Under the pieces are notes generated by a model that saw only the letters and a program-made list of their open reading frames with translations, ran no database searches and was not told the DNA's origin. Below are positions 1 through 64,000 of a stretch of 64,000 nucleotides of DNA, one piece after another. The DNA is from Daucus carota subsp. sativus. Taxonomy: Eukaryota; Streptophyta; Magnoliopsida; Apiales; Apiaceae. Every line of letters begins with the position of its first letter. Position 1 is the stretch's first letter. The translations under genes and the position numbers were made by a program. Where the stretch lies: contig NC_030381.2 of assembly GCF_001625215.2 (NCBI RefSeq), positions 1,637,131 through 1,701,130 on the forward strand. Reading direction: 5' to 3'.

Positions 1-227
1 TGGGTGTTATATGAATGATCCCCTGCGAACGTGCAAATTGCAATCCTTGTGGATATTAGAAATTTGTACCTTGACCAGGACACTAAAATTAAACATCTGT
101 ATCTTTTTAATAACATATTCAGTTATATGTATAAGGCTATTAGTTTTGTTTTCCTTTCAGTTGATGAGCTACTAGACAATGACTAGTCCATTTGAATTTA
201 TTAGCTCTCTCTCTGCTGTTTTATCAG
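1..227 (+). other. Intron of the PHR1-like gene, entering from the left edge
   Basis: No exon of the MYB-CC gene is recognisable here. The stretch ends in a polypyrimidine-AG acceptor at 226-227, directly before a coding exon, so it is read as intron. The MYB DNA-binding exons expected upstream lie outside the window. Confidence 0.6.
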
Positions 228-1403
228 GGATTCTGAGATTACTGAAACACTGCGGATGCAAATGGAACTTCAAAAGAAATTGCATGAACAACTTGAGGTG
301 TGAACTCATATTTTACATAGAAGTTTTTTTTTCAGTTACAAACACATCCGGGATCATTGCAGAAGTAATTTACTGAATGAATTGAGTACAAGGCTATAAG
401 CTATTAGCAATCTTGCTTCTCAAGCTATATAGTTCTTTCCGAATGTACTTTGATTCTGTTGGGACCTCTGATGCACCCACAAAAAAAAAACTTAAAAGTT
501 AAAGTTTACCCTACAATGTTTGTCATCCTTTTCGACCTTGTAGCACAGGTGCTGGTTTTTGGTTTTCTTCATTGTTGGCTTTTTTAATGAAGAACAGGGT
601 CGTATCATATGAATTAAAAAGTACTCGATTCCTTAATTTATTTAGTAAACTTCTAATACGTAACCAATTACATAATTATTATTATTACATATGTTAAAAA
701 AAAAACTAATCTATGGTCATGTTCTAGTTCTCCGAGTTTCACTTCAATTCTTGCCATTAAATAATTCATGCTAGAGCTAGTGGTTTTAGAGAATTGTGTT
801 TACAATGTGTGTAAGTGATCGGAATGGATTTTCCAAATGGTGGTTAACTTCTTTCTATAATATTTGTACTGTTATTGGAATGATACATAAGTATATAACA
901 TTCATGCTCATCAAGTAATGTTTCCCCTCACCTTATGGAAAAATTCAACACGCCTCTTGTTTTAGTGGCTCTCATCCTCTTAAAAATGTAACTAAGTCTA
1001 GTGTACATTGTTATAGCTGTCATCCCTATTTTGAAATGTCTAAAATTTGCTCTTTCAGATTCAGAAAAATTTGCAGTTGCGGCTAGAAGAACAAGGACGG
1101 TGCTTGAAGATGATGTTTGAAAAGCAACAAGAGTCTGGAACTGACAACCCATCTGCACAGTCAACTGTAGGAATTGGAAACAACCACGCCCAGGATGGAC
1201 CAAAAACAACACATATGCAGCATCAGGTAATAAGGCTTTCCCCAGATGACGTTGATGAGGAGTTGGAAGTAATAGAAGGTGGTTCTGAGAAGTTCAAAGA
1301 TGCAAGGACGGAACCTGAAACTGAAACCTCTAAAGATCCTTGGGCTGATGTTACTGGGGGTTGTGATGTCCAACCAGAAAACCATGTTATACTTATCGAC
1401 TAA
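228..1403 (+). CDS. PHR1-like MYB-CC transcription factor, 3' part (last two exons)
   Basis: This is the C-terminal part of a MYB-CC (G2-like/PHR1-like) transcription factor. Family members bind P1BS-type sites as dimers and many act in phosphate-starvation signalling. Exon 228-297 encodes DSEITETLRMQMELQKKLHE, followed by QLE: the coiled-coil LHEQLE motif that defines MYB-CC proteins. Exon 1059-1403 continues in frame with QLRLEEQG and MMFEKQQE, then an acidic, poorly conserved tail ending ILID and a TAA. The intron is 298-1058 with GT and AG ends. The ATG at 1047 is in the intron and is not a start. The MYB domain is off the left edge, so the exact paralogue (PHR1 or a PHL) cannot be named. 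A role in phosphate signalling is inference from the family. Confidence 0.85.
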
Positions 1404-2239
1404 GTTCATTTTTATTTTCATCCCTTTTGAATTGAAAAGATTTACCTGATATAAGTACCAAAGTTAGTTTTGAACAGTCTGGGAGCTATAAAGCTCAGTC
1501 CTCTTCGTCTTAGACAAGTCGTCTTGGTGGCGTTCATCTTTTTATTTTTGAGTTTTAAGCAAGTTCTCAGTTTTGATTGCTGTATTAGCAGCCTTTTAGG
1601 GTGAAGAGCATGAAGACGAACAGCAATAGTTTGTGTATCCTTGGTTTATTATAGGACATATTGTTAGCTTCCCTTCAAGTATCAATATATAGTCATAGAC
1701 TCATATGAATATCTGAATGATGTTTTCCTATGATTGTGTTTTAACTGCAGTGTGGGAGGCTCTTCACTCTTTCATCTTAAGAATTTCATATAAACATCTT
1801 CATGCAGGAATTATCATACCAAACTGTCATTTATTAACATGAAAGTTTCTGTATGCAGAAGAGATGATGATTTTGTCGCTGATTAGACCCTAATATTTGC
1901 ATGTTCCTGTTAAATTTAATAACGTAGCAGTTGAATTGTCCAGTTCTCACTTGTTTCTTGCTACATTAAAAGGCTTGAACTTGCAATATTTTCTAACAAG
2001 TTGAATATATAGCTGGTCTGCAGATATTTTCTCTAAGCGCTAATTTAAGAGTTAAAATACTTGAAAACTGCTTTTATCTAGCAAGCGGGACTGTTTGGTG
2101 ATGATCTGGGAACAGGAACATGGTACCTGAAGATTACAACATCATTATACAAAGGAGGTCCATAACGTGAAACGTGGCACATTGCAAGTCAGAAATCCAT
2201 GCTTCGGAAGGTACAAGTCCTAAGTTCAGTCTGACAATG
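1404..2239. other. Intergenic, 3' flank of the MYB-CC gene
   Basis: This AT-rich stretch presumably carries the 3'UTR of the MYB-CC gene at its start. I see no open frame, repeat or RNA gene in it. Confidence 0.5.
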
Positions 2240-2930
2240 CCATGGATATGCACTTGCTAATTTTTGAAGATAAGGCAGACTCTTATAGTTCTGAGCTTCA
2301 CTGTGAATTCTGGGAAAACAAACTACTGTATAATCCTATTGGTAGTTCCTCAGAGAAGCTGTTGCTGAATAATCTGACATTAGCTAAGTCTTATATGTTC
2401 TTTACTATTTCACTTGACATGGTGCCTAAGAATCTGTTGGTAAATGCTGTTGGATTTTTGGGGATCAGCAATAGTACTGAGGAGTGTTATTGAGATTGTT
2501 GGAGATTACATTAAGGTCGGCAAGATTTTACAATGGTTAGTAGGATTGGACCTAAAAGCTGATTACCGGAAAGGTCCAATGTCTCCAGATGTATCAAGTG
2601 TCCAATTTCTGCAGGGACTGGTCTGGAGAGTTTATTAGTACTATTAATCAAAAGGTGAGATAGATGTCACTGTGATGTTTGCATTAGGGAGATTAATTTC
2701 TGGAGACTGTTTCTGCAGTGTGCAGGCTTAGAGCTAATGCCAATCAATTTACAAAGGTTTCTCAGGGACCAAGGATCAAGCGAAGGAGATGAGAAGGTGT
2801 TTTTCCATTTCAAAAGTGTTCGTGCTTCTGTTCTTGCTGACACAGTTATATGCAGCGCAAAAAAAGACACAAACGGAATATGAATCAGAACAACAGAAAG
2901 GTTCTGAAATTACACCATATGTAAGTTATA
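2240..2930 (-). pseudogene. Decayed partial copy of the neighbouring LRR receptor-kinase gene
   Basis: Three blocks match the intact LRR-RLK gene at 4657-8427 in the same order and orientation. Bases 2242-2480 resemble 6710-6930 (a mid-ectodomain LRR stretch), 2490-2640 resemble 7040-7175, and 2690-2925 resemble 8205-8440 (the start of the gene, LRR N-cap and signal peptide). Shared runs include CTTCTGTTCTTG and GAGAAGCTGTTG. No kinase part is present, large segments between the blocks are deleted, and no frame stays open across them. It is best read as the remnant of a tandem duplication of the receptor gene, truncated at its 3' end. The divergence suggests an old copy. Confidence 0.85.
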
Positions 2931-4656
2931 TTACTGGAGTTCCTTGTTTAAATATTTTAGCCACATATTTTTACATAAATAAATGATTACAGTCTTATGA
3001 AAATGATCATGAACTTGAATCTGAGGACCTAAACTCAGCATCTTTCTGTTTGTCATCACGATCCTTTTCATTTATCTTCGCTTAAGTTCTGAAGTATGAT
3101 ATCTCTGGGCACTAACACCAGACTATAAGTTCTTAAGTATGATATCTCTTGGCACTAAAACCAGTGTTGCATGATGGTGCCTAAGTGCGGTCGAAAATTT
3201 ATCTAACAAAACCTCGAGATGCTAATTCCAACTATAAATCACAACTCATGCGGTAAGATTATTTAAAATATTCTAATCAATTTACTGGAGAACATATAGA
3301 GAACGAGGAGAATGAAAAAAAAAATAGCACTTTTAAATTTTTGTTTCTTGCGCTTTTTAGGTTCTATTAATTCTCATTTAAAACAATAGCTATATATGTG
3401 TTTGTGTGATATTTGCCAACACTGCTGCCAAGTCTGGCACATTTACATGGTAATGTTTACTTAGTTGCTTGACAAGATCTAGACAAGATTTACTCACAGT
3501 ACTTTGCAAGTCAATAAAGAAAACACTACTTGAAAGTGGTCAAGATAATGTAGTTTATGTAAATGCAGGTTGATGCTGATGGACTAGATGTAATAATGAC
3601 CCCAAGTTTTAACAATGGGATTAGACCACAAGTATATTTAACTATGTCGAGATTTAGTGTTAAGCTATCGGTTCTTCTAAAATCTCCCTCTCACTCGAGA
3701 TCAGAGAGGGGATCATGGCTAGATATATTATATTTTAACATTTAAGCACTGACCACTACTAACAGTTTTATCATGCCCTCAAACTTGAATCTTTTTTGAC
3801 TTTGCAGGCAGATCACGAACTTGCACAAAATTTACAATAGTCTTACATTCCAAAGAATGAACATTGGAAAAAGAAAAATCAGGTGTGTGTATATTATTGT
3901 TGCAGTTAGCCTTACTCTAGGTATGTTTATGTACATTGTATTCATACATGATGAGTTTTTAATATTAGTAACTTATTGAGACAGTTAGCTTGCACATGTA
4001 AACACAGCATTCATGCATACTGTTGGTGTTCCATTGCACATGTAAACACACATCATTCAAGCATATAACACTGGATTTTAGTTTACTTAAAGAAAACAAT
4101 AGATTTACTTTTACGAGTCAGTGGCATCTCCCCGCCCTGTTTATCAGAGATTGAGAGTTCGAATAGAGTGCACGTCGGCATATATACACCAGTTCTTGAT
4201 ATAAACTATCATTATGTTGGAAATAATATTTTCATCTTGTGGACAGTAAACTTTTGTCTGATATCAATAGACTGCGTGTCTGCAGATTACTTGCTCTTTC
4301 TGATAATTTTACTGCAATATAAGATCTTATCCTTTAAATAGTGAAGACTTAGGAGAGTTGCAGGTAGAAGCTAAGCGCAAATTCTGATTGATCTCGGTTA
4401 TTTGTTCTTAACTTGTCACGATTTTTTTTGTTTTAGAGAGTTAGATGATGCAATAAGAGCAATTTGGGCAGCATAAAGTAAAAAATATCTGTATAATAAA
4501 CTTTTCTCTCAGACTGAAACAAAATTAGTACAGGCTAGTATATATGTAATGTGGAACACAAAATTAGAGATCATTATAGAAGCTGGTATGTTAAATGAAC
4601 ATAAGTCGAAAGCTCCATGCTTTCTTAGGTCTAGAACCTGTATCCCCATGCCATCA
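2931..4656. other. Intergenic between the pseudogene and the LRR-RLK gene
   Basis: It holds a short tandem duplication at about 3084-3168: a unit of about 43 bp, twice, sharing AGTATGATATCTCT. A direct repeat of GCACATGTAAACACA lies near 3990-4055. The end near 4657 is presumably the 3'UTR of the LRR-RLK gene. The small frame at 3563-3745 matches nothing I recognise. Confidence 0.5.
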
Positions 4657-7600
4657 TTACTCGCTGTCTAAGAAAATGCCATGGCTTACTCTCTGAAGGC
4701 TTGGTGATTTACTTAGTTTAATCTGACCAAATTTCTCAGGCTCACGAGTTTGAATTCTGGCAGACAGTTCTTGAGCTACAAAACGCATGGTAGGTCTTGA
4801 GTCTGGTGTGGAATGTGTACATGCTACTGCTGCATTTACTGCAAACATCACTTCATCTGCCAATGTGCCGGTGGGAGGCAAAATCCTCTGGTCCAGTACA
4901 TCCTTAAAGTCTAGATCATTTTCCGACATTGTTTTAGTTGATAGAGAAGATATCAACTCTCCAGGATGCTTTCCCATCATAATTTCCAGTGCCACAACTC
5001 CAAAGCTATAAACATCACATTTCTCTGTTACTCGCATACTGAATGCAAGCTCTGCAAAAGGATAAATGTAACATGAGAATGACTGCTAATAAGAATAATA
5101 ACACAGACAAGTCCAGAAAGTCAAAGCAATACCTGGAGCCATGTAGCCATAAGAACCTGCAACACTGGTCCAGTTAGTTGAATCCGTGGTCAACAATCTT
5201 GCTGTGCCAAAATCAGAGAGCCGTGGTTCTAAGTCTGACTCGAGCAAGATATTATTTGGGGAAACATCTCTGTGCACAATAGGTGGAGTACAATCATGGT
5301 GTAAGTAGGAAAGTGCATGACCTAATCCTTGAATGATCCTCAGCCTTGTATCCCAGCCTAGCTCAAAAGCCCCGTCTTCACTATACAGTAAGTTCCCAAT
5401 ACTACCCTTCTCCATGTATTCATAAACCAAGTACAGGCACCCCAACTTGGAGCATGAACCATAGAGCTTGATTATATTCCGGTGCCTAACTTCTGTCAGT
5501 GTTCGTATCTCATTCTCAAAGCTCCACCGATTAATTGCTGGAACATCAGTAGATTGTGGCATGCCGATACGTTTGACAGCTACAGTCTCTCCAGTCAGCA
5601 GAACAGCCTTATACACACTTCCAAAACCTCCTCTCCCAATGCAATACTTCTCATCGAAGTCATCAGTGGCTTTTATGATATCCCTAAAGGTACATCTTCC
5701 TTCTTTTCCCCAAATCAGTGACTCCGAGTTGTCAGTAATATCAGAACTCTTAGAATCATCGTTATGTTGCTTGACTTTCTTATAGAAAACTACATACAGT
5801 GCAATGATTATTGCCAAAACTAAGATGCTGACAACAGGAACAATGACTATAATACGAACCTTGTTACTGGACTTTTCTGCCTTTGCAGTTTTAGTTGTTC
5901 CACTACAAGAGGGCAATCCTGTTGCATTTCCACACAATCCTTTGTTTCCAGTAAAAGCATTCGCCAGTGCCTGCTCGAATACTTTGCCAGAAGGTATTGG
6001 TCCACTCAAGTTATTGTAGGAAACATCAATGAACTGCAAACTAATCATGTCTGATAGCGCATTAGGAATTCTACCTGAGAGGTTGTTATGTGAAAGATTG
6101 AGATTCTCCAATGACGATAGCTTTCCTAAGCTTGGTGGGATGATTCCTGTAAATGAATTGCTACTGAGGTCCAAAACATATTGCAAGTGAGAGAGGCTGC
6201 CAAGTTCAGATGGGATCGCTTCTATAAGACTGTTGTGGCTTAGGTTTAAGCTCAATAAGTTTACACAATTTCCAAAAACTTTTGGTATGCTTCCTCTCAA
6301 TTTATTTGTCGACAAATCAAGATATTGGAGCTTAGTCAAGTTGCCAAGACTCTGAGGGACCTCACCGCTCAGATGATTATTGCTCAAATTGAGGTTGAAC
6401 AATCGACTTAGCTGTCCCAGTTCACTTGGTATGTCACCTGTTAATGCATTTGAATCCAGCTGCAGAACACCCAATTGAGTCAAGTTGCCTAGTTCAGGTG
6501 GAATCTGACCAGAGATCTTGTTTCCTGACATCTGTAAATTTGTGAGCATTTCGAATTTTCCCCACTTGGATGATAGTTCACCTGTAAATTTATTCCAACT
6601 TAGAGACATGAAAACAAGATTTGGATGAACACCAAATGCTTCTGAAATATTGCCATAAAACTGATTTCTTTCCAGGCGGACTCTTGTTAGTCCTGAGCAA
6701 TTTTTCAGGCAATCTGGCAAAGGTCCAGTGAAGTTGTTTCTGTTCACTGTAAATTCAGAGAAAAGAAAACTGCTGCATAATCCTTTTGGTAATTCCCCAG
6801 AGAAGCTGTTGTTGGAAAAGCTAACATTAGCCAAGAAGAGACTGTTTTTTCCTAGGTCACTCGGAATCGAGCCTGAAAACTTGTTGGTAAACAGTGAAAG
6901 TGTCTCTAGATTTTGGAGGTCAGCAATGGTATTGGGCAGCTCTCCATTCAACTGGTTAGTGTTTAGATCAAGAGTTACCAGCGTTGTTAAGTTTCCTATC
7001 TCAGGTGGTATTGTCCCACTGAGCTTGTTGGAAAAGAGATTAATAACCCCAATGTTGGCAAGATTGCCAATTGTTGGTGGGATTGGACCGGTAAGCTGAT
7101 TGGCTGAAAGGTCTAACGCGACCAGATATGCCAAGTTTCCGATCTCTGAAGGGATGGGTCCTGAGAGGCTATTACCATACAAGAAAAGGTAAGATAAATT
7201 TGTCAATTTACCAATTGCGGGAGGAATATATCCGGTTAAGTGATTGTTTTGAAGCTGCAAAGATGTCAATTCAGTCCAGTTAGAAATTAAATCTGGAGAG
7301 AGCTCACCAGAGAGGGAATTCTCAGATAAACCTAGCTCAGATAATTTGGTCAAATTGGAGAAGGACAAAGGCAGGGGCCCAGTAAATGAATTCCCAGCTA
7401 GAGCCAAGTAGGTAAGCTTATTACACTTGCCAAGCTCAGGTGGAACGGTAGAATTCAATTTATTGATTCGGAGATCCAGTTGCTGAAGCTCGCTTAGTTG
7501 ACCAACCGAAGAAGGAATGTTTCCTTCAAATGAATTGTTATACAATTCAAGGATTTGAAGATCAGAAAGCAAACTTATAGCATTTGGAATAAAACCTGAG

Positions 7601-8427
7601 AATTGGTTCCTTCCCAAGCGAAGATCCTTTAGCTTGGATATCTTGGATATATTTGCTGACAGAGCCCCTCGAAATGAATTGTCAGTTAGATTGAGATATT
7701 CAAGATTATCCAGATTGCTGAAGACCATCTCAGGTATAGGACCTGTAAGTAGGTTTGATGACAAATCAAGATAAGTTAGGTTCCTGCAATTAAGTAAGAA
7801 ATCTGGGAATTCTGAGTCAAGCACATTGTAGAAAAAGCTGAGGTGTGTCAGCCGAGGCATCGCAGCAAACTTGGACCAATCTGGAGTTGCCAAGTAGTTT
7901 GACCCCAGGTCCAAGTACCATAACTTTTGAAGCTTACTGACTTGGTATGGAATGGTACCGTTGAGACTGTTGTCATAAAAGCTGAGGTATCTGAGCTCTT
8001 TCAGATTTCCAATCTCTGGCGGTATGCCACCTTCAAAAGTATTGGCACTCAAGTCCAAGTAAGTGATCATAGAGAACCTCGTACCAATAGATGGCAGTGG
8101 ACCATCAAAATGGTTGCTGCTGATATCAAGACGCGTGAGATCTGGAAATGAACTGAAACTGAATAGTGCAACATTCCCGGTGATGTTGGCATCATGAAGA
8201 TTTATCCTGGACACACTTCCTGCAGAGTTGCAGCTAATGCCAGTCCACTTACAGAAGTTTCTGAAGTTGGAGAGGGACCAAGAATCGAGTGAAGAAGACG
8301 AGAAGCTCTCCTTCCATTGCACAAGAGCTTGTGCTTCTGTTCTTGGTGATGCTGTCACATTCAAGAAAAACAAAGACAGCGAAAGAATATGAACTAGAAC
8401 AAACAGAGGTTTTTGAAATGTCCCCAT
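4657..8427 (-). CDS. LRR receptor-like serine/threonine kinase, MIK2-like
   Basis: This encodes a plasma-membrane receptor kinase of 1229 aa. Exon 1 is 8427-5133, exon 2 is 5051-4657, and the intron 5132-5052 falls inside the kinase domain after YGYMAPE. In order it has a signal peptide (about residues 1-27), an LRR N-cap with a Cys pair, a long run of 24-residue plant LRRs (LxxLxLxxNxLxGxIPxxIG), a short Cys motif (GLCGN), a transmembrane helix at about 856-876 and a kinase domain from about 923. The G-loop [14 protein letters not shown] lysine, [11 protein letters not shown] catalytic loop and DFG (DFGTARLL) are intact, so it should be an active RD kinase. The architecture matches the MDIS1-interacting receptor-like kinase 2/At1g35710 group, which senses peptides and wall state. 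The ligand is unknown. A broken duplicate lies 3' of it at 2240-2930. Confidence 0.93.
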
Positions 8428-9669
8428 CTGTAGGTCATATTACAAGTTTTCTGATGCTTAAACCTCTTCTGCTAACATATATACATGTTGCCTACACAGG
8501 AAAAGCAAAAAGACTATTCAGAAGGTATAACTTAAAGTCGAAAATCACTTTAAGCCCCCGACTTGAAGTTTAAACAAACAGGCCCTAAATTCAAGATGAG
8601 ATCAAGAATCTAGTCCTGTGAAAAATGATATGATCATAGGTGGGGGACAAATTTTTCTTTTTTTATTTAAAAAAAGTTTGTAAAGATTCATACCTAATGC
8701 AATGCACTTTGATATAAACAAACCTAAAACCAACCTAGCAATTGGCTGTCACAAAAGATGGAGAGTTGACATTGTGGCCTAAAAGTTATTACAAATATGG
8801 TCAGAGTTAGCATCCTCATAATATTATATTGGTTGGTGTTGTAGCATAAACAAATGCAAATTCCCTTACAAAACACATTACAAAAAGGCTGTATAGTTAG
8901 ATGCACACATGAGCAGAAACTGTATCTAGTGGAGTTAGATTTATATGATAGTGAAATAGACTCCAAATTATAACCTTACATAAAGGACACCTAGAAAATA
9001 ATATTAAACACCCACTACTAGCAGATTATTAGTTAATAAACAGTCATTTGCCTAAAAAAAACAATATCATACTATTACGAAGTTATGACTTGCTTAATCG
9101 AGATAATCTTGAATGAATTCATAGTGGGTAATTAACTTCAAATGGTAATAATTTTATGACAAGATTAGTTTAAAATATTTAATTCAAATGAGGCTCAAGC
9201 ACTTAGCTCTGCAATTATATCAGACCACCTTAGCTAAGGTATTGTGGCCTGCAAATCATGTTCTTTTTCAAAGGAATAAACTTAATAATCCATTTATTAA
9301 ATATTACTTAGTAGTATTAATTTATTGATTATTAATGGCTGCTACTTGATAGAAATCCTGATGTAAGCCATGACTTGGAAGAATCTTTATTTGTTTTGTT
9401 CTGAGATTAATTTCTGCTAAGTTCTTATAGGTGAGGTCTTGTTGGACTTGAGTTTAGAAAGGCTTAGAAAATATATGGAATGTTGTCTTACTCTGAGTTG
9501 TTAGGATTATTTTTCTCACAATTTGCAAACACAATTGTCATATTCTCTGGCCTGTGGAGTCTTCGAATTAAGGAAATAACTGCTTGTGGTCTCGTGGAAA
9601 ACGTAGATTCGTTCTTGATTTTTCAGATGGAAAACATATAATGAGATTTTATTTCACAAGTGATAATAA
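8428..9669. other. LRR-RLK upstream region
   Basis: This AT-rich stretch presumably contains the 5'UTR and promoter of the LRR-RLK gene. I found no clear core-promoter element, open frame or repeat in it. Confidence 0.4.
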
Positions 9670-9818
9670 GGGGCCGTTTAGCTAAACTTAAAAAAAGTGA
9701 TTTATTGCTTAAAGTAAATAAGTAGATTATAAGTGAGAAGTTAATTTAAACTTCTAAGTTATTAGAAGTGTTTGGATACCGTGATTTATAAGTTATTAGA
9801 AGCTAGCCAAACACCCAC
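9670..9818. mobile_element. MITE, GGGCCGTTT family (short copy)
   Basis: It starts GGGGCCGTTTAGCTAAACTT and ends GCCAAACACCCAC, imperfect terminal inverted repeats. Relatives are at 53171-53418 and 57980-58190, which share the internal AAGTGATT/TTATAAGTTATT pattern. No clear target duplication was found. The ends look hAT-like, but the superfamily is inference. Confidence 0.6.
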
Positions 9819-9894
9819 TTTTTATCTCAAAGTTATAGAGGTAGTCCGGCCCAAAGGCCCAATGAGCGTAGGAATAGTTATTTTAAAGGCCTAA

Positions 9895-10291
9895 GAGCAA
9901 CTCCAACGGAACATCTCCCTTACCTATAATCAGCCTACGTGGATAAAAACAGGGGTTTGAGTAAAAATTATTCACTCCAACCCTACTCTCCTTACCTAAA
10001 ATTTTTAGGTGAGAGAAAACAAAACCTTTTCTTTAAGGGATAGATAAGTAAGCCCCTATTTTTTCCGCCTCATCTTCCTCTCTCATTTTCTTTCATTTTT
10101 CATTTTCCCTCCCTTTTTTATATACCCCATCATAGTAAAAGTTCTAATAAAATATTTTTTTTTTCAAATATAGGGATGATTATAGGGAATACCGTTGGAG
10201 GAAAACAAGTTTTTGCTTACCTATATTTTAGGTAATCATTATTTTATTATATTTTAGGGGTTCAAAATAGGTAAGACCATTGGGGTTGCTC
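9895..10291. mobile_element. Tourist-type MITE, GAGCAACTCC family
   Basis: Terminal inverted repeats are GAGCAACTCCAACGG at the left and CCATTGGGGTTGCTC at the right. TAA flanks it on both sides (9892-9894 and 10292-10294), consistent with the 3-bp target duplication of PIF/Harbinger elements. The interior is non-coding and AT-rich. A relative lies at 58198-58512. Confidence 0.75.
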
Positions 10292-10492
10292 TAAAAATGC
10301 AGAATGCGTAAATTTTGGAGATTACCTAATTATTTGTAATAATTCCACAATCTTATTAAAGAGTTTTTTTGTTTATGTTTTCCATTTTTATTTTTCAGTA
10401 GCAAGGTTACTATTTCTATTAATCGGACTCTATTCCAGTTAATCAGGCATGAGGACGAGGTTACCATTCTCGTTAGGACCACGAGAACCAAA

Positions 10493-10632
10493 GACACTCT
10501 AAGCATTTGCAGGAATAATTTACTCATCTCAGTGATCGAAAGTGAATACCCGAAACACACTCTAAGCATTTGCAGGAATGATTTACTCATCTCAGGAATA
10601 ATTTATTCATCTCGGTGATCGAAAGGGAATAC
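10493..10632. repeat. Tandem duplication, unit of about 65 bp
   Basis: The block CACTCTAAGCATTTGCAGGA, followed by ATxATTTACTCATCTCA and GTGATCGAAAG, occurs twice, with a further partial copy of the middle section. There are no terminal inverted repeats. It looks like a local tandem duplication rather than an inserted element. Confidence 0.7.
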
Positions 10633-10998
10633 CAACTATCAATGTTGCTAATTGTAGTTTTGCCAATTTAACAATTTCACCATAATAAACATAAAGTATT
10701 CTATTCGCATGCAAGCATTAAGATCTCCAGTCTAATTATGTTTACTGCAGTTGCATATCAGCAAAAGATAAGTTGCATACGCCATACAATGTGTTTCTTG
10801 CATATTTATCAATTGCACTAAAAGATAGCACACATGTTGCTTAATGCAAACTAAGATCTTTTAGCTATATATATGAACAATCCACCCCAAAAACCTTCTT
10901 ACAATTCTTAAACGACGGACTCAGGTATATGAACTTATTAGACTATAGAAGCATAAAATAAAGGCTCAAAAACCGTTCTGCAAAATTACTTGAATCAA

Positions 10999-12888
10999 TC
11001 AAGCTTCTTCAGGACCACCGCTGTCTAAAGCTTTCTCCAATCTTTTCGCGAAAGGGGTGGAATGCCAGCGTACTTTCTTGTCCTGCATATTGAGAACAGA
11101 CAGAATTAGCACACATGCCTGTAAATGGATAGCCGTAAGTAGTCAGTACATATATATACCTCTCTGTACTTGCTGGTTGTGTTTGGTATGCCTTTATAGG
11201 AAGTAGGAGAACCAGAATTCTTCTTTTTACAAGAAGTAGCAGAGCCACAATCCTCGACTTCATTCTCATGTTTCCAATAGGTTCCCACAGTGCCTATAAT
11301 AGGCATATCATCAGGGTTTCGTCTTGGTGACTTTCTAGGCGAGGGCGATGCTGAAAAAAGCTTGACCTCCTCTTGTGTCCACGCACCTAATATTGGTCTG
11401 TCTTCTATGTTCCTAACTGAAGGTGATCCTCGGGAGATACTATTCTTAGTTTCCTCACCTGATCTGGTCTTTATATCAGGTGAAACCAGCCAATTCGAGA
11501 GGCTAGATTCGATACCTGAATCATTACTTTGATTCTCAGTTGGATGATCTGACGAAGGCTTACAACTAGATAATGACTCTTTGGTTTTTGGTCCAGAACT
11601 AAATGAAATACGAGGTGCTTCCCCATCTGCAGCCAAATTCTCCTTCTCTTGTGCCTTCATTGGTTGCAACCCCTTTGAATTTGCAGCTTTCCATTGATTA
11701 AGAATCTCAACTGGACTCATCACATTCTCAGAATATCCAGAACAAACCACAGGACTATTCACCTCTTGCACTTCCGCTCCCGTCAGTGACATGTCTGTTC
11801 TCGATTCCAAAGGACTATTTACCTCTTGCAAATCCACTCCTGTCAGTGACATGTCTTTTATCGACTCCAATGATGCAGTTGTAATAGCCTCCGACCAAAC
11901 TTCTTCACATAACATACCCTCACCATCACTCTTAATATCATAATCATCATCTGTGTCACTTACAACACTACCCTCATATTCGGAATCTATAGCATCATCA
12001 TCAGTATCCCCACAATTTTGATACCTATTGTTCTGGGGGTAGGATATAACCTCGGAAATAGTAGCATCACCCACAGAAAACGTTATAGATTCACTCGAAT
12101 CACCGATACCCTCTTCAGTCTTTCCCCGATCATCAACCACATTGTTCTTAGGGTAAGATCCAACCTCGGAAATAGTAGTATCACCCAGTGAAAATGTTAT
12201 AGAATCACTTGAATCACCAATACCCTCTTCATTCTCCCCCTCATCATCAACCACGTTGTTGCTCTCCACTAGTGAATCAGTACTTCCACAAAAAGGAACA
12301 TGCTCAAAGGTCTCAACATTCGAGTCAAACGTAACCCTCTTCTGCCTAATCAAGCTCAATTGACTCTCCATACACTTCTCACTGCATTAAAAATAACACC
12401 ATAGAAAAATCACAAAACCGAGCTTTTCCTAAACCTCAACTTTTTTCCAAAACCGTAATAAAACTCCAAACATTCCAATTTCATCATCTTCACACACACA
12501 CACACACAAAGAAACAAGAAAAGAAAAAAAAATCTACCTCGATTCTGCAACTAAATTAGTCCCCTTTCCGGGGGCACGCACTACTTGATCACCACTAGTA
12601 ACATTACCTCCATCTATCTACAAAACCAAAAAGGCAAAACCCATTATAAAACTTTCCACAATCAAAACCAAACAAAATTTCAACTTACATAAAAAATCAA
12701 CACAAAATTTCAAGAACGCACACATTAGTACATTACAAACAAAAAAAACAACATTACATTCCATCAACAAGACAGACGAATTCCACAAAAGGGTCATCAG
12801 AAAAACTCACTTTCCGACGAGGGCTCCCGGAATTGCTCCGCTTCCGACGCTTAGAACTCAAGAACCACCCAAGAAAGCAGCCCCCCAT
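10999..12888 (-). CDS. JASON: JASON-like protein
   Basis: This is a homologue of Arabidopsis JASON, which organises the cytoplasmic organelle band and keeps spindles apart at male meiosis II; loss gives unreduced pollen. The four-exon model is 12888-12811, 12617-12538, 12381-11160 and 11082-10999, giving 487 aa in frame. Family signatures are the N-terminal MGGCFLGWFLSSKRRKRS, the RVTFDSNVETFEHVP block and the C-terminal KVRWHSTPFAKRLEKAL. The middle is acidic and low in conservation. It contains two tandem protein duplications, a 38-residue unit at residues 94-131 and 132-169 and a 20-residue unit at 224-243 and 244-263. The start is chosen because the first exon encodes the conserved N-terminus; the ATG at 12371 is internal. 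A (CA)n tract lies in intron 2. Confidence 0.88.
12489..12509. repeat. (CA)n microsatellite in an intron of the JASON-like gene
   Basis: About ten CA dinucleotides in a row, in the second intron, between exons 12617-12538 and 12381-11160. Confidence 0.9.
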
Positions 12889-13365
12889 TTGATAAAAAAT
12901 AGTACTAATATTACGATTTTCTTGAATTAGAATTTAATGGGTATTTAGTGTTTGATTATGGTAATATAATGATGGGTTAGAACTGAGAAATTGTGATCAT
13001 TTTAAAGGGATGAATGTGGAGGGAGCGTATGAATATGGTAGGGTTTGGTTGAATTGTTGGCTCCGTTGGATTTTTTATTTTGTGTGTTAAAAAGGGTTGT
13101 GACCGTTACACTAGTATAACTTATGCATAGAGATTAGTTTACATTAATAATTTATTCTCTTCTTATTATTCTAAAGAAATAAAAAGAATAATAGGGGCCC
13201 GGAACATTCTCTAACTTTGTATAAAATATGTATATGACAAAATTGATTAAATGTATATTCTAAATTATATGAATCATTTGAGAATTTGAAATTAATTCAA
13301 AAAACTCTTTCGAGATTTTGGGAAATTGGAAAGATATGAGAATTTTATTATCGGTTTGTCTAGTG
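12889..13365. other. Upstream region of the JASON-like gene
   Basis: The 5'UTR and promoter of the JASON-like gene should lie here. The stretch is AT-rich with no clear open frame. It leads into a small inverted-repeat element at 13366. Confidence 0.4.
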
Positions 13366-13530
13366 TGTGCCCATGCGCACATGCTAAGCGCGGAAATTTT
13401 TGTATTTGGGAGATTTTGATTGGGATGGTTGGTGTATTTGCGGGGGGATCCACCATTATCAAGAGAGAAGAACCAATCAAAATAATCTAAGCACAAAATT
13501 TTCCACGCTTAGTATGTGCTCATGGGCACA
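13366..13530. mobile_element. Small MITE with TGTGCCCATG ends
   Basis: This 165-bp element has inverted ends of about 30 bp. The left end reads TGTGCCCATGCGCACATGCT and continues AAGCG. The right end, in reverse complement, reads TGTGCCCATGAGCACATACT and continues AAGCG. Each end also contains a shorter inner palindrome around GCAC. The target duplication is unclear. A possible relative of the ends is at about 52592-52612 (GTGTGCCCTTGGCACACC). Confidence 0.65.
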
Positions 13531-14235
13531 TCATAGAAAAACCGTTTTATTATTGTCTTTTTACGTAGGAACCCACAGCCGCTACCTGCACTAGATAAAT
13601 CCATGAGCTCGCGTAATAGCCTGCAAACTACATGAACAAGGTAAACTACAACTAAACGACATACTCTAATCCATGAGTCATAATAAGACATTAGTTTGAA
13701 TAAGTTCACATTCTTGATTTCTATAACCATGATTAAAAATCACATGTTTTAATTAGTATTTTATGAAGAAAGATTTGCGAGTTCAGGCCACTTAAGACGG
13801 TTGTTTACTTCACGGAAATTAGAGAACATGTATGAGTTTAGTTCATTCCAAACTCGTATTAGCTTGCAAAAAATAATATTTAAACTCATATTTTTAACCC
13901 CAGATTTTTGATATCGATAGGAAAATCGAGCACGAGATGGAGATGCGAGAATCAACTTCATTTTTGATTTTTTATCTATATTTAAATAATTAAATATTAA
14001 TGTTGAATTGAGAATAATTAATGATGCAAAAATATATAATAATAGTAATTTTATTAATATTTTCAATTAATATTAATAATTTAATTTTTTAAATTAAATA
14101 TATTGATTACAGTACTAACTACACAAATGATATCAGATATGATATCCTAAACAATATAACCTTAAACCGATTTCTCATTTGGACCTAATAACACTACGCA
14201 AATCATACGACCCCTTAATACTAATATCATGTAAT
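13531..14235. other. AT-rich intergenic
   Basis: No supported gene. The open frames at 13509-13730 and 13761-14066 on the minus strand look like chance frames: they lack recognisable domains and have AT-biased composition. Confidence 0.4.
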
Positions 14236-14254
14236 AATAAACTACTAAATTTAT
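14236..14254. repeat. Left 19-bp target-site duplication of the retroposon
   Basis: AATAAACTACTAAATTTAT occurs here and again at 14786-14804, directly after the poly(A) tail of the retroposon. Confidence 0.92.
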
Positions 14255-14785
14255 AAATTTTAATAATATATCCTCTTTCATTCTCTCTCAAAACCCTAGC
14301 CTCCATCACAGATTTTTGAAGGGGCTTCCATCGGTTTCTACCGTTGGAAAGCCCCGATTTCTTCTTTTTTTTCTACTTTCTTGTTTTGAAATCTTATTTT
14401 TCATTCAATAAGTTCCCAATTTATTTGGGTTTTGTTAGTCTCTCCATCTTGTGAGAGTTGGTTTGTTTTGTTTTGGTGTGTTTTGATGTTTTCCATGACC
14501 GAGGTTATAGATCGGCATGATTTTCATGGGTTTGATTCAGGTTTGAAGGTTATTATGGGATCGCATCTATGGTCGATTGTTCAGAACATTCAGGTGAAAA
14601 CCAATCAGATGGAAACAAATGTATATATTCAAATCATCTTCAAATCGCTTAGTTGCCTCTCCAAGAAGGAAGGATTCAACAGCGATATTCTTCAGCGTCT
14701 GTCCAATTTCGATTGTGTTTGTAGATGTCGTATGGCTTTTGATTAATGAATTGATTCCTTTTTATCAAAAAAAAAAAAAAAAAAA
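14255..14785 (+). mobile_element. Non-autonomous polyadenylated retroposon, copy 1
   Basis: This 531-bp element ends in about 20 A residues and is flanked by a perfect 19-bp target duplication (14236-14254 and 14786-14804), the signature of LINE-driven target-primed insertion. Near its 5' end, after AAACCCTAGCC, a hairpin has arms GGGGCTTCCATCGGT and ACCGTTGGAAAGCCCC. A second, reverse-oriented copy is at 38130-38841. The two share the 5' end, the hairpin, a coding-like segment (WSIVQNIQV against WSIAQTIAL, then CRCRMAF) and the 3' end GATGYCGTATGGCYTTT. Copy 1 keeps a 104-aa open frame at 14432-14746 across the shared segment; its product is unrecognised. No reverse transcriptase is encoded. 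I do not recognise the family. Confidence 0.88.
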
Positions 14786-14804
14786 AATAAACTACTAAAT
14801 TTAT
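14786..14804. repeat. Right 19-bp target-site duplication of the retroposon
   Basis: Identical to 14236-14254. Its leading A residues merge with the poly(A) tail. Confidence 0.92.
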
Positions 14805-14856
14805 TATAATTGTTAAATTAGTAGACAGATTAGATTGAATACAAAAAAGTAATTCT

Positions 14857-15088
14857 TTTTTTTTAAGGAAGTAAAACTTTATTTTTGAAGCAACAAAATA
14901 TAAAACTTAATTCAATTGATTTTCCATTACATACTTCAAAACATACAAAAACCAGGTTAAACTTAAACAAAACTAAAAAGGAAACTCGGTATCATGTAAT
15001 AAAACGAATCCTCCTGCACCTTGAAATCAAGTCTCGAGTGTTCACACAACGAAACTTCTAAAATCAAATCCTATGTTAAATCGAAAAG
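14857..15088 (-). mobile_element. Short polyadenylated retroposon upstream of the NAC gene
   Basis: The element reads on the minus strand and ends in a poly(A) tail, seen as the T run from 14857. AGTAATTCT at 14848-14856 is repeated at 15089-15097; extending to 14 bp leaves one mismatch. The length (about 230 bp) and long target duplication suggest a SINE or a 5'-truncated LINE. I could not find clear A and B boxes, so the class is open. Confidence 0.65.
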
Positions 15089-15112
15089 AGTAATTCTACA
15101 ATTCTACTAGTG

Positions 15113-15122
15113 TATATATAAA
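15113..15122 (+). promoter_or_regulatory. Putative TATA box of the NAC gene
   Basis: TATATATAAA lies about 100 bp before the ATG at 15220, a normal distance for a TATA box plus a short 5'UTR. The retroposon's right target duplication ends only about 16 bp upstream of it. Confidence 0.6.
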
Positions 15123-15219
15123 CACCCTTCTCATAATCATGCAAGAAAAAGCTCTTTAATTGTTAATCGTACTTCTCAAATTAAAATAGAAATAACCTGT
15201 TCATTACATTATCAAGAAG

Positions 15220-16185
15220 ATGATCATGGCAGAGCAATATGAAGCTAGGCCTGTGAAAGCATTCAGGTTCGACCCTTTTGATGAAGAGTTGATTACTGAT
15301 TATCTCAAGCCTAAGATTATGGGGGGAAAACTCCCATGCAATATGGTCAGAGATAAGGAGGTTTATGGGCCTTTTTGTAGTCCTTGGAGTGTTTTTGATC
15401 CTAATGATGATAAATTCTGGCTTAGATCACCTCATGTTAAGGCAAGTGAGAAGTTCATGTATGTGTTTGCGAAGTTATCGAAGATATCTAGCAGTAGTGG
15501 CTCGAAAAATACGTCGAAAAGGGCTGGCTGTGGAACTTGGGTTGCCAAGACTAAGAGGGATCAGATTAAGGATGGGGAGGGGAATGTGATTGGGGAGAAG
15601 AGGTATTTGGTTTTCGTGATCAATGAGGTTGGTAATGAAGAAATTGGCGATGGATATTATAGTATGCATGAGTATAGCTTGACTGGAGTGAATGAGGGCT
15701 TGAATTTTAAGGATACTATTGTTCTTTGTAGGATTACTTATGATTCTGCTAAGAAAACCACGGTTTCTCCCAAGCCTGGTGGCAGAATTGGTGATCATGT
15801 TTCAAGAAGTGGTAAAGAAGTCCAATTTGAAGAAGAAAAGGACAGCAAGAATGTCGAGGGGACGGGCAGTGTGACTGTAGAGAGTCTGGCTGTGGTGGAT
15901 AGTGGCGTTAAGGACTGGCCTGCAATTGTTCAATTCAACAATGGTGTTCAAGGGTCGGGTGATTTTGGCAGGGGTTTGGGTTTAGGCGACCTAGGTGCTA
16001 TGCCTATGGATTTCTATTGGGACTGTCTAGATGGATTTGACCCGGATTGGATCAAGGCTTGTATTGATTCCAATCACGTCGAGGAGCCATTCCAGGACAA
16101 TGCAACCAATCTTGGGCACAGAAAATTGGAATCGGAGGAGAACTCGTACCAGGCTAAGAAGATGTGTCTTGATAATTGTTATTAG
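15220..16185 (+). CDS. Divergent NAC domain transcription factor, single exon
   Basis: This 321-aa protein has a recognisable but diverged NAC domain in about the first 175 residues. FRFDPFDEELITDYLKPKI corresponds to subdomain A (canonical FRFHPTDEEL), DKEVYG and PWSVF to the next block, GTWVAKTKRDQI to the WKATGKD region, and YYSMHEYSL to the usual W-MHEYRL. The canonical GxKKTLVFY motif is replaced by GEKRYLVFVIN. The rest is a variable, acidic C-terminal region ending in a tail with conserved-looking Trp and Asp, plausibly for activation. NAC factors are plant-specific nuclear DNA-binding proteins. Most have three exons, so the absence of introns is unusual and may reflect a lineage-specific expanded clade or a retrocopy origin. 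An alternative start is the ATG at 15226. DNA binding is uncertain because key residues differ. Confidence 0.82.
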   Translation: MIMAEQYEARPVKAFRFDPFDEELITDYLKPKIMGGKLPCNMVRDKEVYGPFCSPWSVFDPNDDKFWLRSPHVKASEKFMYVFAKLSKISSSSGSKNTSKRAGCGTWVAKTKRDQIKDGEGNVIGEKRYLVFVINEVGNEEIGDGYYSMHEYSLTGVNEGLNFKDTIVLCRITYDSAKKTTVSPKPGGRIGDHVSRSGKEVQFEEEKDSKNVEGTGSVTVESLAVVDSGVKDWPAIVQFNNGVQGSGDFGRGLGLGDLGAMPMDFYWDCLDGFDPDWIKACIDSNHVEEPFQDNATNLGHRKLESEENSYQAKKMCLDNCY

Positions 16186-17158
16186 CAGCTGCAGATGGAA
16201 GTATACAGTAATGAGGTTTTTCATGATTTTTCAGGCTCTAACAGATTCTGTGACGCTTTACTGAATTTATCAGTCGTATTCTTTTATTGTTGCTTAAATT
16301 TTGAGTAATTAGTATGAATATCTAGATGATATGTCTACTGGTCTCTGAACAGAACAATCAGCTGTTGAGTTTAGAATAAATTTAATTTCAAAAGCTTCTG
16401 CAATTTATCAGTGTATGATATTCTTGATAATATTAACTTGCAGAAACTCGATATCATATGATTAGCATCATTAGGTCTGGTATTCAATCTTCTGAAACAG
16501 GCCGGGAACTCTTAGGATCAGTAACTCTAAAGTCTAACATGTTAAAATTACGTAGAATTTGTTCATCTAGAGTCTATCATGTTAAAATTACGTAGAATTT
16601 GTTTATGAACTACTATGTTCACCAGCACTTGCTTCAGCTACTCATTATCCAAAACTTAGATCTTGTTGCTCAGATTCTTCTGCGTTTGATGCTTTATTGC
16701 TTTTACGATTTAGTAGTGTCGATTAATCTTCATTAATGTTTACTTCAGCTGATGTGGGGTTCAGAAACCTCCTTATAAGATACTACTATTATAAGATAAG
16801 TCAAATGGGTACTCATCAAGTTATATCGATTCTTTTCAGGTTGTATGGGTTAATATTTACTTCGATAAAACTCATGTTTAGCCCAGTTAATTCTTTCCGT
16901 GCTATTTTCACCCCCTTACAATTCGATTCGTTAAAAAATCAACATTTCAAATCATCGAACCAGAGATAATTTGTCAACTCCAAAGGAGTTCGAAACGTAT
17001 ACGAGTTCTCAAAATTATCGAAATACATTTGCAATAATGCAGAAAGAATCTTATTTTTGTCAATCTGAGACCACATCATTTTTATAAAGATAACCTTCAA
17101 AAACGACAAGAGAATCAATGTGCATCAGTTCTTGTCTTCGAAAAGATGCTACTAAGAC
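16186..17158. other. Intergenic between the NAC gene and a MITE
   Basis: The 3'UTR of the NAC gene should lie at the start. A direct repeat of TCTA(A/T)CATGTTAAAATTACG, followed by TAGAATTTGTT, occurs at about 16533-16560 and 16571-16603. I see no open frame of note. Confidence 0.4.
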
Positions 17159-17620
17159 GGGTCTATTGGATTGAGATTTTAAAGCATTTTTTGCATTCAT
17201 GAAATCTGAGGGTATTCGATTGTGATGGTTAGAAATCCATTAAAATCGAGAGGTATTCAATTGGGATTTTAAATTATGCTACAATGATATTCAATTGGGA
17301 TTTTAAATTATGTTTTAAATCCTATGTTATTCAATTGGGATGGTTTAAAATCCATTAAAATCTGGTGGTATTCAAATGCTGCTGATGGATTTTTTTGAAT
17401 TTCATAAAATGATGGATTTTATAACATTTTTTGGTGTATTTCAAGTTTTTTGAAATCCCATCAAAATCAGTGGGATTTTAAAAGATTATGCTTAAATCCT
17501 ATCGACTCTGCGACATTTGGTCAAGAATCCGCACAAAATCAAAATCACATAAACTAAAAATAATCTATTAAAATCTCAATCGAATATACTCCGTATTAAA
17601 ATCTCAATCGAATATACACC
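17159..17620. mobile_element. MITE of the GTATTCGATTGGGATTTTAA family, copy 1
   Basis: The left end is GGGTCTATTGGATTGAGATT and the right end, in reverse complement, is GGTGTATATTCGATTGAGAT. The interior is a string of degenerate units around GGTATTCAATTGGGATTTTA. The right terminal repeat is itself duplicated at about 17570-17620. Relatives are at 52011-52470 and 63691-64000. It sits just upstream of the aminotransferase gene. Confidence 0.7.
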
Positions 17621-17743
17621 GTAGGACAACGAATCATAAAGTAGCCACCAGTCACAAGTCACACCAACGAACACTAAGTACTTATTTTTGTGTGTCAAAA
17701 AGTAGAACAATAGTGTTCTTGTGTTTAGTCCTCGTTATTTTTA

Positions 17744-20463
17744 ATGGAGAACGGATCGAAACTGAGCAGCAACAGCAAGAAATGGGGATTCAAGAAAGAC
17801 ACCAAACAGATGACAAAGGCTTCAATGACTACAATAAGAGGTGTTATCACTATGCTTCAGGAGAATCTTGACAAAGATGATGTTAGATCAGTTGTTCCTC
17901 TGTCCCATGGTGACCCTTCTGCATTTCCGTGCTTTCGAACCACCCCTGTTGCTCAGGATGCTATTGCTGAAGCTGTTCGTTCTGCAAAGTTCAATGGTTA
18001 TTCTCCCACTGTTGGCATTCCTCCTGCAAGAATGTATGTGTTCTTGCTCGAAAACTTTCTAATCTCTGTTCTGGAATATTGATTTTGTCTTAGTCAACGC
18101 GTGTATTAGTAGTCTAACTGTTATGTGCACTAACTGATTTTTGTTGGACCTGCGGTGACTTGTGGATTTGAATCCGATACATACCTGAAAATTTGATTAG
18201 AGGTCGGTATTAGTCCGGCCAGATAGTTTGAAGTATAGGGGATGAATTTTTTTTCATCAATTATCCATGATCAGCCAGGCTCAATTTTTTTATCCAAGAT
18301 CAGGCAGTCTCAAAAATCTCGGAAATTTTCAGAGGCCAGCTGCCAACTAGGGATTGAGCCTGGTTTGGCCTGAATCCTCCCGCCACTCGTTGAATGGTAG
18401 GTAGGCCTCTTCTAGCACTAGGAGCACTCATGATTCTCAAATATTCACAGATGGTGAAACAGAGACGTTGTTTGCAAGAATGATTATGCTAATTTTACAA
18501 ATGTGTGTAGTTAGATCCCTCGTGGAGTATATATCTTATACTACCTACAATTAGTATGTCTGCAAGGAGAAGAGTAAAATAATATGTGTGTGTGAGTGTC
18601 TTGATTGCTAAGAAAAATTATCCATGGCCTTAATTATGGCATTTGGAGGATGCTAAATGCTTCATGGTGAATATACTGATTCCATATATTCATGTTATAT
18701 AGTGCTGTCGCGGAGTATCTCTCAAAAGATCTTCCAGAAAAGTTGTCACCAGATGATATTTACTTGACGGTTGGTTGCACACAAGCTATTGAAATAATAT
18801 TGACGGTTCTTGCTCGACCTAATGCCAACATATTACTTCCAAGACCAGGTTTTCCATATTATGAAACACGTGCTGCATTTAGCCATCTTGAGGTACGGCA
18901 CTATGATCTTTGCCCAGAAACAGGCTGGGAGGTAAATCTTGATGAAGTTGAAGCTCTAGCAGATGAAAATACTGTTGCAGTTGTTGTTATAAACCCTGGA
19001 AATCCTTGTGGAAATGTCTACACATATAATCATTTAAAAAAGGTTTGCAAAAATTACCTTGGTTGGAAATTGCACATATTTCACGTTTCAACATCTTTAT
19101 GTTTGCTGTATTAATGGTTCTCTGTGATGCACAGGTTGCCGAGACTGCAAGGAAGCTTGGTATACTAGTGATTGCTGATGAGGTTTATGATCATCTTGTA
19201 TTTGGAAGTAATCCTTTTGTTCCAATGGGAGTTTTTAGCTCAATTACACCAATCGTTACCCTCGGGTCTATATCAAAGAGGTGGCTAGTACCCGGCTGGA
19301 GACTTGGTTGGCTCGTTACAAATGATCCCAATGGCATCCTCAAAGAACAAGGGGTTCTCACTTTCTCTCTATATATTCGATAACTTCTTTTATTACATAT
19401 GTCTAGAAGACTGGAACATAAATATATGTTATGAACAAAACGCTCCTTCTCAGTGCATACCGCTTCTTGCAGATTGTTGACTGCATCAAAGGCTTTCTTA
19501 ACATCTCCTCAGATCCTGCAACCTTCATTCAGGTGCCAATTCTTTATAATAACAGCTAAAAAATGTTGTAATAGTGGCTGGTCTATAAAAACGTCAAAAA
19601 ATCAAATGCTATAATTGGTATATTACAGCATTGAATCTGCCTAGTTTATGGAAGTGCTAAAGTCTGTGTTTACACCTATTGAGTGATCAAAATAACAAAC
19701 CCGAGATCACTTCTCTCTGGATTGGCTAAAACTTTGAATGTTATAATGAATGGTTAATGGAAGGTTACTGGGATAACTTTACAGAACCTGCAGTCCGAAG
19801 GTGCAACAATTATGTTCGGCAGAACTGTCATATTTTATATTTTTCATGCCTTCATTGAGCTTCTAATGTTTAGGTTGTTGTATCGTCAGGGTGCACTGCC
19901 TCAGATCCTTGGAGACACAAAAGAAGATTTCTTTCTGGAAACAATCAATTCGCTGAAAATGAACGCTGACTTTATCTATTCTAGACTTCAAGAAATTCCT
20001 TGCATTGTATGCCCGAGCAAACCTGAAGGATCTATGTTTGTGATGGTAAGGACATAAGTTGAGATCCTTTTTCTATTCAACCTTAATCACATTATCAAAC
20101 TTCTCATTACAAGGGCTGTACATGGTAGGTGAATTTGAATCTTTCACTACTTGACGACATCAAAGATGACATGGATTTTTGTGTTAAGTTGGCTCAGGAG
20201 GAATCTGTAATGATTCTACCAGGTAACAAACGAAAGCCAAAGCTTCTTGTTTCACTATTTTTCCCTTTTTCATTGGTGTACTTTTTCCAGAACTAAATAA
20301 CAGTGGATGGGTAATTCTTTATCTAATTCTACGTATACTTTCAGGCATTGCTGTAGGACTTAAGAATTGGCTTCGCATCACTTTTGCTATTGAACCTTCA
20401 GCCATTAAAGAAGGCTTGGAGAGAGTCAAAGCTTTCTGTGATAGGCATGCAAAGAAGCAGTAA
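17744..20463 (+). CDS. TAT: Tyrosine aminotransferase-like class I/II PLP aminotransferase
   Basis: This cytosolic PLP enzyme would transaminate tyrosine to 4-hydroxyphenylpyruvate, the entry to tocopherol, plastoquinone and, in some plants, rosmarinic acid. Seven exons are 17744-18033, 18703-19042, 19135-19353, 19473-19532, 19890-20045, 20129-20222 and 20345-20463, giving 425 aa in frame, the usual length. Family signatures are [70 protein letters not shown] and the PLP-lysine block [16 protein letters not shown], followed by [12 protein letters not shown] and [14 protein letters not shown]. Close relatives include nicotianamine aminotransferase and the C-S lyase SUR1, and sequence by eye does not separate substrates. 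A decayed fragment resembling its exon 6/intron 6 junction lies downstream. Confidence 0.93.
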
Positions 20464-20754
20464 TCCTATATCCTGACATGTATCATCGACTGCAGGGGAC
20501 TTAAATTGAAAGTGGTGATTCGGACTTTGTGTTGTATACAACAATCTTTTTAGTGTTCACTTACAGCTGATATGGAAGATCTCTAATAAAAATCCTTTAA
20601 AGAAGGGGGTTACAGGGCTAGCCGTTGATCATCAACTATGTGTCGGATCTTTGCTCTTCCCTACACAGTTCAGTACATTTATTTTACTTATGGAAAAAAA
20701 TATGTGTAAACAGTTTCTTAAACGTATCTAAATGATAATTTACTGTATGGCATC
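20464..20754. other. 3' flank of the aminotransferase gene
   Basis: This is presumably 3'UTR and flank. No other signal was seen. Confidence 0.4.
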
Positions 20755-20960
20755 TGTACTGATTCATTCTACTGGGTAACAAAAGCCAAAGCTTCTTGCA
20801 TCAGTTCACCTTTGTACTTGATTAAACAGAGTTTTCGAATTTTCCTAAGCATCGCCTTCAATTTTACTGTTATTCCCTTTTTCCGATTTTTCTAGCACTA
20901 AATAATAACATTGTGTTTGGAAATTCTGTCTGCACTTTATCTAAACTGGAGAAATAGCTA
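20755..20960 (+). pseudogene. Relic of a duplicated aminotransferase 3' segment
   Basis: TACTGGGTAACAAAAGCCAA, followed by AGCTTCTTGCATCA, matches the exon 6/intron 6 junction of the aminotransferase gene (TACCAGGTAACAAACGAAAG and AGCTTCTTGTTTCA at 20217-20250). The match continues patchily into intron 6, with shared ACTAAATAA and AATTCT blocks. Only the junction and intron are recognisable, so this is a fragment of a tandem duplicate, not a gene. Confidence 0.65.
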
Positions 20961-21895
20961 TTGAGATTTGCTCCATCTCGACTGCTAGTTCATGACGGTC
21001 TGAACAAAGGAATTGGTTATGGGAGGACCTCCTGCCTATTTCCTGAATGTCTTGTCATCATTTCACCCGCGAAAGAGTCAAATTTCTGTTGCATTCAGGT
21101 ATATTTCACTGTAAGAATATTTCAACCGGTAAACCCTCCTCTTAACACCTTGAGATTTTGGGACACGAAGGCAAGTTTATGCCCCGAAGATGGGTGCCCG
21201 TCTTCCACTCTTAACCCCTAAATGGGCTTTCGTCCTGGTAAGCTCTCTTCTTGACACCTTGAGATTTTGGGAGAATTGGTCACTTAACAGTCACCTATTA
21301 ATCATGCCAAAACAGAGTGTTTCGTTTAGTAGTATATCTGTACATGCCATGATGCCAATCAACATGATTAACTCATTCTATATACTCAATCCTAGTACAT
21401 AACATGCCAGACAGATATGCACATTTCTATAAACGCCAGAGAGCGATGTATTCATTGTTTATATACGTCGCCTTTTGGCCATCATTTTGCATGTGTTAGC
21501 CGATACCAGAACAGCTCCCTGACTCCCTCTCGGATCAAGATGAAGATTTATAGTTTCTGTCATTTTCCGAAAAGCTCCTAAACTGTAGTCCAGAGACTGA
21601 GACAATCAATTTGGAAACAAGCATTTGGTTTTAGCCTATCAATCGGTATCATAAATCCTACAATACAATTAACCGAATGCTGATGTTTCCTGACAGGTGA
21701 TTGGACAATATAGTATTTAGTTCTTAATTAGATTCGATTTAATGAAAATGACACATATGTATGGAGATTATATGATAAGGGTAAACAAATATGTAAGTTG
21801 ATGCAAAAAACAGTTAATTAACTTATCATGGTGAATTCTAGCTATTTAAACTGTAATCCTAATAAACTCGGATATCGTTGACAGTGAGTAGCATA
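20961..21895. other. NPF gene upstream region with TRIM LTR relics
   Basis: Two short direct repeats (TTAACACCTTGAGATTTTGG near 21139 and TTGACACCTTGAGATTTTGG near 21252) match the LTR of the mini-TRIM family seen at 54094-54391. The second continues AGAATTGGTCACTTAACA. These are old LTR fragments. The rest shows no gene. Confidence 0.55.
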
Positions 21896-24073
21896 ATGGC
21901 TAAGATTGCAGAAGAAAAAGGTATCGACGAGAAAGAGGAATATACACAAGATGGAACTGTGGATCTTAAGGGCAGACCAGTCCTCAGATCGAAAACCGGA
22001 AGATGGACAGCTACATCCTTCATTGTAGGTAAATTGTCTACTACTTTTGCTTCTCGTTAAAGATGTTGCTGATACGTGAGTCTTGTGCACTACTGAGTAT
22101 CAGACCTTACTCGACTTTTTCTTTTTCTTTTAATATTTGTGTAAATTATAGGGTATGAGATGACAGAGAGAATGGCTTACTATGGAATAGCTACAAACTT
22201 AGTATTGTATCTGACTAGAAAGCTGCATGAAGGAACTGTGACTTCTTCAAACAATGTCACCAATTGGGTTGGTACTGTTTGGATGACACCCCTTCTCGGT
22301 GCCTATCTAGCCGATGCTCATTTCGGCCGATATTGGACCTTCGTCGCTTCCTCCATAATCTATTTTCTGGTACGTAAAAAGGCATACGATAAGATCATAT
22401 GTTGGGACCGTCCTCTAATACGTTAAGATTTTAGATGAACGGTTTACTTAACATGGTATCAGAAACCGTTCTGATTTCTTCGTGTTTGACAGGGAATGTG
22501 CTTATTGACACTAGTAGTGTCACTACAAGCACTGAGGCCACCATCTTGCGGTGGAGGTGTGAAAGAAGTGGACTGTGAGAAGCGAGCATCGCCTTTCCAA
22601 ATCGGCATTTTCTACTGTGCATTGTACATAATTGCAATTGGAACAGGTGGAACCAAGCCAAACATCTCAACCATGGGGGCAGACCAGTTCGACCAGTTTG
22701 AACCGAAAGAAGGAGCCCAGAAGCTCTCATTCTTCAACTGGTGGATGTTCAGTGTCTTCTTCGGGACTCTTTTCTCCAACACTTTCTTAGTCTACATACA
22801 AGATGAAGTTGGCTGGACTATAGGCTATGGCCTTCCTGCTTTAGCACTATTGTTTTCGATAGCTTTGTTTCTTGTTGGCACACCTTATTACAGACACAAG
22901 CCACCTGCAGGAAGCCCATTGACTAAAATGGCTCAAGTTCTTGTAGCCACTGTAAGGAAATGGAGAGTAGCTGTCCCAAGTGACCCTCAAGATCTTCATG
23001 AGCTAAACTTGGCTGAGTACAGCAAACCTGGAAAGTATATCATTGGGCACACTCAATCACTAAGGTCTTTTCTTTTCTGCACAATCTTGATTTTTATTAA
23101 GGTGTCAATTTCGGGTTTCAGGTCAGTGTTTTTGGTTCATAGACCTTAATTTGTGTATAGGGTCCTAGACAAAGCTGCTGTGGTGGTGCCGAGCAAGGAG
23201 GATACCTCATGGATATTGTGCCCAGTGACACAAGTTGAGCAGACCAAGAAAATGATAAAAATGATTCCGATTTTACTAGCATCATGCATTCCTAGCACAA
23301 TGGTTGCTCAAACTCATACTATTTTCATCAAGCAAGGAACCACGTTGGTGAGGAGCATGGGGCCTCATTTTAGTATTCCTCCGGCATGTCTGACAGCGTT
23401 TACCACGATCTTTATGTTACTGAGCATCGTGCTCTATGATCGTCTGTTTGTGCCATTTGTCCGACGTTACACTAAAAATCCAAGGGGAATCACAATGTTT
23501 CAGAGAATGGGGATAGGCCTTGTCATACATGTCATTATGATGATAATTGCTTGCTTTTGTGAAAGAAAGAGGCTAAGTGTGGCAAAAGACCATGGGATTT
23601 TCGGAAAAAATGAAACTGTTCCACTTAGTATTTTCATTCTACTACCTCAGTTTGCTCTAGTTGGGATTGCAGATAACTTCTTGGAGGTGGCAAAAATTGA
23701 GTATTTCTACGATCAAGCACCAGAGGGCATGAAAAGCCTTGGAACTGCATATTTCACAACTAGTCTGGGAGTCGGGTATTTTCTGAGCAGTCTGATTCTT
23801 TCCACTGTTGCCAAAGTCACCAAGAGGAATGGCAATAAGGGCTGGATATTGGACAACCTGAATCTCTCTCATTTAGACTATTTCTATGCAATGTATGCAG
23901 TTTTAAATTTCCTCAACCTTCTGTTCTTTCTGTTTGTCACAAAGTATATTGTTGATAGCACAGACACACAAACTCTCTTCCAGTCAGAGTTGCAGACAGT
24001 CCGCGACAAATCTGATAACTTGGATACCTCAGATCAACAAAAGATCGATGATGTCAGTGTCTTGAATAAATGA
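21896..24073 (+). CDS. NPF/PTR family transporter, NPF5.2 (PTR3)-like
   Basis: This encodes a proton-coupled membrane transporter of the nitrate/peptide (NPF, POT/MFS) family, 611 aa. Exons are 21896-22028, 22152-22369, 22493-23064 and 23161-24073. The start ATG at 21896 opens MAKIAEEKGIDEKEEYTQDG; the acidic YTxDGTVDLKGRPVLR leader is typical of the PTR3/NPF5 group. The proton-coupling ExxER motif (YEMTERMAYYG), NVTNWVGT, LGAYLADAHFGRYWT and TGGTKPNISTMGADQFDQF are intact, as is SFFNWWMFS before the large central loop. The C-terminal half carries LPQFALVGIADNFLEVAKIEYFYDQAPEGMKSLGTA. About 12 helices are expected. The substrate (di/tripeptides, nitrate or hormones) cannot be read from sequence. 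Intron 2 contains a primer-binding-site-like TRIM relic. The gene ends 240 bp from the tail of the convergent EXO84A-like gene. Confidence 0.93.
22430..22463 (-). mobile_element. TRIM LTR/primer-binding-site relic in an NPF intron
   Basis: Within intron 2 (22370-22492), CTTAACATGGTATCAGAAAC resembles the junction of LTR end and tRNA-Met primer-binding site of the mini-TRIM family, whose copy at 54094-54391 gives CTTAACATGGTATCAGAGCC on its minus strand. It is a short fossil fragment. Confidence 0.4.
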
Positions 24074-24313
24074 TTAGGTGGTACAACATGTAACCTACAT
24101 CTGCAGATCTGCTTATAATTCTTCACTTATGTTTTAGCATTATGTAGGTGTTAAATATATCTTCACTGCAATACAAAATTACAAAATGCAGTGACAGAAG
24201 ATTGATGAACTCTTTTATGTTAGTGTAAATATAACATTAAGAAAATCTGGTAGCAAGAGGTTTGCATTTGTACTTGGAAACTCTGGTTCTGTACTAAAAA
24301 CTTCTGAATGCAT

Positions 24314-27300
24314 CTAAATATGCATGTCAGTGTCGATTTCAGAGCAATTTGCTTCTACTTGTGTATCGTTTTTTGCTTCGTTAAACAAATCCTCTCTCTC
24401 GACATCTACAAGAGAAACTGCTTTCATGGATGAGTTCCTTTCAGCAATAGTAGATAGGGTATCAATCTCTTCACTAGTACATTCAACTCCCATATCTGAC
24501 ATCAACAATTCTGCATCTGCAGCAACTGATGCTGTATCTTTAGTAACTGAATCCTCAACTGACTCGACATAATATTCTGAGTTCCTGATTGCCTCATCCT
24601 CATCCTCAAGAAAATCACGTAAACATTGTGCATCTTGTCCATCCGATACCTCAGAATGATCAGCACTCTCATCTAAATCTGACATTGTGCTTTCAATCTC
24701 TTGCACTTCTGACACAGACACATCGGTACTGTCATTTGGATTCAGCTTTCTCTCTTCAGTCTCTATCAGCGTCTGAATAGCTTTAGTGGCAGCATTTACA
24801 GCCCATTTATAGTCAATTTTACTTCTGAACAAACAATCAAATCAAATACAAGGTACTACGTCAGATATAATTGTACTTATTAGTTATTCTTTATCTATCA
24901 ACGACGACACAAAATTTATTAACAAATAAATTATAGTAACAAATCAGATTACAACATTACCTATTAGAATCTAAGTCGGCAGAAGCAAATAGTGATTGCA
25001 TTCTAGATATGATGTCGAAGGAATCAGTAACCATGCTGTTTGTCAGATACCCTCCACTTCTCGCGATTTCCACCAAAAATTGGATGTCCAGAACAAACTA
25101 CAAATGGTTCCAGAAAACATGTAATATCAGAGGAACATAACTGCAACAAATTTACAAATAAAAAATAATATACACAAAGAGAAAACTAGACATGGACATA
25201 CATTTATAAGAGCACCAAGCAGGCATCGATCTACTTTCATTTCTATAGGCTGATAAGCAATTAAAAGAAAAATCTTAATATACCTGCTTCATATGGTTAT
25301 AGTGATTGTCGTCTGAATATTCAGGGATTTTCCAGGCTTCTTCATTGCGAGAAATCCAAACAAACATGGCTTCAACAAGGTCCCTTAGATAATCCATCAA
25401 CCATTCTTCGTTAAAATTCTCTTCAGCAAGCTTTTCAAGCTTTCTTAGTTCTGCATATAGTACCTGATAGATTGGATTCAGAAATTCACTTTAATTTCAA
25501 TAAAGAACTCAAAGCGGTTACAGGCACATTCTACACGAATCAAGAGTATCATGTTTGGCATTTTTATAACTTTAATTTCAACCTCATACCTGATAAGGAA
25601 CGGAAGGCATGATATCATCTGATGAAGCAGAGTCATCTTGGGTCCAAGTGCACTCATTTGGAACAAGACTGTGATCACTTTCCAGAGACATAATTTTACG
25701 TATGAATTGCTCACAGAGATCAGCTCTGAGTCGGCTGCAAGCCTCTTGAACAAACAATATGTAACTTTCTATTTCAAACTCCAAATGACTGCTCTCTTCA
25801 AAGATACTTCTGACTATACTAGAGAAGATATTTACTAGTGTTGATAAATTGGCGATAACTGAAACTTGTTGTACCAGTGACTCTGCAGAGTTAACACTTG
25901 AATCAACTTCCTCTGCACCATCATATTCTTTATCATCTAGTGAACTCTCCAGGATAACAGTGTACTCGGTGAAGAGATCCATGAGTCCTTTAAGGACTGC
26001 ACCTTCCATTTGAAGAATCACTAAAGTCGACGTGTCTTCCTTGATGGCCTGAAATATTACAAAGCTAAGATACTCAAGCAACTGAATTTTATGAAAAATA
26101 TCAGGTATTCTATAGTTAATACTTAAAGATGCATTTAGCTTCTTAGTTCAGATCAAACAGACCTGCAACATTGTTAGAAACTTCCTGCCACTGTTAGTGA
26201 GCAAGAAATACTCTAATTGTTCACCATTAACCACCACACAGCTCTGTTCATTAAAGATTCCAGATGCTGGATACCTCCCTAGAATCCAAGCATCAGTCGA
26301 CGTGAAGATCTTAATGACTTTCTTAAAATGGTTGAAATGAATCTTTAAGGCATCATCAATACATGGACGTAAATAATCAATTAAGCATGACTGCAACAGT
26401 ATCCTCTGAGGTTCTAATAGAGAGCAATAAGACAAAGAAAACTGCAAAGCTTCTGCTGTTGTCGATAGTCCACTACTTGTTTCTGTTATGGAACTGATGT
26501 ATCTCTTAAAACAGTTGGCGAATACTTCAGTTTCCTGGTAAGCCCACTGCATCACTTCTGGAGGATACGCAGCAGTCTGTCCATGCAGGACTTTGAAGCT
26601 CTTTGCTGCTTGAGATATTGAAGAAAATACAAATTTTGCAACTCCAAGAATGTATACACCATATGGATATGTTTCTGAGACTTGCAATTCATTTATGCCA
26701 GATAAAATGCGTAAATGGTAGTAGTTGAGCAGTATTTGAGTCGCCACACTATTGTCCCCAAGCCTGCAAAGGCCAACTAATGCCTTTTGCAACTCTGCTG
26801 CGCGCACTCTAGGGTTTGAGGCCAACATTTTAAACTGATCAGCCAAAATTACCCTCCTCTCTGATATTGCAGATTCATAAGACATCCAAATTGCAGGCGC
26901 CAGATTTTCTTGGAACTGTATATTCTGGAGTGTTTCCTCTTCCATCTCAAGAACGTTGAGAGCCTCGTCTAGTTTGTGCTCCAACAGAAGTGCATCCAAG
27001 ATATCTGTAACACTTTCTGTATGAGCCTTTAACATGCTCGCGGGAGTTGATTCAGCAAATAAAGATTCCTCAATGACTGATTCCACGGTCTCATCAAGCA
27101 TGATCTTTAAATAAACTTCATCTTTCAAATCTTTTACCAGCATTTTTTGGGTCGAAACATGATGTTTCAGCTCCATCAACTGAACTTCCATTCCTCCCAT
27201 TTCTCTAAATATACTGTAACATAAATTAAAACTACTGGATCAACTAGCCAATAAACCGAAAAATAATTTCAATCAAAAATAATAATATCCTCTTCTTGAT

Positions 27301-27747
27301 TCGTATATAATTAAATCACGAAACCAGTCAAGAAATAAATAATGCATTATTAAAAAGATTGAAAATACCTGATAAATGCCGAATAACTGGAAAAAATGTT
27401 CTGCTGAAAATCTTCCTCGGACGCCTTCTTAAGCTCAAGGAGTTCTGAACATAGCCGTCTGATCCCCTACAGATTTCATATGATCAAAAATAGTGAATTT
27501 TAAGAACATACATTTCATATTTCACAATTTTTCGAAACCTCGGAAGGTACGAAAAAATCAACAAGTATACTAATTGTACCTTTCCAGTCATTGAAGTAAG
27601 CTCTACTTGAAGCTCAACATTGTCAGAAACAGAAGAAGTGTCGGAGCCAACAGGAGCTTCCAGAGAGTCTTCCCTGGCAATTTCTCTACGTTGATCTTTG
27701 AATCGACGAGACCTCGATCTTGCAGAAGTTGCAGAATTTGCGTCCAT
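24314..27747 (-). CDS. EXO84A: Exocyst subunit EXO84A-like
   Basis: This subunit of the octameric exocyst complex would tether secretory vesicles at the plasma membrane. Seven exons are 27747-27580, 27466-27369, 27213-26163, 26048-25590, 25463-25294, 25097-24961 and 24834-24314, giving 867 aa in frame. The N-terminal third has the family pattern GIRRLCSELLELKKASEED, FSSYSAFIRIFREMGGMEVQ and LMELKHHVSTQKMLVKDL, a Vps51/Exo84-type helical region. The middle matches the Exo84 C-terminal helical bundle (LCRLGDNSVATQILLNYYHL and following). The last exon continues past LNPND into about 150 residues rich in Asp, Glu and Ser, longer than I expect for the family. Plants have EXO84A, B and C; the MELKHHVSTQK segment argues for A, by memory and not by alignment. 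Confidence 0.87.
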
Positions 27748-29390
27748 GACTGATGAACAGAATGCAGATTAAAAAAATTAGGAAAAATTGCAGATTTGAG
27801 TGGCATAAAACTATAAAAGCTTCTGTTTTGGAACATTTAGTTTGCGTCCTAGTATCGTTGGATCGATGTTTCTGCTGTAATATTCGTTGTTCGTATCGAA
27901 ATTTTTGGTTTGCTAGCTTTCTTTTTCAGCCGGCCGTTGGAAGAATTTTTGTTTTGAACTTACTTCTAACATTGTCATGTTGCTGACAATTGGTTTGAAT
28001 TCGCGACTTTTAATAATAATAGTCACGAACAAATAAATCAAACCTGATATGTATAAAAGACAATACAGTCTAATTCAACACTCGTCACTAGACTAGGACC
28101 TATCGTAAGAGGATGCAACATCCATTACCACATGTGAACAAAATAGTCACGGAATAAATAAATCAAACTCGATACCTATCAAATACTATACATTGTAATT
28201 CAACACTCATCACTAGAATAGGACCTCATCATAGGCGGATGCAATAGCCAGTGTTGCATGTGATATTTTCGGTTTCGTTACTTTTAAGGCATGGGTAAAA
28301 CAAAATTTCAGTAGGTTGAACAAAAGAATTTTGCTTTTCTTTACTCTTTTAGGTCATTCTTCAGTCTTCACATGCAGATTCTTTTATTCTGCAGCATGCT
28401 ACAGAGAAAAGGAGAATATCAAATACCAAGCTATATATAAAGCACCTCATCTCTTCTCTAGCCTAATCCATCGTCTTTTCCTAGTCCTGGACCGAACCCC
28501 GATGTTCAAGTGTCTACTTGCTATTTAGCACTTCCAAACGGGAGTCTTGTGCATCAGATACACACTTGACACTTCGTTCTGAAAACTATTTCGCCTTCAC
28601 TATCATATCACCATGACACCATCTTGGTGACCTGGATTCTTGTTAGATCAACATCAACACCATTCAGCAATCTCCAGCCTGTAAACCAACTTATTACTGT
28701 TACAAATTCATGCTCCTTAGTCCTTACTCATGATTATTCAGCAATCATTCTCAATCTGTATTTTTGTCGTTTAATCAGTTTTACCCTTGTCTCTCTTAAT
28801 TACATCATTAAGCTTTGGATTAATTTCCACTAACCACCAAACTATAATCATCCTTATATGGTAAGTGCTCCAAAGTCAACAATCCCCTAAGTCACTGTTG
28901 GTATGATTAGTTTCTTAATTAGTTCTTATGCTCATAATACGTTTCTACTGTTTCCTCAGATTCTTGTTTAATCTTGTTTAATTTAATTACCTGCCCTAAT
29001 AACAGCACAAAAGCCATCTTTATACTCTAAACTATTGCATTATATCTCCACTAGTTAAAAGCTGCACAAAAAACAAAATGTTTGATTATGGGCCTACTAA
29101 TTTTCTGAAGATAAAGTCACAAATCTGCCAAAAGCCACCATAATCGATGTCTTAAAAGACATAAATACAGATCTTGGCCATCCACCATATTGCTAATTAT
29201 TATAACTTGTTTTAATATAAACGGGTTCGAGTCCTCTCAGTCCCGCTAATCTCCCGGAAATTTGATAATACTAACCCGAGACTATTATACGACTTCAAGA
29301 AACCACATATCCGAAAGTATCATACGACTTCAAGAAACCACATATCGACGGTCATGTAATATATACTTAAAAAAAACATGAAACATAATT
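27748..29390. other. EXO84A upstream region and BAG gene downstream region
   Basis: It contains the 5' flank of the EXO84A-like gene and the 3' flank of the BAG gene. A tandem duplication at 28021-28255 and a smaller one at about 29297-29346 (ACGACTTCAAGAAACCACAT twice) are listed or noted. The other short frames (for example 28316-28528) have no recognisable product. Confidence 0.5.
28021..28255. repeat. Tandem duplication, unit of about 120 bp
   Basis: The unit TAGTCACG.AA.AAATAAATCAAAC through TAATTCAACACTC.TCACTAGA.TAGGACCT to GGATGCAA occurs at about 28021-28135 and again at 28144-28255. Divergence is moderate. There are no inverted ends. Confidence 0.75.
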
Positions 29391-30686
29391 TTAAAAAATG
29401 TGATTTATTTTAAACTTGTGAATCATGAACAGTTGATGAAACTTTACACAAAATATTCCCAATTTTGGCCTAGAACTTGCATTATTAGTGCCATAATTAA
29501 CTGCTGATCCAGAGTTCTTGTACTGCATTTTCGCCGACACGCCAGTTTCCCAGTTTTTAGTTGCCACAACAGGCTTCACCACAGCCAATCTGTGCTTTCT
29601 GTGCTGTTCTTGTTGCTTCTGAATTGGATTTATCTGCAGTTTCTCGACAGCTGCTGTAATCTTCTGCTTCGGCTGCTGCTGCATTGGCACATTATTCCCG
29701 ATCATCGAGTTCCTAGTCTTAAGCCTATCAAGAGTTTCTATGTACTTCTGGACTCTCTTCACCTTCAAAAAGTTAACACCATTCAAATCATCAGTAACAG
29801 TTAGTTAAACTTTTTCAATAAAATTTAATTTGCTGATGTGCAGCAAAAAGATCAAAAGTTCAGATATGATATTTTCTTACCTGTAATCTTCGTTTCGATT
29901 TGACATCTCCATCACCTACAATCTCATCAAGTTTTATCAACTGTGTCATCAATTGCTCAACCAGATTCAACAGACTTTTCTCCAAAACTCTCTTGCCACC
30001 ACAGACTTGTGTTTCAAAATTAATTACCTGCCCACTCCAATAAAATTCAACAAAAAATACTAGATTTACAAATAATAATTAAAAAAAATGATGTATGATA
30101 AGTTAGCATTACCTGCTTAGCAAACTTGTCTACTTCCAAGCTAATCTCAGTTATATCCTTCAATGCCTTCTCCATTTTAGCATTATTCCGCGCTTCAAGA
30201 TAGCGACTTTCTCTTGCATCAACATCTGCAACTAACACAAGTTTGGATCCATCTTTAACACCAGCCCCATCAAGAAATGTTCTTGATTCTCTTTCTTTAT
30301 CTTTGAATATCAGCTTCTGGTCCTCATGGTGCACACCAGTCGGTTTCGCCACCAATTTCTTCAAGTCCCCTGCATTGTGATAAATAATTTAGAAATCAAA
30401 TAAAAGCATGCACTAATCAAAAAGAGAATTAAAGGGTGTTAAAAAAGTTACCAAAACTTGCTTGTGGACTAATATCAAAATCGAGATATGATGATCCATA
30501 TTTCACTTTGACTCTGATAGTTGGAACTGGAACTGAACAATGATCTGCATCAATGTTCCTTTTCTGTACCAGCATTCCCATTGGCCTCATCTCCCACGGC
30601 GCAAATCCATCCGGGCTGCTGCTCCCCACCGCGGTGATTCCTCGTGCTGGAGAAAATACTCCAGCAGGCTTGCTCTTCGTGTTCAT
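29391..30686 (-). CDS. BAG family molecular chaperone regulator (BAG1-4 type)
   Basis: This encodes an HSP70 co-chaperone of 336 aa. Exons are 30686-30452, 30369-30113, 30027-29881 and 29762-29391. An N-terminal segment with PWEMRPMGMLVQKR leads into a ubiquitin-like domain (IRVKVKYGSSYLDFDISPQA to KLIFKDKERESRTFLDGAGVKDGSKLVLV). A BAG domain follows (ALKDITEISLEVDKFAKQ to LIKLDEIVGDGDVKSKRRLQVKRVQKYIETLDRLK), which binds the HSP70 ATPase domain. That UBL-BAG order defines plant BAG1-4. The C-terminus is variable, basic and Gln-rich. The start at 30686 is preferred over an in-frame ATG at 30713 because GTTGCAG just upstream looks like a 5'UTR splice acceptor. BAG1-4 members act in stress and protein turnover. 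The precise paralogue is not assigned. Confidence 0.9.
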
Positions 30687-30713
30687 CTTATCTGCAACTC
30701 GACAACAATACAA

Positions 30714-32726
30714 ACAAATCTTTATATTTGACTACAAGAACACACACCAAACTAGCTCCATAATGTGTATCTGTAGGACATTTATATGCATTCAAATATT
30801 TGGCATTGAACACAGAGGAATTGTCAGGGAAAGCAGAGTGCAGATAAGGCAGTTGTGTACTTGACCATTTATAGAGTGAAAATCTGTTCTTTTGTGTAAT
30901 AGTGTAATAGTTTCCTCCTTTTTTGTCTCTTGCTGTTCATAATATTGTTTAAAATAAATAAGAAATATCAAAATAGGCTCCGTCCAGTCGTCCACCCAAT
31001 TCGTTAAATCACGGGACAGTTAAGAAAAATGTATAAAATAGAGTTAAATCTAATGATTTCTAATATTATCACGATATTACCATCACTGGCACTCATCTTA
31101 TTTTTGACAATATTCGAACCCTCAATATCTCGTAACGATAGGAACTGAGAATATGTTTTGCCAGTACAAGCTGGAGGATAATTCATCTGCAATCATATAA
31201 GGGGACCATTATCCATAGTAGAGTGACATGCCATGGGGAAGAACATGTCTTGGACTAAAGAGGATTAGAGGCTATCTTTGAGCTGCAAAACATCCAAAAG
31301 CCTGTATGATATTCATCAACCAGTGGGGTCAAGGCCAGTTCATAACTTCTGTGTGTGAAGGAAACAAATCACACACTAACAAATAACAATAATTCCCAGC
31401 AGCATATGGAAGGGATGACACAGTATTGTTGGGGAACTGTCACTTTTTTCCTAGAAGATGACTTATTGGAAGTGTGAAGCGGACAAATTTGTCAAGCTCC
31501 CTTTCAGACTGGCATATTATTATTATTTAAAATTTAAAATTATCATAAATAAAATATACCATTTTTATAATAATTATAAATGATATTTTAATACGATAAC
31601 AGATTATGTGTAATTTTCATACATGCCTCTGGAAGTCCGACAAATATTACCAAAATCAGGAGGTTGATAATAATAGACAGGACGAATGTCTATTATAATT
31701 GATATTTTTGATTTTTTATTGTAATTCTTATTTATAATATTTTTTTGGACTTATTTTTATTCCATTTTGAGCAGAGTGAGTCGAACCGAGTCCACTTCAA
31801 CTATCGGAATACGCCTTCACAAATTCCATATTTTTAACAAAATTTTCGTTTTTTTTCTTCTTCCAACTTGTATGGTTTCTGCTCAACAGACTCTGGAGGT
31901 AGCAGTTAAAGATTGGTGGACCAAATGGCATGCTTGGTAGCTGCCCAGCTGCCCTTTCGCCCCCCACCGGCCCAGCCGCCTCATTAAAGACTTGCTTCAG
32001 GACCGACCACACACAGAAACTCAAACTCAACGTCCTAAAATCTCCAGCTAACTCTGTCTAATTTTTAGTTATGTCAACCATAATGCAGGCCATACAGTAC
32101 AAGAATGTATCTGTACAAGTGATTATGGCTGTAAGTCTGTAACCATACATGTATTACATTGGATCCCAGACAACTTTCAAATACAGTTATAACGGTCCTA
32201 AACACATTTATAACGTATGATGAGGCACACACATGAAAAGCACCTACCCGTAAATGTCCGAGCGCTTCATTCAAGACCCCGTAAAGTCACATATGATATG
32301 CTTAGCTTCTTCATCTAGCAGTTCACTAATACCACAACTTGTATTGAAGTGACTATATTTCAACAGGGATTGTAATTTACTGGTACGAAGAACTAAAAAA
32401 TTCCCTCCACAAAGTGATAAGGGTTATATTTTCACACATTTTAATTGGACTGTCACGGATAAGAGGAAAAATTCCAACCGAAATATAATTCTTGCAATCA
32501 CTTGTTCTGATCTAAGTAAGAATACAACTTTCTAATCGATTGCCTGTTGGCCTAGATTTCTGAAGTGAGGCCAGTGGTCCAAACATGGACAGGCAAAGCA
32601 ATTTCAACTATAAAAAAGAAAACACTTTACGGAATAGCAAGACAAGGGAATATGGCTGGAAGAAGCATACTAATGATTTGTAAAGTTCAATCCAGGGATT
32701 TCAGAATCCGAAATTGCAATTCCATC
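30714..32726. other. BAG upstream region and LPLAT downstream region
   Basis: This AT-rich sequence has no supported gene. It should hold the 5' flank of the BAG gene and the 3'UTR of the acyltransferase gene. Several minus-strand frames at 31004-32274 are short, unrelated to known families and likely chance. Confidence 0.4.
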
Positions 32727-35700
32727 TCACTCTTCTTTGCGAGCTTTTGTTCTGGCGGGCCTTGCCGGTTTAATAATCTTTCCAAGAAGGATCAATGTTA
32801 CGGGAACAATGGTTGCTATGAAGTATACGCTCTTGTATGCGGTAAGAGTTTCATGGAAGCTTAATACCTGTGACATACAACGACGAATAAAAACATCAAT
32901 TTTTCTAATTTTATCATTTGCTCCTCTAGCATCTCTGCAAACTTCATTTCTTTCACATTTTATCATGCGTCAAAAAATAAGAACTTACCATGAAACCAGC
33001 GGCAGAGCAGTTAAGAACCATAAGTGTATACAAAAAGTTAATGAATACCAATAGATTCTTCACTATGGCCATTTTTGGAGGAAGAGATTGCTGCCATTTG
33101 TATAGGACTGCTCAAAACATGAAAGTTAGTATTGGTCCTATCGGAGTATGTAACTAATGAAGACAAGCCTATCTTTCTTATCATAATAAGGACTACGGAT
33201 GCCTGTTCGTTACCTCTGGATCCAGCAATCATCAAAGCTGTCTGAACAAAAAATATCATGTACCCAGGATAAAGACCCTGTTATATAAAAAAAGATCAAC
33301 TCAGTAAGTCACATTAAGTGAACTTTAGCAATCACCAGCAATTAAAAACTATGAAATGCATATCTTAATGTAGCAGTTAAATAATATGTAAGAACTATGA
33401 ATGATAAAAAGGCATTTTAGCACAATATGAACTTTTTCTAAAGAGGAGAAAAACCTATGTGGATGCACTTACAATGATGTAAAGGGCATAATGATTTTAT
33501 ACAATTCTATGGCAAACCAGTAGAAAGTTGCAACTTAAAAAGTCAACAGCCTAGACCAAGAGTCAATATAAAATATGATCTCCACCAATTCTTCATTGTC
33601 ACATCAGAAGAGATTTATGGAAAGAAAGCTTACATGCCATACAGCACTAACAGTCTGTGTTGCCAGCAACTGGAAGAAACCAGGTTTCTTTCCCTTCTGA
33701 ACGAGTCTGTCATAAACATCTAGATAACAATATATATGCATTAGACAACGCATATAAACAACTAACATGGTACCATGAAAGCAACGTGCCACAAATTATT
33801 ATAAGATTCGCTAGAGAAAAATGTTTTTATATATTGAAAGTAATGGGCATGGATATATCTGACATAATGGAGTGATATAAATAAGACAACTAAAAAAACC
33901 ATCATACGATGGTGGCAAATAAACTAGAAGAAATTAGCATGCAAATGAAAAACAAGAGGAACTTACAATGACGAAGCCAGGTACTAACTTGTATGTTCCA
34001 TACAAGTGGCAGCTGAACTGAACTCGTTGCCAACTCAACACCCAAGATATCTACATTTTTTGCACGGTCCCATCGTGCTTTGGGTGGTGAAGAATTTGTC
34101 CAGCCACTAAAACCCAGACCAGAAATAATAATAGAAGATTCTGAGATTGACCATATAAAGTAATATTTCCAACGTGCCGTAAAACCAGCCATGTACTGGT
34201 AACTTATTCGTTTCCAAAAACCCCATTCTTGATATATAGGTTCCGTAAAACGGGTCAGTGGGAAGTGGGGCGAAAGATACAGGTACAAGCCCATGCATAT
34301 AACAGCTTGGAGGATTGCTCTGAGAGCTGGCCAATATGGGGATGGGGATTTCCCCTTATCTGAAGCTGTCCAAATCTAATCATGAAAGAAAATGAAAAGA
34401 ACATGGCGGTCTTATAAAAAAAACATTAGAAAAATACTAACTTCTACATTCTTATATAATTAAATCAGAGCAAATATTAGGAGAAAACATACCCCCTTCT
34501 TTTCTGTCCAATTAAGATAATCCTTAATTTCAAAAACTGGGCCAGCAAAGTGACTACCACAACAGAGGCAGTATCCAAAATACTCAGTTATAGTTGGCAA
34601 CTCAAGTAAACGATTTTTCTTTTGTGATTCACGTAAATCTTCCTCCTTTAGTAATCCATCATTGTAGTTAATTGCACAAGAAATGACTTTCAGTGTGAGA
34701 ACCATCAAGGCACCTACAAACATTTGCCACCATGTTACCCAGATCAGTACTTCCCAATCTCAAAAAACTAACTACATAGTACTCATCTGAGTAAATATTA
34801 GTATATGCACTTTAATAGTATATAATAGTTACGAATTGCAAAAATATTTTGCCATAGGCCATAACTGCTCAAGTGTTTTAACTTTCGATGAGTCGGATTA
34901 AATAGAAATCACCATAATAGAACAAAGCATTGCTTAGTACAAATATATATTAGCATATGCAATTTGCATATCTTACTTACAAACTGAATTTACATGCTAT
35001 GTTTCTTTGAGAGTCTTGAATGAGTTAATACTAGATATGAATTTCTGTTATTTATGTTTGGCCACTAAAATAATAAAATAATGTATTTTAAGCGAAAGAG
35101 CTATGATAAATTACAGCATATGTTATATAAGTATAATAACTCTCCTTTTGTGAATCAAATCTAAAAAAAGATACAAGTAATTATTTTTTTAAGGTTTGCC
35201 ATACTTTTCCGGTTTAATGCTTGACATTGTGCGGTTGCATTTATCTTCACTTATCAACTGTGTCAAAAGTCAATATACTACTTCTGCGTCCTTCTCATCT
35301 CTGAACAAATGATTCCAGAAAAATCTAGCACCAGCCAAATACAAGTATATGACCCGCAATATTCTACTCAAATGTATAAGTGGAGAGTGGAGAGTGGAGA
35401 GTGGAGAGCGGATAGATACTATGTTGTTTTGGTAGTAACACAAGTGTGTATGACAACTCGAATCGTTTCAGATATGTATTAGGGGAGAGATGAGAAATGA
35501 GTGGGGAGATAATAAGTTGTTGAGGCAGGTCAAAATAGAGTTAAGACACATAAATGTCCCAAACATATGTCATTTCAAGCTTATATATTTCAAAATTTCA
35601 GCAACAAAAAAAAAAAAGGCAATCCAACAACTTTGGCAAAGCTCGCAAGGAATTTAAAAAAATATAGTACTGCATCACCAGAGGCATCTTGTTCCTTTAG

Positions 35701-37003
35701 TTTTATACCAAGTCAAATAGATCTTGTTAAGCACATATCTTCCATTTATATGTATTATATAGATATTTCTAGAGATGCATTGAAATTCATAAAAATGAAG
35801 ATCACATCTAAACAGTAACTACTACAGTGTCGAAGTGTGCTTACCGGTGGCATCAATTCCCCCTTCCTTCCATGCATCCCCACTCATGTAGTATACATGG
35901 CTACACATATATATAATAATAGTCAAGATTTATTGCAAAAATTTCATGATTTCGTTCTTTATACATCACAGGGGACAACTTATCTGCGAAAACAGATAGA
36001 ACTATATATATAGTCATCAACCACTAAGTACATATACAGGAAAGCTAATACAAAATATTAAAAATCATGGAACAGCTAAAAGTATTGAATTTGAACTTCA
36101 AAGTTATGACATAGTAGCCTAATATGTGTGAAAAGCATTAAGGCCTGATTTTTTTACTATAAGCACGGAAAAAGTATTAGGCCTCCCCTATATTCACAGA
36201 AAATTAATAAAATTTAATATTAGCCGTGAATCTGGAGAGCCAGACTACTCATTTAATCCTCCAACATATGCATCCTATAGCCTTAGCCTATAACTGTACA
36301 CATGATCTAATGACTTAATCATCCAACATAATCTCCCCAAGACATTATGTCACACAATTAACCAAAATTTAAAAACAACACCCACTCAAGCAAATTATAG
36401 TTCCCCTTTCAAAATTTGCATCTTTTATGTTCCTAACAAGTCCCCCCTCCCTCTCAATTAACAAAATTATAGTTTACCATAGAAAGGCTCTCCTCTCTCT
36501 CTCTCTCTCCCTCCCTCCCTCTCCCTCTCCCTCCCCCTCTCCTCTCTCCTCTCTCTCTCCCTCCCTCTCTACCTCTCTCCCCCAAAGACACACACAATCA
36601 AGCAGATTATGATCTACCATCGCAAAGATTAAATCTTTCATGCCCCAATGAAGTATCTCAAAAAAAAAAAACACAAAGAATTGTGCAAAAGAAATTACCA
36701 GCCAATGAGATATCCCATAGCCAAAACAAAAGTCACAAGCCCACATCTCTCCCGATACACCACCATCGCCCCATACCCACACAGCATAGGCACCAAAAAA
36801 TGAAGATTCGACGACGCCCCAAACGACAAATACGACAAAACCACCCCAGTCACCGCAGCATACAAGTTCTTCACCGCCGGCCCGCCGGGAATCAACCGCC
36901 ACACAAAACTCACCGGCACAGTAGCTATGAAACACAACAGAAACCTCAGAACAGGGACTGATACGCCGATCATAGACGCCATTGCGCCCAGATCAAGCTC
37001 CAT
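32727..37003 (-). CDS. LPLAT1: MBOAT lysophospholipid acyltransferase (LPLAT1/LPCAT-like)
   Basis: This ER membrane enzyme would re-acylate lysophospholipids (Lands cycle) and exchange fatty acids on phosphatidylcholine during membrane and seed-oil synthesis. Eight exons are 37003-36699, 35900-35845, 34713-34493, 34375-33967, 33719-33634, 33277-33214, 33107-32989 and 32867-32727, giving 466 aa, matching the Arabidopsis LPLAT1 and 2 length. Family blocks are VLRFLLCFIATVPVSF, YLSFGASSNLHFLVPM, YYMSGDAWKEGG, ALMVLTLKVISCAINYNDG, YFGYCLCCGSHFAGPVFE, YQYMAGFTARWKYYFIWS, VDILGVELA, NIQVSTWLRHYVYDRL and TQTVSAVWHG, which carries the conserved MBOAT histidine. A basic KARKEE tail follows at the end. 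About eight or more transmembrane helices are expected. The long introns include a CT-rich tract. Confidence 0.95.
35379..35411. repeat. GTGGAGA minisatellite in an LPLAT intron
   Basis: About four and a half head-to-tail copies of GTGGAGA. The run lies in the intron 34714-35844. Confidence 0.85.
36487..36582. repeat. CT-rich simple repeat in LPLAT intron 1
   Basis: Mixed (CT)n and (CCCT)n tract of about 95 bp, a GA tract on the gene's sense strand. It gives rise to spurious Ser/Pro- or Glu/Arg-rich open frames. Confidence 0.9.
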
Positions 37004-37068
37004 TGCTTTCTAATTTCTGCGTTTTATTTTTGAATCAAGAAAAGAACAAACAGCAAGTGTGTGTGTGG

Positions 37069-37079
37069 GTGTTTTTATA
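37069..37079 (-). promoter_or_regulatory. Putative TATA box of the acyltransferase gene
   Basis: CTATAAAAAC on the minus strand lies about 70 bp upstream of the ATG at 37003. It is a plausible TATA box that would give a short 5'UTR. Confidence 0.5.
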
Positions 37080-38113
37080 GGAATATTAGAGTGAGTGTTG
37101 GTACGGGTTTAGTTGAGTTGTGTTTGCTTGTTGTGTTTTTGACTACCTTGGGTCGGATTTTATTCGGTGAGGTATAATATTGTTTTATGGCACAATTCAA
37201 GTCATTTTTAAAATAAAATTCTCAAACATTTTTTTTTAAAATATTCTCAAACATTTATACATTTTTTTTACGAACAATAAGATTTTATTGAATATAAAAC
37301 ATAAGAACACAGTCGGGACAAATCCCCCAAACTGACAATTACAACCTGAGTGTGAAACAAAAATCGAGCTAAACAAATAATCGTTTTGTTTTCAGATTGC
37401 TTAACAGATAGAATATAAATATTCTTGATAATAAAAATGATTACAAAAGCTTCATGAACAATCCAGTCGACACCAATATCACTTAAAATAGTGGAATCAC
37501 AATTGACCTGCGCACATAAAAAACCGGTGATAGACTAGTGTTCATAACCATCAGTTACACCAACTGAGGTCGGGTTACAGATGCATCTTTAATTTCAAAC
37601 AAAAAAATCATTTTCTCTATATTCATTAAAATGAATATGAAAATTTGCATTTGTCAAAATCTATAGTAAATTACTTATTATTCATTAAATCTAGCTAATT
37701 AATATGAGTAAACATGAAAATTTATATTATACTTTTTAAATCATAATGGTGTTTGTGTTTCATGTTTTAAGTTGAAATGGAAAGATTAATTATCCTTGGC
37801 ATAAGTTCTAATTTGGTAATTTAGTGGTGTTGTTATCTAAATTTGATAATAAATATTTAAATATATAAATATCTAGAATGGATTTTTTTTTTATTGTTTT
37901 CATTATCGTGTCATTGTTAGATTCTGTCTTCAAATAATTGGCTATGAGTTTGAAACTAATGTCGAGTTAACAAATTTCACACGGCTGGCGTACATGTAAT
38001 ACTTTATAAACCATTTAATAACAGTTTGAAAATGGTGCCTAAACTATTCAGCACGATGATTCTGAAGAAAATATAACAATCGATTGGAAGACTTACGGGT
38101 ACAAGTTTAAAGA
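37080..38113. other. Acyltransferase upstream region
   Basis: A T run at 37262-37269, followed by about 340 bp of higher complexity including AATAAGATTTTATTG, looks like the 3' end of another reverse-oriented retroposon. I could not find a matching duplication at its far side. No gene was seen. Confidence 0.35.
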
Positions 38114-38129
38114 AAATGATTTTCTTTTT
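38114..38129. repeat. Target-site duplication, left side of retroposon copy 2
   Basis: AAATGATTTTCTTTTT occurs here and at 38842-38857. The terminal T residues merge with the T run that represents the element's poly(A) tail. Confidence 0.85.
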
Positions 38130-38841
38130 TTTTTTTTTTGAAACAAAGGTGTTAATCTAATAATAAAAGGCCATACGGCATCTACACCAATGATCGAGTC
38201 GAACAAACAGTAAATTGCAATCGCCTGTTCTCACAAAGAGACAGTTAAACGATATTTTGAATAAAATGTATGTGCAAATACAGGTACCCGCTTCATGCAT
38301 TCTCGTTGAATTACTGGTACCCTCTTCATCATGCCCCGATAGAGCTATCGTTTGAGCTATCGACCAGAACTGCGATTCCATACAAACTTTCATACCAAAT
38401 CAAACCCCGCTTACAATTAAGAAGCGAAAAACAAAGCTCTCACCAGGGAGAGAAAACAACCTTAGATGGAACCAAAGAAACAAGAGAAATCCGACTGAAA
38501 ATCCACCCACTTGAAATAGAGGAGAAAGACAGCGAAATATCCGATGGTTTTAGATCTAAGAATCCCCCGAGATTAGATCTGGAGCAGAACCACAAAACAA
38601 GAAAAATCGAACTGCAACTCACCCGCTTGGAAGAGAGACAACGAAATCTCCGATGGCTCTGAATCTAAGTTTCCCGAGAAGAAGTATTATTCAAAAACTA
38701 AGAATAAAACAAAGTAGTTAACTGATTCGGGGCTTTCCACCGGTGAAAACCGATGGAAGCCCCAGGCGGCTACGACAAGAGAGAGGCTAGAGAGAATTAG
38801 GGTTTTTTTGGGAGAGAGGAGTTGTTATTAATATTTGACTT
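38130..38841 (-). mobile_element. Non-autonomous polyadenylated retroposon, copy 2
   Basis: This is a second member of the family at 14255-14785, inserted in reverse, about 710 bp, with its poly(A) tail at the low-coordinate end and a 16-bp target duplication. On its sense strand the 5' end has AAACCCTAATTCTCTC, then the hairpin with arms GGGGCTTCCATCGGT and ACCGGTGGAAAGCCCC (15 pairs with one A bulge). Compared with copy 1 it has extra sequence after the hairpin, arising largely from a tandem duplication of about 95 bp (38430-38640) around ACCATCGGAxATTTCG and GGGTG(A/G). A 78-aa frame at 38157-38393 ends WCRCRMAFYY, as in copy 1. Confidence 0.85.
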
Positions 38842-38857
38842 AAATGATTTTCTTTTT
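38842..38857. repeat. Target-site duplication, right side of retroposon copy 2
   Basis: Matches 38114-38129 over 16 bases. Confidence 0.85.
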
Positions 38858-40600
38858 AAAATAAAGATATTAATTAGAATTAAAAATATATAAATTAATA
38901 ATTTATATGAAAAAAAAAATTCTAATAATCTTAATTGTTAAAAGTTTACACGAGTCAAAAAACAAAAACAACTCCGACTTCCCTTAAACAAATATTCAAA
39001 TTAATATTCTGAACTTTTATTTAATATAAATTTTATAAATAATAATTATATTTAAATGTGATTTTTTTAACACTTTAAAATACCGTCTAAAAAGTAACGG
39101 ACGGAGGGAGCAGATGAAGTTCGTTTAGCTTTGAAGCACAAGCCACGGCTCACGTGGGGAGCAACTAATGCGATCTACTACACAAAAACCGAGGCAAAAG
39201 TCTGGTTTTGTCTCCTATCTTCATTTCAGTTTTTGTGAAAATAAAAAATCCCCTTATCCTCTGAAATTAAAATAACTGGTTGACAATAAATCTTGCTGCA
39301 GTATTAGATTAGGTTTCAGTTCTTTGTGATCCGCTCATATGCGGGAAAAATATAAATAAGACATGTTGTGAATGAATGTACTTCAACGTTTTTAAAATTC
39401 ATAAATTCTTAGGGTTTTTAAGACATTGATAAAATTCTTAGGTAATGGTGAAATTGAGGTCTTTTATATATTTTAATGTACTTCAACGTTTTTAAAATTT
39501 ATAGTATGAATATATTGTGAAAATATTTAAAATTTACTTAGTTTAACCACATGTCTTATTCAAGCAATTATTTCTTATTTGTATTTGAAAATAGTCTTGA
39601 TCCTTATCCCAGGATTAAAAAAAAAGTTGCAAGTTGTGGGTGGCAAAGAATATACGTATGCATGTTGTTTCTAGTTAAATGTAGACTTCCCGAGGAATAA
39701 AGTAGTAGCACGCTATTTTGTGTTTAAGGTCAAACAAGGAAGTTTTCTTGCTTAATATTCAAGATTTTTTTCTTTAAATTACATGGCAAGTATATAATTA
39801 ATATTAATTAGATGATTTACGTGTAAATATAATTTTGTAAATTCAACAAATAGTACATTATCAACTATATTTTGAAAAAAAATTGAAATATCATCACAGA
39901 TAAGAAAGGATAAACGTAGAAGATTTATAAAAAAAATGCCACGTAGAAGCTTAATATTTAATACATTAAGTCCCTTTGATTTGTTTTTCTATCTTCAAGG
40001 ATTTTGACTATCTAAGTCGTATTTTTTAAATGTCTTTCAATATGAATTATTAAATGTTAATATTTATTTAAAATAAATTAATTAATTATAAAAACAAATC
40101 TCTTGTAAATATGCAGATTTACACTGCGAATATCCTATCTTGTAACAGTTGGTAGCGCCGGAAGCGGCAAAAGCAAGATAATGTTTCAACCGAGCGGCAG
40201 AAAAAATTGGTTAGACAGAAAACAAAAACAAATAAAATGACCGGGTAATAAATAAGTTAGAAATTCTTGAGTTCAACGTTAATTTTAAGAAGTTTGGAAT
40301 ATATTGATTTGTAACGACAAGGAAAAAGCAGCTCGCCCACACGAATATTAGACGTATTTGTCTTTTCTTGAAGAAATTAGTAATGATTTGTTTCAAAAAA
40401 ATTGTGCTCATGTGATAATTTTAGTATAATTAAGAGTAATTTTAGACTTCAAACTTGCTTGCCGAGAGTCTTGACGAGTTTATATTAGATGAGGGTGGAT
40501 TACATCATATCGGAGAATGAATTTCGAATCAGTGTCTTTATGGAGTATTTTCCTATTTTTATTTGAATAAATTTAGTTTATCATATTTCCGTATATAATA
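38858..40600. other. AT-rich intergenic
   Basis: A GGACGGAGGGAG motif at about 39099-39110 looks like a lone Stowaway end. AATGTACTTCAACGTTTTTA, followed by AAATT, occurs twice, at about 39375 and 39475. No gene is supported. Confidence 0.4.
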
Positions 40601-40858
40601 CTCTCTCTCTTTCTGTTTCAATTTCATGTCCACTTTTTAAAAAATAATTTGTTTCAAATTAGCTTTCCACTTCAACTTTCAATGCAAAATCATATTTTCA
40701 AAATTAATTCGACTCTACATATCTCTTATTTATATTTTCTAGATCAACCTCATACCACATGTTATAGTCATTTAATACAATTGATTTGTAAACAACTATT
40801 TTTTCTAAATTATATGATTTTTTTAAAGTGGACATGTAATTTGAAAGGAGGGAAGGAG
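40601..40858. mobile_element. Stowaway-type MITE
   Basis: Inverted ends are CTCTCTCTCTTTCTGTTTCA at the left and, in reverse complement, CTCCTTCCCTCCTTTCAAAT at the right. The inner repeats are ATGTCCACTTT and AAAGTGGACAT. TA flanks both ends (40599-40600 and 40859-40860). Confidence 0.7.
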
Positions 40859-40860
40859 TA

Positions 40861-41727
40861 TTATATATGCAATGAGATTGTGAGATATATTTAATGATGA
40901 AACTTACGACTCGGCATTTAAGTTTTCAAAAAATATGCTTTAAAGTCAGATGAGCATCAAGAAGATGGCACAATTCAATACGCTTGAACTACTCCCCCGA
41001 TTGATCTTGTGAAATATATTTGTTCAACTTTTTGGCATATTTTTACAGTTTTTTTGCTAATATAAATAAACTTTTTATTTTTAAAAAATATTATAATTTA
41101 AAATATATGGTTAATATTATAGTTCAGAAAAAAATTAAAAATAATCATTTTAACAATACAGTCAAAAGTCTTATGATTTTGTGTCAAAAAATTGACAGAC
41201 TTATATCTCAAAATGAATGAAGTAAAAAATAAAAAAAATTCTAGAAATTGAAATTTTGCAGTAGTATCGTAAAAGAATTAGGTGACGGAGAAAAGAGAAG
41301 GGACTACCTCGTACGCTACGCAATTCAATAATGCTGCCATATCATCGGAATGAGTTGTCTGTTGAGTAGTAATACCGGGAATAATAAATGTACAATAAAT
41401 GTGAAATAATATACGGTGAATAAACTGTCAGAGCTGGGATATTAGTTGGGAAAATGAGTAAATGAGTACACCGAAATGGTTAGCAGATATCGCTGCCGAA
41501 TAATAAGTGCAGGTGCAAGTTGTTCGTCTGAGGCCCAATGAAGACTTGGCCCAATATTTGTGTCCAGCCCAACCACAACCATCACCCAGTAGGCCCATTG
41601 TAAAATTGAGATTTGGACTGGGCTTCTTTTTCCTTTTATTAAGCTTATAAGTTCATACAGGGTTTAAATATCTGGAGTTTGTAAAAAATAAAATCCGAGG
41701 AGGAACATTATACTAAGCCGCAGATAG
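40861..41727. other. AT-rich intergenic
   Basis: No supported gene. The frame at 41020-41220 is AT-driven. CTCCCCCGATTGATCTTGTG at about 40992 may be a decayed MITE end. Confidence 0.35.
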
Positions 41728-41915
41728 TTGTGTTAGGTGACCGATTTTCCTATTCACAAGTCATATTCCAACATTCCTTCTCATTCGAAATTCCATCCTG
41801 ATTTTTAGAAATATACTAGTAGGTATCATGGGTGGGAATCAAATTCGAGTCTTCCATGCGCCAGAGCACTCATATCATGTTATGTGACCAATTTTGCCAC
41901 AATCTTAGAAATCGG
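41728..41915 (-). mobile_element. Degenerate mini-TRIM copy
   Basis: It shares blocks with the element at 54094-54391 in the same order: GTTAGGTGACCGATTTT, CATATTCCAACATTC, CTCATTCGAAA, CAAATTCGAGTCT, then CATGTTATGTGACCAATTTT. It is an old LTR-element fossil, clearly broken, with its LTR and primer-site regions only partly recognisable. Confidence 0.6.
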
Positions 41916-42415
41916 AAGGAGAGTATTCAAACAATGAAACAAGTTGTGAACAAGCTGGACACAAGAAAATATTATTGAACTCGAACAATGTTCACTAAAT
42001 TTATTGATTAATGTGTCTCTAGCTCGAGTCTATTAGTACGCAGAATTGAGTTTATTGAACTCGAACCCGATCGAATTTAACGAACAGTTATGCTCATTTA
42101 AAATTCTGATACCAGACTTTCACATGAACGAACTTGAACACTCATTAACAAATCCCAGATCAAGCACAGTTACATGATTTGTTTCGATCCTACAACCTCA
42201 CAGTCTGTTTATTCAGAAAATGTCACTAAATGAAAAATTATATAGAGGAAGAACTCAAATGAGATCTGGAACTGTACATAGAAACCAGCAGAACACAATA
42301 ATATATCCTGACCCTCCTAACAAAAAAAGATATATGGTTCTGAAAGCAAACACTTCTACATCTTCCATTCTACAAACCTAACTTTCTACTACACATACAC
42401 TAGGTTAATCAGCAA
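41916..42415. other. 3' flank of the PP2-A13-like gene
   Basis: Sequence up to 42415 probably includes the 3'UTR. No other feature was seen. Confidence 0.4.
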
Positions 42416-44733
42416 TCAAAAACGCATTAACCTCTCCTTAAGCTCAACCGGGTACACTACGACAGAATCTACAGAAAGCCCGCCTTTAGTGTGAGTGCAA
42501 TCAATCTGCATCATTGAAAACTTGATTTTCGTTGGCTTGTTTGATTTTTCCACCACAAAATCCCCGCCATGATAGTAATTCCAGCTTCCAGATTTCCGCA
42601 GATAACATGAAGTGGCTTGTTGTTTTTCTGAAGTCGAGAGCTGGAATTGCACAGGCTTAATGTCCCAACCGTGGACGTTCTGAGAGTTGCAAACTCGACG
42701 GCCAAATCTTTTGGCAGACTTTCCTAGCTGCAACCGAAAGAACAGACTGTAGGTTCCAGCTGGGAGAGGAAACTCGACTTCACCATTTACTTCAAACCAC
42801 CAGGTCTGCTGAAGATACGCTATTGAGCTAAATCTGCACACATGAAAGCAGCTCGATATCAATATAAGGGCACTATATTTACTAAATATTGAACTCGAGG
42901 TGAAATGCAGAGCAAACAGTATCTATCTTATGAATATAATTATATAATTAAGAAACAAACACATGAGTTATTCATGATTTTCTTCTTATTAAGTCTTTTT
43001 AAAGGTGAAATTGTTTGATTTGATTCCACGGCTTGATAAACTAGACAATGCATCTATAAAGCTCAACCATGCGTTGAAACTCAAATTGTGGTCATTTTAT
43101 TTCAATCTTTCCATACATAACAGAAGAAATGGTAACCTCATCTACATAATTTTATAGGGATGTTGAGCAGTGATGATCAGAGGCAAATCATAACTAATAA
43201 ATTCGCCAAAAAACAAAATCTGAAGTTTAGAGTAAGAGAATCTACGTTTTCCTAAGTCGACAATTTTATCATACCAGTGTTGGTATCAAGGACTTGTAGT
43301 GTCAAATTTAAGAATTCATAAATAGCTTGACATCTACAAATTGGATAACAGAACTTCAATTGAAGCATTTTCAATTACACACGTTTATTCATATTCACAC
43401 AAGAACGGAACTAATAAATACTCCCTCCGTCCCTATTTATCTGTCCACTTTGGAAGTAAAAATTTGTCCCTATTTATATGTCCATTTATACTTTCAAAAC
43501 TAATTTAATGATAGTTTTTCAAATATATCTCCATAATTTCAATTTTCAAGGCTTGACTTATTTAAAACTTGGTTGAATTCATGTTTTCAAGACATAAAGT
43601 AGGGGTATTCCACCATTTTCAAGATATTAATTAGAAGTATTTAATGAAAAAGTTCATACAATCAATTATTTCTTGGTATGTGTTTTTTTTTCCAAAATGG
43701 ACAGATAAAAAGGGACGGAGGGAGTAATTATCAATACCGCAAAAATCACAATGTGGAAAGCATGGAAGTAGCTTGTAGTCAATTTCAATCCGAAAATCCC
43801 CACAATGCAATTAATAAGCGAATCTAGACTGCATCAGGGTAATTAATAACATACACATACACATTCCAGTCTCTCCAGAGAATACACAATGACAAACAGA
43901 ACTAAATTCCGTAAATTCTTTACCTAGATTCCTCAGTCGGAATGCGATTCCAGTGTCTCCGATCATCAATCCCAGTAATAGATAATCCATTCGAAGAAAT
44001 AGCCAAACAAATCTTCCCACAACTTTTATCCAACCAAGCTTTCTGCACAATCACAAATCAACCCCCATCATTAGGAAAGTACAAAACTTTCAAATTAAGC
44101 ATCATTTCTTCAAAATTGAAAATTATTTCATATGAAAAACCAATACAAAAACATTGACCAGAAAAGAAGACTTTTTTCTTGCATTGTTAATTTGTTATCA
44201 TTAATTATCTGGGACACACACATAAACAAATTAATGAACAGCTATTATCACCTTGATTTTATTGTCGAAAATGAAAAAAATTACTACTTTAATCCCGACA
44301 GAATTTCAAAAATCAATGATCCATAATTTCTACAGAATTTCAAAATTTGATGATCCGTATTTTCAACTCGGACTGTTTTGAAATCCTGGTTCCGACATAC
44401 GCAAAACAAAGGAGATGAAAAGAAGCAAACCTTATGTCCGTCATCAAAAGAATTAGGATGACAAAGAACAGAATACAGATCCTTCTTGCAAATCTCCTTA
44501 GGAAAATCACCAAACAATCTTCTAAAAATCTCATCATAATTCACAGGCAGCTTCGATTCCCAAACAAAATCAGCTGAAGCAGCTCCCCGAAAAGCCCGGT
44601 TCAGACCCGCCACCTGGCATATCTGCTGCGGCTCCATGTTCTCCAAAACAGAGGCCACACAACTTTCCGGCAAGTCGCCGAGATTCGTTCCCGGCGCTTC
44701 CGGTGCAAAAAATAACGAAAACCCAGAACCCAT
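42416..44733 (-). CDS. F-box/phloem protein 2 lectin, PP2-A13-like
   Basis: This 279-aa protein pairs an N-terminal F-box with a PP2 (Nictaba-like) lectin domain. It would act as the substrate-choosing subunit of an SCF ubiquitin ligase that may bind glycans. Exons are 44733-44431, 44042-43924 and 42833-42416. The F-box reads LGDLPESCVASVLENMEPQQ then ICQVAGLNRAFRGAASADFVWESKLP. The lectin part has KICLAISSNGLSITG, DRRHWNRIPTEESRFSSIAY, LQQTWWFEVNGEVEFPLPAG, TYSLFFRLQLGK, HGWDIKPVQFQLSTS and VDSVVVYPVELKERLM. The overall order and length match the Arabidopsis PP2-A11 to A15 group. The start MGSGFSLFF is also typical of that group. Targets are unknown. Confidence 0.92.
43421..43724. mobile_element. 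Stowaway MITE in a PP2-A13-like intron
   Basis: This 304-bp element has TIRs CTCCCTCCGTCCCTATTTAT and, in reverse complement at the right end, CTCCCTCCGTCCCTTTTTAT, both continuing CTGTCCA. It has a TA target duplication (43419-43420 and 43725-43726). It lies inside intron 2 of the F-box gene (42834-43923). Confidence 0.92.
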
Positions 44734-45864
44734 TTCAAAAAGTATATCAAGAATATATAATTATAATTATATATCTGTATGTTTATAAATCAAGAACGAA
44801 GAAATATGAGATGAAATGAGAGAGAAACGGAGGGAGAAAAGTTGGCGGTTGAAGATTATATAGGCAGTTTATTACAAGATACTCCTATATCGGATTTATT
44901 TTAAGATATTTAGAAGATACTTGTGTAATAATGTTGTGTGTCCGAGCATTATTTAAGATTGTTGGAGGTTTATAAAGATTTTTTGTTAGGATATTGTGGA
45001 GGGGGAACTGTGTGTGCATGTATAGTAGTATATTGATGGAGTCTATGAAAATAATATCGTGGAGATCAAGCGGAATGGCATGTTTTACCTAACTATTTCA
45101 ATCGGATGAATTCGAGCTCGAGCTCGAGCTCGATTTTGACCGTTTCAACATAAATCTGATAAGTATGTTTTTATTTTTGGGATTCAATTTTATTTGATTT
45201 TATTTTAATATTATAAATTTAAATTCTATGACAAAATATATATTACAAGTTATTTTTATATTTATATCAAATATTTATAATTTTATTGAATAATTCATCA
45301 ATAGCTTGGTTGGTTTGTATTTTCGAATCTTGTAAAAAGAAACTACTGTACTTTTCCACGTCTGTCGTCGCTTTTGTATATTCTTTTCCCGACCTTCCTA
45401 TTTTCACTTTAGCCAACAATATTATTTTTAGTCGACAAATTGTTCAAAACCACTAGCTATCCAACTTACTTTTGAGTCACTAAAATATTATTTTATTATA
45501 AAATACCGACCAATCGTACGGTTCCATGCATGCACAAAACAACTGTTTATCTCTATCGTGTGTCATTTTTATATATACAAAACCATTTGTGGTTAGCGTT
45601 TCTCCTCGAATCTTTTAAAATTAGGAAATGAAACATAAAAAAGTGAAGAAGAATTGTCTGCTTTAAAGCAACGTGTGAGTGAGTCAGCACAACATGCTAG
45701 TCAAGTATTGGGATTGGAACGGATTAACGAGTGTTGCAACTTGTGATTAACAAGCCCCCAGTTGTTTATTTTCCACTAAGCATCATTATGCCCCCTAAAA
45801 ACTTTCGGTTACAATCGGTGGACAGTTTTTATCGGTTCAACTTATATTAGTAATAAGATTTATG
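44734..45864. other. PP2-A13-like upstream region
   Basis: The promoter of the F-box gene should be at the left. A short GAGCTC-based repeat lies at 45113-45131. No gene was seen. Confidence 0.4.
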
Positions 45865-46807
45865 TGTTGGGCCGGCTAATCAAGCCTAACTCCATAATAG
45901 TACGATATTGTCCGCTTTGGACCTAGCCCGCACGGCTTTATTTTTGGGTACCTCCCAAAAAGCCTCGTACTATTGGAGTTGGTCTGGCTGATTATATTCT
46001 ACCTCGACACCTGTCGAATTCGGCTTCCTGTTGTGCGATCAGCTCCCTCTTAAGCCCATACTGGAAGTCCGTCTGACTATCTGGCTCTCCCTAGGCCCGA
46101 ACTGGATGGCCCACCTGCCTTATCTTTAAGCCCATTTTGGGTAACCCATCTCGACACCTGTCGAATGGAGTTGGTCTGGCTGATTATATTCTAGCTTTAT
46201 GTCCCTCCCACAACCGATATGGGACAACTCCTAACAATCTCCCCCTTCACACATCGGGCTCGACACCTGTCGAATTCGGCTTCATGTTGTGCGATCAGCT
46301 CCCTCTTAAGCCCATACTGGAAGTCCGTCTGACTATCTGGCTTTCCCTAGGCCCAAACTGGATGGCCCACCTGCCTTATCCTTAAGCCCATTTTGGGTAA
46401 CCCATATCGACACCTGTCGAATTCGGCCTCCTGTTGTGCGATCAGCTCCCCCTTAAGCCCATACTAGAAGTCCGTCTGGCTATCGGGCTCCCCCTAGGTC
46501 CAAACTGGATGGCTCACCTGCCTTATCCTTAAACCCATTTTGGGCAACCCATCTGCCTCTTCCTAGGCCCATTCTGGAGCCCACTTGAGATTGTTACGGA
46601 CCGTTCCAACCTCGCTCTGATACCACTTGTTGGGCCAGCTAAGCAAGTCTAACTCCACAATAGTACGATATTGTCCATTTCGGGTGTAGACCGCACGACT
46701 TTATTTTTGGGCACCTCCCAAAAGGCCTCGTACTATTGGAGTTGTTCTGGCTGATTATATTCTAGCTTTATGGCCCTTCCACAACTGATGTGGGACAACT
46801 CCTAAAA
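45865..46807 (-). mobile_element. TRIM (miniature LTR element) with internal tandem repeats
   Basis: This non-coding LTR-type element reads on the minus strand. LTRs are 46628-46805 and 45865-46236, both beginning TGTTGGGCC on the plus strand. A tRNA-Met primer-binding site (minus strand TGGTATCAGAGC, 46614-46625) lies 2 nt inside one LTR, and a purine tract (minus strand GAAGGGGGAGA, 46237-46248) lies next to the other. The interior consists mostly of a unit of about 147 bp in tandem (from 46259 and 46406). One further copy of the unit (46002-46166) sits inside the LTR at 45865-46236, bracketed by a 27-bp direct repeat beginning GGAGTTGGTCTGGCTG. Possible target duplication is TTATG/ATATG, inexact. 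No protein is encoded, as usual for TRIMs. It is structurally recognisable end to end and moderately old. Confidence 0.85.
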
Positions 46808-48024
46808 ATATGTTCGCATATAAATTATTTAATTAAAATTATTTATTCTTATTATTTTGGGATAATTGGCATTATTCTTTTTATTCATTCCATCTCGGAT
46901 TATCTGTTTAGTTTGATTTCTTCTTGACTGAGTATATAGTTTTCAGTAAATTTTGTTTCCAGTTTGATTCTTAATTAGTCAATTATTCTAAATCTGGTTC
47001 TCGATCTTATACGAGCCAGAGCATGAATCTAGTCTAACTGGAAAATTATCCAACAGTCGCTCCAAATTTTGATCGAGTATTTGAAATTTAACTAGAAAAA
47101 ACAGGTGTAACCGAAGTTCGGATTTTCCAAACTTAATAATATATCACGTTCGAATGTCCCATATCTTAGCATCAAAATAATTGAAAGTGCATGTACTTCC
47201 AGAAGACTTTGGAAGATACAGCTCATACTTCGTACCATATTACTGGTGAGATGATAAGCACAGAAAATGCAAAGCAGATCACTGTTCGGCGTTTGTCCGG
47301 AATGTACCAAAGTGATAAGGGATTCCATGTATCTTTTCAGGGACAGTAATACTGTAACTCCTGCTATTTACATGCCAGATTAACCGCAGGGTTTCGCTTG
47401 TATATGTTTTTGCGAAGAACAAAAAAGGAGTTTTAAAATATGTGTCGAATCGGGGTTTTAAATTTATAAACTTGCATATTTAAGAAAGCAAATATCTCTA
47501 TTTTATCGCAGATCACAACTCATAATACTCTCTCTTGTCGACATTTCTTGAGATATTAAGTTTTAAGGTAATCACATAAATTGCAAGTTGCTAAATATCT
47601 CATATGGTTTAATAAACCGCTGAATTTTAATCAAAAATAAGTGTAATCATCAGTCATTAGGATTAGACGAATAGTTCAATCGCAGCCATTGGTTTCAATC
47701 TTCTATGGTCGGCCATATAGTATTCTTCAGCAATGAACGAAGTTGATGAAAACAGAACACCAGAGCAGAAAGTTTTAGTATTTGTATTCTTGCGCTTGCT
47801 ATCACCTTTGTTTTCTAGTGTCTGCGATTAATTTCGACATTTTGCTGTCTGTACAACTAGAAATCACATATTCGTGCAAAATCAATTTGCATTTCAATGT
47901 AAATCAAACATTAAACAACTGTAGTTATCATGAATATCTGTACATCACAACACTAAGATGCCAAGATATCTGGAAACCTTATTAATGTTTACGTGACTAT
48001 TTTAAATTTTACTACTTCGATTTT
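46808..48024. other. Intergenic, no gene seen
   Basis: AT-rich. Short frames at 47092-47328 and 47782-47985 have no recognisable product. Confidence 0.35.
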
Positions 48025-48284
48025 ACGTTTGAAGTGAGTCGTTACCAATTCTCTCAAAATCTCGTGAGTTGTTAAAGTGATCAATTTTCCCAAACTGAAA
48101 TATTACGACACCTTAATGGCTAAAGTAATTGATATGTTTGCGTAAATCATTAAAGTGACCAATCTTCTCAAAATTCTCGAGTCACCCGCTCGTTTGAGCT
48201 CTAATAACATATTAAGTGACAAATTCTCTCAAAATCTCGAAATGTTAAAAAAAGGCTTGTCAGAATCATATTAAATTCTAACAT
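48025..48284 (-). mobile_element. Degenerate mini-TRIM cluster
   Basis: At least three LTR-like heads (GTTACCAATTCTCTCAAAAT, AAAGTGATCAATTTTCCCAA and AAGTGACCAATCTTCTCAAA) lie in a row. A more complete terminal copy at 48210-48284 runs from TATTAAGTGACAAATTCTCT to TAAATTCTAACA, preceded by a primer-site-like GAGCTCTAATAACA. This is an old nest of the 54094-54391 family, broken in many places. Confidence 0.55.
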
Positions 48285-48944
48285 GAGTACTTCAATTTTA
48301 CTCCTAATTAAACTTTACGTGTAAAGTAATTTACTAGAAAAAATGATTTTATGAATTCTCATCACGTTGCTTAGGTGCATGTTAGAATATAATAAGATTC
48401 TCGTAAGTCCGTTTCCTAGCCGTTCTAAAGAACGATAATTTGGAGTGATGATTCTAGTGTTTAGTTAATCTGATTATCAATTGTTAACAACAGATAGTGA
48501 TATTTCCTTTAACTTGGCAAACAAGTCGATCTGAACAAAGTACTGAGGAAAATATCTCGTAACAGCTGGACTTTGTGCCCACATTTGGATATTTTGATCA
48601 TGGTGGTGGGTCTGGGAATTGGTGGCAAAACTGTATGATAGATAGAAAATATCAGCAAAGATGTGTAGTAGAAAAAACAAGCTTGAGCCTGGCAATAATA
48701 TAGAACTGCTGAATTGATCCATTAAACGTATATTACACGATGAATGTGACAGAACTACAAAGAATTTCGACGTACATAAAGAATCAAAAGATAGAACATG
48801 AATGTAAGAACTACCGATGTATGGCTAAACAAATTTTTATCTGCAATAAAGAATGAAAGAATTTTGCTAAAATGAATAAATTTGCTACCCTGTATTGTAT
48901 AGTGTTGAATGTATGAATGTATGTGCTAAAGTTTCCGTAGATGA
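48285..48944. other. 3' flank of SCL28
   Basis: Probable 3'UTR near 48945. Nothing else is supported. Confidence 0.4.
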
Positions 48945-50882
48945 TCAGCCTGGCTGAAGATAGGAAGAAGAGCTGCCTGCAGCATCGATAGGTGACCAAC
49001 CTGAAACTGTGTAGAGAGGTTGATCCAACCAGCTTAGAGTAAGGGCCTCGGAGTCATGATCAAGTTCTTGCTTCTCTACTTGAAATTTATCAGAAGAGTA
49101 CATCTTCAAGAGCATCCGGCTCTGAATAAGTTCTCTGTCAGTGATTCCAATGCATTGAAAACCTCCTTGTCTCATCAACTTACTCCATGTGCCAAAGGTT
49201 TCGTGCCTCTCCAATCTTTCACGGCCCTCACAGGCAATGATATTCCTAATTTCGCGTCCAAACATCTCCTCAATCTTGATCCTAACCAGACTGTCTACCG
49301 GAAGGCTAGTATCAATGGAGTCAAATATAGCAGAATAGTATCTTAAAGAATTGCAAAGCCTTGAATTCAGAGTATTGTAGTTGTGGTCAGCTTCTTGCTC
49401 TGCCAAAATAACCGTTTTGGGGTTAGTGCTGCGAATTAGACCCAAGAAATTCCTCAAAACTCCTTCGCTGCCATCATCTTGCATCTTGTGCAATTGCAAA
49501 ATGCAATTCACAGCTACGCATTCTCCTTCCTTAACATGAAGCATCCACAATCTGACATCTTCTAATCTGTCAACAACTGGATGAAATTTGAAAGGTAGAC
49601 TCAATGCTTCAGCAAATCCAGCTAATCTCTCACCAGTTTCCATAAGCTCTTGCTTGGATTCACCAATGCCACTGATTCTGACATGACTAGGACGATTTTT
49701 CCGACAGGCCAGACTTTGGAAAAAGCTAGGCCATTGTAGGCCTTGCTTAATGTCGAAATCTATGATGTGAATCATGTCTTTCCCTTCAAATCCTCTCAAC
49801 AAAATTTCATTTGCTGTGAAATGAATGAACTGTGGAATCGGACTAATTTGGTTCAAAAACCTTAATGCAGTGCCATTGTCATCATCCAACTGATTAAGTA
49901 CCCTCGGTGTAGTAATGTGAAATATTAAAGGCCACATTCTTGCAACCCGAATAGCCAAGGCCTCGATGAAATACGCAGACAGACGACTTGTACTGGATCC
50001 TTTCGGTGAAGCAAGTTCCCCCAGTTTAGCTATAAAGTAATTGACTCTCCTAATGTCCTTCATGGCGATTGCTTCCACACAAGCCACAATTAAACTAATC
50101 AGCTCAAACCCTTCATGCTCCCCATGCTCGTCATTCTTCCCTGTGGAATAATCAGCACTTGTATTAGCATTATGTGGTCCAGAACTATTACCTCTCTCAT
50201 GGACTGTGGTGTTCTCAGTTGGCCTGATAGTCAAAATATCCTTTTCTGATGGGCTTCTTAATATCGACACCTCCTCATTCACAGTTCCCCCTTGGATCGT
50301 CTCGACATTTTGGTCAGTTAGCTTCGTAAATTTAGTTACAACAGAATCTACCCACGACTTATTCCTCGAACTCAATTCCCTAGGCTTAAGCAAGTCAATA
50401 CTATCCTCTCCTAAACATGACACTGGAATTGAAACTTGAGATTGATCAAGGCCTGCAATCAGAGAAAGAGACGTAGGAACTTCAAGATCAGGACGAAACA
50501 AAAAATTCCCACTACCCAATTGACCTAAGCTTACGTTTCCTCCCCCTTCTGAAAAATCATCAGATTTCCAGCCACCCCTTTTTCTCTTAGCTCGACTAAT
50601 GCAAGACTCATCATCATGGAACGAAACCTCATCTGCAAACCGCTTCAAATTTTTACCTCTTCTATCCCAAAATACATCCTTTTTCTCCCCTCGTCTGCCT
50701 TCAAGAAATGTATCTTGGCCAGTTGTTGCCAAAGGTGGGAGACTTATGCTCTTCTTGAGACTGTAATTCCTAGCTTCTATCGGCCTCTCAACAGAAACAC
50801 CAACTGGAGGCCTAACAGGTTGTGATCCTGAGGACTCCTTTTGTGAAAAGCTACACGGAAAGTCAAATCTCTGTGTGCTCAT
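48945..50882 (-). CDS. SCL28: GRAS transcription regulator SCARECROW-LIKE 28
   Basis: This intronless coding region gives 645 aa. The start is the ATG at 50882 (MSTQRFDFPCSF). The N-terminal 260 residues are disordered and include a basic RAKRKRGGWKSDD patch. The GRAS domain occupies about residues 265-640: ELISLIVACVEAIAMKDIRR (LHR I), MIHIIDFDIKQGLQWPSFFQ (the VHIID motif), HVRISGIGESKQEL, FHPVVDRLEDVRLWMLHVKE (LHR II region), MFGREIRNIIACEGRERLER (PFYRE-RVER region) and a terminal LSWLDQPLYTVSGW (SAW). DIKQGLQWPSFFQSLA and HPVVDRLEDVRLWML point to SCL28. In Arabidopsis SCL28 is induced at G2/M by MYB3R factors and slows mitotic entry by raising SMR kinase inhibitors, setting cell size. Two MSA core sites lie upstream. 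Confidence 0.93.
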   Translation of the reverse strand: MSTQRFDFPCSFSQKESSGSQPVRPPVGVSVERPIEARNYSLKKSISLPPLATTGQDTFLEGRRGEKKDVFWDRRGKNLKRFADEVSFHDDESCISRAKRKRGGWKSDDFSEGGGNVSLGQLGSGNFLFRPDLEVPTSLSLIAGLDQSQVSIPVSCLGEDSIDLLKPRELSSRNKSWVDSVVTKFTKLTDQNVETIQGGTVNEEVSILRSPSEKDILTIRPTENTTVHERGNSSGPHNANTSADYSTGKNDEHGEHEGFELISLIVACVEAIAMKDIRRVNYFIAKLGELASPKGSSTSRLSAYFIEALAIRVARMWPLIFHITTPRVLNQLDDDNGTALRFLNQISPIPQFIHFTANEILLRGFEGKDMIHIIDFDIKQGLQWPSFFQSLACRKNRPSHVRISGIGESKQELMETGERLAGFAEALSLPFKFHPVVDRLEDVRLWMLHVKEGECVAVNCILQLHKMQDDGSEGVLRNFLGLIRSTNPKTVILAEQEADHNYNTLNSRLCNSLRYYSAIFDSIDTSLPVDSLVRIKIEEMFGREIRNIIACEGRERLERHETFGTWSKLMRQGGFQCIGITDRELIQSRMLLKMYSSDKFQVEKQELDHDSEALTLSWLDQPLYTVSGWSPIDAAGSSSSYLQPG

Positions 50883-51710
50883 TGCACTCAAATATAAAGC
50901 TTCAAATTCACAAATATATCACTCAATCTTTCCTTTACAAAAAACCCAACCAACATTCTTCGAACCCTCTCAATCTGTCTTCTTCACTCACTTACCCTGA
51001 TTTCACTCACTCTCTATTTTCTCCTCTCAATCTCTCAATTTTTTTTAAAAAAAACACAGTAACCTCTATCTATGCAATGTATGATCAGTCCTTACAAATT
51101 GTACATATAAACAGTTCAAACACAAAATTGCATGCAGAGGTATATGAAGAATCAAGATTTACAGACTAAGTGAGTGCTGTGTGTGCAAGACTCAACAAAA
51201 CAAATCGAAATCCGAGGTCGAAACAAAAAATAAAAACCCAGTGTGTTCCTATATGATCAAGAATGCTATATGCAGTACACAATCACACACAACAAAGAAT
51301 CAACAAATAATCCAAATATTTATCCAAAAACAAACCTCGAATCAGCAAAAAATGACCATCGGATTTCGAAAGACTTAGCTCATTCCAGACACCATTGTTT
51401 TCTCAGCAGAATGCAACTCACACAATGCATGCAAATCTATCATAGTTTCCAAGCTCAACCGGTCCATATGATCGAATAGCGAAACTTTTTTGTTTAATTT
51501 TTATCAGGGTCTACGTACTCGTAAATGAATCAGAATGCTGCAACTAATATTGAGACCTTTAACATGTTCATCATGTCACACAAGCTAAAATCAACTATGC
51601 AACATCTTACATAAACCACAAAGGAAAAAAAATGATCAAGAAAAATAACAAGTGATCACCACTCACTACCCAGAAAAGCTTTCTAGTGACAAGGCCAGCA
51701 TTTTTATATA
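50883..51710 (-). other. Probable SCL28 5'UTR region
   Basis: Between the ATG and the TATA-like site is about 830 bp of AT- and CT-rich sequence with no good open frame. It would be an unusually long leader or contain a 5'UTR intron; I could not fix splice sites. The plus-strand frames 50822-51479 look spurious. Confidence 0.4.
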
Positions 51711-51720
51711 GAGTAAATAG
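51711..51720 (-). promoter_or_regulatory. Putative TATA box of SCL28
   Basis: TATATAAAAA on the minus strand, about 830 bp upstream of the SCL28 ATG. Confidence 0.5.
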
Positions 51721-51873
51721 ATAAAATAATAGTTATTTTTATTAAGTTGAACAAAATGATGGGTGGGTGAAACATTGAAAGAGATTAACTTGGAGTTATG
51801 GCCGTGGGATGGAAAATGGACGGTGGAGATTGAAGGGGTGTGTGAGTATAGGGAAGATTCTTGTTGGATGCGA

Positions 51874-51878
51874 CCGTT
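51874..51878 (-). promoter_or_regulatory. MSA core (AACGG), proximal
   Basis: On the minus strand, TCAACGGTCG contains the mitosis-specific-activator core AACGG bound by three-repeat MYB (MYB3R) factors. It is about 155 bp upstream of the TATA-like site. Confidence 0.5.
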
Positions 51879-51933
51879 GATGATGAAGAGGAGTCTTGAT
51901 TTTAGAGTCTGCAGATGTTTTGTCGGGTTATGA

Positions 51934-51938
51934 CCGTT
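51934..51938 (-). promoter_or_regulatory. MSA core (AACGG), distal
   Basis: On the minus strand, CTCAACGGTCA matches the MSA consensus YCYAACGGYYA at 10 of 11 positions. It is 60 bp from the other core and in the same orientation. Confidence 0.55.
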
Positions 51939-52010
51939 GAGGTGTTGTTTTGAGACTAGCTAAGATACTGTATTTTAGAAACCATCTTTGTAATGTGTGC
52001 CCTTGAATAA

Positions 52011-52470
52011 GAGGTGTATTGGATTGAGATTTTAAAGCATTTTTTTGCATTCATGAAATCCGAGGGTATTCGATTGGGATTGTTTGAAATCCATTAAAAT
52101 CTTGAGGTATTCAATTGGGATTTTAAATTATGCTACAAAATCTGGTGGTATTCAATTGGGATTTTAAATTATGCTTTAAAATCCGATGGTATTCAATTGG
52201 GATTGTTTAAAATCCATTAAAATATGATGGTATTCAAATGCTGATGGATTTTTTTTATTTCATAAAATGATGGATTTTGTGGCATTCTTCAGTGTATTTT
52301 AAGTTTTTTGAAATCCCATCAAAATCAATAGGATTTTGAAGCATTGTACCTAAATCTCATCAACTCTGCGACATTTTATCAAGAATCCGCACAAAATCAA
52401 AATCTCATACAATCCATTAAAATCCATAGACTAAAAACAATCCATTAAAATCCCAATCGAATACACTCCT
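52011..52470. mobile_element. MITE of the GTATTCGATTGGGATTTTAA family, copy 2
   Basis: The left end is GGTGTATTGGATTGAGATTT and the right end in reverse complement is GGAGTGTATTCGATTGGGAT. Internal degenerate repeats around GGTATTCAATTGGGATTTTA match copies at 17159-17620 and 63691-64000. It lies just upstream of the SCL28 promoter. GTGTGCCC motifs stand on both outer sides (51986 and 52592), so it may be nested in a GTGTGCCC-ended element. Confidence 0.7.
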
Positions 52471-53170
52471 GTAAATTTTATAAAAATGATTTGTTTTGAT
52501 TGTTGGAGTTGATGTGAATGCAGGGGTCATTATCATTTATTGTTCACCCACCAATCAAAATGAATTATTTTTTATTGGAGTTAGGGACTATTGTGTGCCC
52601 TTGGCACACCATAGAAAATCCCTTATAGAAATAGTTAGATGAACAAAGTAAAACTCAAGCTGTTAATTTGACCGCTTGTCTTGCCTTTTGAAATTAATAG
52701 AATGAAGGTCTTTTTAAACATTGTCATGTTATTAAAAAAATATTGTTATAATTTTTTTTTAATATTTATATATTTTGAGTTATAATATAAAAAACTGATA
52801 TTTTCATGATGTTTAATACTGAAATGTATGATAATTTTTTATTAAAGTTGAAAAGAACCTCCTTACCCTGAAAAGTATTATCCAAAAGCAACTGTCCGGA
52901 AAAATTAAAATAATTTTTAAATTTATCGAATAATTTTTAGAAAAAAATTATTATTATTATTTGCAACGCAATGTCGAACAGAGTCATAACCTACTAGAAA
53001 TAGTCAAAATGGTGGTTAGTTAATTTCAGTCTCTTTAGTCTGATTTACAAATCATGGTTTAAAATTTCGATTTTAAGTTAAAAATATCAGTTTTATGTTG
53101 TAAATTAGAAATTCAAATCAGAGGAGAGTTGAGATATATTTTGAAGATTTATATTTTGTGTTGATTCAAT
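52471..53170. other. AT-rich intergenic
   Basis: GTGTGCCCTTGGCACACC at about 52592-52612 is a short palindrome resembling the end of the MITE at 13366-13530. No gene was seen. Confidence 0.4.
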
Positions 53171-53418
53171 GGGGCCGTTTGGGTGAGATTAAAATAAGTG
53201 CTTATTACTTAAAAAAAATAAGCGGAGTAGAAGTTAAAAACAAGATAAGACTTATAAGTGATTAAAGTGTTTGGGAAATAAGTAAAAATCCTAAAACAAA
53301 AGCTAGCATTCCTAACTTTTTATAAGGGCTTCTTGACTTTTTACACAAACGGTACGAATAAATGCTTATAACTTATAAGCCGAGAAGTCAGGGTTAAAAT
53401 GGGTTGCCAAACACCCAC
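53171..53418. mobile_element. MITE, GGGCCGTTT family (fullest copy)
   Basis: It begins GGGGCCGTTTGGGTGAGATT and ends GGTTGCCAAACACCCAC, giving imperfect TIRs of GGG(CC/TG)TTTGG type. Inner repeats are AAGTGCTTATTACTTA and ATAAATGCTTATAACTTA. It is related to 9670-9818 and 57980-58190. Confidence 0.65.
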
Positions 53419-54093
53419 TAAACACCCACTATATCTTTCAAACTTAATTTCATATTGATATGGAGCATCTATAAAAAAAATTATTTCAACAAAATAATAG
53501 TGATGTCTGGTTAAACTTATTTCTCAAAAATATTTATTTTTGAAGGAAAATACATAAAAAATAATTTTTGAAAAAGAAAATACATAATTTTTTACATTTT
53601 CTTACGATAAATCTTTATTTTTTTTGTCAAATAACGAGTATGAAATATCTATTTAATATTTAGATTATAAAAAATATATTTTTCAAGAAAAATAAGTCCT
53701 TATCAGATGAGTAGAGGTCCCGACTCCCGAACAGGACCAGTATACGACAGGTTGAAACGGGATGCTCTTTCTTTTCTTGACCAGCTCAATTCTCGGACCA
53801 GGTGCTAGTCATTTTAGGCCCGTTTGGTTTACAAGTCAGTTGCACTTCAACCCAAACAATAAAACACAACAACAGTAATAGTAGTATATTGGATTTCGAA
53901 TAATAGGCCTTGTGCTATTAGGCCTTTAAAGCTCTAATAAGATCCGAACGTGTTTTAATAAGTAGAGGCCCAATACATGAGAAAATGGTTACTGCCACAA
54001 GCAGGTTCTATTTTTTTGAGTAAAAAAAATAAAATTATCAACAATTACATAAATGCTGAGCTGCGTTTAGTTTTGCAAAGAAAAGAGAGAAAA
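53419..54093. other. AT-rich intergenic
   Basis: No open frame, repeat or RNA gene could be supported. Confidence 0.4.
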
Positions 54094-54391
54094 TGGTTAA
54101 GTGATCAATTCTCCTAAAACCTCAAGGTGTTAGTAGGAGGGCTTACCAAGATCATATTCCAACATTCGCTCTCATTCGAAAACCCATTTATGGGTCGAGA
54201 CTCGAGAGTGGATCACATACACCCATTTTTTAGGGCATAACATTGTCTTCATGTCTTTGACAAATTCTGAGAATATTGGAGGTCACATAAAGTCGAACTC
54301 GAGTCTCCCGCGAGCCTAGGCTCTGATACCATGTTAAGTGACCAATTATCTTGAAACCTAGAGGAGGGCTTAAGAGGATCATATTCTAACA
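54094..54391 (-). mobile_element. Mini-TRIM with LTRs of about 60-70 bp
   Basis: This 298-bp element reads on the minus strand. LTR-like direct repeats are 54332-54391 (60 bp) and 54094-54164 (71 bp), both beginning near GTTAAGTGA(C/T)C and ending ATCATATTC(T/C)AACA on the plus strand. The primer-binding site TGGTATCAGAGC (minus strand, 54320-54331), complementary to initiator tRNA-Met, abuts the first LTR directly. The interior of about 155 bp is non-coding. Older relatives are at 41728-41915, 48025-48284, 21139-21290 and 22430-22463. The superfamily cannot be told because TRIMs carry no genes. Confidence 0.78.
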
Positions 54392-54539
54392 AAAATTCTT
54401 GTCAATTGTTTTCGAGCATTAACAAATATGCTCCTAATATAAAAATTTCCGATCCACTATTTTACCGAAATGACTTATTTTAACCAAATATTTATGAATA
54501 ATAACAAAGAGTATAATCATTATTTTATTAAGAATGACC

Positions 54540-54937
54540 TGTATTACGAAACGGAGAAATTCGGTCGGCCTGTGAAGTTTTGTTACACATCCTGAAGGTC
54601 CATGTTTAGGTACTTGAAGTAGTTGGTATTCTTGAAACATAAATGTAGCAATATGTTGATGAAAGTCAAGCTCCATGTGAACAATGTGGGGTCAAACTTG
54701 TTGAAACTTGTGGTGCGGGCGAAAATTGAAGACCAGTCCCACGTTCACCGAGTTGAAAGCCCTTGTAAAAAGTTGGAGTCGTACATTTGGTTGAATCACT
54801 GGGCGTTGTCGGTCTGTATCGAGAGAGGAAACATGATTGAGGAGTGGGAGCTCTTGTTTACGGTGTACAGCACGGTACCTTGGCTTGTCCATAGGTTATT
54901 TCAATGTTCCTACACAGACATAATTAGAAGGTTACAA
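54540..54937. other. Unidentified higher-complexity segment
   Basis: Unlike its AT-rich surroundings, this segment has balanced composition. It carries opposing open frames: plus 54623-54991 (122 aa, including SNLLKLVVRAKIEDQSHVHR) and minus 54692-54892 (66 aa). I recognise neither. It ends exactly where a MITE begins at 54938. It could be a gene relic or captured sequence; no function is claimed. Confidence 0.35.
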
Positions 54938-55107
54938 GGGGTTGTTTGGCAGACAGAAGCAGAAGCTGTTTCTGGCTTCTGCTTCTTTTGACCCGTTTGT
55001 GTAAATAAGTAGAAGCACTTTTAAGAAGCTGAGAATGCTAGCTTATCTCTCACAGCTTCTACTTCTTTTCCAGAAGTCACTTCTTTTAAACTAACCCAAA
55101 CGGCCCC
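54938..55107. mobile_element. MITE, GGGGTTGTTTGG / CCAAACGGCCCC ends
   Basis: The ends are imperfect inverted repeats (left GGGGTTGTTTGG; right, in reverse complement, GGGGCCGTTTGG). The interior is rich in AGAAGCAGAAGC and its complement CTTCTGCTTCTT, which could fold on itself. A relative with the same GACCCGTTTGTGTAAA and AAGCTGAGAATG blocks is at 56311-56526. Confidence 0.72.
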
Positions 55108-55330
55108 AAAATAACCCAAAGAAATTTTATCAGAAATAAGTTTAATAAATTTTTGACTGATATGTTATTTTAAAAAGTAGTGATTAATCATGACTATTTA
55201 TTATTTGTTTCAAAAAAATCATGACTGTTTATTTCATAATTTTTTTAAATTGATTAATTTTTATTTTTTGTGTCCTGTTTAATTTTATACGTTTCCTTTC
55301 AAATCCACAACGCGTATTTTAGTACTCTTA

Positions 55331-55638
55331 TGTTGTGTTTGGTTGGAGTGAATAATTCCCCAAAGAATAGAATGGAAAATGGACTATATTATGAGCAAGA
55401 AAACAAATTTCGTCACTTTCTCCGTTCCATTCTTTATATTATGTGCTAGAGATCATAATTTTAATTGGAGATGGAATGCTCCATTCTCTCATACCCCTGA
55501 TTTCTTCTCAAATACCATCATAGCAATTTTACACTCACTTAGAATTTATTTCAAAACATCCATCCTATCTTTATTAGTTTCAAGTAATTTTACTCATTCC
55601 ATTCCATTTATTTTCATTATCTCAAACCAAACACAACA
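55331..55638. mobile_element. Tourist-type MITE
   Basis: This 308-bp element has TIRs TGTTGTGTTTGGTTGGAG and, in reverse complement at the right, TGTTGTGTTTGGTTTGAG. It is flanked by TTA on both sides (55328-55330 and 55639-55641), the target duplication of PIF/Harbinger elements. Confidence 0.85.
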
Positions 55639-56310
55639 TTATAAAATATAGTTCGGTAACTTATTTTTAAGAAATTCTTTTTCTGAATAAAAATTTAGCA
55701 TCCAAACTTTAATTTAGAGAAAAAATTAAAAATAAATTGTACAACTACACTTTACATGATCATTAAAGTCCGTGCCGCCCATTCCCCAATGTATACTATC
55801 TATGGGACAAAGGGAGTAATTATGTATCTAAATTTTGATTAGTTTAATTGATTTCTCGTACATAAATATATTTCATTGGTTATATTTAATTTTCAATTTT
55901 CACAACAATTTTAACATAAATCTGAAATACAATAATGATGTTATGATTCATGTGACGGTGGTAATAGAGAAAAAGAAAGTAGGGTAGCAAGAAGCCTACA
56001 AACAAAGTTGTTGGTTATACGAAAGATGTTCCTTTGACTTTCGAGTCTACGGTGGAATGGTCGCATTCGTACTTACATCCGCATTATTATTTACATAGAA
56101 TCATACACTCCCCTAAAATCTTCCCAGAGAATCATAGAGTAATATTTTAAACAAAATTATATTATTATTTTTCTGAGTATTTTAACATACATAAATTAAA
56201 CATGACATCATTCATGTTAAAATCATCAATTTTTTATTTTATATCATAATTGAGATTTTCCTAAAAATCTCATTATATATTTCATTTAATTCATCAAAAA
56301 TTTATTATGA
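55639..56310. other. AT-rich intergenic
   Basis: A single Stowaway-like end GGGACAAAGGGAG is followed by TA near 55805-55819. Otherwise nothing is supported. Confidence 0.4.
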
Positions 56311-56526
56311 GCCTGTTAGGGAACAAGAAGCGGAAGATTCTTCTGGCTTCTGGTTTTCTTGACCCGTTTGTGTAAAAAAGTAGAAGCATTTTTAAAAAGC
56401 TGAGAATGTTAACTTCTCTCTCACAACTTCTATTTCTTTTTCAAACACTTTATTAACTTTTACTTCTCACTTCTACTTCACTTCTTTACTTTAAAGAAGA
56501 AGTCACTTTTTTAAAGTTTGGCCGAC
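56311..56526. mobile_element. MITE related to 54938-55107
   Basis: It shares CTTCTGGCTTCTG, CTTGACCCGTTTGTGTAAA, AGTAGAAGCA, AAGCTGAGAATG and CTCTCTCACA with the element at 54938-55107, with an extra inner stretch. The ends are decayed. Confidence 0.6.
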
Positions 56527-57979
56527 TCCTGTATCGAGAGACAAACCTCTACCCTGTCCAGATTTGACAATTGCCCCTGAATTTAAACAACCAGATTTTG
56601 CAGAGATGCTCTCCATTGCACACTAATCAGGAACTGTATAGTACAGTAATCTGGATGTAAACATGTATGTATAAAGTCGAGTGGAGTACTCTGATTGACT
56701 GATTCTCTACCACCATGCATGCCCATATGTTGCTGTTGTACGGTCATTTTCGCTTGTCTCATCACCTTCCCTTTCACCTTTTCTTATTTTCCTCTTAATT
56801 ACAATTATTATTTTATTATAATATATTAAAACAATTATATTGCATCTTTTTTTTTTGACTTGATTATTGAAAAATTAGTCTATAATAATTTACTTAATTT
56901 TTGAATCCTTTTGTGTTCATCACCTAATAAACACAAAATTTTATGTTTTTTTTTTGCCAGCAATTTTATGTTATTAAATTAACAGTGATAACAGAGGGCA
57001 AGACATTCTATATTATTTTTAAGTTTTGAATTAATGTATAGATGGCTTTATCTGAATCATAAAATCTCTTCTAGAATAGATATTGTTTATTTTGTTTTTT
57101 TCTCCTAACAAGACAAATCTGGAGTAATTTATCATCAGCCTTTATCCTCTTTTGTCGGCCTCAATCCACTTAGTTAATTAAATCCTAACAGCTTGCTTCA
57201 AAAACAATAATAAAGCTTAGTAGCACTAACCAATCATGGCTCTTGAAGGATTATGTCATTTTTTTAGATAAATTAAATTGCTGAATTTATGAAATTCAGC
57301 TAGATTCTAATAACGCTAACTATGATAATAACCAGAGTTCTGAGCAGGCTGATTGTCAGAGTTTTGAGCTAGCTGAATGACATTAAGTTTGAGTACAAAA
57401 AAGAACTCTTAAAAGTATATTCAACTCGGTTATTTATATAAAAAGGTTTGAAAATAATTTTTGTTATTATTAATGGTTTGTTAGAAAAACAACATTGATA
57501 CTCATGCCAACATCTCATACAAACTACCAGATATGGATTTGATTGATTTCATACTCATATCTAATTTTTCGTATAACCCAACCAAAGGACCCTAAATTTA
57601 TGTTAATAGGTGACGCATAATTATTTTAGCCTATATATGGTTTTAAAGATCTAATGATAAACAATATTAATTAAAATATTTTTAAATATTGATGAATACA
57701 CACTGACAGCCAAATTTTAATATGACATGATAGGATCGGATTTAGTTATTTAATACATGCTAAAAGTTATTTAATACATGCTAAAAGTTAAAGACTGTTT
57801 TATAAATAATGAGCATAGATCGAGAATCAAATATCAATGCGACATAATACAATGAGTTACTTGAAGAAATATAGAGATCAATGGGATTTTTTATTATTAA
57901 AATTCATTATATTACAATGATATAGAATCCAAAAAGGAAATATATATCAAGAGTAATTTGGGTTATCTTAAAAAAAAAA
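56527..57979. other. AT-rich intergenic, no gene seen
   Basis: The open frame at 56583-56777 on the minus strand has no recognisable product. GTTATTTAATACATGCTAAA is directly repeated near 57750-57790. Confidence 0.4.
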
Positions 57980-58190
57980 AGAGTAATTGGGTGAATTTAA
58001 AATAAGTGTTTTTTTGCTTAAAGAAAAGAATGAAGTGAAATTTAGAAATAAGTTATTAGGAAAGAAGTAAGAAGACATGAAACAAAAATCAATATTCTTA
58101 ATTTTTTATAAGTATTTTTTGGCTTTTTACATAAATGGTACAAATAAGTACTTCTAACTTATAACTCCAGAAAACAGAGCCAAATACCTC
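57980..58190. mobile_element. MITE, GGGCCGTTT family (decayed copy)
   Basis: It aligns by eye with 53171-53418 (TTTAAAATAAGTG, ATAAGTTATTAG, TTTTTATAAGTATTTTTTGG, TTTTTACATAAATGGTAC, AACTTATAACT, GCCAAATACC). It is immediately followed by another MITE at 58198. Confidence 0.6.
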
Positions 58191-58197
58191 CGTATAA

Positions 58198-58512
58198 GAG
58201 CATCTCCAAGGGTCTTATTTATATTTGTTAGCTATAATATGATATATAAATAATCATCTAAAATTATAGCTAAGAGGTTCTAGTTTCACTCCAACGGTAT
58301 TATGTATAATTATATCATCTAAAATTATACATAATAACTTTAGATGTTTTACAAATGTAGCAACCCCAATTTTAGTTATCTATATTTTTTTGCTAAGGGG
58401 TCATGGTTGGAGTGTAGAATTTTTACCTATTGTCTAAAATGTGCCACATAGATGCCATGTAGGTGCCACATAAACACTTTTACCTAAGAGGTCTAATGCC
58501 TTGGAGTTGCTC
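58198..58512. mobile_element. Tourist-type MITE, GAGCATCTCC family
   Basis: TIRs are GAGCATCTCCAAGG at the left and, in reverse complement, GAGCAACTCCAAGG at the right. It is flanked by TAA on both sides (58195-58197 and 58513-58515). It is related to 9895-10291. Confidence 0.8.
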
Positions 58513-58693
58513 TAAGCCTGGGCGGATCTAGCATGTTAGGAGGTATCAAACAAATTTTCGAAAAACACCTGTATATTTTTAAATTTTGTGTGGACACATT
58601 TATAATTTTACGAAATCTAGAACGATGAAAAATGTAAAAAAAAATGGAGGGCATCCTTGTTCCCCGGGCCTCTTTTTAGATCCGTATGATATA

Positions 58694-58994
58694 CTCCCTC
58701 CGTCCCATTTTATGTGACCTCATTTCTTTTTTGGGACGTTCCAAAAAGAATGAACCTATCATACTTACTATTTTTGGACACTACTTTTTACTATTACACC
58801 CACTACCTCTCTATTTTATACTCTTCTTTATTAAACAAACACTATTACACCCACTACTTTCCTCCACTATCTATTAAAATATTGATGGGTCCCACCACTT
58901 TACCCACTTTTCAACTAAACTTACTCACTTTCACTACTTTTTTCTTAATCTTCGTGAAAATCAAACGAGGTCACTTAATATGGGACGGAGGGAG
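58694..58994. mobile_element. Stowaway MITE upstream of the IQD gene (distal)
   Basis: This 301-bp element has TIRs CTCCCTCCGTCCCATTTTAT and, in reverse complement, CTCCCTCCGTCCCATATTAA, both leading into GTGACCTC-type sequence. It has a TA target duplication (58692-58693 and 58995-58996). Confidence 0.92.
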
Positions 58995-59032
58995 TAACAG
59001 AGAATCAGAGAGATTGAAATTATTGTGATGTA

Positions 59033-59308
59033 CTCTCTCCGTCCCTCCCATTTCTTATCATTTGGGTTGGGCACGGAAGTTAAGAAATATGTATAAAGTA
59101 GTAGAAAAGAGAAAGAAAAATGGGTGAAATGATGTGATCCATTGATTTTTAATGTATAAAAAGAAGATAGTGGAGTAAAGATAGTGTGAAAATGAATGAA
59201 AAGTGAAGAAGTGGTAGGACCCATTGACTATTTTGGGTAAATTTTGAAATATAAAGAAATGGATGGAACATAAAGAAAAGTGTAAAAAAATGGGAGGGAC
59301 GGAAGGAG
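59033..59308. mobile_element. Stowaway MITE upstream of the IQD gene (proximal)
   Basis: This 276-bp element has TIRs CTCTCTCCGTCCCTCCCATT and, in reverse complement, CTCCTTCCGTCCCTCCCATT. It has a TA target duplication (59031-59032 and 59309-59310). It lies about 255 bp before the IQD start codon. Confidence 0.92.
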
Positions 59309-59564
59309 TAAATATATAATTCAGCTAAAAAGAAAATAAACAAACAAACTTCGCATGAATGTACAAACAAACAAAAGGGCAATAAAGTAAATACAAGTCT
59401 GAAAATGCATACAGACATACAAATTCTCCCCACGTAGCCACTCACTCACTTCCATACTCTCCCTTCTTTCTTCCCATTGACAAAACCTCCATAATCTCAC
59501 CTTTCCACACACCAACAAAAAAAAGTTAAAACATCAAACACTTTAAGTTCCTCTTCAGAACCCA

Positions 59565-62500
59565 ATGGGCAAAGCCACCAGATGGTTCCGCAACCTCCTG
59601 GGCCTCAAAACCACCCCTTCCTCCACCGCCACCGCAAAGCCACCGCCAAAGCGGCGGTGGAGCTTCGTCAAGTCCACCACACCACACCACTCCCCGGCGC
59701 CACCTCAGTTCTATGACCATGCACCCACTGACCATGATCAGCAGCATGCTATTGCGGTGGCTCATGCCACGGCCGCCGTGGCCAACGCCGCTGTCGCCGC
59801 CGCTCAGCGCGCCGCCGAGGTGGTCAAGCTCACTAGCGGCGATATCAACGTTTTCAAGGGTCCTGAATACTGGGCTGCTGTTACTATACAGTCGCATTTT
59901 CGGGCATACTTGGTACGTTTTTTCCGTAACATCTTTTATTTTATCGAGCCGAGTTCGAGTCATAATCTTGTAATTATCGTCCATGACAAAATGTTTGATG
60001 TTTCGAGGGGTAAAATTATCCATATATTTCAAGTGGAAACGTTTTCGTAATGTTAAATTAAATTAAGCGGTGAATATGAAATTATTACTATCTAGTGTGA
60101 AACAATCCAGTTGTGATCCATATTCGAAAATAAATAGTAAACCGCAGCGGTGTTTGTTTTGTAAACTAAACCGCGTGGGCCTCAAAATCTACCAAAACGT
60201 CCTTTCATCCATTGGAAGTTGAGGTTGGTGTCTGATTGGCTTACATCAATGCCAGTTGGGTTTTATCTTTTTGGATTTTACCCACCACTGTAGATCTTCA
60301 TGTTTTACTGTTCTGCCCACTGTTCACTTCATCATCACCTTGCCTGTCCCTTCTGATTTTACCGTTTATACCAGGGTAAAAAAATAGACCAATGCTAAAA
60401 TTTTGTTTTGGGTCAGTGGAGTTTCTAAAAAATGTGATCTTTTTTTATCCTTTGTGTTATTAACATAGATTATGGTAAAGGGTCTGGAGATAGGGTAAAG
60501 ATAAATATATTCTTGCAGTGAAAAGTAAAAAAGATGAAGATTTTGTGGGAATGCTCCAGAGTCCAGCCTGTTGTTTACAAATACACCAATAGATATAAGT
60601 CAGAAGCTAGGTTGCAGATGGCTGGTCACTTTTTACTGTGGGTAATTTATGGTTTTATACTAATAGGGATTGTCATTTTTGGGTCTGGTTTTATTATACT
60701 TGCTGCACAAATGTGACCTATTAATGAGATTGTGTATGATAATAGCACTGCATTATTGTAGCAAAGAGGTAGAGGTTGCAGCCTTGCAGGCAAAATCTTG
60801 TAGATGTGTGCCTGGTTCTGTATAAGTGGATTTGCTTGTACCTTTAGATAAAAGGTTGCTCAGTTGTTTACTTAAGTGACCAGGTCTTGTTGGCTTGTTC
60901 TACTTTTAATGTGCCTGTGATCTTGATAATCTATCGATGTTAATTGGATTGATCGGAAATTAATCAGGTGATTAATTGAATAATTGGAGATTTAATCAGT
61001 TCGACGAGTGGAACATGGATTAATTGGTGATTAATGATCGACTTTCAGAACACTTTATTTGTTAGGCGAGATTATTTATTCATCGGATATTTATTTATCG
61101 AGATTTTACTGTATGAATGAACAAGTTGAGTTAGGTAAAGCCAAGTCGAGTCAAATCAGGTCTCTTCCACTATTAGCAGAGATGGGTTAGTGAAAAGCTG
61201 CCTTGGTTAACTTTTGCTGTGTGTGCTGGTGCTTGGTAATATATGTCTTGGTCTTCTTTAATACTTCTGGGGTTTTAACTTTTTGGTGTGAAAGAGCAGA
61301 GCATGCATAGATGTGTAATAAAGTTGCCTGTCACTTTTGAGAATTTAAGTTTTCCTGTTTAATTTTGTTGGCGCCATCTGTTGTGTTTTTTTGATTTACT
61401 TAAATGCTGCTAGGCAGCCACTGTTCTATTTCTGCAACCAGATATATAGTAATAATGTGAACAGGGTTGTTTGTCTAAATTTGCACTTGGAAAGTTGCGG
61501 AAAAAATTTGATGTTCTAACATTTACTTCCATTGGTGCATTGATGGTGTTAAAAGTCGAGGAGGGCTTTGAGGGCATTGAAAGCATTGGTGAAACTTCAG
61601 GCTCTGGTCAGGGGACACATTGTGAGGAAGCAAGACACAGAGAGGCTATTGCAGATGCAGGCTGCACTGCGTGCCCGAACAAGAGCTCGTGTGTTGCGGG
61701 CCCAAATTCAGGAAACTTCTCAATCAGCTATCAAGCTCTCTCACCTAAATCATCCGGTAAGAGCAATTCAATTCCCACCAAAATATTTAAATTTGAATTC
61801 TGTGAAAGTTTCATTTTCAGGGTGAATTTTATATTTATTGCTGTATACACCTTTTTAAAAAGGGAAATGAATTGGCATGGATCTTTATCATATGTGGTCC
61901 TTTTTAATAAATAGCTAAATCTGTTGAATTCAAAAATATTGACTAGTACTATAAACTTGCATGAAGCAAAGACCACTTGAGCAATAATTCGAATTTTGCT
62001 TTTTGACGGGTGATGATAGTGACTGAATTTGAAAATTCTTTGGATAGTAAATGCTGTAATCAAGGATTACTTACAATTAATCAAATTTTACAAGTATCAG
62101 CAGTTAAGTTATCTAGTCGATTTCTAGGGCCCTGCGACTCCTGAAAAATCCGAACATGCCATACGTAGGAGTACAAAGCATGAGCAATCAGTTATGATGA
62201 AGGTAACTATTGCAATTTAAAGATAATCTGTTCTTATATAAATGTGTGTTGTGTTGTCCCTAATATTTTGCTTTTAAATTTTACAGAGAAATGGATCAAG
62301 AACAAATTTCAGGGTTGGACCTGAAAAAGAAAAATACAACTACCACTACAGTATGGATGAAGGATCATGGGACCGAGTTTACTCTACAAGGAGTGGATCA
62401 ATGGATGAGGGTAAGAGTGACAAGATACTTGAAATTGATACCGGGAAATATCACGTAACACCCAAAAGGAGAAGCCTGTTCCAATCTTCTCTCTACCCAG

Positions 62501-63048
62501 CAGCTTCTGATCCGAACAGTCACAGCTTCACCACATCAAAAGACTCAATTTTCCACCAAGCAATACTTAGTCCATCATCAGGGGAAGTTCAGTCTCTAAC
62601 CCCGCTTAAGTACACAAATGACGTGGATGAAGACTCCTTCTGCACTGCTGAAACTAGCCCAAGGTTTCTTTCATCAAAAGGTGGTAGTTTCACAAAGAGT
62701 GGACCATTTACTCCTTCCAGGAGCGACGCCTCAAGAAGCTGCCTCAGCGGTTACTCTGACTACTACCCTAATTACATGTCATACACAGAATCATCAAAGG
62801 CTAAGGTCAGGTCTCTCAGTGCTCCTCGGCAAAGGACTCAGCTAGAAAGATCCAACACAGCAAAAAGGCTCTCTCTTCATAATGTATACGGAGACATGAG
62901 ATCATCGAGTACACAAAGGATTCCATCAGCATTGCATTCCAACTTTGCCAGCAAAGCGTACCCTGGATCTGGCAGGCTTGACAGGCTTGGATTGCCCTTG
63001 GGAGGTGATGGAATCGGGTTTAGTGGTGGCCTTCTGAACAAATACTAG
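59565..63048 (+). CDS. IQ67-domain (IQD) calmodulin-binding protein, IQD22-26-like
   Basis: This 461-aa scaffold protein binds calmodulin and, in relatives, microtubules and kinesin light chain-related proteins to shape cells. Exons are 59565-59912, 61556-61756, 62128-62202 and 62287-63048. The N-terminus [15 protein letters not shown] and KRRWSFVKS resembles the IQD22-26 subgroup. An alanine-rich [20 protein letters not shown] block precedes the IQ67 domain, which spans the first splice junction as in the whole family ([14 protein letters not shown] then [20 protein letters not shown] and HIVRKQ). The C-terminal part is Ser-rich and basic with [20 protein letters not shown]-type features (here [20 protein letters not shown]) typical of the DUF4005 region. 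Two Stowaway MITEs sit just upstream. The first intron is long (59913-61555). Confidence 0.92.
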
Positions 63049-63690
63049 GGCTAACGTCGAAATTGTAGGAGCTCAGAGGCTCTTGTGCATCAGCTAACCT
63101 CGCTAATTTTACTAATTGTGTAACGAAATGTCTTATGTTATCTGTCGTAAAGTATTTCTGTTACCAGGGATTTAGGGTTTAGAAACTGTCGTGGACTACA
63201 TGTGATATTTGTGTTCTGATTGAAGCTTCTGTGATGATGCATTTTAAACCAAATATTGCAACTGCTAAAAAGTATGAAAATTGTGTCTTCTAGTTTAACT
63301 TTCGAAGGATCCTGTTAAGGAATCACATAGTACCTTCTGTGTTGTGCATACAACGTTACATATGTGACCAATGCATGATCATCTTTAATAAACCATACCA
63401 GAGAAATGGATGTTAAGCAGTACACATTCTAGGCACATGCAATAGTCTGATTTAATCAACAATGCCAGAGCTGAAATAAGGTCCAGTTTAGTTTATCAGG
63501 CATATCAATAGGTCATCCAAACCGCAAGAATTTCAAGGAATAAGGTTTTTTAAAAGGAATCCTGGACTCCTATACATGCATTATGATTGATGAATGATGA
63601 CAATGAAATAGAAGGGGTGGGATGAAATGTCAAATGTATATATGCATATTTATCTACTGGACTATAATTTTTCATGATTCATGAAATTCA
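63049..63690. other. 3' flank of the IQD gene
   Basis: 3'UTR and flank. No repeat or gene was seen before the MITE at 63691. Confidence 0.4.
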
Positions 63691-64000
63691 GGTGTATTCG
63701 ATTTAGATTTTAAAAAACATATCAGAAATTTGAGATATTTAATTAGAATTTTAATTTATGCTATAAAATCTGGTGTTATTTAATCAAATTTTAAATTATA
63801 CTTAAAAATATGACGATATTTAATTAAAATTATTTATAATCTGATGATAATCAGATGGATATTTTAAACCTCATAAAATGATGAATTTTGTGAATATATT
63901 TTGTGTATTTTATACTTTTTTGAAATACCGTCATAATTCATATGATCGGGAACATTGTAATTAAAGACATTACATTAGTTGTGTGATATTTTTTCTAAAA
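63691..64000. mobile_element. MITE of the GTATTCGATTGGGATTTTAA family, copy 3, cut by the window edge
   Basis: It starts GGTGTATTCGATTTAGATTT and shows the same internal degenerate units as copies 1 and 2 (for example TTTATGCTATAAAATCTGGT). It is more diverged. The right end is outside the window. Confidence 0.6.

What the first reader, a model, noticed from the sequence alone, without database searches (positions are those of the whole stretch)
14236..14804. Unrecognised polyadenylated retroposon family with a perfect 19-bp target-site duplication
Seen: 531 bp ending in a poly(A) run, flanked by identical AATAAACTACTAAATTTAT. A second copy with the same 5' and 3' ends lies at 38130-38841. 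Because both copies begin at the same 5' point, they are full length rather than 5'-truncated LINE pieces. No reverse transcriptase is present, so mobilisation would be in trans by a LINE (established mechanism of target-primed reverse transcription). It does not look like a tRNA-, 7SL- or 5S-derived SINE, and AAACCCTAG near the 5' end resembles a plant mRNA leader. It may be an mRNA-derived (pol II) non-autonomous family.
Basis: partly seen in the sequence, partly recalled or inferred. Interest (0 to 1): 0.72.

Follow-up and report, generated by a model that had tools for sequence, protein, structure and literature searches.

The report
mRNA-like LINE-driven retroposon family in carrot
A short jumping sequence with a poly(A) tail, present in hundreds of copies in what appears to be the carrot genome, looks like a small messenger RNA copied back into DNA by another element's enzyme, and its short reading frame seems to have been kept open even though its protein sequence has not been conserved.

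Summary
In detail: 531 bp ending in poly(A) with a perfect 19-bp target-site duplication (TSD), plus a diverged second copy with its own 16-bp TSD. It belongs to a large dispersed family: 474 places of a 5' hairpin pattern and 908 of a 3' pattern in 441 Mb, 0 in reversed controls. Assembly statistics match carrot DH1 v3. TSDs (54 of 73 copies read), T|AAAA targets, poly(A) and one 5' inversion indicate LINE-type target-primed reverse transcription. No tRNA/5S/7SL head or reverse transcriptase was found: a Sadhu-like, mRNA-like non-autonomous retroposon.

Frame-breaking changes are 18 of 131 private but 1 of 60 shared mutations, while amino acids change at the neutral rate. So the open frame, not the peptide, appears to be kept. 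That it mimics LINE mRNA is inference. The driver LINE, expression and other species were not determined.

The parts
14236..14254 (.). 5' target-site duplication, copy A (19 bp)
   Evidence: exact repeat of 14786-14804
14255..14785 (+). retroposon copy of subfamily A
   Evidence: 39 other scored places 92-99% identical across the genome; TSD-bounded
14255..14267 (+). 5' leader; no shared leader found among the A copies compared
14268..14299 (+). pyrimidine-rich 5' region followed by AAAACCCTAG
14321..14355 (+). conserved 5' hairpin GGGGCTTCCATCGG..CCGTTGGAAAGCCCC
   Evidence: 474 genome places with at most 3 mismatches, 0 in reversed control; present in the predicted fold of 4 of 4 subfamily representatives
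14415..14429 (+). small palindrome CCCAATTTATTTGGG, kept in most of the 19 A, C, D and L089 copies aligned
14440..14457 (+). small hairpin CTCTCC..GTGAGAG; a CTCTCCC..GTGAGAG form is also visible in B copies
14486..14746 (+). small reading frame, 86 codons, first ATG of the element; stop TAA 20 nt before the A-run
14747..14766 (+). 20-nt 3' untranslated part
14767..14787 (+). poly(A) tract (last two bases shared with the TSD)
14786..14804 (.). 3' target-site duplication, copy A
38130..38841 (-). retroposon copy of subfamily B
   Evidence: 29 other loci read, 91-97% identical; TSDs 38114-38129 and 38842-38857
38729..38763 (-). conserved 5' hairpin, copy B
38157..38393 (-). small reading frame of copy B, 78 codons, stop TAG; stop 17 nt before the A-run in 28 of 32 B copies
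38823..38841 (-). 5' leader of copy B, upstream of the conserved ACTCCTCTCTCCC start (38810-38822); weak likeness to the target site of L037

Best explanation
The finding is one copy of a large, dispersed, mRNA-like non-autonomous retroposon family in a plant genome whose size statistics match carrot DH1 v3. SHOWN: several hundred copies; at least four subfamilies (A 531 bp and B about 700 bp in the window); shared 5' hairpin; 5' leader nearly free of ATG; 63-86-codon reading frame ending 14-21 nt before poly(A) in 61 of 73 copies; TSDs mostly starting with A; no reverse transcriptase; no small-RNA head. INFERRED: a capped, polyadenylated (polymerase II) transcript is bound through its poly(A) end by an L1-clade LINE protein in trans and inserted by target-primed reverse transcription. 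INFERRED with moderate support: the source elements are under pressure to keep an open frame from the first ATG to a stop next to poly(A), but not to keep a given peptide, so translation itself, rather than the product, matters for their spread.
For: Family size. TSD in 54 of 73 copies read. Among 51 after dropping two array duplicates and L069, the TSD begins with A in 46 of 51 and is preceded by T in 28 of the 50 with a preceding base, against a flank background of 36% A and 35% T. 5' inversion in L104. No Rfam match, tRNA gene or good A/B box. Frame: ATG is the most depleted of 54 trinucleotides in the leaders of four subfamily representatives, 0 against 9.8 expected, each alone p 0.02-0.16. 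In 61 A and B copies, frame-breaking mutations are 18 of 131 private ORF changes but 0 of 36 shared by three or more copies (p 0.014) and 1 of 60 shared by two or more (p 0.008); replacement:silent counts are alike, 78:32 and 43:16. Stop to poly(A): 20 nt in 23 of 32 A copies, 17 nt in 28 of 32 B copies; 13-23 nt in 8 of 30 LINE loci, those with a long C-terminal part, against 127-202 nt in 11 loci of another type.
Against: No expression data: polymerase II transcription and translation are not shown. Subfamilies and copies are related, so the counts are not independent and p-values are optimistic. The ATG test used representatives with open frames and counts the first in-frame ATG of the open stretch as the start, which excludes some in-frame ATGs by construction; over 58 copies 8 upstream ATGs were found. 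Replacement:silent ratios between representatives fit neutrality in 12 of 12 pairs (p 0.07 to 0.91), which would also fit no coding role at all. Similarity of the 3' end to LINE 3' ends is weak (best p 0.002-0.004 per test among 40 tests, lowest 0.12 for B). No TSD of score 9 was found in 19 of 73 copies. L089 and L091, picked without regard to the frame, have frame breaks.
Confidence: 0.72

Rival explanations
1. A wholly non-coding Sadhu-like retroposon: the reading frame is an accident of ancestry, and only RNA features (hairpins, 3' end, poly(A)) matter.
For: Replacement:silent ratios between representatives are neutral; the hairpin and the 3' motif are among the best conserved stretches. 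Sadhu is reported to have no discernible conserved frame (PMC2848041, passages).
Against: 0 ATG against 9.8 expected in four leaders; frame-breaking changes nearly absent among shared mutations, the one exception being a stop shared by L023 and L025, though frame-shift-sized leader indels are equally common relative to substitutions among private and shared changes (16/149 and 11/95); three different stop codons at the same site in different subfamilies.
Confidence: 0.22
2. A processed-pseudogene family: repeated retrocopying of the mRNAs of a few related host genes encoding a peptide of about 80 residues.
For: mRNA-like layout: pyrimidine-rich leader with AACCCTA in 56 of 73 copies, first-ATG frame, poly(A), TSDs.
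Against: No intron-containing relative seen: the extra pieces in the two interrupted copies read (L103, L105) are Stowaway-like DNA transposons; a further split place on C6 was not read. No Pfam match for three frames, no PDB match for one. A 3' untranslated part of 14-21 nt would be unusual for a cellular plant mRNA (recalled). Peptide sequence not conserved. 908 3' places.
Confidence: 0.1
3. An internally deleted derivative of a LINE (5' and 3' ends of a LINE with the middle lost).
For: The last 30 nt of A weakly resemble the 3' end of an L1 family with long open frames.
Against: The one full-length LINE read (L106+L055, 18-bp TSD) has no 5' match, no hairpin at its 5' end and no frame similarity (best tblastn E 0.88) to the family. 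Only one LINE family's 5' end was read.
Confidence: 0.05

Closest known systems
Sadhu retroposons of Arabidopsis (PMC2848041; parts 1-2 of 5 and passages read)
   Same: Non-autonomous, poly(A)-tailed, TSDs starting with A-runs, no polymerase III boxes, no small-RNA head, pyrimidine-rich stretch near the 5' end, several diverged subfamilies, probably LINE-driven.
   Different: No 5' CAATCGTTSC motif (0 of 73 copies with at most 1 mismatch); 531 and 712 bp in the window instead of about 900; 908 3' places here against 39 Sadhu-related sequences in A. thaliana; a shared reading frame, which Sadhu is said to lack; different plant family.
Plant SINEs (L1-driven; reviewed in PMC3747384, passages read)
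   Same: LINE-driven, poly(A) end, TSDs.
   Different: No tRNA/5S/7SL head and no good A/B boxes; mRNA-like with a reading frame.
L1-clade LINEs of the same genome (loci L041, L043, L045, L046, L055, L056, L058, L059; clade name recalled from the zf-RVT domain)
   Same: Stop codon 13-23 nt before poly(A), poly(A) end; the one full-length copy has an 18-bp TSD.
   Different: Autonomous-type long frames; the one 5' end read is unrelated.
HAL1-type half-LINEs (recalled, not tested)
   Same: Non-autonomous, L1-driven, carry a frame.
   Different: HAL1 keeps LINE ORF1; here the frame shows no similarity to the LINE read (best tblastn E 0.88).
Non-autonomous retrotransposon of barley powdery mildew encoding a peptide (PMC6022598, search listing only)
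   Same: Non-autonomous retroelement with a small frame.
   Different: Fungal; there the peptide itself is reported to act. No such role is indicated here.

Membership tests
Sadhu | poly(A) tract and TSD | tested here: met
   TSD in 54 of 73 copies
Sadhu | 5' motif CAATCGTTSC | tested here: not met
   0 of 73 copies with at most 1 mismatch
Sadhu | pyrimidine-rich region of about 20 bp near the 5' end | tested here: met
   median longest tract (at most 1 purine) 15 nt, range 8-27, 72 copies
Sadhu | about 900 bp, no conserved reading frame | tested here: not met
   531 and 712 bp in the window; frame shared by four subfamilies
Sadhu | not found outside Brassicaceae (2010 paper) | tested here: not met
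   assembly statistics match carrot DH1 v3; species not checked by genes
tRNA/5S/7SL SINE | small-RNA head or polymerase III A and B boxes | tested here: not met
LINE (5'-truncated copy) | reverse transcriptase or LINE sequence over the body | tested here: not met
   in 3.2-kb pieces of 30 LINE loci the only matches with E below 0.05 are the last 48 bp of A in 3 loci, none for B; one full-length LINE matches A with E below 0.005 only at the tail
LINE-driven retroposon (class) | TSD of 7-20 bp starting with A after T, poly(A), occasional 5' inversion | tested here: met
Processed pseudogene | parent gene with introns | tested here: inconclusive
   none recognised among the best 40-150 scored places, many of which were not read base by base
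Polymerase II transcript | capped transcript from the 5' end | not testable with these tools
   no RNA data

The most novel reading that the evidence does not exclude
The retroposon is a translation-dependent mimic of L1 mRNA: the ribosome must load at the first ATG and terminate about 20 nt before poly(A), as on the L1 ORF2 message of the same genome, because LINE protein loads on poly(A) where a ribosome ends. The peptide itself is irrelevant, and selection on sources keeps only the open frame, the ATG-poor leader and the stop position.
Probability: 0.25. Interest if true: 0.8.

Novelty: new variant of a known kind. Interest (0 to 1): 0.5.

Why it matters
How LINE-driven parasites without a small-RNA head get chosen by LINE proteins is an open question; animal Alu is thought to use the ribosome (recalled). 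A plant family of hundreds of copies in which the open frame and the stop-to-poly(A) distance look conserved while the peptide drifts would allow a direct test of whether ending translation near poly(A) is the signal. It would also be a Sadhu-like family outside Brassicaceae with far more copies.

Tried and rejected
Rejected: small-RNA-derived SINE (copy A has no Rfam match at E up to 1, the window none at gathering score, no tRNA gene, no A box, only poor B-box-like matches in copy B). 5'-truncated or internally deleted LINE. Introns in interrupted copies: the inserts in L103 and L105 are Stowaway-like elements.

Peptide under purifying selection: first suggested by protein-aligned dN/dS of 0.22-0.80 (0 for the single C-C pair), then withdrawn because, on DNA alignments with the observed transition bias, replacement:silent counts fit neutrality in 12 of 12 pairs.

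Driver LINE by tail similarity: weak, uncorrected.

5' leaders as pieces of source flanks: one supporting case (the leader of L069 holds the end of the target site of L008), a weak second one (copy B against L037), but 4 of 4 leaders searched genome-wide occur only once, and leaders of 12 nt or more do not match their own locus beyond the 95% level of a shuffled control, apart from the three array copies and two borderline cases. B_L026 begins with a repeat of its own 5' part. Left unexplained. Structure prediction of the peptide was not run, since its sequence is not conserved.

Full report
OBSERVATION. The element at 14255-14785 is flanked by an exact 19-bp repeat at 14236-14254 and 14786-14804 and ends in a run of A. 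The second copy is on the minus strand at 38130-38841 with its own exact 16-bp repeat. The two align at nucleotide level only in a 37-bp hairpin stretch (92%), a 56-bp internal stretch (79%) and the last 66 bp including poly(A) (82%), so they belong to different subfamilies.

HOST. The genome held has 441,086,747 bases in 11 contigs; the nine large ones seen sum to 440.7 Mb, the longest 64.56 Mb. These figures agree with carrot DH1 v3 as given in PMC10581907 (passages read: 440.7 Mb, nine sequences, longest 64.5, N50 51.1; C4 here is 51.15). No gene-level check of the species was made.

FAMILY SIZE. The 35-nt hairpin pattern with at most 3 mismatches has 474 places, and a 30-nt 3' pattern 908, both 0 in the reversed control. 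The ratio suggests that roughly half of the copies keep the 5' end, but the patterns differ in tolerance, so this is rough. DNA searches scored only 40 of 560 (A) and 40 of 1,092 (B) candidates, so the copies read are biased towards long, similar ones.

COPIES READ. I analysed 73 copies: 30 A (from 28 loci) and 30 B from similarity searches, 6 picked by hairpin sequence, and 7 of 8 from a protein search (L099 was left out because no hairpin was found). A TSD of score 9 or more was found in 54 of 73. After dropping two copies of a tandem array and L069, 51 TSDs are 9-30 bp long, mostly 12-20; the first base is A in 46 of 51, the preceding base is T in 28 of 50, against 36% A and 35% T in the flanks. 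L104 has an inverted 5' part. These are marks of L1-type target-primed reverse transcription (established mechanism). L103 and L105 are interrupted by Stowaway-like elements, not introns (the name Stowaway is recalled from the terminal sequence).

NOT A SMALL-RNA SINE OR A LINE PIECE. No Rfam match at E up to 1 in copy A and none in the window at gathering score, no tRNA gene, no A box and only poor B-box-like matches, in copy B. In the 3.2-kb pieces of 30 LINE loci the only matches with E below 0.05 are the last 48 bp of A in three loci. One full-length LINE (18-bp TSD, frames of 370 and 1,358 codons) has no 5' match.

ANATOMY. Pyrimidine-rich start and AACCCTA (56 of 73 copies); hairpin; in A, C and D a small palindrome and a second small hairpin; a leader nearly free of ATG; a small frame; about 14-21 nt; poly(A). 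The hairpins are nearly invariant in the 19 A, C, D and L089 copies aligned, so covariation gives almost no test.

THE FRAME. Subfamilies A, B, C, D share a frame of 63-86 codons ending in CRCRMAF-like residues. In 58 copies chosen for an open frame of at least 78 codons the first ATG is in frame in 50 (A 26 of 29, B 19 of 22, C 2 of 2, D 3 of 5), and upstream ATGs number 3, 3, 0 and 2 against 53, 80, 4 and 11 expected. In one representative of each subfamily the leader has 0 ATG against 9.8 expected, the most depleted of 54 trinucleotides; alone, the four give p 0.16, 0.02, 0.12 and 0.10. They are related, have open frames by choice, and the first in-frame ATG of the open stretch is counted as the start, so no joint p is claimed. 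In one search, 150 of 745 candidates were scored; by my count 123 of the 150 have no stop inside, but that search favours intact frames.

IS THE PEPTIDE CONSERVED? Protein-aligned dN/dS was 0.22-0.80, but protein alignment biases this. On DNA alignments with the observed transition bias, 12 of 12 representative pairs fit neutrality (p 0.07-0.91). In 61 A and B copies (L074 and two array duplicates dropped; L098 among them came from a protein search), private ORF changes are 78 replacement, 32 silent, 7 stops, 11 frameshifts and 3 in-frame indels; changes shared by two or more copies are 43, 16, 1, 0 and 0 (the one stop is shared by L023 and L025). Frame-breaking changes are thus 18 of 131 against 1 of 60 (p 0.008; shared by three or more, 0 of 36, p 0.014), while the replacement:silent ratio does not differ (p 0.86) and leader indels of frame-shift size are equally common relative to substitutions in both classes (p 0.84). 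I read this as: sources keep an open frame, not a peptide. Power is limited and copies are related.

STOP NEXT TO POLY(A). The stop is 20 nt before the A-run in 23 of 32 A copies and 17 nt in 28 of 32 B copies; C gives 16, 17, 30; D gives 14, 15, 16, 16, 21, 31; in all 61 of 73 fall in 14-21 nt, 6 lie outside and 6 gave no value. Of 30 LINE loci, 8 of one type have 13-23 nt (two pairs of near-identical ends among them) and 11 of another type 127-202 nt; the other 11 have earlier stops or no tail read. The 3' layout thus matches one LINE type, while sequence similarity of the ends is weak and absent for B. Sadhu is reported to have no discernible conserved frame (PMC2848041, passages).

5' LEADERS. 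By a rough script-set start, of 54 copies with a TSD 36 carry 10 nt or more between TSD and conserved start, 10 carry 2-8 nt, 6 none, and 2 truncated ones were not measured. Some A copies share leaders. The leader of L069 contains the end of the L008 target site, so L069 most likely descends from L008 with a piece of its flank. But 4 of 4 other leaders occur once in the genome. The four copies truncated furthest (L071, L074, L031, L034) have 0-5 nt. This could be filler added at the end of reverse transcription or flank of sources absent from this line; I cannot decide.

LITERATURE. Searches for Sadhu and retroposon, carrot or Apiaceae retroposons, plant polymerase II non-autonomous retroposons, and small-frame retroposons (listings) showed no title or abstract start describing this family; most subscription papers and Repbase/PlantRep are not held, so an existing catalogue entry is possible.

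VERDICT. A real, high-copy, mRNA-like, LINE-driven retroposon family of the Sadhu kind but not Sadhu by motif, length, reading frame and host. The open-frame feature is the new and testable part.

Noticed in passing
L008 and L069 (C6:37.63 Mb, C5:39.02 Mb): L069 carries the end of the L008 target site in its leader: a likely parent-daughter pair. L069 also has a run of over 50 T between its TSD and leader.
   Followed up: partly
5' ends of A and B copies: Leaders of up to about 42 nt between TSD and conserved start, 4 of 4 tested unique in the genome; source unknown.
   Followed up: partly
L106 and L055 (C2:38.10-38.11 Mb): A full-length LINE with perfect 18-bp TSD and two long open frames, possibly young.
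   Followed up: partly
L060, L061, L066: 3' ends of another LINE type show a GGGGTATGCCCC palindrome shortly before the tail.
   Followed up: no
L076 (C3:9807230-9812745): Three tandem copies of subfamily A with their flanks, about 1.9 kb apart: a local array made by duplication.
   Followed up: no
window 15220-16185: A NAC-domain frame starts about 415 bp downstream of the retroposon, so the insertion may lie in its promoter region.
   Followed up: no
window 38469-38566 and 38587-38675 (-): Copy B has an internal tandem duplication of about 98 aligned bases (73% identical).
   Followed up: no
L088: An exact 30-bp TSD, longer than the others found.
   Followed up: no
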